Source: Polytrichum commune
Lineage: Eukaryota; Streptophyta; Polytrichopsida; Polytrichales; Polytrichaceae
Direction of reading: 5' to 3'
Assembly (NCBI GenBank): GCA_950295325.1
Contig: OX485807.1
Location: 28,059,666 to 28,123,665 of the forward strand
DNA: 64,000 nt
The position numbers and the translations under genes are program-made. Every line of letters starts with the position of its first letter. Within the stretch, counting starts at the first letter, position 1. The notes beneath the pieces are model-generated. The model saw only the letters and a list, made by a program, of their open reading frames with translations. It was not told where the DNA came from and searched no databases. This document shows, in pieces, positions 1 through 64,000 of the stretch.

Positions 1-2544
1 GAAAGACAACACAATCATTTTTCAAACATCATTAACGCTTACTTCACCACGGAACAACACCGAGACACAAGATACGTCACACCATCCACAATAATTCCAC
101 TAGCACATATCTCTATTAGTGAATGCAACCCAGAAAATGACATTGAAACAAATTCTGATACTATCCAAACACAATTCGATGTCGCCCACATATACGAAGA
201 CAATGGAAGGCATCTCATCACCATCCCGAAAGCTAGACTAACATGGCTATAGAAACAATACCAATTGGCAAAAAATACCACACATGGTCTAGAACCATCT
301 ACCCAATCATTCGAAACTGAAATTGTTTGGCTATACCAAAGATACAAATACCGTATCCCAAAAAACGACCCACTCAAAAGAGCCCAATATACAATACCAA
401 CTCAAATACTGGATCTACTAATTACAACATTCAATATTACCCACTCATACTTTTCATCCCCAGTTACATGTCCTACACAATTCACCCAATTCTACTCACC
501 CTTCTCACGAGACATAATATTCGGATCCTTAGGAAAATTGTTTGACTATAAATGGCAAGGAATTGGATACGCACATCCTCACACATCAACAGACCTACAA
601 CAAGCCATTCACTGGGCACGCATGGCGGCCCAAAATGACCCTTACACAATCATTATAATTATATCCCCAGACACTGACTGGTACCAAAACTCAAACCCAC
701 ACATAGGCCCATTCCCAGACACACATGTCATTGCCCATTTTGCTGCTGACACAATCACATACGAAGAACCAACAATACCCCCCGAATTCAATACTACAAG
801 GAAAGAACCATCTACCATGCAAATATTCTGTATCCATCACCAAAATAATAACATAGGTACCTACGAACAAATGAAGCTAATACACGACACAACAAATAAC
901 CTCCAAATATTACAAAGCCACACTCAAATTGCACCACCCACCCCTCCGAACATCACCGTTAACCCTAGTAAAAAATGAGCTAAAACAAACTACCCAAACA
1001 TATCCCTATACAATAATAACCCCACCCCACAACTCCCAAACTACCAAACCAACTTACCACTAAAATTCCACCCCCAATTTAGCTACTACATAGATGGATC
1101 CTTTATAAAACCCAAAGAAATTGCCCCTAGAATATGGAGAAGAGAAAGAGCTAGATACGGTATCTATAGCCCCAAAGGCTTAAATATCGCCAAAAGACTC
1201 CATGGGCATCAAAATATACTACGTGCAGAAATGATGGCTATACACAAAACACTAAGAATCATCAATACACAATTCCCTAATGAACCCGCATTTATATTCA
1301 CAGACAGTCTAAACGTACTATATCTACTCAACAAACAAATTAAACACCCCACTCTCCATAATAATCACCCAGACCAAACCACACTCAACTCCATGGTAAA
1401 AATCCTCCAAGACCGTACACAGCCTATCACATTATATAAAGTCAGAGCACACGTCAACATTGACGGTAATGAAAAAGCGGATAAACTAGCAAAAGACGGG
1501 TTAGAATTAGAACACAGAATCGCCATACACCCATACGAACATGCCCACGCCACCCCATACTATTATCAAAAGGACGTCTGGGCCTCAATGGAAGAAGTCC
1601 CAGACAAAGGCCCAGTAAGATTCTTAGAAGAACAAATTAAAAAATATGACAGGGAAACCAATATAGCAGTCATGGCCACACAAACCCCCAACACGTGTAA
1701 ATGGACAGAAAATATAGACATTGACAAAGAACTGTCCAACGAATTCTGGACAAATCCCTTAATCATAGACAAACAAAAATCATGCCTTATTAAATTCCGC
1801 ACAGGAACATACATGGGTAATGCTAGAAAACAAATGTTTTTCGGTCACCAGAGGTACCCCTCTATCACGTGTCCCATATGCAATTCAAACGATCCAGACA
1901 CTTGGCTACATGTACTGCTGAAATGTAACCAACAACATATACACTCACTACGAGTTAAAAGACATAACAAAGCAGTTGGAGAAATTAGGAAGCTCCTAAT
2001 CTCGTCCGAAAAATCCCAATGTTTTACTCTCATGAATGCCGGTACCTTCAATAATAATCCCCAAGAAAATATTGTCCCCAATTGGCTACTCCCCTGTGCA
2101 TGTAACACACAAAGATGTCATTGCAATGCAAGGTTTCGCCCTGACATACTATGCGTCAAAGGATTACCATATCAAAATGACCCTCCCATCGACGTTGGCC
2201 CTAACCTCACCATACAATTTATCGAATTCACATATTGTAACGACAGATTTTCCCCAGAAACTATAGAAGCAAAACACAACAAATACAAACCACTGATTGA
2301 CAGTATCGCTTCTAGAGGATGGAAAATCGAACCACTTATTGTCCTCACAGCTGGGGCCCGAGCTACGGCCCACATCCCATCCATGAAAATACTAGAAGAA
2401 AATCTCAAAATACCCATGGTTACCATCAAAAATACCTTTAAAAACATTAATACTATTGCAATACAATATGCCATGTCCATCCTCCTACATAAGAGGAGAC
2501 TTGAAAACCACCAACCGCTCCCCCAAAACTTAAACCCTCCATAA
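1..2544 (+). pseudogene. retrotransposon polyprotein fragment: methyltransferase-like, RNase H, CCHC and endonuclease-like regions
   Basis: Frame 1 is open apart from TAG at 250-252 and TGA at 976-978; the longest clean part is 1231-2544 (437 aa from ATG), but RNase H begins before it. Seen: RNase H residues in order YIDGS (about 1087), RAEMMA (1222), FTDSLN (1297) and GNEKADKLAK (1465), giving the expected D-E-D-D set. Then a C-x2-C-x9-H-x4-C knuckle (CPIC near 1870), a Cys-rich CACNTQRCHC stretch (2098), RFRPDILC (2131), IEFTYCNDR (2221) and KHNKYKPLID (2272). The last three fit the PD-(D/E)xK-like endonuclease of RLE-type LINEs, with Thr where Lys is usual (ExT). Upstream, 500-790 (FGSLGKLFDYKWQGIGYAHP, then TDWYQN) resembles phage/DIRS-type N6-adenine methyltransferase folds, but AHP replaces the usual NPP, so this is a weak inference. 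Confidence 0.65.
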
Positions 2545-2590
2545 AACCCAAAAACTTATATAATATCTTATATAATATCTAGTATCTACT
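1..2590 (+). mobile_element. 3' part of a non-LTR (LINE-like) retrotransposon
   Basis: One reading frame (frame 1) runs from the window edge to a stop at 2542-2544. It carries an RNase H domain, a CCHC-type zinc motif and a C-terminal region resembling the restriction-like endonuclease of non-LTR elements. The reverse transcriptase would lie upstream, outside the window. The short tail after the stop has a 12-bp motif (TTATATAATATC) twice in tandem near 2555-2580, which may mark the 3' end. The coding strand is strikingly rich in A and C and poor in G, unlike the host genes further right. The copy is interrupted by two in-frame stops and is probably dead. Confidence 0.75.
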
Positions 2591-2599
2591 TACAGCTCA

Positions 2600-2765
2600 G
2601 AATGAGGGACTGGTGCCGGTTGGTTGGTACAAATTTCCTGCCTTTTATTCACTTACAGCACCAAGTCATGTGTTACATTTTAGACAATCATACGAACTCA
2701 ACTGGAATCGAACCCGGAACATCTTAACTCAAACATCCTCCCACAACCAACCGAGGAATCATGAC
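2600..2765 (-). mobile_element. probable tRNA-derived SINE fragment, reverse orientation
   Basis: On the minus strand the sequence GTTCCGGGTTCGATTCC (complement of about 2703-2719) contains a perfect polymerase III B box (GGTTCGATTCC). A possible A box lies about 45 bases before it. The segment is bracketed by an inverted pair, CCAAGTCATG near 2664 and CATGACTTGG near 2759. No tRNA cloverleaf can be drawn, so this is a SINE relic rather than a tRNA gene. Confidence 0.45.
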
Positions 2766-2865
2766 TTGGCGTTCACTCTCATTACAAAAACACTAATTAT
2801 CCTTAAAAGCCATGCACCTCCGTGGGCCATAATCGGCCCATGTTTTTTGTTTTTCGGTTACTGTT

Positions 2866-3020
2866 TCTCGGTTACTATAGTGTCCATCCTCGAAAGAGGA
2901 GAGTAGTTTTGTCCCAGCTTCCCCATGTCCTGTGGGCATCGGGTTGTTGGCATTACGAACGGACACTCTATTCACGCCGGCCCCTAAAAGGGACCGGAGT
3001 TTCTATCTATCTATCTACAC
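2866..3020 (+). mobile_element. 5'-truncated SINE tail
   Basis: This ~150-bp segment (from ACTATAGTGTCCATCCTCGA to the TATC repeats) is closely similar to the 3' part of the complete SINE at 3171-3541, including the GGCATTACGAAC block and the terminal (CTAT)n. It lacks the polymerase III promoter half, as expected for a 5'-truncated insertion. I see no target duplication. Confidence 0.6.
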
Positions 3021-3170
3021 CTCAAATGAATAAAGCAAAACCGGAAGATATCAACATGTAACCGGCCGGATTCAAAATCACTAGGATCTTGACCTTTTCC
3101 TTTTCTCTCCTGCTTAAGTATGCACTTTGAACCGTAGCCGTTGGTGTGCACTTAGTTGGTAGGTGCCTAC

Positions 3171-3541
3171 AACACCACATGCCTTGGCTTGGTGGTTAGG
3201 GCTCATAACCCCCAATGAGGAGGTTGTGGGTTCTATTCCCCATGCCGGTGTGGTGCTCACCACCTTAGTCCACCCAACTATGGTGGGGGGTCCTTGGACC
3301 TTGTTGTATGGGTACCTCAAAGCCCTTTGGGGGATTACCATGTCCGGTATCTTCAAGGCACTAGTGGCTAGCTAGAAACTTGTATAGTGTGTCACTATAG
3401 TGTCCATCCTCGAAAGGGGAGAGTAGTATTTGTCACAATGTCCCCTTGTCCAGTGGGCATCGGGTCATTGGCATTACGAACAGACACTTTATTCACGCCA
3501 GCCCCTTGCTTGAAAGGGGTTGGAGTTTCTATCTATCTATC
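3171..3541 (+). mobile_element. full-length tRNA-derived SINE with 11-bp target duplication
   Basis: The element starts with a polymerase III-like head: an A box-like TGGCTTGGTGG near 3183 and a B box-like GGTTCTATTCC near 3229. It ends in a (CTAT)n tail. It is flanked by a perfect 11-bp direct repeat, TAGGTGCCTAC, at 3160-3170 and 3542-3552, the signature of target-primed insertion. Length is 371 bp. The 3' half matches the truncated copy at 2866-3020. The perfect duplication suggests a fairly recent insertion. It sits in the left part of a decayed DNA transposon. Confidence 0.85.
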
Positions 3542-3599
3542 TAGGTGCCTACTTTACTCATATCGTTTTCTAGACCCTTTGATTCGATGAATCACAACG

Positions 3600-3990
3600 G
3601 GAAACGGATGAAACTTGAGGCAACCCGCTTGACCGAAGCCCAACGATGTGAAATCATTGCAAAGTTGAGCAAGCCGAATGCGCCGAGCAAGCGGGGCGGT
3701 GGGGCGGGAGTATGAAGTCAGTGAAGGTGCCATCCAGAAAGTTATGGGAACGATGCGAACTGAAGAAGAACCACCTTATCGATGACGAAATCCAACCTAT
3801 CGAGACATTTGTTGAGTTTGAGAGTGCTACTGACTTCAATGGCTTTGAAGCTTTATTGTCCTTGACATCGACGACCGATTGCTTTGCTCCGATGTTCAAA
3901 CAGAAGTTGAACATATGTATGATGAACCTCGATGATCGTTTGAAACGTCCTAGCGAAACACTAACAATTGACAATGAGTGTCAAGCGTAA
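3600..3990 (+). pseudogene. decayed pogo/CENP-B-like transposase N-terminus
   Basis: The frame from about 3601 reads RMKLEATRLTEAQRCEIIAK, then KLSKPNAPSKR, the look of a helix-turn-helix DNA-binding start of pogo/Tigger or Tc1-type transposases. Near 3694-3705 one extra base breaks the frame. The shifted frame continues AVGREYEVSEGAIQKV, the second helix. The open stretch 3712-3990 (92 aa) is the decayed continuation, with no recognisable DDE residues. Possible imperfect terminal repeats lie at 3107-3125 (CTCCTGCTTAAGTATGCAC) and, inverted, at 4105-4123. If real, the SINE above lies inside this element. Family assignment is an inference. Confidence 0.5.
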
Positions 3991-5358
3991 AAAAATCATG
4001 CATTCATGGAAAATGACTTTGCATGACATGTTTAAACAATAAAGTAGTGAACCCTGATTTTTGTCAAGAAAATTGCGCACCTAACCGGAATGCATACTTA
4101 ACGGGTGTGTACCTAAGCGGGAGGTTTTGTATGCCCAAAAACTTCCCAAGCATTGGTCTTCACAACAATGAATGGGGAGATTCAACATTTAATGTAAAAT
4201 CAGCCAAGTGAAATCGATATATTTCTGATTTAATTTCAATATTTTAGGTCATATAGCCAAAGGAAAAAATCAAGAGTTTAGGAAATCAACCGCTTATGTA
4301 AAGTTGATGATGGTTTTTCACCCCTTCCCATTCAAGAGTGGGCGGATATTAACTGCCCCACACCATCTCCCACTGGTTCTTAGCTAGGTTGCCCGAGAGT
4401 ATCTCTAGTGATAACTAGTTCTCCCACACCTTACCTTGAATCCTCCATCTGTCTCTTTCTATCTTTAAGGGCTTACATGTACGGTGTTGCAACGAGACTG
4501 CACCAAAGCTATCATCGCCATCCCTTTGTCAAGTGTTGTTTAATGTTTTGCAACGTTCATTTCATGTTTAAGGGTGCTGATTTCATATTTTTGAGTGCCT
4601 ATTTGATGTTTTTGGTTATTGTTTTCATGTATCATTGAGGGTGTTTCATGTTTCCATACTTGAATAATTATGATTTCTTTCATAATATGATTTGAAATCA
4701 TCTTTTTTTTATCATACGTAGTAATCAAAGTTGAATTAGTGTGCAAATTGCCTTAAATTAGTATGTGAACCGAGTTCTTATTTTATTTGTTAATTTTGTA
4801 ACCGATTGTTTATAGAAACTTAAGAAAATTGACCGGGAAACCAAGAAAACGTTAGGTTTTTCACCGAATTGAGTTAATAAGCTTACGCATCAAGCAGATG
4901 AGCATGTATAGACAACCACCGAATGATATGTGGAAAGAGGGGTAAAAATCTGAGTCAACCCATAAACTCCCCGTTCACTGGTCTTCACGACATTTGGAAG
5001 ACGGTGACCTAACTCTCGTGTGTGAAGAACAAAACCTAGCTATATATGACTGCAAAAAGTTATACCATAGCTAGCAAGCTAGCTGCCACCGTAAGTAACA
5101 TAGTAGTACAAAAACCCTGGTGATGACTTTTGGTTCAGGAGGAAGAAGAAGAAAAAGAAGAAGAGTGGGTCCACGGGACATGGACGTACACGAATCCCCA
5201 AAATCAACAACCGGCGTCAAGCAGCAGCTGGCATGCATGGTCCCCAACAGATTCGGCAGCAGAAATTAGGGTCAATCTATCAATCTCCAACCGACGGCCC
5301 ACTTCACAACTCATGCACACATTCCGAGGCAGGCTCCCTTGCTCACATCACTCAACGA
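3991..5358. other. intergenic, no gene recognised
   Basis: AT-rich stretch with only short chance reading frames on both strands. An A/G-rich run near 5139-5166 encodes only low-complexity Glu/Lys and has no support as a gene. I see no RNA gene here. Confidence 0.5.
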
Positions 5359-5774
5359 TTTTCTGCAACAAAAACCCATGTGGAATCTCAAGCTGCGTTT
5401 AAAGTTACATACCACACAACGGTCACAGTTTTCGGTGGTTGCATACATGGTTGTAGTTTACTTTTGTAAAGTTCTATTTCTGCAGCAAAAACTTATGTGG
5501 TGCGTTTAAGTTACATACACACAACGGTCACAGTTTTCGGTGGTTGATACATGCTTGTAGTTTACTTTTTTTAAGTTCTATTTCTGCAGCAAAAACCTAT
5601 GTGGTGCGTTTAAGTTACATACACACAACGGTCACAGTTTTCGGTGGTTGATACATGCTTGTAGTTTACTTTTTTTAAGTTCTATTTCTGCAGCAAAAAC
5701 CTATGTGGTGCGTTTAAGTTACATACACACAACGGTCACAGTTTTCGGTGGTTGATACATGCTTGTAGTTTATA
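5359..5774 (+). repeat. 104-bp tandem repeat, about 3-4 units
   Basis: The word GTTCTATTTCTGCAGCAAAA starts at 5471, 5575 and 5679, a 104-bp period; the second and third units are almost identical. A more diverged unit lies just before (5359-5470), and further diverged copies occur at 6205-6395. Each unit contains CACAACGGTCACAGTTTTCG and GGTGGTTGATACATGCTTGT. The array ends abruptly at 5774, where a MITE fragment begins. I see no coding potential. Confidence 0.85.
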
Positions 5775-5860
5775 AGGTGGATGGATCTTGAATGGTCACT
5801 TTTTCTGGCTAGCCACCTTCTCCTAGGGTATGAAACACGCGGTCAATATGGAATGAATCA
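5774..5860 (-). mobile_element. terminal fragment of the 377-bp TA-flanked MITE family
   Basis: AAGGTGGATGGATCTTGAAT and the following bases match the reverse complement of the right end of the full copies at 32122-32499 and 49081-49457, including the ...CCACCTTCTCCTA...ATGAAACAC block. Only about 85 bp of the element remains. Confidence 0.6.
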
Positions 5861-6204
5861 ACAAGAGATCAGTGATCGGGGAGATTTTTGGGCATAGTCG
5901 GTTGAGATCCTAGTGTTTGCAAGGCCAAAAGGCTACATGTTGATGACATCCTCCAGTTTTCCTTTACTAAATTGGGGCATATTCTGTTAATTCCTCCAAA
6001 ATGATTGGTAATTTTCCTTCAGTCTTGAACTTCAACCAGTTATTTCTCAAACTCAAACGCATGATTTGTAACTAACTGCCGGTTCTGGACGATCATTGCA
6101 TGCATGAGATCAACTTTGAGGCTTCTTGCTTATGTCACCTCAAGGCAATGAATTCTAATCAGCTGGTTGGGGCCTTGATGCAAAGCTCTTTAGAATCTCG
6201 AGGT

Positions 6205-6395
6205 GCGTTTACACACAACCACCATTTTTGGTGGTAGATGGTTGTAGTGTAGTTTGTTTACTTCCGAGGCTCCTTGCTCACATCACTCGATTATCTGCAA
6301 CAAAAACCTATGTGGAATCTCAAGGTGCGTTGAAGCTACACACAACAGTCACAGTTTTCGGTGGTTGATGGTTGTAGTTTACTTTTTTTTAGTTC
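6205..6395 (+). repeat. diverged copies of the 5.4-kb tandem unit
   Basis: Two partial units with the same landmarks as the 104-bp repeat (CTGCAACAAAAACCTATGTG; CACAGTTTTCGGTGGTTGAT) lie here, separated from the main array by about 430 bp. They retain the GGAATCTCAAGGTGCGTT version seen only in the oldest-looking unit at 5359-5470. Confidence 0.6.
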
Positions 6396-6898
6396 TACAC
6401 TCTAGACTCCGTAGTATCACACATGTGGCAGCCAATGTGCACGTGATAGTACGGAGTTTTGTAGTGTTAACATGGATGCGTGATACTAATGAATTAGTGT
6501 AGCATGTGACACTATGGAATAACACAAAGTGCAACATTTTTAATGGTGTGGTGTGGTGTGGTCCACTTCACTTGGTCTTCCCATGCGATGTGGCATATGC
6601 ATGCACCAACATTCAACAAAAAGCGTAAGAAGAATAAGAAAAAGAAGAAAAAGACACTCCACATATTGACACATGGTGCAATGCGAGGGTTTGGGTTGAC
6701 TTCTTTGGTGGTTTGCATTAACGACAAAAATTCATGATATAAAGGAGAGAAATGTGACAATAAGGAGTGAGACAATTTGAACAACGAACATCCGTTCCCT
6801 AGGGTTTCGGGATATTAGAGAGTGAGTGATATTATGGGGGTTGATATTACAGAGTTTAAGGTGTATTTTTTGGGGGGGATAACGAGGGAATAGGTGTA

Positions 6899-6985
6899 AG
6901 GTAGATGGATCTTCAATGGTTACTTATTTTGACTAGCCTACTTCTATAATACGAAACATGCAATCAATATGAGATGGATAGCAAA
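6899..6985 (-). mobile_element. second terminal fragment of the 377-bp MITE family
   Basis: AGGTAGATGGATCTTCAATG, then TTACTTATTTTGACTAGCCT and TACTTCTATAATACGAAACA, align with the inverted right end of the full copies at 32122-32499 and 49081-49457. The rest of the element is missing. Confidence 0.6.
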
Positions 6986-7670
6986 TCCAAATCAAGGTTG
7001 TAGCCATTTTTCTCGTGAGTTTTAGAGCTCGTATGAATACCTTATTCATTGTCAAAATGAGGACATTGTTCATGCTCATTCAATTGTCATAAAGGTCCTT
7101 CCCCCCCCCCCTCCAATTATGTTGACCAGGGAACCTATAATGGTTTTTATATTATGAGCACGTAGTCCAATCTCTTTCAAATGAGGTACATATACCTTAT
7201 TGTCATTGATGACATCCACAATCAAAAAGTCTACCTTACTCCTCCCTGCCTAATTGTGATGCAAGGTGTAGTTGGGAATACTACTCATGATGGTTGTAGT
7301 TTACTTTCTTTAGGCTCTCTTTTGTCTGTAGTCACTATGTGGCAACATGAGAGAACTTCAGGGCCAAAACATGGGAGATGATTTGTACGAGGTGGTTATT
7401 CTTGGACAACATGTCCACTAGAGTCCATGAAAGTGTTTGTCTTCACTCTACAGATTGCACGTATGAGAGAGACAATCATTGAGGACATATCCACTCTTCA
7501 ACTTTCGTAGTGGTTGTGTGTAAATGGAAATAAATAGTGTTTGTGGTCGAATGCGGACATGAACCACAACTCAGCCATCAAGGTGGTTGTGTGCAAGTGA
7601 ACATTCAAGCTCCCCAATCCCAACAACATCCGAAGATGAAGATCAAAATATGAATATGTAAAGGTTTTTC
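6986..7670. other. intergenic, no gene recognised
   Basis: No supported reading frame or RNA gene. A run of ten C residues near 7099 and a short word shared with the 104-bp repeat near 7285 (GATGGTTGTAGTTTACTTTC) are the only landmarks. Confidence 0.4.
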
Positions 7671-7674
7671 TTTT

Positions 7675-8150
7675 GATAGAGCTCGATGGCACCTAACATT
7701 AATATACGAAACCTCTCATCATTTAAAAAAAACAATGCCTAAACTAACGCACTGCACTTTACACTAGAACTCGAGGACCTAAAAAACCAAGGAAGTTTGA
7801 ATGGATGAAATACCTACTTGAAACCTTCCATAACATGCAGTAGATCACGTTTCTTGGTTTGCCAAATTTCACATCAAGTTAGGTCTAATACAAAACCAAG
7901 AGACCAAGACACTTCAAAATCTCACAACCTTAGATCTACTTTACCTTATTATGTAGAAGGCCCACACATCGAACAAAATGGTAATGGAATAATATTCAAT
8001 TGAGAACCCAATCACGTGTGTCCTTACATAGTGCACTTGAAAGCCCCTGACCAGGTATAAAATTTCAATCTCTATTTCCATGGTTGTACAGCATTTGGAT
8101 GAGTTCCAATTTCCTGCTCATGGCCCTTCGCCACAGTATAAAGTGGCCCT
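7675..8150 (+). mobile_element. MITE of the GGGCCACTTTA family (copy 1)
   Basis: The segment aligns over much of its length with 40077-40487 and 54445-54860. Shared words include TTTACACTAGA, GGAAGTTT.AATGGATGAA, and a right end reading CCACAGTATAAAGTGGCCCT. The right terminus is clear; the left one is blurred. Type is likely PIF/Harbinger-like by analogy with the element at 13638-14182. Confidence 0.5.
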
Positions 8151-9175
8151 AAGTTAGTACATTCTAACCTCAACATATGACACTCATTTACACGACACCC
8201 TCGATATTATGACACATTTTTGCGAGACCAAACTTTTTAGTTCAAAACTCCCTCTTTTATACAACCATAACACTCGATAATGCGACACTCAGAATCTTTG
8301 TTTTGTTATATTAAAGAGGTAGTTAATGTTAAAATCCCTTTCATCTATGTTATGTACATCTAAAATGCATCCATTTTCACTTGGAAACTACTTGAGAACT
8401 TCACACTTATCATTGGGAGCTTAATGAGAATTCGGGTTACTAGTGTAGAATGGACATGATTAAGGTTAGAGTGGCTTCTCGTCTAGTCTGTTGCTTTGCA
8501 CTCATGATGATATAGTATCACCAGTATCTTGTGCACTCTCTTGCATTCTTGCAGTCTCCAATTTCGTTTCCGATTCTTTATATTTTGGTGTTAATGAAAT
8601 TATGAGTTTTTTAAAGTTAATAAGGCGTTTATATAAGATGAGAATTGTTAACTTGGGTAGGCAACACTAGAGATATTTGGACTCCTATTTCAAGAGTTCT
8701 TGAGAATATTTGTATTTGTTTGTAGTTATAAGTTATTACATCATACCATCTACATTGCTCAAACTCGTTGTATATATTTTAAAGCTCACAGTACTAATGT
8801 TTTCGTATTCCCTCAATAATACGACAACTTTACACCATTTGTCATATTAATGAGAAGACGGCACCTCAATAATACGACTGTGTTTGTGTTTCCCAAACGT
8901 GTCATACTAAAGAGGGAGAACAGTATTGTGATTCAGGACACAATCAAAAAACAATGTGAAAGTCAATCACATTCAAGCCGATATTAAACCAGACGTACTT
9001 AACCATCAGTTAGAGATGTAATTTGGGAGATTTTGGGACATCAACACTCTGCCCGAGAAGGTCCCAGAAGAGGCTCAGTAATAACCAGTTCTGGACACTG
9101 GACTCTACATCAGGCTTCATCAATCAACAATTTTGTGAAGTAATTAGTTAAGAGATCAGGTGGTCTTGGTTTAAC
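8151..9175. other. intergenic, no gene recognised
   Basis: AT-rich DNA with several short repeats of the type CTCAATAATACGACA (8270-8290, 8810-8885). No coding, tRNA or clear transposon ends are visible. Confidence 0.4.
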
Positions 9176-9545
9176 TTAGTTGGCTATTTGACTTGTGTGT
9201 AATTTTAGTCGCATTCCGGTTGCTAACCCGGTCCCCTTCCAGCACAGCTCCATTCGAGGTTTTTGGTGTCCTGGTTGTATTTGTATTCTTTCAACAATGG
9301 GGATTCGGTTGTTATATAGTTCTATACGCCTAACTCCACATCGGTCATCATCAAGCAATAGTTTCTCAAATAATTAAGAGAGATGTCGTGGTTTCATTGG
9401 CTGCTTGTCTTTGAGTTTTGTTTTAAGTCTCGATCCATTTGTCAGTCGGGTCCCCTTCCATCACGGCTCCTTTGGGGGTTTCAGTGTCCTAGTTGTACTT
9501 GTATTCTCAATACAACGGTATCTTAGGTTGGGCACATGGCGTGGG
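9176..9545 (+). repeat. diverged tandem duplication, about 225 bp apart
   Basis: Two related segments, 9188-9305 and 9412-9530, share GGTCCCCTTCCA, then CA.GGCTCC and a TTGTA.TTGTATTCT motif near an ACAA.GG end. The second half looks like the 3' untranslated end of a retroelement, but I cannot assign it. No open frame of note. Confidence 0.45.
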
Positions 9546-10545
9546 CTTTCACGACCCAGGCGGTCCTTGGAGGACGTGGGCCGCAACAATAAAAGTAACA
9601 AACAAAAATAAAAATAAAAATGTAATAGTAAGTTTTGGTGGTGAAAACATTTATTTGTATCATTAGATAAACACATGCAATGCGATTAACTACGTTGGGG
9701 TAAAATGCATGTTACATTTTTTACTATAATTTGTAGCATGTGCAAGTGGTCTACCTTTGGCTACAATGTGGATTTAGTTGCATAGTATTGTCGGCCAATT
9801 GGCCACTCAACCTCCCAAGCGGTTGCTTGCAGCTGAAGTGGCCCACTTCTCTCTCTCTCTCTCCCCTCCTTTAAGACTTATTTGTGACAATAGAACCTTA
9901 CCAACAACTTACCATACATATTTAGTTTTATTTAGAGATTAAAGATTGATAGTAAAAATAAAATCTAACTATGATAGTAGATTTCTAATCTACTACGTAC
10001 TAGCCCCACCAATGCACATATGCATACTTGTATGATAAAATTAACTATGGTATTGAGAGGTGCTAACTGCATCTAACCTTTGATTCAAAGGTAGGGTTAT
10101 TGAAACTTACCATATGTAGGTAATCCGATATTTACCTTGGACCCTAAAATGGTAAGTCTTTCGCACACTTAACACCTAACTTCCCACGCCCAATTTTTCC
10201 CTCAAATTTGTCCATAAAATGTGACCTCAATTTTAGTGACCATAGTTGAAGATCTAAAACTTTCTTGACAAATCCAACTGTATAGATGTTTGCAAATTCG
10301 AGGTGACTATTTATGGTATGAATTTCAAACATCGAAAATTTGTAAATGTAGGAGATTATAATAGGAATGTCAATAGCAGTCTTAAGGGTAGCAATTTACA
10401 AATTAAATTGGGATTGGTCTCTTAATCGAACGTCCGCTCAAATCATCTCCACATGGCAAAATGTTACCCTCATTCACAAATGCGCACCTTCCACATGGAT
10501 TTACACCCACCAACACATGTCCAACTAGAATTCCAACACTAGATG
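9546..10545. other. intergenic, no gene recognised
   Basis: Contains a short (TC)n run at 9850-9863 and a near-tandem AAATAAAAATAAAAAT patch near 9604-9620. Nothing else is supported. Confidence 0.4.
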
Positions 10546-10560
10546 TTTAGGATATGTTGC

Positions 10561-10663
10561 GGTTGAGTGTCATGCAATTTTTCAAATCAATTGGGAATCA
10601 TTTACAGAAGAAGAAGAAGAAGAAGAAGAAGAAGAAGAAGAAGAAGAAGAAGAAGAAGAAGAA
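10561..10663 (+). mobile_element. short retroposed segment with (AAG)n tail and 15-bp target duplication
   Basis: A perfect 15-bp repeat, TTTAGGATATGTTGC, lies at 10546-10560 and again at 10664-10678. Between them is a 103-bp segment ending in about 18 AAG/GAA triplets. A target duplication plus a simple-repeat tail is the pattern left by a 5'-truncated LINE or SINE. The body (about 45 bp) is too short to name the family. Confidence 0.65.
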
Positions 10664-10678
10664 TTTAGGATATGTTGC

Positions 10679-11194
10679 TTCTAATTCGCCGAGGTGACAG
10701 ATGTCAAGCGTGCATTTCTAAATTGGTTCCATTGTAAACTAGTTGAGACCACACTCCCATATTTCAATTGATCCAAAATAGCTAACTTTGTTGTATCAAA
10801 ATTATCCATGTGGTAGGATTTAGCAAACTTGAACATGAACAAGAGGAGTAGTTGAAACAATCCAACAACTATCCAAACTGGTGTCAAAGGGATCACCAAA
10901 TTATGTTTGCACATGGCATTATGGGTTAACGTGAGCAAGAGGAGTTGGTGGCTTGATGTGTATTTTATTGGCTCAATAGATACATGTGGAGTGTGTGAGA
11001 ACTTGGAATAAACAATGGGTTCTAGATATGAATAAGCATGGCACGACATGGCAAAAAACATGTTAGATAACCTTCTTCTTTTTCACAATGTGCATGATGA
11101 TTTTTATCCCTAACAACGGATCCATGTTGCTGATAGTTGGCATACACATTTTTAAACATACTTCTTTGCATGTTTGGACATAAAATTATTCATA
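10679..11194. other. intergenic, no gene recognised
   Basis: A 126-residue minus-strand frame (10681-11061) has no recognisable domain and low-complexity content, so I treat it as chance. Nothing else is visible. Confidence 0.4.
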
Positions 11195-11312
11195 TCCATA
11201 ACAATGTTCAGTAGGACTAACAATATTCCACTAAATATTCTTGTGGATACGTGGGAAATATCCAAGAATATTTGGTGGAATATTGTCAGTCCCGTAGAAC
11301 ATTGTTATGGAA
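11195..11312. repeat. 118-bp foldback (near-perfect hairpin)
   Basis: The left arm (CCATAACAATGTTC, GGACTAACAATATTCCAC, AAATATTCTTG) is repeated in reverse complement on the right (CAAGAATATTTGGTGGAATA, GTCAGTCC, GAACATTGTTATGG). Arms are about 50 nt with a small loop near 11247-11256. It could be a foldback MITE or a source of small RNA. A shortened relative lies at 23588-23651. Confidence 0.8.
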
Positions 11313-13637
11313 TTGTACAGGTGCATGTTAGACATGCTCTTCGCGCTACTACCACATGTAATAGCGTATTGCCCTTGTGTCAAATCTTATGGTATTCTTG
11401 ATGATTTTTACCAAGAACTTCTACCATAATGATATCCTTGTATTGGTACTAGAAAGGTTTACATAACCTGAGTAGTTGAGGCATGAATGTTCTTGTGGAC
11501 ACTTGCAAGGTATAAGAATGCTTCAAGTGTCATACAACCGGCTTGGTACCATCTTAGATCACTCTAAGTAAGATCACTTCGTGATAGGTATTTTCCAATT
11601 GAGACAAGGAGCTTGTTCTATCAATCAAAATAGAACAAGCTACTTTCAAACACAACCAAGCAAACTCTTCGATTGTTCCTAAGACATATTTTGAAAGGAA
11701 AGTTGCTTACTTTAGAGTGGAAATCTTCACCCACCCACCCTTGCATTGCAACGAAGAAGAATTTGAAGGGTTTGGCCTTTGGAAAGAGGAAGTTCAAGCT
11801 TTGATTACTAGAGGAACTCGGTAAGGAAATGTTTGAACGCTTTCGTAAAAAATAATTAATAATTTGTATGTGCTCTCTTCGTTGTGATCTTTTATTTCCA
11901 AGCAACTTTAAATAACAATCTTAGGGGCTCTACAATAGAAACCAGTTGTCACCTCACCTTCCCCTCCCCCTCAGTAGGTGTCATGAAGATTCATCCCCCG
12001 CCACCAAACATTGGACATGTAGCCACCTATCAAATTTGATTGTAGAATGGGTCAATTGAGTTATATGACCCGGCTTCTTGGTCATTGGACATAACTTAGG
12101 TTACACATTGATTATGATCTACAACACCTAGTAAGTTATAAATGGTTTGTTACATGACCAACTTCCGAATTATGTATGCAATAAGTTAGACAAGCCATTA
12201 TTGGCCCACCTTCCAACATTTCAGCATATGTTTCTTTGAACACATAGTAAAACGCACATGAGTGAATGAGTAACTTGCATTGAGAAACTTGAGCTTTGAT
12301 CTTTCAATTTTTTTTATGGTCGTGATGAATACTTTTGGAATTCTTAAATTGTTGCTCATAAACTTTTCACAACGGTTTTGTTTTCTTGACAAGTACATTT
12401 CATGTTAGAAACAATTCAAGGCCCAATCAAACATGGTTATTCTTTGCACAAGAACACCACTTCAGTTTTGAAATTGCAATCCAGAGCCCTTAGACAACTA
12501 ACTCTATGTGGGCATGTTGTTGCCACTTTTGTCACAATTGCCATTCTTGTTGACGGACAACCACAAGTGATTCCAATGTAGGAACCATTAAGCAATCAAG
12601 CAAGTGTGCAAGGACTTTAAACTAGCAAAACCTTTGATAAAGTTCATGGGTGCCTCTACACTCCAATTTTAGCCAGATAGCATAGCCTATCGTCGGCCGA
12701 GGTTGCTTTCTACAAATTTGAGTTGTATATGGCAAGACTTCGCTTGTAGTTAAGAATGGACACCAAAAAAAACAGATGCCACAATGAGATTGGACTATCA
12801 AATTGCTCAAAATATTGACACCCTTCTAAGTTCAACAATTAACACGATATGTGAGGACCTATGTGAACATCATACAATTTTTTGATTTTTAAAAGAAACT
12901 CTTCATTGTGACCTCCTACATCTTCCGCATCTCAACTCCAATTTAGAGTGAAACGTAAAATGACAATCTTAAATTGTGGTTTGCAAATGCTACACGGACA
13001 TGACAACTCCCAATTTGATCCAATAGCCAAACTCGTCCGTGGAGTTGGAAGTGCCCACAAACACAACAAGGACGATTTGTATATGCACGGCTACTTTTTG
13101 GGCGTTCCCAGGAGTTCCCAACGAGGTTCCCACTGCCCAAAAGTGAAGTGGGTGACATACACATAATATTCAAGATCGAAGTCTTCAATGCCCTTCAAAC
13201 GCAATTTGGCCCTTCAAAATGTACCTCTCTCAAAACAACCCTTCAAAACACAACCCTAAATTGAAAATGAAGACGTCACTTGAAGTCCTCAATATAATTT
13301 GCCCACCATAGGAACCACACAAGCGCAAGGCATCATCACTACAAGAAGTGGAGTTAGATGGTTGATTTTGAATTCTTCACATGGTATTGGAACACATGTA
13401 CCATATAACTCGTGCACGAATTGAATACGAGTTTTGTATTTCATTTCTATATTCTTGGATTGACGTCTTGGATGTGAACCAACCCTTTAACTGAAGGGTT
13501 GAAATTTGAGAGCCCTTCCAAATGAAACTCATACGAGGACTTCAATCTTGAACACTGCATACACACGTGCCCAATTCCAATTGGTCTTTGGGTGTGAGGG
13601 AGGGAGGGAAAGGGAAAGACGACAATGAAGCTATTGA
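11313..13637. other. intergenic, no gene recognised
   Basis: Only short chance frames on both strands, and no repeat family I could link to the rest of the window. Confidence 0.4.
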
Positions 13638-14182
13638 GGGCCACTTTATATTAGGGCCCATTTCTAGGGCCCATTTCCAAACCCTAGGCATCAACCAATG
13701 AGAGTGCTTAGATTGCCCAACTAGGCCCTAATATGGGCCCAAGGGCTTTATATTGAGAGTCGGCCCACTTCTCCTAAAGCTTGCGTGGCGGGTGACATGG
13801 CAGCGTTTTGGAGGGAAAAAAGTGGGCCGAAGGCAAAAAAATGGGTGGAGGGTTTATGGAGACCCACTTCGCATCTACGGCCCACTTCACCCAACTTCTG
13901 TCATATAGTCATTTATGACTTTATGACTTTAGTTCAAGCAAGGGCATAATTCATTTAAGACAAAGTGGGCCGTGGATTGGGCCTTACAATATAAAGTCCC
14001 TAGGCCCATTTGGAATGCCCACTTTAAAGTAGAATTTCCAATTTGGGCCCTACAAGTGGACCTATGAACTTTATATTGCAAGGCCCACTCAACGGCCCAC
14101 TTTGTAAAGTAGGGCTAAAGCTAAGGCCCACTTCAACTCCAAATGGGCCAGCCGCCAAACGGGCCCTAATATAAAGTGGCCC
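13638..14182. mobile_element. 545-bp MITE with 22-bp perfect terminal inverted repeats
   Basis: The ends are perfect inverted repeats of 22 bp: GGGCCACTTTATATTAGGGC continues two more bases at the left, and its complement ends at 14182. A 3-bp duplication, TGA, flanks the element (13635-13637 and 14183-14185). Many internal copies of GGCCCA/GGCCCACTT lie near both ends. The 3-bp duplication and GGGCC start suggest PIF/Harbinger, although that group usually prefers TAA or TTA. No transposase is encoded. Confidence 0.8.
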
Positions 14183-14474
14183 TGAGTTGCATGGTGAAGT
14201 TTTCCACCATGGAAGGTGCCATGCAAGGAGTACGGCAAGCTTGATAGAGAGAGGCCACATGCCTCGCTTATGTGTCCCGCTTTATTCGGCAACCACCGGG
14301 CCCCCGGATGCAGCATCCCTAGGTGTCGGCTCGACTAGGAGATACCCTCTCCAACAAAAACCTTCCTTTCTCAAGCATAGAAAGCACCGTCATTATGAGT
14401 TACGAGTGTTGAGGTATGTGTTCACTTTTCATGTTCTACCGACTAGATTTACGTGATAAAACTTGTGTTGCATT

Positions 14475-14774
14475 TAGCAAATGTACGATGAAACATCTAC
14501 AAACAAACAAAAAATGGATTGAGAATCGGGCCTCCTTTGATTCAGTTATGGTTATCGGAAGTGTTGCTTTGTTGATTTCTTAATCGGATGCGTAGGTCCT
14601 TGCAATGGTGTTCGTTGTTGAGTGTAGAGAGTTGTTAATGTTTGAAGATGTAGTTCAATCTCTTTTGGAAACATGTCTTTATGATGTTTGCTCTTTGATC
14701 CTCATCATACCACGTACTAATCAAATATAGGGGTTTGACTAAGAAAACATACGACTTGAGACCCATCTACCTTA
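14475..14774 (+). mobile_element. probable relative of the TA-flanked MITE family
   Basis: The segment from TTAGCAAATGTACGATGAAA to ACCCATCTACCTTA ends like the 377-bp MITEs. It is similar along its length to 41467-41760 (TTAGCAAATGTATGATGAAA, TAGGTCCT, ATACCTCATCATGC). It is diverged and has no clear left end. Confidence 0.4.
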
Positions 14775-16480
14775 TTGTCTTTTTCCTTCCTCACACGACT
14801 TTGTTCTTCAAACATGACTTGTCACGTGCATAGATGCAAGCACAGGTTTGAACCTCGAGCCATGTGAGTGGGGAATGCTTCACTATAGCCAAGTCATGAT
14901 GTAGGTCCCTTGTGTTTTTTCTTCCTTTTGCTAAATCTTGTTTGGCATGGGAGAGCAGTGTTATTGCTAATGACCAAGTTTCGATTGTAGGGACCCAACA
15001 AACAAAATGCATTGAGATGTTGCTACACATACTTGAATAATAACTCATGCATCTTGACATACAACATGTGACAATCATAACGTTTGTAACTTATGCGACA
15101 ATCTTGATAGCAAATTCTTGTCATTGCCTCTCCAAACAAGGGGGAGGGGGAGAGTGGTAAAAGCATTACCTCTATAATTTTGTTGACGATACATTCTAAT
15201 TTATCCTCAGTGGATATATCTGGGATATTATTCACGGGTTCTACACAATAATTAAAATTTTCATCCTCCCCTTGGTAGGTTTTGTGAACCTTTACCGCAA
15301 TCAAATCAATCTACATGACCATGCACTTGACCAGCTTACAAAGCCAAGTGGTCATGCAAGTAAAATAAGGGCATGTTTCCACCAAAGCCATTAGGCCATG
15401 GCTATTGAGAATCCTTGAATTCTCATTGGTTGAGAGTGTCATGGACCCCCGCTTTAGGTTTACACAAGAGTAGATTTGGACTATAGCCCATAACATCTTT
15501 AGTGGATGAAAAATCTACATGGAATCCCACTTGACAAGTATTGGTAATGTTGGTCATGATTATAGGGGATTCTTTTGGGTCAACTTTTGAAAGTAAGCCT
15601 GACAAAATTTGTGACATGAATTTGGATTTACTTTAAGAGCTTGTGTCTTCAAAATACTTCAGACTTTAGTCCATGGATTACTCATCCAAAAAGCGTGGTA
15701 CCATGATCACTTAAGAACCATAGCCTAATGCCTTTGGTGTAATTAGACCCTAGGATTGTGTCATAAGGGCAAAACCTAGTCAAGATACTTACTACCTATT
15801 TCTTAAGGAACAACCGCTAAAAATATGATAGAATTCGTCTTGAAAAAGTCAAGCCTGCAGTTGACATGGAGCTTATTTTGCTTGATTTGTGCTATTAATT
15901 TGGTTCTATAGCATGAGATCCACTTATTACACTGTATATTGATACCCATGCGATATGATAAGATAATTTCAAGATTCCTCTCCTCGGGGCCATGGCACCA
16001 AATGAAGCCTTATGCATAAATGCTCTTTTTTGACGGGTCCACCTTCGTTTCATGTGATGAGTAACTTCTTTTTCTTTTCTTTTTTGCCTTTCAATGTGAT
16101 GGACAACATCAAAAAGTACCTTTCAAGTGATGAATTGAGAAAATCTTAATCTTTCACACAAAATTGAAGATCAAATCAAATTCTTTCAAAAATAGACATA
16201 GAGAAGTTTGAACTTCTTACAATGTATAGTCCAATCTCCGATTCCTCGTGTTGCACCATAAGTCACATATAGCCCTCTAACCCAACTTTTCTCCAACTCT
16301 GTCCCACATAATGATACTCGCATGCCCTCTAAACCAACTTTTCTCCAACTTTATCCCACATAATGATACTCGCATCAAAGCATCCAAAGTGGCTCTTTAT
16401 ATTGTTTTGTTTTGAAATTCCCCTTTCACGAATTGGAATACTTGAGGGAATGACAAGTATTTTCTGCCAAAGTTTCATGA
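14775..16480. other. intergenic, no gene recognised
   Basis: Contains a direct near-repeat of about 55 bp at 16262-16365 (CCCTCTAACCCAACTTTTCT and CCCTCTAAACCAACTTTTCT, each followed by CATAATGATACTCGCAT). No supported gene. Confidence 0.4.
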
Positions 16481-16503
16481 GATGTGGCCAATTGGTATAC
16501 CAC

Positions 16504-16875
16504 TCATTGATGTCCCCACATAATTGCCATGCCTTGTATAAGAAGAAGAGAAACTTCGGTCTCCGTTAGGAGGCCGACATGTACCTTGTATAATGACTTG
16601 TTTTCATATTCACGCCTCAAAGTTTTTACAAACTCAAGCAACTTGGCTCTACTTGCATTGCTTTCAACCGTTGTCGATCCAAATTTTATAATCAATCTCT
16701 CCAACCATTGCTTTGACATAGTTATACGAGCTTCTTCATCACTTGGATAATACTTTCGACTGACAAGTTTTGATGCATTGAGAACAAGTAAATCGAGAAC
16801 ACTTTCGTTCAAGCTATCCTCGATTGCTTGCACATACATAACTCCCAACATTTTGCATTTTCTAGTGTGTCTTCC
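16504..16875 (-). pseudogene. possible hAT-type transposase remnant
   Basis: A minus-strand frame of about 120 residues reads DLLVLNASKLVSRKYYPSDE, then ITMSKQWLERLIIKFGSTTV. Its predicted amphipathic helices and the YYPSDEEA stretch remind me of C-terminal parts of plant hAT-like transposases, but no catalytic or dimerisation motif is clear. There is no ATG at the 5' end of the frame. It is probably transposon debris, with low certainty. Confidence 0.3.
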
Positions 16876-17297
16876 CAATCAAAAATTCATCCATGATGCG
16901 TAGGATGATATGTGCCTCCAACGTCATCATTTGCCCTTTATCTTAGCACACGATCTATCCAACGTTGACAATAATGGACCCAAGTTCTTGGTCAATCGTC
17001 CGTAGTCATGCCCATATCCACATAAGAAATGTATCTTCGAAATAGAAAATGATGAATCCAGAGTGGATCCAATTGCTGAAATATCAACTAAATCGTATTG
17101 ATATTTTCAATTCAATTTGTTTTTCTCTGCCAACACATCCACCACAAGAACAAGTTGAAATTGAAACTGGAAGGGTGTGGCTTGATAATACCAAAAGGCA
17201 TATTTCATGATTTGCAAGCGGAAGTTCCAAGTAGATCTAAGTTTGTGTTGCCCTCCCATAGAATACACCAAACCATAACCAAGTGGGTAACTTCCCC

Positions 17298-18041
17298 GGG
17301 GGTGGACTCTTCATGCCATGTACGAACTTACGTCAGTGTAAGAAGGGGTGTTAATTGAGGCATTAGCATACATAGTATACATTACGGAGAGGTGTTATTT
17401 TGCTCTAGTGTATAATTATTATGTATCATCGACAACCATGCTAGTTATTGCATTTCTCTAAATAAAGGTAGATGTACAAAAGGAGGCCTTGAGGTTTAGA
17501 GATTTTTTTAAGAGTAGATGTGCTATTTTCATCCAATTCGTGCTTTCATTCATTGTTGTCATGTAGTAATAGTCCTCAATGACAACTTGCCCATTTTTGG
17601 TAGGGTTTGCATTAGGGTTCTAGGTATTTACAAACTAGATGTTTTTGGAGTGCTCATGGGCTCCCTTGAGTTTTGCATTATGCATTTAAGCTAAGTAACT
17701 GTGTTTTTTTTGTGTCTTTGTTTGTTTGATGCAATTGGTGAGTTACGTGCAATGGATGAAAAAATGTTCAATGACATTTTCAATTAGAAATTGAAGGTCT
17801 AATTCATATTGCAATAGAGGCCTAATTCATTCATGATTCATGTTTTGTATATGCAGTGGAGGTGTTTACCACATTAAATTGAAAAGATCAATATAAATAC
17901 ATGCGTAAATTTTCTAGCCTACCGTTAGTACATATACATTCTTTTTTCTATATAAACCTCTCATATATAGGGGGTTTACTTTCATAGTGACATGCGCATG
18001 TCATTTAGGTGTCCAATTGAAGAGTCCAACCTCCGGGGTGA
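17298..18041 (+). repeat. ~740-bp dispersed repeat, copy 1
   Basis: This block is colinear with 60613-61331. Shared landmarks in order: GAGGCATTAGC, AAGGTAGATGTACAAAAG, TTTCATCCAATT, TTCATTCATTGTTGTCAT, GTAATAGTCCTCAATG, TAGGGTTTGCAT, GAGTGCTCATGGG, GTCTTTGTTTGTTTGATGCA, CTCTCATATATAGGGG and GAGTCCAACCTCC. No open frame survives, so it is probably a non-autonomous transposon of unknown class. Confidence 0.75.
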
Positions 18042-18390
18042 CTTGTAAAGGGTAATCAACGCTCTTACAAATATGTAACTCCAGGATTCCATGGAAAAAA
18101 CCAAAGCAACATGATAAACAACTTCAAGTTTGACATCATAGCTAGCATGCTTGTAAATGATACATAATAATGCAAAAGAAGTGAAAAAAGATTGTTTTCT
18201 AGATGCCTTACCGGAAGGTTTAGATGTCATGTACAATGCTAGTGTACGCATCTATTAGTGTCCTTCACCATACCAAATTTGCATGGCAACTAAAAAATAG
18301 ATGGAAAATTACAAAACTTTGTGAATATTTCTTTTTATAACATCGACTGATTACATTCATCATACCAATATGCAATAGTGTTGCACACAT
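18042..18390. other. intergenic, no gene recognised
   Basis: AT-rich sequence joining the dispersed repeat to a GC-rich block; nothing supported. Confidence 0.4.
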
Positions 18391-18752
18391 GAGGGTTCCT
18401 CCGCCGCTTGGCCAAGCAGAGGGCGACGAAATTCATCCGTTGTTGGATGGCGGCCCTCCCTCTGCCGGCTGTGGGAGGCGGAGCAAACTGTCCGCCCCAG
18501 CCCGGAAGGGACGGGTCCGCCTCCATCAGCCACACCAAATTAGACAATAGAATTCTATATAAGAAAAAATTGTTACCGTTGCGCAATGGGGGGAAGGAGA
18601 GGCGGAGGGCGGAGGGCCAAGGTGCAGCAGGCTAGCTTGGTTAGTCAGCCACCTCCCGGTGGTCTGACCGGGCCCACCACCGGCCAACCGTGGGGGCCAC
18701 CTGGCGTCCGCCAGGCTGGGGCGGAGGCGGCCCTCCACCCATGCTGCCCTAC
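18391..18752. repeat. GC-rich block of unknown origin
   Basis: Two strongly GC-rich segments (18391-18533 and 18585-18752) flank an AT-rich centre in an otherwise AT-rich region. Both hold related words in opposite orientation (CCGCCCCAGCC on the left, GGCTGGGGCGG on the right), and GGCGGCCCTCC occurs in both. Frames through it encode Pro/Gly/Arg-rich peptides with no domain. It may be a GC-rich transposon or a fragment moved from elsewhere. Confidence 0.5.
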
Positions 18753-20480
18753 ACCTTTCTAATGGAAACTCATACTTACTCGAGTTTTCTTTCCATTGCA
18801 ATCGACCGTGTTATAAATCAACCTCTAATGGCAACCCAAGTTTCCTTTTTACCACATCCATTGTTTTCCTTCATTACACTAAATTTGTAGTGGTAGGCCA
18901 TAAAATATTTTTTCATGTACAAGAATAAAGTTGTGCTTGAAAATTGCACTTCCTTCTAGTCAATAATCTCCAACAAAAACAATTTTATCCAAACGGAATT
19001 TTATGTTTGATTCATGTTTGTGATCACATTCATTAGCGATCTCACATAGTAGTTTAAGATTGGATGTTGGAATTCACAATTTTACTTATAGTTTGATCTA
19101 GTATGAGAACATGTACATCAAAAACTCCACACAAACTGGAGTTGGGTTTTGTTAGGTGTCACTTACAGATGTAGAGTTTGACTTGTATCTTCTAAGTCAC
19201 TATGAAATCAAAGCATGGCTCAAATATCACATGATACAACATTGTGTGCCCATAGTTATGGGATATGGTTAACATATATTGGTTGAGGGGGCCTTTCCTT
19301 TGACGGGTTGATGATTTTGTTTTGTTTTGTTATTGCCTTTCCATGTGATGGACATTTTTTCATTTTTGCTTTTCTTTCGATGGGCAGGATTAATTTAAAA
19401 CTTTAAATGCCTTTCTTTTTCCTGGTGATGGGTGCAAAAAAGAGCCTTGTTATGCACCCTATATTGAAAACAAGTTGATTTTGTGAGTAGATTTAAATAT
19501 TGAGGTAGGAAAACCTAATTCCGTTATATGCCCCACATTTTGTGTCCCCTTTACAAGTGGGTATCATTCATTAATCAGTTAGTGGTCCCATACAATTGTT
19601 ATTCTTAATCAAATTCATTAAGTTTTTGGTGAAAAGAGACATGTTGCATGGGATCTAAATTAGGGTAAGTTGGCATGGAGTTCAATTCCTTTCATAATGC
19701 AACTCCAAATTGTTTGACTTAAGTGGTTGCGGTCCCGATTTATGGTGGGCTTGAAATCTATTATGTCATGTGGGCCAGGGAAAAGTGGGTGGTTGAATTT
19801 ATCAAATTGAATCAAGTCATTGGTTGCTACATAATATTGTTAAGCCTCGTATACTCTTGCCCGTTTCCAAATAAAGGAGATGACATGTTCCACAACGGAT
19901 CTTGCTGCAACACTAAGACTTGGGCGTCGTTTTCGAGGAATTACGATTCCCAAATGTCATATTCTTCTCTTGCCTAGGGCAAGGGACCATGAGGCTTGTC
20001 AATGTTTTTGAGTATATCACCCAACCCTTGCTCTTCCTAAATCTTACATATAATTGCATAATGATTGTTGGCAATGTATATCAAAAACCATGCAATTGCA
20101 TACATATGTGACTCACACTACAACGTCTACAAGATTGGAAGATGCATACTGACGACAATAGGTACAAGTGAGTGTGGTGAAAGGTACTGCTATGTACACA
20201 ACTTGGGTGTACATTCTTGTTCATGAAGGGCATGCATTTGCTTCATTACTCCCAACTACAAGAACATGTTCTACTGTGCACCCACCCACGTGCACAAGAA
20301 TGGTCAATCAAGGTTTGTGAATTTGATGATTTCTAAAGAAATCAAATTTGCTATGATTCATGCGATATTGTAGTTGTGCTCTTGATGAAACTGCTCGTAC
20401 AAACAAAATATTGGATGATATGTCCGGGTTAGGTAAGGGATTGTTATGCATCGTAGGAGCTTCTACCATACACCGTTCAT
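18753..20480. other. intergenic, no gene recognised
   Basis: A stretch near 19300-19430 (TTTGACGGGTTGATG... CCTTTCCATGTGATGGAC) resembles 16028-16130 (TTTTGACGGGTCCACC... CCTTTCAATGTGATGGAC), which points to another old repeat family. No gene is supported. Confidence 0.4.
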
Positions 20481-20715
20481 GGTTTTTAGTGTCACTCACT
20501 ACTTGGAGTCACACTTTACGACATATGTATCCGAGTGGTATGTGACTCGGTGTGGCTCCAAACATGGATATCAAAAAGACATGTGTTCAAAATAGATTGC
20601 ACTTTGTGCTCAAAAGATGATGATCGTTCTAGAGTAACTAGGTTACAGAACTGCAACGGCCTAAGGTAGGGGTGGCAATTTCCGTGCGGGTCCTAAAGTC
20701 GATCCCTATGGTCGG

Positions 20716-20773
20716 AAGCACCTATCTAGGTGCTTTTACTTGGGTTTACAAAAGCACCTATCAAGGTGCTTTT
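20716..20773. repeat. two near-identical palindromes in tandem
   Basis: AAGCACCTATCTAGGTGCTT at 20716-20735 and a longer version with core AGCACCTATCAAGGTGCT at 20750-20773 are each near-perfect inverted repeats, 34 bp apart. They lie inside the sequence that splits a MITE copy. They may be ends of an inserted element. Confidence 0.6.
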
Positions 20774-21062
20774 ACCATTCACAGCGCTGCCATCATTTCA
20801 TTGGTTGCCAGCGGTCGGTTTTAGAAATCCACCCTGTGGATATACCACGTACCCTATGTGCGAGTGTTGGTCACTCTACAAGGTTTCCTTTAAAAATTTG
20901 TAGGAAATCATAAACATGCTGGAAAATTTTGATTTTTTCATAGTTGCTCTTGCACCAGCTTTACGGAGTGCTCAAAATTTATAAAATAATAGTTTCAGCA
21001 TCCCAACTAGGCACATCTGAAATTTGGACGGAAATTGACACCCCCACCTTATATAACGATGC

Positions 21063-21243
21063 AACGAGCAAGAATAAAATAAGAAGTCGCCTTCATAACG
21101 GATGAGATATTCATACGAGGTCCGAAAATCATGAGGAAAGTGGCTAGCGATGATATAACGATTTTAACGAGCAAGAATAAAATAAGAAGTCGCCTTGACA
21201 ACGGATAAGATATTCATACAAGGTCCGAAAATCACGAGGGAAG
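21063..21243 (+). repeat. 103-bp tandem duplication
   Basis: AACGAGCAAGAATAAAATAA starts at 21063 and again at 21166, followed in both by GAAGTCGCCTT, then ATTCATAC.AGGTCCGAAAATC and AAGTGGCT. The duplication lies in the right half of a MITE copy and is probably a local event. Confidence 0.7.
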
Positions 21244-21356
21244 TGGCTGCGGCCTCGGTTTGGATATGCTAATAACCCTATTATAGCAATTGTGTGTTTC
21301 ATATCCCCAGAGGAAAATGGGCATGCCGTAAAAAAGCAACCACTGGAGACCATCTA

Positions 21357-23587
21357 CACAGGCTTGCCTAGGCAAGACGGCAAGGCTGGCATGCAAGTGC
21401 TTTAATTTGGTTCGAATGTTATTTTTCCAGTGAGGCACTCAATAACTGACGTGTCCAGACCAATAATCTCATGCCACCTGGTGACATTTGGCTCCTTGCA
21501 TTTGGCTCTACACTGAAGCTTTCACTCATTTTCACTCGCGTTCGAGGCTCGGGTGTGTGTGAGAACATTCCACCATCAATGGGAACCGGGGCACATAGGA
21601 TTCAAGGCGCTGCCAAATTGTCAGCAACTCGTGTAAGTATATGTGTATATATGTGTGTATGTAAGCACTTGGCATGCTTTTGCCCAGTTTGAAGGTTTGC
21701 TCTCAATGATGGACTGACCAAGAGTTGTCATGTGTATTAACTTATGTATCAAGGTACCTATGTTATGTCGCCCTATAAGTCGCGGGTACTTCTAACCTCA
21801 CCGACACGTTTTGGTTGTCGGATCGGATCCGGGATTGTCTTATCGAGTTAGCCGCTTCAAGTCATGACACAACGATGCTCGTTCTTAAGAATCATGATTG
21901 GAATTTGAGACGCAAAAGTTGTAAGAGATCCAAATGAGATGTTTCTTTTTCTTTTTCTATTTTCAATGATCCGTAAACATGACTAAGATTATTTCCTGGG
22001 GAGGGAGGGGTGGACGTTGTCCCACGGCTGATGCGACTCTTGACTACATCGACGCAATTCCCAGCCCATAGGTGCACAAATTCATCGCGTTCACTTGCAT
22101 GACATATATGTGTGTTGTCTCGTGTGTCACCCTTCCTCCCAATAACGGTTCACTTGCATGATTTGTAATATTCAACGAGCCTAAGTTTGGAGATGACCTG
22201 TGAGGCAAGCCCAAAAATTCTCACATGTTGATTCAATGTGACGTGATGAACATCACTCGACTTGAGTTGTGTTAATATTATAAGGGATCCCCAACATAAC
22301 TAGAGAATTGTGCTTGGAAATCTCTCATTCCCGTGGTGCAAGAGCCTATTGTTGAGTAATGTTTTATCACATAGACTTGATACTCAATTGTGTTAGCTGA
22401 TGGACAAAGCTTTTTTCCTTACTTATTCCAAAAGTTTATGCATGCAATCCAATATCATTGCAACACATGACTTTTTTTTTAAATTCATGTTCTTAACTGC
22501 AAACCTTGTCACATAGTACTCAATACATGTGTCTGATTAAGAAGTGCAACCACATAAAACCCACATATACGAGAGCACGGGCACCCCATGGGCAAGCATG
22601 GACACGAACATATGCTACAATGTAAACATTGGGGAATCTATGTTTACGGTCGGGGAAGATCGTTGCTAAACACACATTAGGCAAGAAATAAAAAAGATAA
22701 GAGGTGATGCACTTTACTCCTAACCAATTCTTTGCAAGTGGAAATTGCACTTCGCACCTGACATAACAATACTCAACAGAGTAAGAATTTTCCTACATCA
22801 TTAGGCTAACGTTATATCATGAAGGGTAGAAACTCGCAAGATGTTGTAATTATGCTCCTAGGATTCCGTGGCTCACCCAACTGGAGATAAGTGTTGACTA
22901 ATATCACGGACATACAAAAACGGTGTATTTGGAGTTTCGTCCCTTGGATTAGCTCCAAAAACAGGCATCAACAAGTGTTTTATAATAATGCACATGGGCC
23001 GGTTCAAGAACATCACCATATACGATGGAGAAGTTGGTGGATTACAGTCATGTGAAGTGGACCGAGACCCTCAGGGCTTATATAATAAGTGAAGCAGCTC
23101 CCAAGGTTACTCACCATGGGCTATTTAACATCAATTTGACCCTCACTTGGGGTGCTTACCAGTGCCCAAGAAGTTAGTTTTAGGGCATATATATAGTCGG
23201 TCAAGATCCTAGTGATTCTAAATCCAACCGGTTACATGTTGACATCTTCTGGTTTTGCTTGAATCATTCATTTTGAGGTATATTTTCTATAAATTCCTCT
23301 AAATTGATCGGTAATTTTCATGAAGTCTCCAACTTCAACGGGTTATTTCTCAAACTCAACCGGTTCATCGGCAACTAACCGTTGGTTCTCCTTGAGCCTT
23401 GGTTCTGATCGAATGATTCAATCTAGGAGTATCTTTGAGGTTGTACCATTCTTTATGCAATGAGAATCTGTCCCATTTGTGTTAAAAGAAGAAGAAGAAA
23501 GAAAAGCATCAAAGAAGATAATTAGTTCACATATTTGTTTCTCTGAGGTGAAATTGTACAAACCTCCTTTCATAACATTAATCGGAT
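21357..23587. other. intergenic, no gene recognised
   Basis: A dinucleotide-like TGTGTATATATGTGTGTATG patch lies near 21641-21662. The stretch 23190-23400 resembles 5895-6075 (CCTAGTG...GCTACATGTTGA; TTCAACCAGTTATTTCTCAA), another old shared repeat. No gene is supported. Confidence 0.4.
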
Positions 23588-23651
23588 CCATAACAGTGTT
23601 CCGTGGGACTGACAATATTCCACATAATATTCCCCACATTCATATTGTTAT
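23588..23651. repeat. shortened relative of the 11.2-kb foldback
   Basis: CCATAACAGTGTTCCGTGGG followed by ACTGACAATATTCCAC matches one arm of the hairpin at 11195-11312. The segment ends in ATTGTTATG, so it can still pair weakly end to end. Confidence 0.55.
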
Positions 23652-24374
23652 GAATTTGAATAATGTTAAGTTCAACGTTTCCAAGGTCATTCATATTCCC
23701 AACACTGTGACCTTCGATTGAAACATGGTCGCTATGACTTGTCCGTGGTTCTAAACCCAATAATATGCTTATCATTGGGCGATCTCTTTGGAAATGTTGG
23801 AAATCATAATGTTAAAGAGTAGATAACGAATGAGACGAGAGTGGATGATGCGCTGCATGACCTTATGGACATAATTTGGGAATTTAGTAATAGCCCAAAA
23901 ACAACCAAACGATGGATGCACTGCTTTCTAAATTCTACCGTTCAACAAAAACAATTTATGACATTTAGCGGGAGTACACAAGGAACCTTATAATAATTTG
24001 TAGCAGGGCGACAAATGTACGATATCGAGTGTAATGTTCATCATGTTGTAAGGGCTGCTTGCTACAATCTATATTTGTTGTGAGTGTGTCCATATGTAAA
24101 CATAACACATCAACGAGAGTTGAGACGATGAACATTACATATGATATCATGCCTCCATGGATGTGCAATTGTGGCAAGTTGTGATAATAACCCTTTTATT
24201 CTTGGATGAGCGATCAATTATAAACTATATAATAGATGAGAGGTGACATCCATCTCCTCTCGCCTGTTATGAGACAAAACCAGTATGCTGTGGATGTAAA
24301 CCATAGTTATGAATGAAATGTTCTTTGTGTGGATAGGAAAAAACACACACACAACAAAGTTACTGGATGTATAG

Positions 24375-24481
24375 GGGAATGGTCATTGGGAGGACAATTA
24401 CAACTTGTAAATTGGGCCCCAGTTGCAAGCAAACTGGGGTCGAATTTAGAAACGGTAATTGGGCGACCAATGACCATTCCC
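24375..24481. repeat. 107-bp foldback hairpin
   Basis: GGGAATGGTCATTGG at 24375 pairs with CCAATGACCATTCCC ending at 24481. Inner arms (CAATTAC/GTAATTG, TAAATT/AATTTA, CCCCAGTT/AACTGGGG) continue the pairing to a loop near 24425-24430. ATA occurs just outside the left end and directly after the right end. It is a foldback MITE or a hairpin that could feed small RNA production; no paralogue is seen in the window. Confidence 0.75.
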
Positions 24482-24586
24482 ATACGTGATCTGACCTGTC
24501 GAGATATCCAACGTGGCAGCTTACGTGTGCGATTCTGTTTGGACACACCTGTCGAGCCACTTTCCATGTCATCATTGATTGGCATG

Positions 24587-24963
24587 TGTCATACGGTATT
24601 TACTGTCACTATGGTAACTTTTCGGATGCCACTTCTTATGAATAAATAGTGAACAAATATATGGACGATGGACGACTCCAGCCATTGGCTAAAACCCCAC
24701 CTTCTCTCGTCAGCAAATTGGGATGGAATATTGTCATGGATGATTGAAATTTGGATGAAAAATCACTTGGAAAGTGACAATAATTGCAACACTGTAAATC
24801 TATGAACTCCCCCCTCCTTTTAAATTATTTATTTATTTTTTATTTACAAGGAATGACAAATAATGTTGGGTAAACATTTAGTGTTGGTGACACTACACCG
24901 CGGTTTACAATTAGTATGGAGCAAGACGATTAGAATTGGTGACACTAAATACCATATTTAGTG
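24587..24963 (+). mobile_element. TA-flanked MITE, CACTAAATATGAT family, left end lost
   Basis: This copy aligns with 39624-39994 (inverted) and with the split copy at 38559-39329. Shared words: ACTTCTTATGAATA, TTGTCATGGATGATTGAAAT, GGAATGACAAATAATGTTGG. Its right end reads ACCATATTTAGTG followed by TA. The left terminal repeat is missing. Confidence 0.7.
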
Positions 24964-24999
24964 TAGTTTCTTCACTAGAATGTGATTGGTGAAGGTAAG

Positions 25000-25968
25000 G
25001 GTCGTTCCGGGGGTACTAATTCCAGCTTGGAGTTTACCCCCCTGCGAGCTAAGGCAGATTTCTGCTATATAAGTTAAGTTATCAAATGCAGATGACTTCT
25101 GAAGTACCATACACTACTGCTGATGATGGGAAAGAAATGCTGGAGATGGAACTCTACAGAGCTCCTTTCCTTCCTTAGTTCCTGTGGATGAGTGAATGAG
25201 TGCAAGGCTAGGTAGCTGGATGGGATATACGTCCAGCATTGAGTGCCAATGAATGACATCACTTTTCAAGGAGCCCAACAGGATTGCCTGCACACACATC
25301 GAAACAAAGGCACTAACACAATAGTAAGTAAGCTTGCACGGGAAATCGGAGGCAGTGAGCCGGACAATAAACTTAAACCTTTGGAAGCATTTTGTTGTTG
25401 TTGTTGTTGTTGTTGTAGTTGTTACCTTACCTCAGCTTTCCACTTCAATGTTTTGATGTGAGTAAGTACTTGGCATTTGTTGCTGAGGCAGCTTCTTCTT
25501 CGTCGTCTTCTTCTTCTTTTGTCGTCGTGGCCTCCCCCACATGATGGCCATTGTGCCATTGCCATTTCTTTTGTAAAGGTTTAGCAACTGCTTCGACACA
25601 GTAAGCTTAAGTAGGTACCGGTTTGCTGATGAGGTCCTTCCTTGATCTTCCTTGGAGTTCACAGGCTGCGACCTCCCCCCAGCTGCTTCCTGGCTCTTTC
25701 GGTCTCCGGTTGTAACTTCAAGGGGAGAGTGAAACTTTGGAAAGTTGGAAGGAAAGGAAAGCAGAACTGTCTTTCTTCATGTGTCGCAATCGAGGAGTCA
25801 CTCACATGAAGCACATTGCGGTAAGTTAGTGTTCCGGATGGCATAGTCTTTAGGAGCGACTCCTGCTTTTGAGCGACCACGAGCAGAGTTTGATGATGGT
25901 GATGTTTGATGATGATGATGACCATGGCATTTGTAAGTAAGTATGTGACGAGGATGATGGTGTTGAGA

Positions 25969-26000
<32 letters not shown>

Positions 26001-27347
26001 CTCTCCGTGTAATGCTCCTTGGGTTATTTTGGTTTTCCTGGTTAAGTGTTTTCGAGCTTTGCACTGCTTGTGCGGATTGGGAGGATAATGTTCCAGTAGG
26101 TGCAAACTTGGCGGGTCGGATGATGAAGATGTGCGAGGTTAGATTGGGTGGGAAATCTGTGTGGGGTGTGAATCCTTCTTCCTATGTGGGCTTGAATCTA
26201 GGGGAATTTTCTTCCATTGCTCTGAGATCTGAGATTCTAATTTTGGGTAAAGAAGGGAGCCGAAATTGGAATGCATCTCGGATCGGTTGGGGGTGCCCTC
26301 TTCTCCTTCTTCTTCTTGTTGCCTGTGCACATTGGGATCAAGTGCTGGTGATGATGATCAGCATGGAAATTCCTACCTAAATTCTATGTTTCTCACCCAT
26401 GAATTGAATCTCTCAATCTCGGAAGGAAACCTGTTGCATCGTGCTCTACCATACCTGAACTGTCTTTGAATTCGGGGTTGGGTTATGATGTCATGGTAAA
26501 GTGGGTAAGGATTTGCAACGTGTCACGTGGAGGTAGTAGAGTGTTTTGGGTACGATCTTCTTGGTGTGTTCCTAGGTCCCTGGAGACCGTTGAATTCTGA
26601 TTCAAACTGTTCATCGCCTCTTGTGACGAAGTTCACTTTCATTGGGCCCTGATCACTTCAGCTGGAAAATTACCGGAGTGTGCACTTGATGCACCTTATG
26701 TGAAGATATTTTTTGGGATCTACTCACTCCAAATCTTCTTCAAACTTTCGATGAGCAGAGAGAGACAGGCAGAGAGAAATGCCTGTATGCATGTAATCAC
26801 TACCTATTTTTGGTGATAACGTCAGTGAGTTGAGCATATCATTTTGTACCTGGGTTATGGTAGGGTATGGTTCTTGATTCTACACTAACACGTAGGTATG
26901 CCTTCAGGATTGTTCTTCTTCTAGAACCCACTTTCCAAGTTGCAACATGTCGGGGGCTGTGGATGTGCATTCCATGTGTTGGGTTATGTTATACCAAAAT
27001 ACTCCGAACCATCTCATTTATGGCTTCTCTATGCAGGATTGCTGAGGATGAAGCAACAGGGCAAGACGGTGTCGCTCTACACCATAGAAAAGGGCATCTC
27101 GGAGGTGGAATAACAATTTGAGAGAAAATATATCTGGGTCGTTTATAATCTCAAGTTCTATGTATTTTAACACACCTTCCCTTAGTCATTTGGGTTGTGA
27201 GACTTCAAGGTCTTGCAACTTCAATCTCAACCTCAACCTCGCCCCGGGGCCACTCAACCCTCCTATTCTTGCCTGGGATTTTCAAGATTGGTATCCGAGG
27301 CTCCCGGGATCAAATTTTAGGGACTTGAAGAAGGTGGAGCGGCGAAA
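25000..27347 (+). promoter_or_regulatory. 5' flank and probable untranslated leader of the EDR2-like gene
   Basis: There is no supported coding gene here. The region holds several simple repeats: (TTG)n at about 25392-25416, TTCTTC/GTC runs near 25490-25530, (GAT)n near 25900-25920 and (CT)n at about 25968-25996. Pyrimidine-rich runs like these are common in plant leader regions. The transcription start and any leader intron cannot be placed by eye. Confidence 0.35.
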
Positions 27348-30300
27348 ATGGAAGGATGGTTATATTTGATAGAATCGAACAGGTTGATGATGACCCAACC
27401 CCGGAAGCGCTATTTTGTGCTCCGGGAGAACCATGTTTCGATGTACAAGGAGAAACCTGCACACAGAGATGAGGTAGGTTAACCCTATTCCCAAACTTAG
27501 GAAATACTGAGTGGGCCTTCGGAATGAATGTCTTCTCTCAGCCCCATTTCCTAGGATGGATGGCTTCAGTGTATAAAATTGAGCGATGCAATCCGTAGGG
27601 TTGGCCATGGTCAACACCACCTCAAATTTCTTGCGTCTTATTCTTGGAGGGTTTTGAGATTCTGTTCACACTTTCCTGGCAATTCTTAACGTAGCACTTG
27701 CCTGGCAAATGCATTTTAGTGTGACCGAATTGGTTAGGGCAGAAGGAAACCCTCCATTAACGAGAAGGATCTGGGTTGGTCTCCAGTTTTTTGCAAAATG
27801 GTTTATTGTTTACAGTGTGAGATAAATGACACATGTTTGGCAGTTATTGTACGCACTCTCCCAGGAAGTCTTTACTTGTACAGTGGTGTTTTGAGTTGGT
27901 CACTAAGTTCGTCCTTGTAATTATCCTTGACTTCCAAATTCAGTGGCTTTAAGGAACTCTTTAGGTGTACCTAGGGATTGTGTCTAGGTAGGCTTCCATT
28001 TCTGGGACACAATTTTGAAACCTTCATCTGTATATCTTACTTCATAATTTAGTCATTCAGACCGAAAGTAGTGATCAGACATGTGTCTACCATTTGAGAG
28101 CTACGTCCGTGTGAATTTAGATAAATCTAGGTCATCTCATGAGCTTTAGTTACTGCTGCTTTCAGCCCATCTATTATACGATGCAATAATAGGGTTGGTG
28201 ACATTGGCCTTTAGGACAAGTGGTAGTAGTTTAAATTATCTTTTAGTATCGATTGGATACATGGCTGATTAAGATATACAAGCAATGTATGGCTTAGTAA
28301 TTTGGGTGGTCTGCAGTAAGTGGACCTTTGATAAGGATATTGTTTTTTGTGTCAGATCGGTCCTCATGTTTTTGCCTACATGACTTACAGGAACCTTTGA
28401 AAAGTGGGCCAATAGACCCCTACACTCGAGTGATGGAGCATGGACGTGAGAACATTAGTGGCCGTGTTCTCTTTGTGTTCACCATCTACGACTCCTACAA
28501 TCATGAAGACAAGCTGAAATTCGGTGCTCGAAGTTCTGAGGAAGCAGCAAAATGGATGGAAGCATTCAAGGAAGCAGCCGAGCAGGTTCCAACACCAACC
28601 CGCCTGTAGTTGTGTTGCAGGTTACATTTGATCAGACTGGGAAGTACTAATGTTTCTAAATATTGAATGCAAAAGTCATGTACAACAGAACGTACTGGAT
28701 GCATAGGTCTAGTCCTGTCTGAGTGTCTGCAACAAGACAGCCATAGTTTATGGATTGTTCATTGGTATGGTACACTGGCATTTTGTAATTTGTTTCCTTG
28801 TGTAAGTGTAGGCACATCCGCCTGGGAAAGACAGGCCCTTTGTTCCCACAGCTGGAAGACGACGGTACCCTTTCAGGTGATTTAGAATCAGTGTTGTTTG
28901 ATCCTAGTACGCAGGGGTGCATTCCTGAAGACTGGCTCAGTTAGTAATCGATATTTGCATCAGAATATTGTTGGTGTTAATGTAGGTAGTTGATTGTTTT
29001 GTTTAGAACTCAGTATCATGGCTATGGGTTTCATTCCCTTTTCCATTTCATTTAATGCATTTCCCCCATTTGGCTCTGCCATCGGCAATGGGAATAACTT
29101 TGATGTAAGTTGGGAATTGGGGCTTCCTCATGCAATACACGTTGAGATGGTGGTGACTTACTAAGCACTTTCACTAATTTGAAATGAACTGTTTAAATTG
29201 TTGGAACAAATTGGTGTCAAAAAGGGAATGTGGTACATGCATTCTGTTTTGATAAAGTAAATTTGTTATAGGATCTCTGGAAGACGCGGGAATGGACTTG
29301 TCAGGGACCTGTCTGGTGGGAGTAACCAGATTTCACGGGAGGATTCTAGTAGTATTGCAGGTTAATCTCTACCTGAAGTTCTATGACATGGCACACTTTT
29401 AAAGTGTCAAAAGTCATTGTTGAAGAGAATGGTTTTGTTGTGATCAATATATCACTTGTGGTATAAGTGCATGTACACAAATGTCACTGTTTTTATTATA
29501 TCTCTGTTGGATGAGTGCTTCATGTTAGTATTGATCACAAGGTGCTTTGAAGTGACCACTATGTTTTGTCCACTATGCTTTGTCTACTATATTCTTTATT
29601 TCACAAGGCTTAATTATCATTCTTGTGAAACATTTCTCTTCTTAGGTGGAAGTCCATTTATGACTGTATCTCTAACACGTAAATGTTATATTCCAATTCA
29701 GATCTACCAGATTGGACTGGATCTTTGCTCTCCAAAGATGCCTCTCCAGATGTGATCGCTGATTCTCCGTGGCAGATTTTTGGCTGCACAAATGGTAGGT
29801 GGCAAGTATGTTAAGGATTTTCTGCAGGCTGTATGAGCTTTTACAGCTTTTAAACCTATATATTTATCTCTATCTTGCTTTTGTGTTCAGGGTTACGATT
29901 GTATCGGGAAACCACTGACCACCATGGACTCAGGAGCATGGTATTGCCATCATCACTTCATTAATTCATCACATATTTCACTCTGGTGTTTGCTCTGGAA
30001 AGGTTTTCATGTTTAGAGACTGGTTACTGTTTCCTATCTCATTTCTTCCAGCTCCTACATTGATGACAGAACTTTGAAGGGAATAGTCTCAGCCTTTTCC
30101 ACCAATGGGAGGTTTAGATTTCAATGGTCACGGGCCCTCAAGCTCCAGTGTAAAGTGCCCCTGAGAATGAGAAATTTTAATCTAATCAAATGTAGCCTGT
30201 GTCAGAGTAAAGAACACATGAATGTGTTAAAATACGAGGCTCTTAGACTTCAATCTCTTAATGCAACTCATCTTTATGACAGATTCGTGGTGAGGATCCA

Positions 30301-33300
30301 CCGGCGTTGATGGCAGTAGGAGAGGTGCATGCAACTTGCGAATCTGTATTTGAAACTGTCATGGCTTTGGGTCCATCTCGGGCTGAGTAAGGGCCTACCA
30401 AACCCCGCTCATCAAAATTGCAATCTCAGTATTTTTAGTCATGTACGAAACCCTTCTATTTGTGTAAACTGCCAAGGTGCACCTAGCCTATGAAATAAGT
30501 TGTCAACTAACTAACTTATGCAATATTTTTAATCTGATGTGTGCGCAGGTGGGACTTCTGCTTCTTGAAAGGAAGAGTCATACAACATATTGATGGTCAC
30601 TCAGACATTGTTCACAAGCAGTTCCATAAGTACTGGCTCCCCTGGTACGTAATTCTCATTTCATTTAAGCAAGTTGTACCAGGTTTTCTGGAGTTTGTGA
30701 CTTAATATTGGTCAATGGTTTTCAGGAAACCTTTTTCATTCATGTTTGTAGTATTTGAATAGCATGAACATCTCATGGGTTTATGCGACTCACAGCAGAC
30801 CAATGACCAAGGAATGACTAGGTACAGTCTAAATGAAGTATTGGTCTACCTGGACGAGGGTTTGGAATCTTTTTTGGGGTGTGTGGATATCAAAAATGTG
30901 CTCTTGCAGTTTTGGTAATTTTGGCACATTTGAGAGGAGATTGTTTTTTTAATGAAAATAGTGCAGGCGCATGAAGCCCAGGGATCTTCTTGTGCATCGA
31001 TACTGGCGGCGTGAAGATGATGGCTCTTATGGTATGTTGAGTCACTTGACTTGACTTAGAAGACTATTTTCACCTGGGAATCAGATTTTTTACTTTACCA
31101 TGACAGTCTAAGAAGCATGCCTGGATGTTCGAGAAGATAATTTCCTTCCTACTAATTTATCATGTTACGGATTTGTTGTAGTGATTCTCTACACATCTGT
31201 TAATCATGACAAAGTTCCTCGTCGACGAAAGTTTGTGCGTGCTTGGCTGAAAAGTGAGTACTACCTTTGAGTCCCAAATTCTCTTGTTGATGCCATGTAT
31301 AAATGTGCAATCTTCTAATGCTTTTCTAACAAGGATAACACAGAATTACACTTTGTAACATATCTAGCTTTTGTTGATGTTTGCTCTGTATTTGGAGTTA
31401 CTGATGAATAAAGTGGTGGAGATGGGTATATTGTATTTTCTCCCACTCGAGATGCAAGGAATGAAATATGATAAGACCAAGGATTTGGAAGAATATATTT
31501 CATCTAGGGATCTTGAAAATCTGAGTTTGTGTTCTTCTATTCTTCTTGATTGTTTTAAAGATTTGGGTTTGTTGATGATAGGTGGTGGTTACGTGATATC
31601 ACCTCTGCCACCACAAGGTGGATATCCGCACCGGTGTCTTGTGAAGCATATGCTTACTGTGGACTGGAAACACTGGAAGACTTGTTGGAGCCCATCTAGA
31701 GATAAAGACATCACATTGAGAGTGCTTGAAAGGGTTGCAGGTAAATTAGTATATCGCGAGTTATCCCAGTTGCAGGAGTATTTGTTATATCTTGCCCAAT
31801 TTCTCGTTCCTCTTTGGTTACAATCCTGTTGCACTTGGCTCTTGGCCATTGGAGGGGTTATTATGGATTAACTCAATTTCCACTTTCTGTCTTAAAATAT
31901 GGGTGTCCTGATCTCACGTCATGGGAGATATTTCTTCAGTTTTCAAAGGCTGGCCTAATGCTTCTATGAGTATACATTTGAGTCTTCTCAATTTCTTTCA
32001 TGGCAAGCTCTGCCGGATGTTGAGAAGCTAACCTCTTGTTGCTCAGAAGGTAGCACCAACCTCTTGTTTCTAATTTAGCACCTTTTTCACTATGACTCTC
32101 TGCTGGCATGCATGTATGGTAAGGTAAATAGACCTAATTCAGTTACTTATCTTATTAAGACACCTATATTTGAGTGGTGTGTGGTAAGATGTGGAACTAA
32201 GAACAGACACCAAAAAGGCATCATATGTTTAAAAGGGATTTGACTTTGTGCTTAACATTTGATCACTATCATTGATTTAACAGTCAACTGAATTATGGGG
32301 ACCTGTATGATTAATTAAGAAAGAGAATCTTCACTTTGATAATGAGCAAGATATTTATACAAGCTCTGAAAATTATGAGGAAATTAGCTATGGCCTCAAT
32401 TTGGAATTATTGATCTTCTTGTACCTAGTCTTGTGTTTTAATATTATAGAAGAAGTGGGCTAAATGGGAAAAGTAACCAGTTAAGACTCTCGTCTACCTT
32501 ATGTCAAGGGCTGGATCCCAGGTGTTTTGTATGTCAAGTATATTTATTAATATGACCATTGTTGTTGGTACAGCCATAAGGGAGGTTTACAAAGTGAAGC
32601 CAGCTGACTACAAGCCCATCTCTGTGGGTGGAAATGTGAGCTGTTCAAAGGAGAGAGGAAGTGAGTTTCCACATGCATCAATTCAGGCAGGAATTTCAAC
32701 TGGGGAGGCTGCATTACAAGATGATCATAGTGCAGGGCGGAGCATGTTTCTCCAACTAGCTGAGGACGAATTCTATGATGTTCCTGAGGATTCATTGTGG
32801 GAACGTGAACATGAGCCTGATGCAGATCCCAATTCTCCTAGACAGCATTCTGAGTTGGAGGGATCTTCTGACGAAGACCAGGTCAGTGATCATTTTCTAG
32901 ATCTTAAGGAATTTGTACTATTTTGTTGGGCACAATAGAGTTATCCTTTGACTCATGGGACTTTTGAATGGGAGTTGGTCCCCTATGATTTTCTGTAGGT
33001 TGTTTTGCAAGATAAATAATATTTTTGCACTTGTGGTGCATTCTAGTGTTTGAATATGCATGAGCAACCTATTTTGGATCAGTGAGGGCCAAACTCATTT
33101 TAAGCACCTCTTGGCATGCCAAAATGAGTTTGACTCAATGAACTGATATAGAATGCTCTTCATTTAAATCTCCACACTACCTCCAAGCATGCACCGTAAA
33201 CTTACCGAATATCGAAGGTGGTGTATGCAAAACAACCAACTCATGACCAAAAGTCGTGTTGTGATAACTTTAATGGCATAATGGGGCTGATGGCCAAGTT

Positions 33301-36300
33301 CTTGGTACCAGCGGAAAGCCCTTAATGAGTAGCTGTGCACTCCTTTGGAATTTCAAACAAATTTCTGTCCAAATTATGAGAATAGGGTAGTTGAGAATAG
33401 GGTATTTTGAGATTCAGGTTCCTTTCTCTAGCCTTCTGTGTGTTCAATAGAAACAGGGATCCACGTGCCAGGTCGTATTTTCCAACAAAGATTAGTTGTA
33501 CTTGGGATGCCTCCCAATAGCAAAGTCCCAAGATGAGGGGACATACTTGTGGGTGAAGTATATGAAACTCATTATTCTGCAGATAATTTTCTTAGTTAAA
33601 AATTTCAGTGGCCACTGTTAATTTCAATCCGTGTATTGTCAAGATGCTCCATGCAGGGCATCGTAGTCACTACACCTAGTGATTCCTTGCTTTTTATGTT
33701 GGTTTTGAATTGGGTGGAAATTAGGTTCCTTTGGTTTCTGAGTATTTTTGTTGTGGTTACAAATGTGACAGCTGATTCTGGAATGATAGAACTGTCGCTG
33801 TTGCAATAGTGCCTCCGAAAACCGTGATTAATGGTATTGCTGCGAACATTTCTGGTGCTTGTTGTTTCTGATATTGATCATCTGTGTATACATCTTGCAG
33901 TGTGGGGGTGTTCCAAAACTTTCAGCTGCTGCAACAATTGTCAAACGCTTCCAAGAAATGACAGGTATACACATGATTTGTACTAGCTAGACTCACGATA
34001 CTGTAAGGTGCTTCTGGTTCATCTTTCTTGATGCTGAAGTATAATTCCCACATGGAATCTAACTTGTCTTGACCAATGTAAATTTGCCATGTGGTGAATT
34101 CACAAGTATAGTTATTAAAAAGGGTGAAGCAGGAATCAAGTCTTCTAAAGTTGTAGCATCTCAAGTTTAAAGGTGGTGAGTTTTTGGTTGCAGCTCAAAA
34201 ACGCACACATCAGGAACCCATTGAAGATGACATTGAGTTGCTGAGCAGAGAAGGGACGTTGCCTATAAGTTATGCGAGCAACACAACCAGCTGTTGTCAG
34301 ACAGCTGATGCAAGCACTTTCCTTATTCGTGGGAAGCAGTATCTCCAGGACCGTAAGAAGGTATTGTCAGTTACTATAAAATATCCAGCTGGGGTAGTGC
34401 ATACAGTTGAGCATTAATTAGATCTTCCAGTTTTTTTGAAGATTTCTTAATGTGTCTTTAAAATATCAAGAATCTAAGACCTTGGTATTGAAGTGTTCAA
34501 ATCTGTGCAAAGCAACGTAAGTTCAATCTAACGCATCTTGATATGCATTTTCAAGGTTGTGGCTCAAGAGCCTGTGATGCAATTTGTAGCGGCGGATTGG
34601 TTGAAGTCTGATAAACGAGAGGATCATCTTGCGTCACGCCCCTCTAATCCTGTCCAGCTATTCGTGGCCAACCAGGTATGATGTGTTGTTGATAGTTGTG
34701 TGCTTTTAGTTGTCTGTATGTAAGTAAATTGTCTTCTGTGTCTGCTTGTCACTTGCAATATAGTGGGCTTGTACAACTTTCTGAATTTCATTCTGTGATA
34801 TAAACAGAGGAAAAAGGAAAGTAAAGTGGAGGATTCGTTTTTCTTCATCATCAACATTCAAGTAAGTCTCTGTGAATGCAGTTTTTAGGAAATACAGGTT
34901 TGGAAGTGCAATTAGTGTCTTCTTTAAATAGGTCTGATAGAAATATTGAAATCAAATGGTGATGTTAACTTTCTTATGTATGTGATGTCCTATTTCAGGT
35001 TCCAGGATCCACAACATACTCCCTGGCTCTGTACTACATGATTACCCAGCCTGTCTCAGACTTTCCCCTTCTCGAGAACTTTGTAAACGGAGATGACCGA
35101 TATAGGAATGCAGGATTTAAGCTAATACCTCATATTGCAAAGGTGACTCATTAAGGCCAAGTCATTTGTGTACCTCACTGGATTCATGTCTTTGGTAATC
35201 GTACATGCTTTTTGGTTTAGGATCTATACATGCTGAGGGCATCTTAAGAATGTGACCTTTTTTCCATTTTGAACCTGTGGAAATTTTTATGCTAAAATTG
35301 GCTTCATGTGAACAGGGCTCTTGGATTGTGAAGCAGAGTGTGGGCAAGACGGCTTGTTTGATCGGGGAAGCTTTGGAGATAACCTACCATACAGGAAAGA
35401 ATTATATTGAGGTATGTCCAGCAGATACATGAATACCTCATGGGAGCCTTATAATACAAACTTTGCTACTTGTAGTTTCCAATTTGATTGTCTTTTTTTA
35501 CCAAATTCTTTTCTTTTGTGACTTCTTATTTCTATACCATCAATTTTTCTTGATACAGCTTGACGTGGACATTGGCTCATCATCTGTTGCAAAGGGTGTA
35601 GTAAACCTTGTGCTTGGATACCTCAGCAAACTTGTCATTGAGCTTGCCTTCCTTATCCAGGTATTTCTGCCAACGCCTGTATTTCATGCATTTAGTTGTG
35701 TCAAAAGACTGTTGCCAACTCAGAAACTTGGGCCGGGGATTCGTGGCACTCACTAAAAATCATCCGTGCGGATGAAAAAACACAGGAATCATCTAAATGG
35801 CTATTTTTGGGAAATTTGATTCTGGAAATAGAGTCAAAGGCCCCGAATTAGTCTAGTGACGTCACATTTGAATCAATCGGCCCTCAACCCCATAGGGGGG
35901 CTTTTTTTATTGGAGCCACTTCATCCACGATATCTTGGATGGATGATTTTTAGTGAGTGCCATGAATCCCCAGCCAGAAACTTGATATCTGTAGGGTGTC
36001 CACCCTGTACTGCCATTTAGGAAAAGGTACTGTTGGTATTGAATTATACTAAAGCCTTGAAGTTGGGAGTGGTCATGGATATTATTAAGGTGAAGGGATT
36101 GATTTGTTGGAACATGTCTTCTGAATCTGCATTGTGCTGCCTGTTTCCTTCAGTCTCTTCTTGAGTTCAACAAATATTATATGCAATTCATTAATGACAA
36201 ATGACTGTTGGTAACTCTTTGTGCAGGCCAACACAGAGGAAGAACTACCAGAGTATCTGCTTGGAACATGTAGGCTTGTAAACCTCGACATCACTAAAGC

Positions 36301-36322
36301 AATCCCTGCTCGCCCTGAATAA
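27348..36322 (+). CDS. EDR2-like PH-START-DUF1336 protein, 20 coding exons, 754 aa
   Basis: Exons: 27348-27473, 28391-28585, 28812-28876, 29272-29360, 29702-29794, 29891-29940, 30283-30386, 30549-30644, 30967-31031, 31182-31253, 31582-31740, 32574-32881, 33901-33964, 34194-34360, 34556-34675, 34808-34861, 34999-35142, 35316-35411, 35559-35660, 36227-36322. All borders are GT-AG and the joined frame is open. A PH domain fills residues 1-107 (MEGWLYLI start; KRYFVLREN; AAKWMEAF). A START lipid-binding domain covers about 182-372 (WDFCFLKGR, RYWRREDDGSYVILY, SGGYVISPL). An acidic linker follows, then DUF1336 (EDR2_C) at about 530-752 (VPGSTTYSLALYY, GSWIVKQSVG, DVDIGSSSVA, AFLIQANTEEE). Length and order match the Arabidopsis At5g35180 subgroup better than EDR2 itself. 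Arabidopsis EDR2 binds PI4P and restrains pathogen-linked cell death; the role of this subgroup is less clear. Exon 2 uses a weak donor (CAG|GTTCCA). Confidence 0.93.
30078..30161 (-). mobile_element. GGGCCACTTTA-family MITE fragment in intron 6 of the EDR2-like gene
   Basis: The reverse complement reads GGGGCACTTTACACTGGAGC, then TTGAGGGCC, GTGACCATTGAAATCTA and TGGTGGAAAAGGCTG, closely matching the left end of the copy at 54445. Only the terminal ~85 bp remains. Confidence 0.65.
32122..32499 (+). mobile_element. 378-bp TA-flanked MITE in intron 11 of the EDR2-like gene
   Basis: The ends are inverted repeats (AGGTAAATAGACCTAATTCA at the left; AGTTAAGACTCTCGTCTACC at the right, the imperfect complement). 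TA dinucleotides flank both sides (32120-32121 and 32500-32501). Full-length relatives lie in ARPC3 (49081-49457) and CCB4 (57109-57400) introns. The TA duplication points to the Tc1/mariner group (Stowaway-like); no transposase is encoded. Confidence 0.8.
33077..33146. repeat. inverted repeat in intron 12 of the EDR2-like gene
   Basis: CAAACTCATTTT and AAAATGAGTTTG pair across a ~19-bp loop, and flanking ATCAGT/ACTGAT extends the match. This is possibly a small foldback element remnant. Confidence 0.5.
35731..35974. mobile_element. 244-bp Mutator-like MITE in the last intron of the EDR2-like gene
   Basis: The terminal inverted repeats share GGGGATTC(G/A)TGGCACTCAC and continue TAAAAATCATCC, over 30 bp with one mismatch. 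A perfect 10-bp duplication, CAGAAACTTG, flanks the element at 35721-35730 and 35975-35984. A 9-10-bp duplication with long inverted ends is typical of MULEs. No coding sequence is present. Confidence 0.85.
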
Positions 36323-38558
36323 GCACCCAAGTTTTCTTTGGGACTAGGGGATACTGAGGAAATTTTCATTCATAAATTATTCTGTCGTGGTAGCTAATTG
36401 TACTTTAAATCAAAGCGGAGATAAGTGTAGAGAGAATGGAGAGACTATTCTTTCAGAGCTCTTCTTGGGGAGGAGGCTCTGGAGTCATCATTCAATTTTT
36501 ATACAGACAAAGAATTGTGCAGTTTAGAGGTCAATTATTAGATCAACTATTGGTCTAGGTATTGTACAGATGGTACAGCCTTGTACACCAAGTCTTCTAA
36601 AATGGTTTAACAATCATTGAGGAGACCGAGTCTTTTTAAATATTTTCTAGCTTTGCATTGGGAAGCCAACCAATGCAAGTCTCTCTTAAGGAAAAGTAGG
36701 TGCATATATTTCTGGGTTTTCCTTCTGCAAACCACTGTTTCTGAACAAGGATTTGGAAGCTACCAGTTGATCCGACCTGATATCAGCTGTCACTATGCAA
36801 AGGTATTGTAACTGAGAAATGTGTGTTGCATAAGAACAGCATCAAGTTGGCTACTCTCAAATCGGAAAGGTTTCACCAGTTTCAGGAGTGGCTTTGGTAA
36901 TCACAATATTTCAGGCATTGGAAGTTCTGGGTAGAGAACCACTACTTCGGTTTGTGACTTGATTTGGTTGACTTGAACTACTACCTTGTGCCATTCAGGA
37001 GCCACCAATATCTCTTCAACAAATATGATGTTTGTGTGTAATACTGGTTTTTCTTTCCTTGTCTTCAGCAATGCACCAATGTGATAGTGATTGTTGCAAG
37101 ATTTGCAAGCCTCCAAACTGTACATTTTCAAAACATATCAGTGTGTAGTATAAGTTTTCTGTACAATATTCAGAAGCACTTTATTGCCCTCGGGTGAATT
37201 CCAATGAACTTGGAACTTTCATACCACCCTTGATGTCAAGGGCAGTCAACCCACTTTCATCAACATATTTGTGATCAGGCACTTATGTTGAAATCAAGTT
37301 CATTATGAAATTTAATGTGGACACAACTTTGGATGAAAGGATAGATGAGGAATTTCGATGAAAATAGAAATAGTTACATGTAATTAGAATATATATAAAT
37401 ATGTGGAAATTATATTTTCCAGCTTTGGAGTTCATGTGCCTATTCTAGAGGTGGTGAATGTTCATTCACATGATGCTTGTGTCCCTCACGATGAGCTTGA
37501 TTGCCATTTTTAAATATGTTCCAACCCAATTCAAGGTGTTGCCCACTCTAATAAAAATGGTTGATTCTTGCAATGGGCAACACTATGGACATGAAACTTT
37601 TCTTCGTCCTTCAAGTCTTTAATGACCTTCTACAAGTTTCATAAATATTTCGGAGCATTATTCTCCAAATCAAGATGAAATTGAAGAAAACTTGCATCTA
37701 TCTATGCTTAAATCATTAAAGAATTTATGTGCCGAGTGAGGGGCCCAGATGAAGTCATGAAGTGGCTCCATGACAATTTTTTTTTTTAGAAAACCCATGG
37801 GACTCTTGGGGGCAATAAAAAGATTATTGCATACTCAGTGTAGATTTTGTTTAGTAACTTGTGTGCACTTGTTATTATACAGTGAGTGAACACTTCAAAA
37901 TTAGGCTTGCTTGTCAATTTTATACAACACCTAACCAACATTGCGAACATTACGACCTGCATACTATACTTATACACAAGAAAAAAGAGCAAGTCACATT
38001 GCACATATAGTATGTCACCTTATTCTGGGCACTTTCACCTCCCAACACAAACTTGGCCGTGGAGTTCAAGTAATATCCAAACAACACTCTACTTCTAAAA
38101 AGTATATGAAAACCAAATTTGAGCTTTGTAAATTTGAGGTGATAAAATAATCAAGCACTTTGCATATGAGCTTGACAATTTTATATGTAATACACTATAT
38201 ATACAAAAATAACATACAAGATATTAACCAACCATACATAGAAATTCTAACACATTCACCATAACATTATCAACATTAGATTGTTGTGCCTCTAATGCCA
38301 AATATTTTGATTTTTTTAAGGGGAATCATACTCCTCTTATGTTGGGTCACATTTGCAAAGTGAACATTGCTTAGCCTGATACTTTTCGCTTCACCAACAA
38401 TTGGGTTGTTGCACTCCTTTGGTTACCAAGCAATACTGTAGATTTAATATGAAAGTTCAAGCTAGCCAAGTAGTCAGCCTGCCGCATGGGGTTTGATCGA
38501 CAGTGTGGTAGTCATAGCTTACACAAGACGACTCTACTATTGGATTCATGGCCAATTG
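36323..38558. other. intergenic, no gene recognised
   Basis: 3' flank of the EDR2-like gene, then AT-rich DNA. Short frames (for example 36901-37131 on the minus strand) show no domain I trust. Confidence 0.4.
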
Positions 38559-39329
38559 CACTAAATATGATATTTAGGGCCGGTGTACACCATGGACCAT
38601 GAAGTCGGACCATGAACAATGGCCTTTTTCCATGGTCTGACTTCATGGTCCAACTTCCATGGTCCAATTTCTTTTAAAATTAATTTACAAAGCTTTTGGG
38701 CCCCTCACTATGTGTAAACCAAATGTGGACAAAGAGGAATGACCTCGCACCAAAAAGTGAACATGCTGATTTTTTTTTGATATATGTCCGAAAAGGGCAA
38801 TTTTGAAATAAAAGGTTCATGATCGACCATCTTCTTGTCTTCTCTTGTCTTCATTTTCTCTTCACCCAAAACAAAAATCATTAAGAATTTATTACAACAA
38901 CATTTCTCTGCCATGGGCCCTTGCCTTTTTCTACTAGAGCACCTCTTTTGCCTCTCCCATTGCTAAACATGTTGGATCATGTTAGTGAATAATGTAGGCC
39001 TTAAAATATGTCTTTTGGGGACCTCGAACTTTATGATTGCTCTGACATTTTTTCCTTGGTATAAACTGAAGTGGTCCTCGGACAAGTTCAACAATCAATC
39101 ATAGGTTTTACAGGGCCTTGGGACAACTTCATTGTCCATGGTGTAAACAACCCCTTAGTGTCATATGGTATTTTATGTCACTTCGGTAACTTTTCGGACG
39201 GCACTTCTTATGAATAGGTGAACAAATACTGTCATGGATGACGGTTGAGTTCATTCATTGGTCAAAACCCTACCTTCTCTTGTCAGCAACTTGTGATGAA
39301 ATATTGTCATGGATGATTGAAATTTGGAA
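38559..39329 (+). mobile_element. CACTAAATATGAT-family MITE, split by a nested insertion
   Basis: The left end CACTAAATATGATATTTA (38559-38576) is interrupted, then the family sequence resumes at 39158 with GTGTCATATGGTATTTTATG and runs to about 39329 (ATGATTGAAATTTGGA). The right end is missing. Removing the insert plus one copy of its TTA duplication restores the family sequence exactly across the junction. Confidence 0.8.
38577..39154. mobile_element. 578-bp PIF/Harbinger-like MITE nested in another MITE
   Basis: The ends are inverted repeats: GGGCCGGTGTACACCATGGA at the left, and the right end reads GGGGTTGTTTACACCATGGA in complement, continuing to a shared ATGAAGT. The 3-bp duplication TTA lies at 38574-38576 and 39155-39157. 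TTA duplication and GGGCC-type ends fit PIF/Harbinger (Tourist-like) MITEs. No transposase is present. Confidence 0.85.
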
Positions 39330-39623
39330 CCCACACCTGAGATTAGTTTTTGCTATTTCTATTGTAGGGTTGGTTGATAGAAGTGCATGTATACAATTTT
39401 ATTATGTTCAAAAGTGAACATAAATCTAGATGTACTCAAATCTTGGTTGTTGGATTAGGAATTGTCTCATCCAATTAGTAGTTATGAATCGTATAATTGA
39501 AAAAAGTATCATCTCAAGTCTAAAAAAATTGGAGTTGAGATGTGAAACACTTTAAGTGTCCACAATAAGGCTACTTCGGTACCTTAGTTATGATTTCCAT
39601 ACTCATTTCAAATGCATATACTA

Positions 39624-39994
39624 CACTAAATATGATTCTTAGTGTCACTAATTCTAATTGTCTTGCTCAATACTAGTTGTAAACCACGGTGTAGTGTCAC
39701 CAACACTAAATGTTACCCCAACATTATTTGTCATTCCTTGTAATTTTTTTGCGGGATTATAGAATTACAGTGGTGTGATTATTGTCACTTACCAAGTGAT
39801 TTTTCATCCAAATTTCAATCATCCATGACAATATTTCATCACAAGTTGATGACAAGAGAAGGTACAGTTTTGGCCAATTGATGAACTCGACCATCATCCA
39901 TGATAATATTTGTCCCCTTATTCATAAGAAGTGTCACCCCAAAGTTACGATAGTGACATAAAATACCATATGACACTAAATATCATATTTAGTG
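39624..39994 (-). mobile_element. complete 371-bp MITE of the CACTAAATATGAT family
   Basis: The two ends are inverted repeats (CACTAAATATGATTCTTAGT at the left; its near complement at the right). Each end is itself nearly palindromic. TA flanks both sides (39622-39623 and 39995-39996). It is in the opposite orientation to the copies at 24587 and 38559. TA duplication suggests a Tc1/mariner-like origin, although the CACTA start recalls En/Spm. Confidence 0.8.
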
Positions 39995-40076
39995 TAGTTT
40001 CCAGATGGAAGTTTGTTGTTCATCCAAGTATATGTTTAGAAAAATGTGTCACGGGCATTTGACAAAATGTGATTGA

Positions 40077-40487
40077 GGGGTACTTTACACAAGAGCTTGA
40101 GGGCTTGTAACTAATGATATTTAAAACATCTCATCGGTGAAAAATGCAAAGACCATAACTTTACACTAGAGTTTGAGGATCTAAGTGATCAAGGAAGTTT
40201 TAATGGATGAAACACCTACATGGAGTCTTCCATGGCATGCAATGGAGAATGTTCCATGGTCTCATTTGAAACTCGTAGACCATGACACCAACTCTTGATT
40301 TATTACGACTCATTCTTTAAAACGGGCCACATGAACAAGATGACAATGAAATAACATTTGGTTGAAAGCAATGTCAGTTATGTCTTTACACTACACTTTG
40401 AAGACTTTAGTGTATGGCCTTTGGATGAGTTTCAAGGGCCCTCATAATTTCATGGTCACGGCCCTTGACCATAGTGTAAAGAGGCTC
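40077..40487 (+). mobile_element. MITE of the GGGCCACTTTA family (copy 2)
   Basis: Starts GGGGTACTTTACACAAGAGC after TGA and ends GACCATAGTGTAAAGAGGCTC. The interior matches the copies at 7675 and 54445 (AAGGAAGTTTTAATGGATGA, CTACATGGAGTCTTCCATGG, TTGATTTATTACGACTCATT). Confidence 0.6.
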
Positions 40488-41799
40488 ATCATTGATGAAC
40501 TCATCATAGTTTTCTCTACAATTCTATCCTACATAGGCACTTCTAATTGACCACGACTTTTTAACCTTCTATTTGACCACAACCTTTTAACCTTTAGTCA
40601 CTTTACATGATAGTGTGCACACTGCTATTTATTGATGTTGCATGCATGTGTGAAATGATAGGTGTGATTGGTAAGTGATAGGCAACACATGATCTGACAA
40701 TACCTGCCAAATGCCAAGGTTAAAAGTGGCAGAAGTGACAGTATTGGTTAATTCACCTCCATCATCATCATCGATGCCTTTACATGCAATGATGTTATGA
40801 GGGCAATGAAAGCGAGACTAGTCACGTAGAAATACCGAAAATAGTGAATGACCACAATTGGTGCACCAAACCAGGGGTAGAATGATTCTTATGTGGACCC
40901 AAAATGACTAATTATAAAAATGTTGACTTGAAAGGATGCAATGATAGGTGGAATGCAATGATTGGCCGGATAGGTGCTGTTTCATACCACTTGCAATCAT
41001 ATTTTGATGTCATTGAGTTAATTGTTTTGTGTGCATTTGTATGTGGAGTAGGATATTTTGATACTCAAATTAGGGAAACCCTACTATACAAGTAGGGGTT
41101 TTGACTAACTTGCCTCTTTGGGAAAATGTAACTAATTGTATACATGGAATAAAATTAATGAAACAACTTGCATTCCTCATCATTTCCTCTACTCCATCTT
41201 TGTAAAATATTGCACACATTTCAAGCCACTCTTTTTGGCAGCTTGTTTTCACCATTTTCCATATATCTACCTTACAACTGGCCAACGAGAAAGCTGACAA
41301 TGGGCGTGCAATCACCAAATTCATTAGCAAGTACTTGTCACTCCTAACAACTCCATAAAAGTTTAATTATTAGCACAACACTTGTAAGATGTGCAGGTGT
41401 TAAGTGGTTCATTTTTCTTGTTCTCCATCTTCCAGTGATCAACTTCACCTATCGTAGCTTACATCCTGTTAGCAAATGTATGATGAAACATCAACAAAAA
41501 TTGCATTGAAAATCACAAATCTTTTTTAATTGTGGTTGACGGTGCATGTATGTTGATTCATTGAGCAAATACATAGGTCCTCCCAATTGTGCTGACTATT
41601 GAGTTTAGGCAATTGATAGAATTTTGAAGATGTATTCCAATATCTTTTAAACAAGTGTCTTATGGTGTCTGGTCTTAGATCCATACCTCATCATGCACCC
41701 TTCAAACAGAGGTGTCCGATTAAGAAAAGTTGCCAAATTACACCCACATACCTTATACAGAAACTTAGTCTTGTCTCTCACGCAAACTCAAACCATTCT
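40488..41799. other. intergenic with one old MITE relative
   Basis: 41467-41760 resembles 14475-14774. Otherwise I see nothing supported on either strand. Confidence 0.4.
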
Positions 41800-43310
41800 A
41801 AAGTCGTAGACTTTGGAAGAGTTACTATCATCTTGGACGTCTGTGTTTGAATTGAAGGTTTTCAATATTCTGAAGAAAGCAGTTGCAAAACATGCCATCT
41901 TACCAAGCATACCACTGACACCCTCATCGGCCAACAATATTGACACTAGTGTCCCCCCGCCAGTGAGACATTCCGGCAACACAATTTATCAAAACAGCCC
42001 ACCATTCTCTGCTTGCAAAGATTGACTTGCAGAGATCCTTTTGTTCTGATCTACACTCATCAGGACTATGGTGCAACCCAATTCTTAAATGTCAATGCAT
42101 GTAAACTTGAACACATTCTGAATTTGTGTGCTTTAGAATACTGGATGTGTGTGTACAAAATGAGCGTTTTCAACACTCCCAAGGAAGAAGCTACAAAACA
42201 TACAATCTTACCAACCATATCATCGACACCCCACACATCCGAGTGAGTGTATTGGTGTCCCTGCATGATACACAAGGTGATCCATTTGGCAAGTTATGAA
42301 AAAACGACTAAGAACTTGCAGCTTCAGGTAATATCCCCAAAGCCATAAACAGATAATAATATTTCAGCCAGTGAGACATTTCAACAACACAAATCGTCAA
42401 AATAGCTCACCACCTCAGAGTTGACAGAATGACGTACAGACATCCATTTTCTCTAATCTACTCTTTTCAAGACCAACTTGGTGCAACCCATTTTTCAAAG
42501 AGTCGAATGCCCACTCTTTTTCCGCTCTTGTAGTGCTTGGAAGTCGTAGACTTGGAAGTATCTACCATCTTGGATGTCCGTGTATAAATTGAATGATTTA
42601 AATATTCGAAAGGAAGCAGTTATGAAATATACATTCTTACCAGGCATGACGCACGAGGTGATCGTGTGGCAAGTGGACTCTCCTCATCAAGATAGGGACA
42701 TTCAGGGAAAGCAATGTGACAAAAGAGAACACCTAAAACCTTGCAGCTTCAGAAAAGAATCCCGAAGCCATATAAGAATATTAGTTATGATATTGCAGCC
42801 AGTACATTCCCAAGACATCATACAGCAAAAACATCAACTTTTCAAGGACACTAATCATCAAAATAGCCCACCATCTCGGAGTTGAAAATATAACTTTACA
42901 GGGATCCATTCTCTCAGATGTACTACTCTCTTCAAGACTAACTTGGTGTAACCCATTTTTCAAAGAGTCGCTGATCTCCGGGGACACAAAGCCCGCTCTC
43001 TTTTTCCACTCTCGTAGCTCTGCCATTGAAAAGTCGTTGACTTGGAAATACTATCTTTGGACGTCCGTGTACGAATTGAACATTTCCAATGCTCTGAAAA
43101 AAATTCCAAAACATACAATCTTACCAGGCATATCATCGACACACTCATCCGAGCAACATGACGCACGGAATGATCGTTTGGCAAGTGGACTCTCCTCAAG
43201 ATACAGACATTCGGGGTAGGAATTTGGCGAGGTATGAAGAAACACCTATAACTTCTTGGCGCTTCAGAGAATGACCCGAAAGCCTAGAATAATAAAATTG
43301 AAACATTCCA
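41800..43310 (-). repeat. tandem degenerate copies of the last exon of the coiled-coil gene
   Basis: Blocks starting near 41968, 42376 and 42831 repeat the sequence that ends the gene at 43305-43480 (on the plus strand: CATCAAAACAGCCCACCATC, then CAAGACTAATTTGGTGTAAC, CCATTTTTCAAAGAGTCG). The unit is about 410-475 bp. Between blocks a spacer is also repeated (four copies, from about 41800, 42137, 42540 and 43025) with GGACGTCCGTGTA and CAAAACATACAATCTTACCA, which on the minus strand carries a GGTAAG donor-like motif. The unit nearest the gene is best preserved: its frame from 43026 starts MAELREWKKRAGF, then SLKNGLHQVSLEE, mirroring the gene's ELQDWKERMGAA and SLKNGLHQISLEN. Units farther away are more decayed. 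Confidence 0.85.
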
Positions 43311-43323
43311 ACGACACTGATCA

Positions 43324-45726
43324 TCAAAACAGCCCACCATCTCTGAGTTGAAATGAAGACTTACAGAGATCCTTTCTCTCTGATCTACTACTGTTTTCAA
43401 GACTAATTTGGTGTAACCCATTTTTCAAAGAGTCGATGATGTCCGGGGACGCAGCGCCCATTCTCTCTTTCCAATCTTGTAGCTCTGCTTGCGATTGTTG
43501 CAGCAGATCTTCCAGTTGCAGTTGCAGCAAGGTGCTGCACTGTGCCTTATCTTTCCACCTCGCGACCTCCGCTTTCAGCACCGTGACCGAATTGCAAAGT
43601 TGATGAATCCTAGAGCTGCTCTCTCCAATCGTGCAGTGGAGTTCTTCTTTCAAAGCATGTGAGTCCAGTGCCGCCGCATCTGCTCTCTCCTCCAACTCCA
43701 AAACTGCCCTTTCCAGCTGCATTTGCACAGACACGCCCTCTTGCGCTCTCGCTTTCCATTCGCAAACCTCGGCGTAGAGTTCGTGTGTGGAATTGCTGCA
43801 CAGATCCTCATTCATCATTACCCTGTTGTTGATGTGGTTGATGTTCTTGTTGATGTTTTCTTTGGTGGATGTCCAACTCATCCCTCCTTTGAGTGACTGA
43901 GTTGCTAAAGCCACAGCTGCAACTCTTTCTTTCCAGTCTTGAAGTTCTTTTTGTGTGTCGACGAGCGTATTTTTGAGTTGCACCTGCAAAGTTTCACTTT
44001 CCTTAGCTTTATCCTTCCAGATCTGTAGGGAGTTTCTGAGAGCAGTGATGGATTCCTGGTACTCCTGCTTTTCCTGGATACCCTGTTCGATTAGGACTTC
44101 GAGTTCTTCCATGAGAGATTTGGAGGTCAATTCGACCGCTGCAGCTTTCTCCTTGCTTTCTCGGAGCTCTGATTGCAACATCCTCAACTGGGCTTCGGCC
44201 TCTTGCGCTCGACTTCGCCACTTGCAAAGATCGGCTTCCAGTTCACACACCAAGTTGCACAGCTCCTCCTTCTCGAGCGTACCTTCTTCGATCACCGAAT
44301 CCAGTTCTTCCTTCAAAGACTCAGTGGCCAAAGTCACCGCGGCGGCTTTCTGTTTCCATTCTTGTAGCTCCGACTGCGTCTCAGTGACTAGGGTTTTGAG
44401 TTGCAGTTGCAGCACATCCCCATCTTGAGCTTTCAATCTCCACTTGTGAAGCTCCAACTGCAGATCCATGCCCTTGTTCTGCGGCTTTTCTGATTTACAC
44501 TCATCGATCGTCGCCTTGGACACTTCTTCTTCTTCGTCTTCTTCTTCTTCGTCTATTGCTGCTGCTGTAGGTGGTTGTTTCCATTTCTGCAGCTCTACTT
44601 GGCTTGCAGTGAGTGCATTCTCAAGCCCCAGGCTTCTCTCCTGCAACTCTCGTTGCAAATTCTCGCTCTCCAGAGCCCTTGTCTTCCACGAAGAAAGCTC
44701 TCCTTCCAAAGCACCGCTCTTCGAGGCACGCTCATCTTTCATCTCTAGTTCCCTCTGCAATTCTGCCTTCACACACTGCAACTCCACACACTTGGTTTCC
44801 GCCTTCTCCTTCCACTGCGAAAGCTCCATCTGAACCTCCTTCATCACATCGTCAAATGCAACCCTAAGAGAAGAGCATTCCTCAGCCGCATCTGATGCAA
44901 TCACCTTCCAGTCCTTCAACTCCACTTGAAGATCAGCAAGCTCACTCATCGCCATCTTCAACTCCTGAGCATCTTTCGCCTCCTCCTTCAATTTCTTCTC
45001 CAACTCCAGTCTCACAAGCCTGCCATCCTCAGCAATACATGCGGCACTCTTCTTCCAAGCTTCCACTTCCAGCCGCAGCTCCATCACCGCCTTCTCCAAT
45101 TCCTGTCTCTCCTCATCACCAATTGCATCTCTTTCTTGCCTTTTTTCCACAGCAATTGATGGCGTGTTGTCTTTCTCCACTTCCCCTGTCTCAACTTGCA
45201 AAAGCACACTCTCAGAATCCTTCGACTCCGCGTTGCCATGCTCACACCTCCTCTTCCTATCTTCCAACTCATCCTCAGCTCTCTGTAGAGATTTACACTC
45301 TTCCTCCGCTGATGCAGCCACAATTTTCCATTTCTCCACGGATTCTTCAAGCTCTATTACATAACCCTGCAACCGTTCTGTTAACCTTTTGCTCTCTTCT
45401 TCTGCCTCCACTGCAAGGAAGGCCTTCTGCTTCCACTCCGCCATCTCCCTGTTCAACTCCTTGTTCTCCTCTTGCACTTTTGATAACTCTTCCTCCCTCT
45501 GCGTTGCTAATTCTTTCCACTCCTTCGCTTCTTCCTGCAACACCTTCACCTGTTTCCCAAACTCCTCCAGCTGCCGCCGGGCAACAATCCTCTGCCCTGC
45601 AGACATTGCAAACCGGTCTTTCCATCCTTCCAGCTCCGCTGTCAACTTAGTCACAGTCTTCTCAAGCTCCTCCTTCCCAGTTGCCCCTGTTTCTTCCGCT
45701 CCACATACAGCGTTGTCTTCCCCCAT
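43324..45726 (-). CDS. 800-aa coiled-coil protein with repeated Trp-Lys modules
   Basis: A single uninterrupted frame with an ATG at 45726-45724; no intron is needed. The protein is rich in Glu, Lys, Leu and Gln, with no signal peptide, membrane segment or known enzyme domain, so it should form long coiled coils. An E-L-x-x-W-K-x-x-A motif recurs: Trp at residues 35, 70, 98, 133, 224, 273, 305, 347, 382, 429, 457, 503, 570, 598, 657, 724 and 752. Many spacings are multiples of seven (28, 35, 42, 49). The C-terminal half is built of about five modules of 67-87 residues that begin at 429, 503, 570, 657 and 724. A microsatellite-like insert (NINKNINHINN, about residues 624-634) lengthens one module. 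An acidic run lies at about 393-401. I do not recognise a family; a cytoskeletal or organelle scaffold role is only a guess. Confidence 0.85.
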   Translation of the reverse strand: MGEDNAVCGAEETGATGKEELEKTVTKLTAELEGWKDRFAMSAGQRIVARRQLEEFGKQVKVLQEEAKEWKELATQREEELSKVQEENKELNREMAEWKQKAFLAVEAEEESKRLTERLQGYVIELEESVEKWKIVAASAEEECKSLQRAEDELEDRKRRCEHGNAESKDSESVLLQVETGEVEKDNTPSIAVEKRQERDAIGDEERQELEKAVMELRLEVEAWKKSAACIAEDGRLVRLELEKKLKEEAKDAQELKMAMSELADLQVELKDWKVIASDAAEECSSLRVAFDDVMKEVQMELSQWKEKAETKCVELQCVKAELQRELEMKDERASKSGALEGELSSWKTRALESENLQRELQERSLGLENALTASQVELQKWKQPPTAAAIDEEEEDEEEEVSKATIDECKSEKPQNKGMDLQLELHKWRLKAQDGDVLQLQLKTLVTETQSELQEWKQKAAAVTLATESLKEELDSVIEEGTLEKEELCNLVCELEADLCKWRSRAQEAEAQLRMLQSELRESKEKAAAVELTSKSLMEELEVLIEQGIQEKQEYQESITALRNSLQIWKDKAKESETLQVQLKNTLVDTQKELQDWKERVAAVALATQSLKGGMSWTSTKENINKNINHINNRVMMNEDLCSNSTHELYAEVCEWKARAQEGVSVQMQLERAVLELEERADAAALDSHALKEELHCTIGESSSRIHQLCNSVTVLKAEVARWKDKAQCSTLLQLQLEDLLQQSQAELQDWKERMGAASPDIIDSLKNGLHQISLENSSRSERKDLCKSSFQLRDGGLF

Positions 45727-48654
45727 GATGGCTAGCTCGGTGTTTCAAATGGCAACTTGCCACAGATACATCAATTGGACATAGCTTCAATTGTTCCGAA
45801 AGTTACACCCTATGCACTGATCACTCACATGTGAGCTTTCTCGTATGCCTATCTGCGCAGCATCTGCGCAATCACTGTAAGGATCCTCAAAAGCGACCAT
45901 CTGGAGTCGACCCATTTCAATGGAGCAGTCCTCCACCAGCTCGTTGTTGTACTCATCTACCTGCACAATTGCACATATATCTTAGCCATGAACCTATTCG
46001 AGAACCTCACAGCAGGAATCAATGAATTCTTGACGGCAGGATCCCTAAAAGATCAGAATGGCATCTGGGTTTAGGGGCTTAAGGGGTTTGCTCAACAAAA
46101 ATCAACTGAGTGTTTGCCTGAGATTCAGAGATGAATCCCTCTAAGTGCTTGCTTAATACGAGTGGAGTGGATTCCAAAATCATCAAAAGCAACACAGAAA
46201 CTCTTCAGAATCTTTACCTTCATGCCAACAGAGAGGTACTGATGATGATGATGATGCAAAAATCCTAACCGTGGTAGATAGGTAAGGTAGATGTACAAAT
46301 GTGGCCCAAGTTGCGAGAACTACGGCAAAGTACCAGTGATGTGTGTCTGGATGATTGCTTTGCTTGGTGCGAAGAAGTTCAGCTTAGAGTTGATGGACGG
46401 ATTTGTGCCACTGAACCTCTCCCCACCGCCGCCCGGTCTTTCCTGATGCATCATTGATCTTGATTTCAAGGAGCGAGGACTTCGTCTTTCCCAGAAGTAC
46501 AATTCATTGCGCCGGCGGGCAGGATTTAACACGTGGCGACATGGAGGACTCCCTGGGGCCCCGCACAATCGGCATCTTTACCAAGTACGGCGCTTTCTTT
46601 TAGCCCATGAACCCTGCTACAGATCCCATTCACTTATTGGAGCTACAGGCACCGCTGTAGATCGGATGTTACCATCTTCATCGGAGGAGCGTGCGATCGA
46701 TGCGCTGACACTCTGCGCTGGCAAGTCTTAGTTCAGTCAAATTATGTCGGTGATAGCAAAATTCGAAACATCTGGTAATCTGAGTGCATTGAGGGCCGCA
46801 ATTTGAGTACCATAACTTAATAAGATAATGCTGAACAAATTACTGAGGTTTCTAAGCCATGGTTAAGAATTCCAAAGTTGGAAAACCGGGTAGGTTAAGC
46901 CAGGTGACCTTCCCGATCTTTGCCGTGAAGGGACTTGGAGCAGATGGTGTTTAGGTCAATAGGTTTAGGCAGGTTACTTACACTTCGTACTGGGCTCCAT
47001 TACTCTGTGAAACCAACGATTGCATCAACGTTTGACATTCTTGAATCTTGATTTTCAGTTTCAATGGTGAAGTGTCATACTTAAAACATTTGGCAATGCG
47101 GACGAGGTATGTCAGGTGATCCGTGGTGATGATGTTGCCTCCCCTCATTCCACATGAAACTAGTGGTGCGTTCTCAATTGAATGGAAGGATCTTATCACA
47201 AAATTCGATGCCTCCTCCAGAATATTGTGCAACATGCCTACAATATTCGCTTACACCTCTGCATTGAGCCACCCTTGACATGTCACACCATTGATTCCTG
47301 TCGTTGACCTTTTCTGTTTCAAAATTGCACACCCGATCAAGTCGTGCACACATCATTGCCACTACCAAATTCAGAGAATGGGTAAGGTCAAGCAAACCTG
47401 ATGGCTGGATTGAACAGTCCACCTGTTGTCTTGCATTACAACCGTACTAAGCTTAAATTCTAATGTCATTGCCTGATCAAACAAACCAAACTAAACCCTG
47501 AACAAAACCTCCGAGCTGTCACATATAACCCATCAGATTTGGACATCCAAAAGCCGTCAGATTTGGATGCCCTAAGGAAAATATCCAGTCCAGTGGGGGT
47601 GTCAATTGTGTCGAAATTGGGAAACTGCTGCAAATCTGATGCTTGGTAAGTGATTCCAACAATACCAATCAAGAGTAAGTATTTCTAGGTTTCATAAAAC
47701 TGATTGAAATTGCTCTCCCAATTTCAAACACCTATTTCATCAAGCAAATTCACTTGAAGAGTTTCTGACCGGTATTATAGAGGGAGGAATGCTGAGAGTG
47801 TTATAGGGGAAGGAATGTGTTGAGAGTGCCAATTGGCACTTGTCAATCTGTAGGTTGTTGAGTGATGAATCATTGATTCAGTCCTATGAACTTAAAATAC
47901 TCTTGCAACAACATGATCGACTTCTACAATAAATAGGGTCATCAGTGTGGCTTACACCAATTTCTCTACCATTTTATAAATATCTATAAAACTTACTTTT
48001 ACTGTTATTATAACTGTAATATTGGGCCAAAATTACTAATAGAAATGAATTATTACAGTGAATAAGTAAGACTCACTCACACAGCTCCACGTATCCAAAA
48101 ATGAAATTGGCTTTATCTCAGTAACTCAAGTCAGTACAGTAAGTCACTCTATTCAATAGGTCACTACTGTAATGACCCTGTTTGGTGTAGATGATGCACT
48201 GGGCACCAGGCATGTAGTTTATAAAACATCACATATCTATCAGCTGGTAAGGTACTTTAATTTCTACCCAAGCAACCAGGTGTCAGGTCCAAGTAAAAAA
48301 CATTACTCCCAAGGCAACCAATGTCTAGTATTGTTTCTTCAAATCATTCGCTTGGTACTCAATTTCCTGTACAAATTGGAGTATTTGCAGCTATTGCAAA
48401 TCACCTGTTTAATAAAGTCATGTTCCAGCCCATTGTTGATAAACAGGGGGAACCTTGCTCCTGGTGATGGAGGGGACTGGATAATTGAGTGCAAAAATTA
48501 CCACGAATATAATCTGGGAGGAATAGAACAGGGGGCAAAGTACATCTGCGGTTTGATCCTGGGTCGTGACATAATTTGACTATACAGGTAACCTTCAAAC
48601 TTTAATTTGAAATCAATATGTCCAGGGTGACAGCTACATGAGCTAATAGAGAAA
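45727..48654. other. 5' flank of the coiled-coil gene and intergenic DNA
   Basis: Holds the upstream region of the minus-strand coiled-coil gene, a (GAT)n run near 46239-46256, and the likely 3' untranslated end of ARPC3 at its right edge. A 135-residue plus-strand frame (48172-48579) has no domain and ends in a tRNA-like GGTTTGATCCTGG word, so it is probably repeat-derived. Confidence 0.4.
46978..47422 (-). pseudogene. possible exocyst EXO70-like gene relic
   Basis: Minus-strand frames read ILEEASNFVIRSFHSIENAP, then MRGGNIITTDHLTYLVRIAK. The order (acidic-hydrophobic helix, P, GG, I/H, LT-YV) faintly recalls the C-terminal region of plant EXO70. The frames are short and broken, so this is weak. 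Confidence 0.2.
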
Positions 48655-50676
48655 TTATAGAGGCATCATGATATTCATGAACTTCCTCTTTGCAAATGCT
48701 AACCACCACTTGTTGGGTGTGCCATTCTGACGGTACACCTTCTCCATTAATCGACCACTTGTCTCTTCCCTCACTTGCTTCAAATAGCTCCGAAGTAGGT
48801 CTGCAAACCAACCATCAAGTCAGACACAGAACTGAAGAACTGATAAACATCAACAGAAGAAGAAATTGGAACAATCCTTTGTTCCAGAAAGCAACATCAT
48901 ATAGCGTCAGATGGGTAACAAGGTCTTTTATTTGAAGGATTGATAACAGGTCCATGCATGCTAGTTGAATAACATCATTTGCAAGGTATACAGAAGACTC
49001 AATTCCAGATTCACAAGCATTTGCATATTTTACTACTCTCCATGTCAAGCCATCACCTACAACAACAAGATGTTTGAATAAGGTCGACAACCCTTATCCG
49101 GATACTTTTCTTATTAGGACATCTATATTTGAGTAGTATGTGGTTTGGTGTGGCTCCAAAAAGGGCTACCAAAAAGGCGTGTGTTTGAAAGAGATTGGAT
49201 TGCGTGCTCAAAATACGATAACCATTTGAAGCCCAAATAATCAACATAATTGGGGGGGGACCTACATGACCACTTAATGAGCACAAGAATCTTCACTTTA
49301 AGAATGAATAAGATGTTCATATGAGCTCCGAAAATTATGAGGAAAGTGTCTACAGGCTTGATTTGGAGTTCCATACCATGTTGTACTAATCGTGTGTTTC
49401 ATATCCTAGGAGAAGTGGGCTAGTAGGAAAAAGAAACCATTTCAGACCCATCTACCTTAATGCAATAAACAGCATCAACGGGTTCTTCTGCTTCACATGA
49501 CCTTTTAGAGAATTTGGCTTGACAACCTAGATGATCTGAAATATAGATAGATAGATAGACTGCCTACCTCCTTCATCCTTTGTCTGAGGAGCTGTAAAAA
49601 GCCCTCCAAGTGGGAACCCAGGTTCTCCAGGAATAGGAAACTTTTCCAAACCAAGGTTGATAATGGCCTTCACACCATCAGCCTCTGTCTTGCATGCCTC
49701 AATCCGTTTCAAGGCCATATTGATGTAGAGGGTAAGGTAAACAAGTAACTTGTCAGCTGGACCTTTGACTTCGAACTTTCGAAAGAGGACATTTGCCCGA
49801 AAGAAATTGATGGCTTCGTCAATAATATCAGTACTACCTGAAATAAGAAATCAAAGTCAGTGGCCAAGAAATATATTTGCATGCTTCATTTTATGTGTAT
49901 ATAGAGAATGAAACAGATCAACATAAGGTGGAAACTTTAAAACTAAACTGTAAAAAAACTGTGATCATACTAAATGCAGTGGTTCAATCAACTGGCCCTT
50001 TGGCAAACAACCTGCTTCAGCTGCGGGAGCAGGTCCTCTAATATGGCTCTTTAGAGGAAGTATTGGACAGCTGCATGCTTGTTGAACTTCTGGATCAACT
50101 TTGAATGAAGAATGATAGACCTGTTTAAAAAACAGAGCAACCGCAGAGGTTATGCCTACATTTGGACATTAAGACCCGAAACAAAGAACAAGGAACAATT
50201 TGCAGCTCTAGTAATCTCCAATCTTTGAGATACTAAAAACCTGACATATTCAAATGACACTACCCAAATTTCACTTATGCTTGTGGAATTTGACCACAAA
50301 GACAAAAACACATCCGCAACACCGCCTCCTCATTACAAACACATATTACGGTACATGTGGTTCGACACCGCAAACACAATGCTCAGATCCACAATCTTTC
50401 TAAATCAAAGCCGTGAATCGCAGATGTGGATACCCAACAAAATTATCGAGGAGCTGGAAACCACGTCACCACACAATAACCAGAAAGTGAATACAGTCCG
50501 ATCGAGCTGTAAGCTTCAATCTTGCCCTCTCACAAACACAGGGTTCGAAGTGCAAAGAAAATGAAGACCAAACCCTTGGAAGACAATGTTGAGTTAACCG
50601 GTCCAAGACTTGTAGGAACAGAGCTTTTGTAACTTAATTGTTGCTAACGGAGCAGGCAAGGGGAGATGAGTACCAT
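48655..50676 (-). CDS. ARPC3: actin-related protein 2/3 complex subunit 3 (p21-Arc), 175 aa
   Basis: Exons in transcript order: 50676-50674 (only the ATG), 50120-50012, 49837-49568, 48800-48655. All borders are GT-AG and the frame closes at TAA 48657-48655. The protein starts MVYHSSFKVDPEVQQACSCP and has PLKSHIRGPAP, TDIIDEAINFFRANVLFRKF, PADKLLVYLTLYINMALKR, INLGLEKFPIPGEPGFPLGG and the family hallmark NGTPNKWWLAFAKRKFMNI. Length matches plant ARPC3 (about 174). The subunit is part of the seven-member Arp2/3 complex that nucleates branched actin filaments in the cytoplasm. Having the start codon as the last three bases of exon 1 is unusual but fits the aligned N-terminus. Intron 3 carries a 377-bp MITE. 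Confidence 0.95.
49081..49457 (+). mobile_element. 377-bp TA-flanked MITE in intron 3 of ARPC3
   Basis: The left end is AGGTCGACAACCC..., the right end ...CAGACCCATCTACCT, with TA at 49079-49080 and 49458-49459. The interior aligns with 32122-32499 along its whole length (TATATTTGAGTAGTATGTGG, CAAAAAGGC, AAGAATCTTCACTTT, GAAAATTATGAGGAAA, GTGTTTCATATCCTAGGAGA). Length differs by one base from the copy in the EDR2-like gene. Confidence 0.8.
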
Positions 50677-51608
50677 TCTGCGAAGCTGGAACAATCGATC
50701 ACTTTGATTGCTCTCGTGCCACAATCTTCAACATCACCTTCCGATCCGACAGCTTTGCTTTCTCGCTAGGCGATTTAGGTCTACAGAAAGCTAATAAGTT
50801 ATGCTTGTCTGTGAGTCATGGCGATTTGGAACCCCCTACTGCATCGAACTCGATTTGTAAGGGCCCACATGAAGAACCTAGCTTTGTGGGCTCCTTGCAG
50901 TCTGCTGTACAAAACCCTGATAAGATGCGGGTATGACCGGGTATGACCGGGTATGTCTCGAGTAGCCCTTATCTTCCTGCTGCTTTTGGGTGCCTGTGTG
51001 TCCCAGGCTCTGGACACGCTCCTGCTCTCTTGTCCTCTCTTCTTCCTTCCCACGAACATCCTACACGAGAATATTATAGGTGAATTTTCTACTCAATCTG
51101 CCCTCAACAACTCCGTATCTAAATTGATGATCAAATTGAGAAGCCCTGATACTTGTAATTCTCAGCGGACATCTTGGAGTCTTCTTTTTTGGTGTGGGTG
51201 TTCATTTGGGTGTCACTTGTATGTTTGGTGAATTCTGTTGTTGTGACATGATTAGCCATGCATTGTTGCTGAGCGGTGCGAATTTTTCTGTTTACGGAGG
51301 TTGTCATGCCGTATGAATTTTCATATAATTTTCCGAGGAATCTAGGTATATTGTTGTCGAATGATGGCGTACTGGGTTACCTTGAAATTGGGTGTAGTAT
51401 GGTTCGAGTATCCAGATAGTTAGTCTTCTTTTAGCGTTTTGTACGGTTCTTCGTTGAATGTAAGGGAGACACACAGATGAGCAATCAAGGAAGTCATCGA
51501 TATTGTAAACAGAATTCAATTTACATTCCCTCTTCGTTCTGAAAAACTTACTTCTCCCTGGCACTTTGGCAGAAGATTTAGAGGAAGGTGCAGTTCGTAG
51601 AGTTCACA
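50677..51608. promoter_or_regulatory. shared upstream region between divergent ARPC3 and ENH1-like genes
   Basis: The two start codons face away from each other with 932 bp between them, so both promoters and leaders must lie here. A 10-bp unit CGGGTATGAC repeats three times at about 50929-50958 (last copy GTATGTC). No TATA box can be assigned with confidence. Confidence 0.5.
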
Positions 51609-54303
51609 ATGGCAGCGATGGCGACACTCCAAAGCGCTACCGCTGTTACTTCCCTGCGGAAGACATCTGAGGCTGCTGCTGTCTCCTCATCATCCAACAC
51701 CATCTCTAATGGGCTTGCTAGCTCCTCTCCAATGCAGGTACACTTAGAGTCAATCAACTAGTCTACCTATTCTTCACCCGTAAGTATCTGTGCAGAACCC
51801 ATGTGGTTTTTTATGGCAATCTGAGGTTGAGGTGGCATGCACGCTACAAGAGGATTGTTGATGGATACACTAATTTGGTAACGGTTTTGAGTCATCTGGG
51901 TTAACTCTGTGTTGCAGTTGCACAGCACTTTCTACGGAGCAGGGTTGCCAGAGGCTAGCATCAGAGCTGGGAGGAGCTCTGCCTCGGATTCTTCTTTAAA
52001 GTCCCTACACTTACCTGCGGTAACTCCATTCTCTAGTTCACCCAATTCTTGCTCTTAAACAATGTTCCTACTCATCATTGTCCACTAATGTACACCATGG
52101 TTTTTGATGCATTCTCTCAGTGGGGATTGCATTGTTATTTCCCGCAATTGACATTATCATATTATTCTGTCTTAAATTGACGTACTCATTTCTGGTTCCA
52201 ACCTTCCCTGACATTTACTAGATGCAGTAATATTTACATTTTGTTTCTCTATATTGAAGCGGTTATGTCTTGCTGCTTTTCCAGGTGAGGGCTAAAACTG
52301 CAGGTGCTTCGAAGACTTACGAGACCGAGGTGGATAAGCCTCTAGGTCTTACTCTTGGTCAAAACCCGGGAGGTCGAGTTGTTATCACGGTATGGAGGCA
52401 TAGACATCTCTATTGCAACAAAACATTCTTAAGTAGCCTATTAGCTACTAATGCAAATGGGCTAATTCTTAGGTAATCCGAATAACCTGAGATGATTCAA
52501 TTGGCGACATACCTCTTCAACTGAATCTTGATAGATGGAAGAAGGCTTTGTGTCTGAAGATAGGCAAGTATGGGGTGTCGAGTAATGAGAAATCTCCCAC
52601 TTGTTTGCAATAGCAACTTGATTTCTTAGTGAAGGCCACTTACAGAAGATTACCGATCTCATCAACTTTGTGATTTGCTTGCAGCAAGTGGAAGCCAGAG
52701 GAAATGCATCAAAGGCTGGCTTGAAGGTAGGTGATCAAGTTATCTATACCAGTAGCTTCTTTGGAGATGAGTTATGGCCGGCAGACAAACTTGGCTTCAC
52801 CAAGACAGCCATCAATGCGAAACCTGATTCCGTGTATTTTGTTGTGAACAGGTGATTTTCACATTTTTACTCAGATTGCACTTTGTCAATGTATAATACA
52901 TCTTAAGGACCTGCAGTTCATTCAGTTTAAATGCAGCAGCATTATCTGGTTTGCTGTGCTTCATAGGTTGTTAAAAATAACATGATACTCAAAACACCCT
53001 TTTATCATGCAGATATAAAATGTGTAAGAAATAGACAGAGAAAGAAACAAAGATGACTCCAATGTTGCCAGGGCCCCAAAGACTATTGCCTCCTTTCGAA
53101 GGAACATCTTGAACTGGCACAGACAAGCCAGCCGGCATCTATCTTCCCCAAGGACAATTCCTTAGGTTCCCACATGGTGGGTTGATCTATCTGGTTCACC
53201 CGGATACTCCCACTATGATTGGGTGGACATGGTAGGGTGCACAAAAAATGTAGGAAGTTAAATCTGTACATAAAGTGTTGTCTCTTGTGCGAAAGTCATG
53301 CCCATAAGAAGCTAGTAGTTGTCAAGCTGAGTGATGTTCACAATGTGTCTATTCCTGATAGGATTTGAGGCACATCATCGCTTGTAACGGATGACCTTGC
53401 AATGGCCTGACCACTACGACTAATAATAAATATGTGTGGCCCTGCCATCAGCTGTAGCAAACACCTAGTACCTACCGAGCCGCAGTAGGCGCTCGGTTAA
53501 GTTGGGCACCTACCACAGGTCGTGGCACGAGTCCTGGCATCCATAGACCTAAGCGAAATTCCTTAAGTCTTTTAGATTCTCCCTTCTGTGATTACAACCA
53601 ACAGTTTTGAGAGTGTTAAGGTCAGTGTTTATTTTTATTTTTACAGAGGTGCTGACGTGGATGTGAAGAGATTGCCCAAGAGACCAGCGCCTCCTCGATT
53701 TACAAGAAAGCTCACTGATGCTCAGAAGGTGAGCATAAGTTGGACCATGATGTTGTGCGAGTTGATGACAAGTATGAATCCGCTGAAATGATATAATTGT
53801 GACTTGACACTCTTCAAAATCTGATGCACCTTTTACTCTTGAACAGGAAAGAGCAACCCACGTGTGCCTGGATTGTGGTTACATTTACACTCTCTCCAAG
53901 TCATTTGATGAGCAGGTAATAACAACACTTTCAGCCAGCGTTTGCTTGAATTGTCTTCATTGCAACACAAACCTCCATATTCATATGTCGTCAATACTGA
54001 TTTCACATAAATTTAATCACATCGAACCACAACATTGAATGAAATTCCTACCAAATGCAGAGTTGCAATTTTGATGTTTTTGTTTCTATGGTTATACTTG
54101 CAAGACCTAAATGATCGAATTAATGTGTGCAGCCGGACAACTATCAGTGTCCTCAATGCCAGGCACCCAAGAAGCGGTTTGCAGGGTATGACCCGGAAAC
54201 TGGAAGGACACTTGGAGGAGCAAGCACCCCTCTTCCTGTGCTCTTGGGATTGATAATTGGAGCTGCTGCTCTTGCCAGCGCACTCTTTTTTGGCCTCCAA
54301 TAA
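51609..54303 (+). CDS. ENH1: chloroplast PDZ-rubredoxin membrane protein, ENH1-like, 274 aa
   Basis: Exons: 51609-51737, 51918-52019, 52285-52389, 52685-52851, 53647-53728, 53847-53915, 54133-54303; all GT-AG, with an open frame ending at TAA 54301-54303. Residues 1 to about 75 are Ser/Ala-rich and basic with few acids, like a chloroplast transit peptide. A PDZ domain covers about 88-168 (LGLTLGQNPGGRVVIT, GLKVGDQVIY). A rubredoxin fold follows, with iron ligands Cys202, Cys205, Cys224 and Cys227 (CLDCGYIY; CPQCQAPKKRF). A C-terminal membrane helix spans about 252-273. Domain order and length match Arabidopsis ENH1 (At5g17170, 271 aa), linked to salt tolerance and redox balance in plastids. 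Electron transfer in the thylakoid membrane is the expected role. The second ligand loop has Gln where Gly is usual. Confidence 0.92.
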
Positions 54304-54444
54304 CTGCAATTTAACAGGGAAACTCTTAATGTATTTTCTTCAAGGGTTCTGTAGATTTTTTTGACATTGTAAAGTAATTTGCCAGTAGATTGGCTTGATT
54401 TATACATGGAATATTTCTACAAGGGATTATACTAGAACAATGAA

Positions 54445-54860
54445 GGGGCACTTCACACTGGAGCTTGAAAGTCTGTGACCATTGAAATCTATAATCTCTC
54501 CTTAGTGGAAAATGCCAAGGCTGTACCACTTCACTATTACACTAAAGCTCGAACGCCTACCAGAAGGAAGTTCGAGTGGATGAACAAATCTACACGGTCT
54601 CCTACATGGCATACAATAGATTTCATGGTCTGCTGGTTTTTGTGTCAAGCCTGCCTAAAAGAGGTGGATCTCGCACAAAATTGGGAGACTGTTACTTCAA
54701 AATCACACCTTGATTTATTATAACTCATTGTGTCACAGGACCACATAAATACAGTGATAATTTCACACTACACTTAAAGGCCGTGACCAATTTCAAACCA
54801 TGCATACTATGGCCTTCACAATTTCATGGTCATAGCCCTTGGCCATAGTCTAAAGTGGCC
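54445..54860 (+). mobile_element. MITE of the GGGCCACTTTA family (copy 3)
   Basis: Starts GGGGCACTTCACACTGGAGC and ends CCATAGTCTAAAGTGGCC, imperfect inverted ends. The interior matches the copies at 7675 and 40077 (AGGAAGTTCGAGTGGATGAA, CTTGATTTATTATAACTCAT, CAATTTCATGGTCATAGCCC). It lies 141 bp after the ENH1-like stop codon, so it may fall in or near the 3' untranslated region. Confidence 0.65.
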
Positions 54861-56131
54861 TTTAGACTTGCTAGAAGGTTGGTGTTTGAAGAAACTTTTA
54901 GGACGTGAGTTTAGAGGAGAGTGTCAAGGATCCACCTTTACTTAATAACATGCTCTGTCAACCTAAGAAATTTAGATTGTCAATTTCAGAGTATGCTAGC
55001 CCCAGAAACTTCATAACAACCTCTTAACAAAATAAATGGCCCAGCAATCATGGATGTAGCTATCATGTGGAGAGGGCCTAGCAAGACTGTGATGTACAAA
55101 TTGTAGAAGACTGGACTTAAAAAGTACATGCTTTTGGATGAAATTGGACTATGCACTCAAAACAGACACAAATTTCAATTGATGACTCGATTGAGAGGGA
55201 GTTTCATTGCTGAGGTTTTTCTTAAAGCCTACCTAACACCTGCGCAAATCCTGGGTGAATTTTTTTTTAATGTACTGGTTCTTATGTGTGAGCTTCGCAT
55301 GTGTATCGATGCGGACACAGGTCTTCATTCTGCATAGCCATGATGAGGCGAGGCGAGGCGAGGCGAGGTGAATATTAGACATAATTTGACAAGAGATGAT
55401 AATATCACGACTTGGAGGGTTTATTTGGTCAGTACTCTGAATTCAACTCAGAGGGTGTAAATACCTAGTAACATAGATTGAATTGGAAACTACATCAAGG
55501 GTTATTGTAAAGCAGATTTGGGTGAACCAACCCATACACTCGTTCCTTGTTGGATGCCTAAACCCTTGCCTCCAAGGAACCAGTGTATGGGTTGTTTCGC
55601 CCCAGCCTCGTAAAGCCTGAGACAGAAGTTTAAAGCTTCAGGATTCTACTAAGCATGGCCAATCTTCAGGTTCATGGTCCACCTATCCATCTCATTCCAA
55701 ACGAAGGTTGTGAATCTAGAACGGTTGTACTGCAAAGTGTTAAAAAGGTGTTAGACCTAGAGTGCTAAATTGACTTGTAGAAGGTGTGGTGATTGAACTT
55801 TTTGAATGTGCAGGTGAAAAGACTCTCTAGGGAAAATTGTTTAGGTATGAAAGCTTCAGTTATAGAAGCCTATGGTAGTGTTTTATCATTCCCAAAATAA
55901 TATGTAATTTGCTAATGTTAAAAGTGCAGGTCACATAGATCAACCCAACCCCATGCAACCATGCAACCATATGGAAGCCCATTGCACCATGCATATGAAT
56001 GTGAATAAAACAGGCTACGTGCCTCTATTTCCAAAAGTTTGATGGATGAGCCAATTTTTGAGCCAGTGATTTTTGTACTCATGAAAAGCACATGTGGCAA
56101 GTCCTGAATTTCTTCTACTAGTGCAAGAAAT
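54861..56131. other. intergenic between convergent ENH1-like and CCB4 genes
   Basis: Holds a short (GGCGA)n run at about 55347-55367 and an inverted pair near 55523-55592 (GGGTGAACCAACCCATACAC and GTGTATGGGTTG). No gene is supported. Confidence 0.45.
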
Positions 56132-59100
56132 CTAATGAGAAACTTGACCCTCCAGATTTGATGTAGAGGTATCAACCCATTCTTCTAAAGAGGTATCTAA
56201 TTTCTCTGCAACAGTACCTAACCATGCCTGCACAAGTTCAGTTGACATAAGAATTTGAGATTCATATAAGACGTTTCTATTTTGACTACGTCTACGTGGT
56301 TCCCGTGCAAACATTTCAACTCAAAATGTCTCCTCACAACAAATTGGCCTGCGTAAAAAGAAACTTCATTTCAAAGGATGACAAAGTACCTGGTCTCTAG
56401 ATGTGAACCCACGAATTGTGTCACTTGCAACCACCAACACACCGTCATCACCCAAAGGCTGTAGAATGACTGCCTGCTCACATCCTCAAACCAGAAACAC
56501 CTTCAAGTAAGTCATGTAAGAATTTGCAACCTTAAGGAACACAAGGAATTAGCAGAGAACCTTCAGTCGTCTCACAAACTGGGGAAACAAAAACTTTTGT
56601 GATATGATATTGCACATTTAGAAACTTGAAAGGAATAGGACAATCCTGAATACCAGACCTGTGCATTAGATGGCAGAAATGACAACTCGAATCGCCCAGG
56701 ATAAAGTGCAAGATTTGCAAGATAGGTTTCTGCAATGCACAAACCAACAACCTTCGTCACCAAGGAGTTGTTATGTCCTACTAAAGAGTTAGTAAGTAAA
56801 AGCAATGACACAGCATAATTTCTTGGTCACGAGTTTAGTCCTTACGTTTCCCGGAGCTTTTAAGACCTTTACAAAGTGGTCCATGTAGGAATTTAGTGGC
56901 ATTGACAGAGACTGCAGATCCATCCTCTGAGGCAGCAGCTAAACCTGTTTGCAGTATACAAGTGGTCCGATATAATATAACGAGAGCCTGTGACTGAGTA
57001 GAGCTCCTTATGGCATCCCACACCCTGCCCACACCCAAAGGAAAAATCAGTTGACATAATTATGGTATGAAGATTATTAGCATTTTGGGGCATACCCACT
57101 TGCTAGTTTAGGTAAGAAGGCCTAAATTGGTTACTTATCTTAATTGGACGCCTATATAAGAGTGATGTGTGGTTAAGTGTGCATCTAAGAAGGGACACCA
57201 AAAAGACATTGTGTTTACAAGAGATTGGAAGAGAATCTTCACTCTGATATTCAATAAGATATTTATATCAGCTCCGAGAATTTTGAGGAAAATGGCTATA
57301 GCCCTGAATTGGATACACTAATCATCTCATGCTAATCACGTGTTTCATATACAAGGAGAAGTGAGCTAATCGGAAAAGTAACCAATTAAGAGCCACGTAC
57401 TGTTCAAAGGTTACCACACGACATGATTTGCCCAGTGCATATTTACAGGCAAGAAGCCTTGCCATAAAACCTACGATTTAACAAGGATGTACCATTGCAG
57501 CTCTTGGGCGACAGCAACAGGCAAATTTGAGGCAATGTTGAAGCACTCAACACCTTCCATTTCCACCTATCCAATATCCCCCGATAATCATCATTAAACA
57601 TTGAAGATGCTACAACATTAAAAAACCCATTAATCCGGTCCTTCAAAGGTCCTGATGTGACAAAAATACCTCCTGGTCCTCTCCACACCCAAATAATCCT
57701 CCAAGAAGGAAGTAAGGTAAACTGAGGACATGATGTGCCAATCAATGCTGAAGAAAAATATTGAGGGCCGTGAAGAGGCACGCACCGAAATCACTGGTCT
57801 GGGCTGAATAGATTTCCACACAAGGCCTTGCAACAACACAGTGGCTGCCAATGCCAGAGCCAATACGTCAGACCTCGATTGCGCACTGTCCACCCATCAA
57901 ATCCCCATGCACTGTCAAGGTTCAATTTTCATTGACTTATTTCCTTCTACCTTCTTTTTAGAGTCCATCCCATCCATGCACACCTAAAGTAAGAGATGAC
58001 TCTGATGTTTAACAGATACACTTCAAACATTTCAGGAATGGCACACAAGGGCCATGACACCTTGGAAAGCCATATATGATTGCTTCCTGACTCTTCTGAT
58101 AAATGCACAGTTAAGACAAGATATGTTTCCTGCCACAAGAATTCAACTTTCACAAAAAAGTAGTGTTTGTTTGTAGCAATTTGAAAAAAGATTGGTGGAT
58201 AACATTACTGCTCTTGGTACTAACCTGCTTGCGGCGGCAACAGGAGCAATACCTGCCAAGGATCGGTTTAACAAAATGGCTGCCAGGGAGACAGAGCCCA
58301 AAAACAGAGGCATGCTTCGTACCAATGCATCATTCTCAGATATCCACCCATCTCCACCTCCTTCAACCTTGCTTCTAATCCCCTGGGCAGGCGTTCCAGA
58401 CTAATGACTGATATAGTCAAACAATATACTAAGCATCATGATTTCACAAATTTCTCTTCACTGAACATGGTAGGATTTCAGGTGCATGAGAGGCAATTGT
58501 AATCTCAACTTGAGGTCCCCCAGAGTGCAAGCTTGTCTTGTATGAAAGACCATGAAGCAACCAAAGTCCTCTAAAGGGGGATTGCTCATACGGCTTTCCA
58601 GGACATTAACAAGAGTGAACCAATAGAGTACAGATACACTTCAAACATTTTAGGAATGACACACGACGATGACGACACACGGGAAAGCCATATATGATTT
58701 TAAAAAGGAACAAAATCAAGATACTTACCCCTGTAGCTTGTTTCAGTTGTTGAGAACTGCTCCTTCCAAATTCCCTATCACATAAAGACCTCCCCAGCTG
58801 CTTCCCGCGCAATGACTGCCATCTCCATTGTACTTCTCTGACCTCTGACAACTTCCAACACAATTCTTGTAGCCTTGGAAAGTGATAAAATTGGCACACA
58901 GAATACAAAATCACCATGCCATAACCAACACCTACATTCTGGTCTACATCTGCACAGGCCCAATTTCTGTGTGCATCAATGTGAGCAGAGAAAGAGTCCT
59001 TATGACATCCATAAGGATCAAGAGATTTGTGGATATAGATGGCTCACATTGAACTCTCAATTGAACACAATGCAAGCTCTCTTTGTGAACTGGATAAATC

Positions 59101-59222
59101 CTCAGTACCTGGTTGCCAGAGGGGCTAGCAAGGCCAGGAGAGCCCCTGCATGATGAAACAGCAGGAGCGTTCGGCAGGGAAGAGACTGTGGTTGCCGCTT
59201 GCACTGTACACAATGTTGCCAT
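56132..59222 (-). CDS. CCB4: CCB4, cofactor assembly factor for cytochrome b6f (DUF2930), about 297 aa
   Basis: Exons in transcript order: 59222-59109, 58400-58225, 57885-57786, 57566-57493, 57024-56846, 56729-56659, 56473-56390, 56227-56132. All borders are GT-AG and the frame ends at TAG. Exon 1 encodes a Ser/Ala-rich transit peptide (MATLCTVQAATTVSS). Hallmarks: ENDALVRSMPLFLGSVSLAA, NRSLAGIAPVAA, AQSRSDVLALALAATVLLQG, EGVECFNIASNLP, TYLANLALYPGRFELSFLPS, AVILQPLGDDGVLVV. Two membrane helices lie at about 66-90 and 103-120. In the known CCB (system IV) pathway CCB4 works with CCB1-3 at the thylakoid membrane to attach haem ci to cytochrome b6. Arabidopsis CCB4 is about 313 aa. An optional extra exon between 58970 and 58725 has a good donor (GGG|GTAAGT at about 58725) but no clear homology, so the N-terminal region is less certain. 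Confidence 0.88.
57109..57400 (+). mobile_element. internally deleted 377-bp-family MITE in a CCB4 intron
   Basis: It lies in the intron between CCB4 exons 57566-57493 and 57024-56846. It starts AGGTAAGAAGGCCTAAATTG, has GGACACCAAAAAGACATTGT and GAGAATCTTCACTCTGATAT, and ends CAATTAAGAGCCACGTAC. It lacks about 80 bp of the middle compared with the copies at 32122 and 49081. Confidence 0.75.
58012..58697 (+). repeat. pair of ~69-bp direct repeats flanking CCB4 exon 2
   Basis: ACAGATACACTTCAAACATT followed by TAGGAATG/CAGGAATG and GGAAAGCCATATATGATT occurs at 58012-58080 and 58629-58697. The copies lie in the introns on either side of exon 58400-58225, which could reflect a local duplication or two insertions of one repeat. 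Confidence 0.7.
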
Positions 59223-59296
59223 TGCGAGTCTCCCCTCCCTCCCCACTCACTCCCTGCTAAACAGGAGGTGGCTCGACATTAACCCTTAAAGGATAT

Positions 59297-59626
59297 ATGA
59301 CGACCTCAATGTACGACATATATACAAAATTTCTACGAGCCTCACAAATTATAAATATATTTGGGGGTTTGGAGATTATATTCAGTGAAATATCTTATCT
59401 CAAGGATAGAATAAAAAACATATTCATGTATTCCATTGATGATAAAACACAAAGTATGTATTTGTACCTAAGAGCACTTAGGCTGTGTATTCAAACCTCA
59501 ATCTTGAAAACCATTGAAGGTATTGATCCAATTCAAACAGTGAACTTGAATAACAAGTCAATTGTAGATAGGGTCGCTTTTGACACAATTAGCAAAGAAG
59601 TGAAAGTAGCTCAAAATACAGTTTAA
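59297..59626 (+). CDS. orphan 109-aa reading frame between inverted TTAACCCTTAA repeats
   Basis: An ATG-started frame of 109 codons fills almost all of a ~385-bp segment bounded by TTAACCCTTAA (59279-59289) and TTAAGGGTTAA (59653-59663). The product is Ile/Tyr/Lys-rich (starts MTTSMYDIYTKFLR; contains LRALRLCIQTSILK) and looks alpha-helical, with no motif I recognise. Base composition is more AT-rich than the neighbouring genes. It starts just upstream of CCB4 on the other strand. It may be a gene carried by a small inserted element, or a chance frame. Confidence 0.3.
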   Translation: MTTSMYDIYTKFLRASQIINIFGGLEIIFSEISYLKDRIKNIFMYSIDDKTQSMYLYLRALRLCIQTSILKTIEGIDPIQTVNLNNKSIVDRVAFDTISKEVKVAQNTV

Positions 59627-59663
59627 GTTGCCCAGCCTAGGCCTCTTCGACGTTAAGGGTTAA

Positions 59664-60612
59664 CCGCAATCTCGAAACCTGACTACGTTATCTTTGTTCC
59701 GAGTAAAATATGAAGTTCAAAATTCAAGTCTCAAGTGAGTAGCTGGACTCACCTCTTTGTATCAATTAAAAACGGCTTAGGAAAGTACGATGTTGTTGAT
59801 GAGCTCTTTATCCTGTGAATGTTGTTAATGCTTTGGCACGCACATACTGATCACATTCTTCAAAGGCGGTCGCCATCACTTTCTCCTGCGAAGCCCTAGT
59901 AAAAAAAATTCCACTCTTCCTCTATCGATCCTTTGCAGACGAAGGATTCCGAAGATTTATGAAGACCAAAAAAAACAGCCGAGACGCAACTGATTTCATC
60001 ATTCGTGAGCCTCAGTGACAAGGAATGCAGCGATGGAGGACGGACAGAAGCATACGTAAAGGAAAATTGGGATGATGCCGCTGCAATTCGGAATTGTCAC
60101 CAGCTATGGTGATGTCGATCGCAGTTCTTCCTGCGACTAGACCCGAGCGGCTCGACAGACGATAAGGGCCACCTATTGCCGCGTCGCCCCCTATGGCCGC
60201 GCCACATGAGCCCCCTTCCACCGCTCTTGCCAAACCTGAAGGGGTGTGCGACCCGATTTGGTTGAGGTTAAGGTAACCGTGCCTTAAATGGTCAGTTTTT
60301 CTTGTTTGCTATGAATTTGCACTTGCAATCAAGAGCTTTAATTTTTTGTGAAACTATACTACAAATGTAGCTATGGCCTTTAGAAACATTTCCCAAGTTC
60401 GGAGCTCTTCTCTAGGTATTATGATTTACCAAAGTGCAAAGTGATAGCAGGATTTGGTAACCATATAAGTCCCCCTTGCTTGCTCGTTGAGTGACCCTAT
60501 GATGGTTACCCTCTAGATTGTGTTTTGGACCCAATCGGTCTATAAGTAGACCACAAAGCCCAACTTTAGAGGCAACCATGTATGTCTATAATGGTTGCCA
60601 ACATTGTCCCAG
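59664..60612. other. intergenic, no gene recognised
   Basis: A GC-richer patch (60015-60240) encodes only short Gly/Ala/Arg-rich frames. No RNA gene or transposon end is clear. Confidence 0.4.
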
Positions 60613-61331
60613 CCATGGGGGGTGAACTTTTCATACCACACACGAACTAATGTGCGTGTAAAAAGGGATATAATTTGAGGCATTAGCGTATAAAGTGTAC
60701 ATAAGGGAGAGGTACTGATATTCTCTAGTGTGTACATTTTGAAAGGTTATTAATGGTTTTGAAGGTAAGGTAGATGTACAAAAGGGGGCCCTAAGGTTTA
60801 GAGAAAAATTTGGCAATAGATGTATTAGTTTCATCCAATTGACATTTTCATTCATTGTTGTCATATGGTAGTAGTCCTCAATGGTTCCCTTGCCCATTCT
60901 TGTTAGGGTTTGCATTTGGGTAAAAGAACAAGCTAAAGGCTCTTAGAGTGCTCATGGGTTCCCTTGAGATTTTCTCTCTGGATTGTGACTAAATTATTGT
61001 GTTTTTGTCTTTGTTTGTTTGATGCAATCGTTGAGTTACATGCTATGGATGGAAAATGTTCCATGATCTTCTCCTTAGAAAGTGAACATGGATTCTACAT
61101 TAATATAAAGGCATATTTGATTCGTGATGTATATTTTTTGTATATAGTGGAGTCGTTTAATGTATTTAATTGAAAAGCTTAGTAAAATTATACAAGTTCA
61201 TATTCTAGCCTGCCCATTAGTATGTACACATTTGGTTTTCTCTATAAACTTCTCATATATAGGGGATATGGTTTTATATTGACCCATGCACGTCTTTTAT
61301 GTAATAAAGAGTCCACCTCCTGGGGTCCCAA
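60613..61331 (+). repeat. ~740-bp dispersed repeat, copy 2
   Basis: Colinear with 17298-18041 in the same orientation; the landmark words are listed under that copy. It contains an AAGGTAAGGTAGATGTACAAA word that also appears near 46282. Neither copy is coding. Confidence 0.75.
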
Positions 61332-62248
61332 CCTTGACCAGGCATATTTGACTTAACTAGCCAAATTAGGAGGTTATGGTTGTGAAGGTTTTGTGCACGG
61401 TGGGAAGGTAAGACCTTCATGGGAGGCAACTCACTCCTAATCCTAATTCAGGTAGTGTGAAACCTCTTAACTTGCTCAACATCATTATTCCTTTAATGGC
61501 TACTATAGACCCTCTAAGACCCAAAAATAGGTGACGAATAAGAACACTAACCAAATAAGGTACGTTTACCTCATCATTTTATTATGTTTTTTTAATAATA
61601 AAAAGTTATAACTAAAGAAAGTTAACCACAATCACAACCACAACTACCTTAGTAGCTAGGAGTCAGGGTAGTTCATCACTAGAGCGACGAAATGTATTTT
61701 TATTTGGATGAACACTTCAAAAGGCTTGTTTGAAAAGAAAGAAAAATCAAGAATTTCATCATCAATTTATGAAAGGTATTGGAAATATGAATGTTGTCAT
61801 GTTAAAATGATGGAGATGGCATGACTTTGCACAAAATTTGTTGCAATTAAGTCAAGGTTTAAGTTTCTAGGAATTCATCACCATGACTCCAAGATTTTGC
61901 ATATTTTCATAATCCATAATCATGGGTACCTTCCCTTTTGCCATCACTGAGCTCCACCAGTGACTAGGAGTGCTCCACATTGTTTCATATGTATAAGAGA
62001 CCTTGCATGCCGTGGTTCATCTATTAAAAATGATCGACTCATTGAAGAAAAGGTGTAGCCTTATGAGGCTGAGTGTTGTTATGAAGGCATAGGTGACACA
62101 TATACTTCTAGCAAAAGTTGAGTCCAACGTAACTAGAATGTTGGGCTAACGGCTAGTAAGTGAGGTATTCTTCATCTATATATTCTAAGTGTCTATGGGA
62201 CATATAAACTTGATGCTTTAGACTTGCAAGAGTATCTTCAAGCCTTTA
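61332..62248. other. intergenic, no gene recognised
   Basis: AT-rich, with only short chance frames on both strands. Confidence 0.4.
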
Positions 62249-62639
62249 GGTCTGGTTCACACAAGGTCCCAAGTCCAAAGTCCTAGTTCACTTGAGGTCA
62301 ATCCATGCAATCTCAGCCATTGAGAGCTAGAAGTTGGGACTTATCACTTCACACAGGTCCCAAGTCCTTAGTCCCAAGTATGACGTGGATGCTTGCATGG
62401 CAACACTTTTTGGTGATGAGCCTCACGCTTGTGTCGAGAGTTGGGTCAAGCAATAAGTGGGACTTGTTTTGGGGTATTGGCTAGGGGGTAAAAGCTAGAC
62501 CCAACTTTCAACACAAGTCTCAAGAATTTTTTTGCATAAAATAATGAAGGTCCTATAAAGAAATTATGATGGGCTCTTGAGGTTCAAAAGTTGGAATTTT
62601 GCCTCCATGTTGGGACTTGGGACCCATATTGATCGGCCC
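62249..62639. mobile_element. 391-bp PIF/Harbinger-like MITE
   Basis: Inverted ends share GGTCCCAAGTCC at positions 17-28 from the left end and in complement near the right end; the outer ends read GGTCTGG and GGGCCGA. The 3-bp duplication TTA flanks it (62246-62248 and 62640-62642). A second internal GGTCCCAAGTCC lies near 62369. It resembles the element at 38577-39154 in end type, but not in interior sequence. Confidence 0.7.
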
Positions 62640-63763
62640 TTAGAGGTGACATTGGTTTGATCCTATCCAAATTCTTCAATCGGTTCGTGGGTTCAATCAT
62701 TACTTTACTATCATTGGATTTTTGTTGGTGTTTGTGGCAATAGCATTTTGATTTTGTATCCAAATGTTGTGCTTAAACCATATTTTTATAACTTCTTATC
62801 CTTATGAAATTTATTACTTTAAGAATATCAAAATCTATTATATTTCCGCATATAGTTATGTGGTGTACAATTCCATCCTACTTTTAACATGCATTTATGC
62901 TTTAGACATTGTGGTAATTACAATTGCATTCATGAGGGTTAGTGGAGTAAAATCTAGAAGCCATGTGAGAAATATTTTAGGGTGCAATTAATACACATGA
63001 GCTAAAATTTATGTATTTTTTAGACATAAAGAAGAGAAATGGACATGTAATATTGGTGAGTATAAGTAAATTATGGGATGTTGTGAGCCCTAAGGATGGT
63101 CTCACATGTTCATTCACCATGAAATAAATATTGGAAAGGGAAAAATTGAGTGATAAGGCCAACCTCCTTCTTAAAAGGAGATAAACTAAAATAAAAAGGT
63201 GCAAGAGCAATTAATGAGTGTGGGAGGAGGGAGTTTTAAAAGGGGAGAGGCCAAGGAAGGAGGCCAAACCCGTCTTTCTTGTCAGGCGGCCCGAAAGATG
63301 TCGGGCAGCACAAGAAAAAAGGAGGAAGTTGGAGGGGTCTCGGGAGGTAGGGTTAGGGAACTCATTATGCAAGAAAAAAAGGAGAGAAAACGGGGGATGG
63401 AGGCGAAAGCCCTGTCTCGATGGGATTTGGTCCACTCAGTGTGTGGAGCAGAGAGGGGATCCGCAACATTGATGAGAATCTAAGGGAGTAGGGAGATAGG
63501 CAATGGTGGTGGTGAAGCGACGGAGAGTGGGGGAGGGGAAGGCGTTGTGGCATGGCGCGGTGAACTGCACCCTTCATGGAGCGTTGCGGAATGAGGGGAA
63601 CTCAACAACCATCACCTCGTGCACAATTCTCTCGCGACACTCTTACAGGGATGTACGCGAAGGTTTTGTAAGCATTGTCTTACTCAAGGGAGGAGCTAAG
63701 TAGTTAGTGAGTGATTTATTTGTCAGTGTTGCGGATCTGGAAGGATGGGTGTTGTCGGAAGTT
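62640..63763. other. intergenic, no gene recognised
   Basis: An AT-rich first half and a purine-rich second half (63200-63560, many GGAGG/GAAAGG words). Overlapping frames in the purine-rich part on both strands reflect composition, not genes. Confidence 0.4.
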
Positions 63764-64000
63764 CACTATAAGAAAATCCTGTTCTTTGTGACGTCAAAAA
63801 AAACGGGAGTGCGCGTTCACTTTGACATGGAGGTTCTTCTCTTGGACGTCACCTAAAATCCGTCATGTCAGACAGGAGAAAAACGCGTCGTGGACATGCG
63901 AAAACATGGGGAATTTCAGCACGTTTTTATGTGACGTCACATAAAACATGGTGTTCCATAGTGTCCACGTGAAGACACGTGGACGCCACCAGCATGCCAC
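63764..64000 (+). mobile_element. left end of a CACTA (En/Spm) transposon, running off the window
   Basis: CACTATAAGAAAATCCTGTT is close to the plant CACTA terminal consensus (CACTACAAGAAAA). Behind it come the closely spaced subterminal motifs expected of this group: GTGACGTCA near 63788, GGACGTCACC near 63833, a perfect 22-bp palindrome centred on TGACGTCA at 63925-63946, and GTCCACGTG/CACGTGGAC pairing across 4 bases at 63963-63984. The other end and any transposase lie outside the window. Confidence 0.7.

Follow-up and report, generated by a model that had tools for sequence, protein, structure and literature searches.

A candidate Dualen/RandI-like LINE family with a PCIF1-type domain in ORF2 of Polytrichum commune

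A stretch of 64,000 nucleotides from Polytrichum commune (assembly GCA_950295325.1, contig OX485807.1, positions 28,059,666 to 28,123,665, forward strand), referred to here as the window, begins inside the reading frame of a retroelement. The locus raises the question of what kind of element would unite a methyltransferase-like domain, RNase H, a zinc knuckle and a restriction-like endonuclease (RLE) on one polypeptide, and what the methyltransferase-like domain contributes to it. In our preferred reading, which we hold with a probability of roughly 60% for all of its parts jointly, the window contains a degenerate copy of a Dualen/RandI-like family whose ORF2 protein would carry a PCIF1-derived, non-methylating and RNA-binding core and would act by nicking target DNA and priming reverse transcription there (TPRT).

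Layout of the window copy

Frame 1 is one coding region that extends from base 1 of the window to the TAA at 2542–2544 and is broken by two premature stops, TAG at 250–252 and TGA at 976–978. Both stop positions are read through in other genomic copies. Position 2544 is the end of the stop codon of the open reading frame, the element ends near 3017, and its start lies upstream of the window. The features are as follows.

1..2544, plus strand: 3′ part of ORF2 of the LINE, its 5′ part lying upstream of the window
280..663, plus strand: PCIF1-type methyltransferase core (PF12237), from Pfam, alignment and a PDB profile; the NPPF position lies within AHPHT
1078..1503, plus strand: RNase H (PF00075); Pfam stretch 1141..1503, start extended by alignment with the intact copy
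1870..1926, plus strand: CCHC zinc knuckle, CX2CX9HX4C, from aligned copies
2131..2400 (end approximate), plus strand: putative restriction-like endonuclease, from aligned copies and the motif description in an excerpt of PMC5678591
2131..2148, 2224..2226 and 2272..2286, plus strand: RLE motifs RFRPDI, acidic E and KX2KY, respectively
2545..2868, plus strand: 3′ UTR of the LINE
2869..3002, plus strand: structured 3′ tail common to LINE and SINE, from SINE similarity and consensus structure
3003..3017, plus strand: (CTAT)n 3′ terminal repeat of the LINE
3160..3170, plus strand: target-site duplication of the SINE, left copy, TAGGTGCCTAC
3171..3541, plus strand: non-autonomous SINE with the LINE tail and a (CTAT)n end
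3542..3552, plus strand: target-site duplication of the SINE, right copy

The C-terminal order of RNase H, CCHC knuckle and RLE on one polypeptide, as proposed in the preliminary description of this locus, was borne out. RNase H of the window copy matches PF00075 with an E value of 6.8e-12, and its D-E-D-H-D residues are found in YIDGS, RAE, FTDS, RAH and KAD. The cysteines and the histidine of the knuckle (C-x2-C-x9-H-x4-C) are identical in all six aligned copies, and the same six share the invariant RLE residues RF[K/R]PDI, E and KX2KY. As hallmarks of LINE RLEs, the excerpted text of PMC5678591 gives KX2KY carrying the catalytic lysine, a CX2-3CX7-8HX4C knuckle and GXW; the present element is off by one, with CX9H instead of CX7-8H and GW instead of GXW. 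Since a profile of the RLE region retrieved no R2 chain and no relevant match from the PDB, the assignment rests on motifs and position, and it is at this motif level that an RLE appears to be present. Single-sequence AlphaFold prediction of the region gave an unusable model (pLDDT 34.5).

Two further stretches of the window copy were considered. A match of positions 1–249 to a viral glycoprotein family (Pfam E value 0.0042, under the cut-off) was taken as compositional. Positions 2690–2770 in the 3′ UTR resemble by eye the B-box region of a tRNA on the minus strand, without support from Rfam.

Full-length copies, insertion and the SINE partner

A search of the genome (407.8 Mb in 64 contigs) recovered at least 83 copies of the C-terminal 521 residues with protein identities of 92–100%. 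Frames of 2625 codons are open in three of the 83 scored copies, and further frames of 2663, 2919 and 2924 codons were found among 150 scored family matches. In at least six copies the frame runs on without interruption for more than 2600 codons; copy counts and open-frame counts are both lower bounds. Because ORF2 frames are intact in these copies, the family appears to have been recently active. The genome also includes a contig of 146,561 bases with a complete plastid-type rbcL and, next to it, a frame that fits accD, in agreement with a streptophyte host, probably a land plant.

The intact ORF2 reads, in order, 2A, AP endonuclease (APE), reverse transcriptase (RT), PCIF1-type core, RNase H, CCHC knuckle and RLE. 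Five subfamilies, A to E, were distinguished on several contigs. This order is found in single frames of subfamilies A, B and C and, as far as the sequences were fetched, in frames of D and E whose interruptions lie within the RT region or upstream of it. In one intact ORF2, Pfam reported RVT_1 (2.3e-29), RNase_H (5e-13) and PCIF1_WW (5.3e-8), and the match to Exo_endo_phos (PF03372) had an E value of 8.8e-4, which is under the curated cut-off; the APE motifs WNASS, QET, GDFN and SDH are present in the alignment of subfamilies A, B and C. The 2A motif, which opens the conserved part of ORF2 and precedes the APE, is GDIEPNPGP in A and GDIETNPGP in B, both of which we take to fit the usual 2A pattern, and a degenerate GDIKPNPGP in C. 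ORF1, a frame of 747 codons that lies upstream, overlaps with the beginning of the ORF2 frame; Pfam gave no significant match for it.

With an AP endonuclease present in the full-length copies as well, the element is of the dual-endonuclease and not of the RLE-only type. Against the composite plan, the preliminary description had set the possibility that full-length copies follow an L1-type plan with an APE and a different C-terminus. The recovered copies do contain an APE, plus the 2A motif, but their C-terminus is the RNase H, CCHC and RLE arrangement already noted. Dualen/RandI, also named in the preliminary description, is indeed the nearest known plan. Dualen/RandI elements encode both an APE and a PD-(D/E)XK nuclease, and those of Chlamydomonas have short-repeat ends and SINEX partners, as stated in excerpts of PMC3636483, PMC4640811 and PMC3747384. 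With these elements of Chlamydomonas and other green algae, the present family shares APE, RLE and RNase H, the location of RNase H between RT and RLE, and the AP endonuclease upstream of the RT; the likeness extends to a short-repeat 3′ end other than poly(A) and, on the excerpted accounts, to SINEs with the same tail. It differs by its plant host and, on the same accounts of the algal elements, by the addition of a PCIF1-type domain that separates RT from RNase H. By architecture, the family is best described as Dualen/RandI-like.

R2 and other RLE-type LINEs have the same succession of CCHC and RPD...E...KX2KY, and R2 proteins were the best PDB matches of the RT profile (9e-32, as compared with 2.8e-20 for L1). 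In contrast to these LINEs, the element has an APE, RNase H, an upstream ORF1 frame and no apparent fixed target site, given four different flanks. Two ORFs, an APE and RNase H are shared with plant L1 LINEs, from which it differs by the presence of an RLE, the absence of a poly(A) end and an RNase H that matches PF00075.

Four of five long copies (three of subfamily A and one of B) lie between perfect direct repeats of 12, 12, 12 and 14 bp, and their flanks are unrelated to one another, although for two of the repeats a few end bases could be part of the (CTAT)n tail. The elements between these repeats are 12,490, 12,702, 11,965 and 13,473 bp long, i.e. this is a non-LTR retrotransposon family of 12–13.5 kb. 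Because 5′ regions vary among copies, the left repeat of two copies was located only when all of the retrieved upstream sequence (about 4 kb) was scanned; no direct repeat was found for the copy of subfamily C. The 3′ terminal repeat is (CTAT)n in A, B and C, whereas subfamily D ends with (CTT)n. Three A-type copies (L010, L061 and L062) are nearly alike in ORF2 and differ in the 5′ sequences that follow the target-site duplication; the 5′ region thus seems to be exchanged or fast-evolving.

Directly ahead of its (CTAT)n end, the LINE has about 135 bases that recur in a SINE, the LINE tail being 85% identical to window positions 3391–3541 over 151 bp. A consensus fold of eight LINE and SINE tails contains 34 pairs, seven of them with compensatory changes. 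The 40 scored SINE copies, including that of the window, are 96–100% identical, and the genome holds 2318 first-look candidates. Direct repeats of 10–14 bp flank the SINE in all six copies checked (11 bp in the window). Such a 3′ end, common to both partners and of conserved RNA structure, is the mark of a stringent-type LINE/SINE pair. Taken together, target-site duplications, the structured tail and its sharing with the SINE support TPRT with stringent 3′ recognition. A tRNA origin of the SINE head, prompted by box-like stretches seen by eye, was dropped after ARAGORN and Rfam returned nothing convincing.

A PCIF1-type domain between reverse transcriptase and RNase H

The preliminary description had also proposed a methyltransferase-like domain before RNase H. 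Such a domain is present, but it is of the type of PCIF1, the animal mRNA-cap (m6Am) methyltransferase, with the catalytic motif lost, and the suggested Dam-like identity (PF05869) was abandoned. The window segment 253–975 matches PF12237 with an E value of 5.7e-13, which is over the cut-off; at E values up to 1, this was the only Pfam family reported for the segment, with no match to Dam/PF05869. The match of the intact ORF2 reaches 33.1 bits, 2 bits over the cut-off of 31.1. Despite its name, PCIF1_WW, we take PF12237 to be the family covering the PCIF1 methyltransferase core, and this fits the PDB alignment. A profile built from a 14-row alignment and compared with all PDB sequences at E values up to 1 gave two matches, both of them PCIF1 chains; their E values of 0.035 and 0.088 are weak taken alone and agree with the independent Pfam matches. 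No WW domain was among the five Pfam families reported at E values up to 1 for the ORF2 of 2625 residues.

Like PCIF1/CAPAM, the element has the methyltransferase core PF12237 with the FxSPxxC active-site loop and the FG[S/A]xG stretch, and columns aligned to the PCIF1 active-site loop and to FGSRG are among the most conserved. It differs by the lack of a Pfam WW domain, by its fusion into a LINE ORF2 and by the change of NPPF to HPH[N/T]. In PCIF1, the active-site loop starts at F479 and the catalytic loop spans N553 to C557, according to the excerpted part of PMC10544176. In the alignment with 6irv, NPPF falls on hPhn, so that asparagine and phenylalanine are both replaced. An [NDS]PP[FYW] motif is absent from all 57 aligned rows, which come from 55 sources with some overlap. 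AHPH is found in 50 of these rows, and the other seven have AHPP (two rows from one copy), AHLH, AHPY, GHPY, a fragment and LARP; in the 14-row alignment, A190, H191 and P192 are invariant. As the NPPF catalytic loop became HPH[N/T], we predict a retained fold that no longer carries out N6-adenine methylation. A single-sequence AlphaFold model of the region was unusable (pLDDT 35.8).

The domain has nevertheless been maintained. Between subfamilies A and C, for which dS is unsaturated, dN/dS according to Nei-Gojobori was 0.08 for the APE, 0.067 for the RT, 0.126 for the methyltransferase-like domain (bootstrap 0.07–0.21, dS 0.46), 0.049 for RNase H and 0.11 for the RLE. Against the more divergent subfamilies B, D and E, for which dS is near saturation or saturated, the methyltransferase-like domain gave 0.15, 0.21 and 0.17, and in the comparison of A with B it was similar to APE (0.17) and RNase H (0.15). 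With a dN/dS of 0.13–0.21, the methyltransferase-like domain is under purifying selection, which clearly maintains it, if somewhat less strictly than RT and RNase H in A versus C. The short segment at ORF2 residues 2086–2132, which adjoins the domain at residues 1780–2085, evolves fast (dN/dS 0.42–0.61). Identity to subfamily A ranges from 55 to 96% per named domain, the exceptions being the short segment after the methyltransferase-like domain (45–83%) and the 2A-linker of B (53%). With dN/dS well below 1 in every named domain for which it could be computed and 83 copies of 92–100% identity, the coding region is far beyond chance. A decayed relative of the LINE (L074:1-3319), 38% identical, has the methyltransferase-like part followed by RNase H; the same order thus extends to a much more divergent lineage. 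In this relative, a SINE is inserted between the two parts.

A host gene for PCIF1 was not recognised among 150 scored of 697 candidates (top score 55.6 bits); the 40 of these 150 matches that were fetched all represent the methyltransferase region of the element, and splitting into exons could hide a gene from this search. Relatives of the element or its methyltransferase region could not be confirmed in viral and prokaryotic contig collections or in phage records. As these collections cover viruses and prokaryotes, absence from them says little about plants. Among the literature matches listed, as excerpted, neither a PCIF1-type domain in a LINE nor its host range is described. That a LINE ORF2 can acquire and retain an RNA-related domain from elsewhere has a precedent, though with a different domain and in another host and clade, in the captured helicase domain of TRAS LINEs mentioned in an excerpt of PMC5563155.

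Competing readings and a proposed mechanism

The PCIF1-type domain might still be an active methyltransferase with an unusual HPH site that methylates the capped element RNA, or DNA, and thereby stabilises it or hides it from silencing. The domain is conserved throughout, the substituted loop with its invariant A190, H191 and P192 and the FG[S/A]xG stretch included, and its dN/dS is low; both speak for this view, and a changed motif could still catalyse. Yet both the asparagine and the phenylalanine of NPPF are replaced, the canonical motif is absent from all 57 rows, and PCIF1 itself has reduced or no activity when NPPF is mutated, as reported in the excerpted parts of PMC6318281 and PMC10544176. 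We regard catalysis as distinctly unlikely. Alternatively, the domain, inherited from an ancestral capture, might have no nucleic-acid role and might separate RT from RNase H as a structural spacer or offer a platform for protein interactions. This would agree with the fast evolution of the adjoining segment and with the fact that sequence alone demonstrates no activity. In contrast, the columns corresponding to the PCIF1 active-site loop and to FGSRG are among the most conserved, which would be needless for a mere spacer; this explanation, too, seems rather improbable.

Doubts could also concern the element as a whole. An ordinary plant L1 with fragments acquired by chance, or a chimeric assembly artefact, would account for the presence of APE and RNase H, as in plant L1. 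This is already contradicted by the results presented here and has hardly any probability left: five subfamilies, spread over several contigs and 55–96% identical in the named domains, show the same domain order, and even the decayed relative retains the succession of methyltransferase-like domain and RNase H. Likewise, four of the five long copies tested (three A, one B) are bounded by direct repeats, and the RT profile fits R2 better than L1.

For the Dualen/RandI-like element that we favour, the following course of retrotransposition can be envisaged. The ORF2 protein would bind the 3′ stem-loop of its own RNA, nick target DNA and prime reverse transcription at the nick, with APE and RLE probably dividing the two strand cuts and RNase H removing the template. 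SINE RNA would parasitise the ORF2 protein by means of the same 3′ stem-loop. The least certain steps concern the PCIF1 core, which may no longer methylate and may instead serve as an RNA-binding module; perhaps it binds the RNA of the element or its cap. Recognition of the capped 5′ end of the element RNA is plausible, and the protein would therefore favour full-length, self-encoded templates. More specifically, the captured core might be a non-catalytic reader of the element's own capped 5′ end, so that the protein would hold both ends of the RNA during TPRT, a proposal that we put forward tentatively and consider doubtful at present.

If true, a cap-reading core would give cis-preference and insertion at full length a molecular basis. 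How a LINE selects its own full-length RNA is a long-standing question, for which a PCIF1 relative within ORF2 is a direct and mutable candidate. With intact copies of a dual-endonuclease LINE, accompanied by an abundant SINE, it becomes possible to test in a plant how APE and RLE share the work. For the PCIF1 field, the family offers a natural set of homologues that have lost the motif and are under selection.
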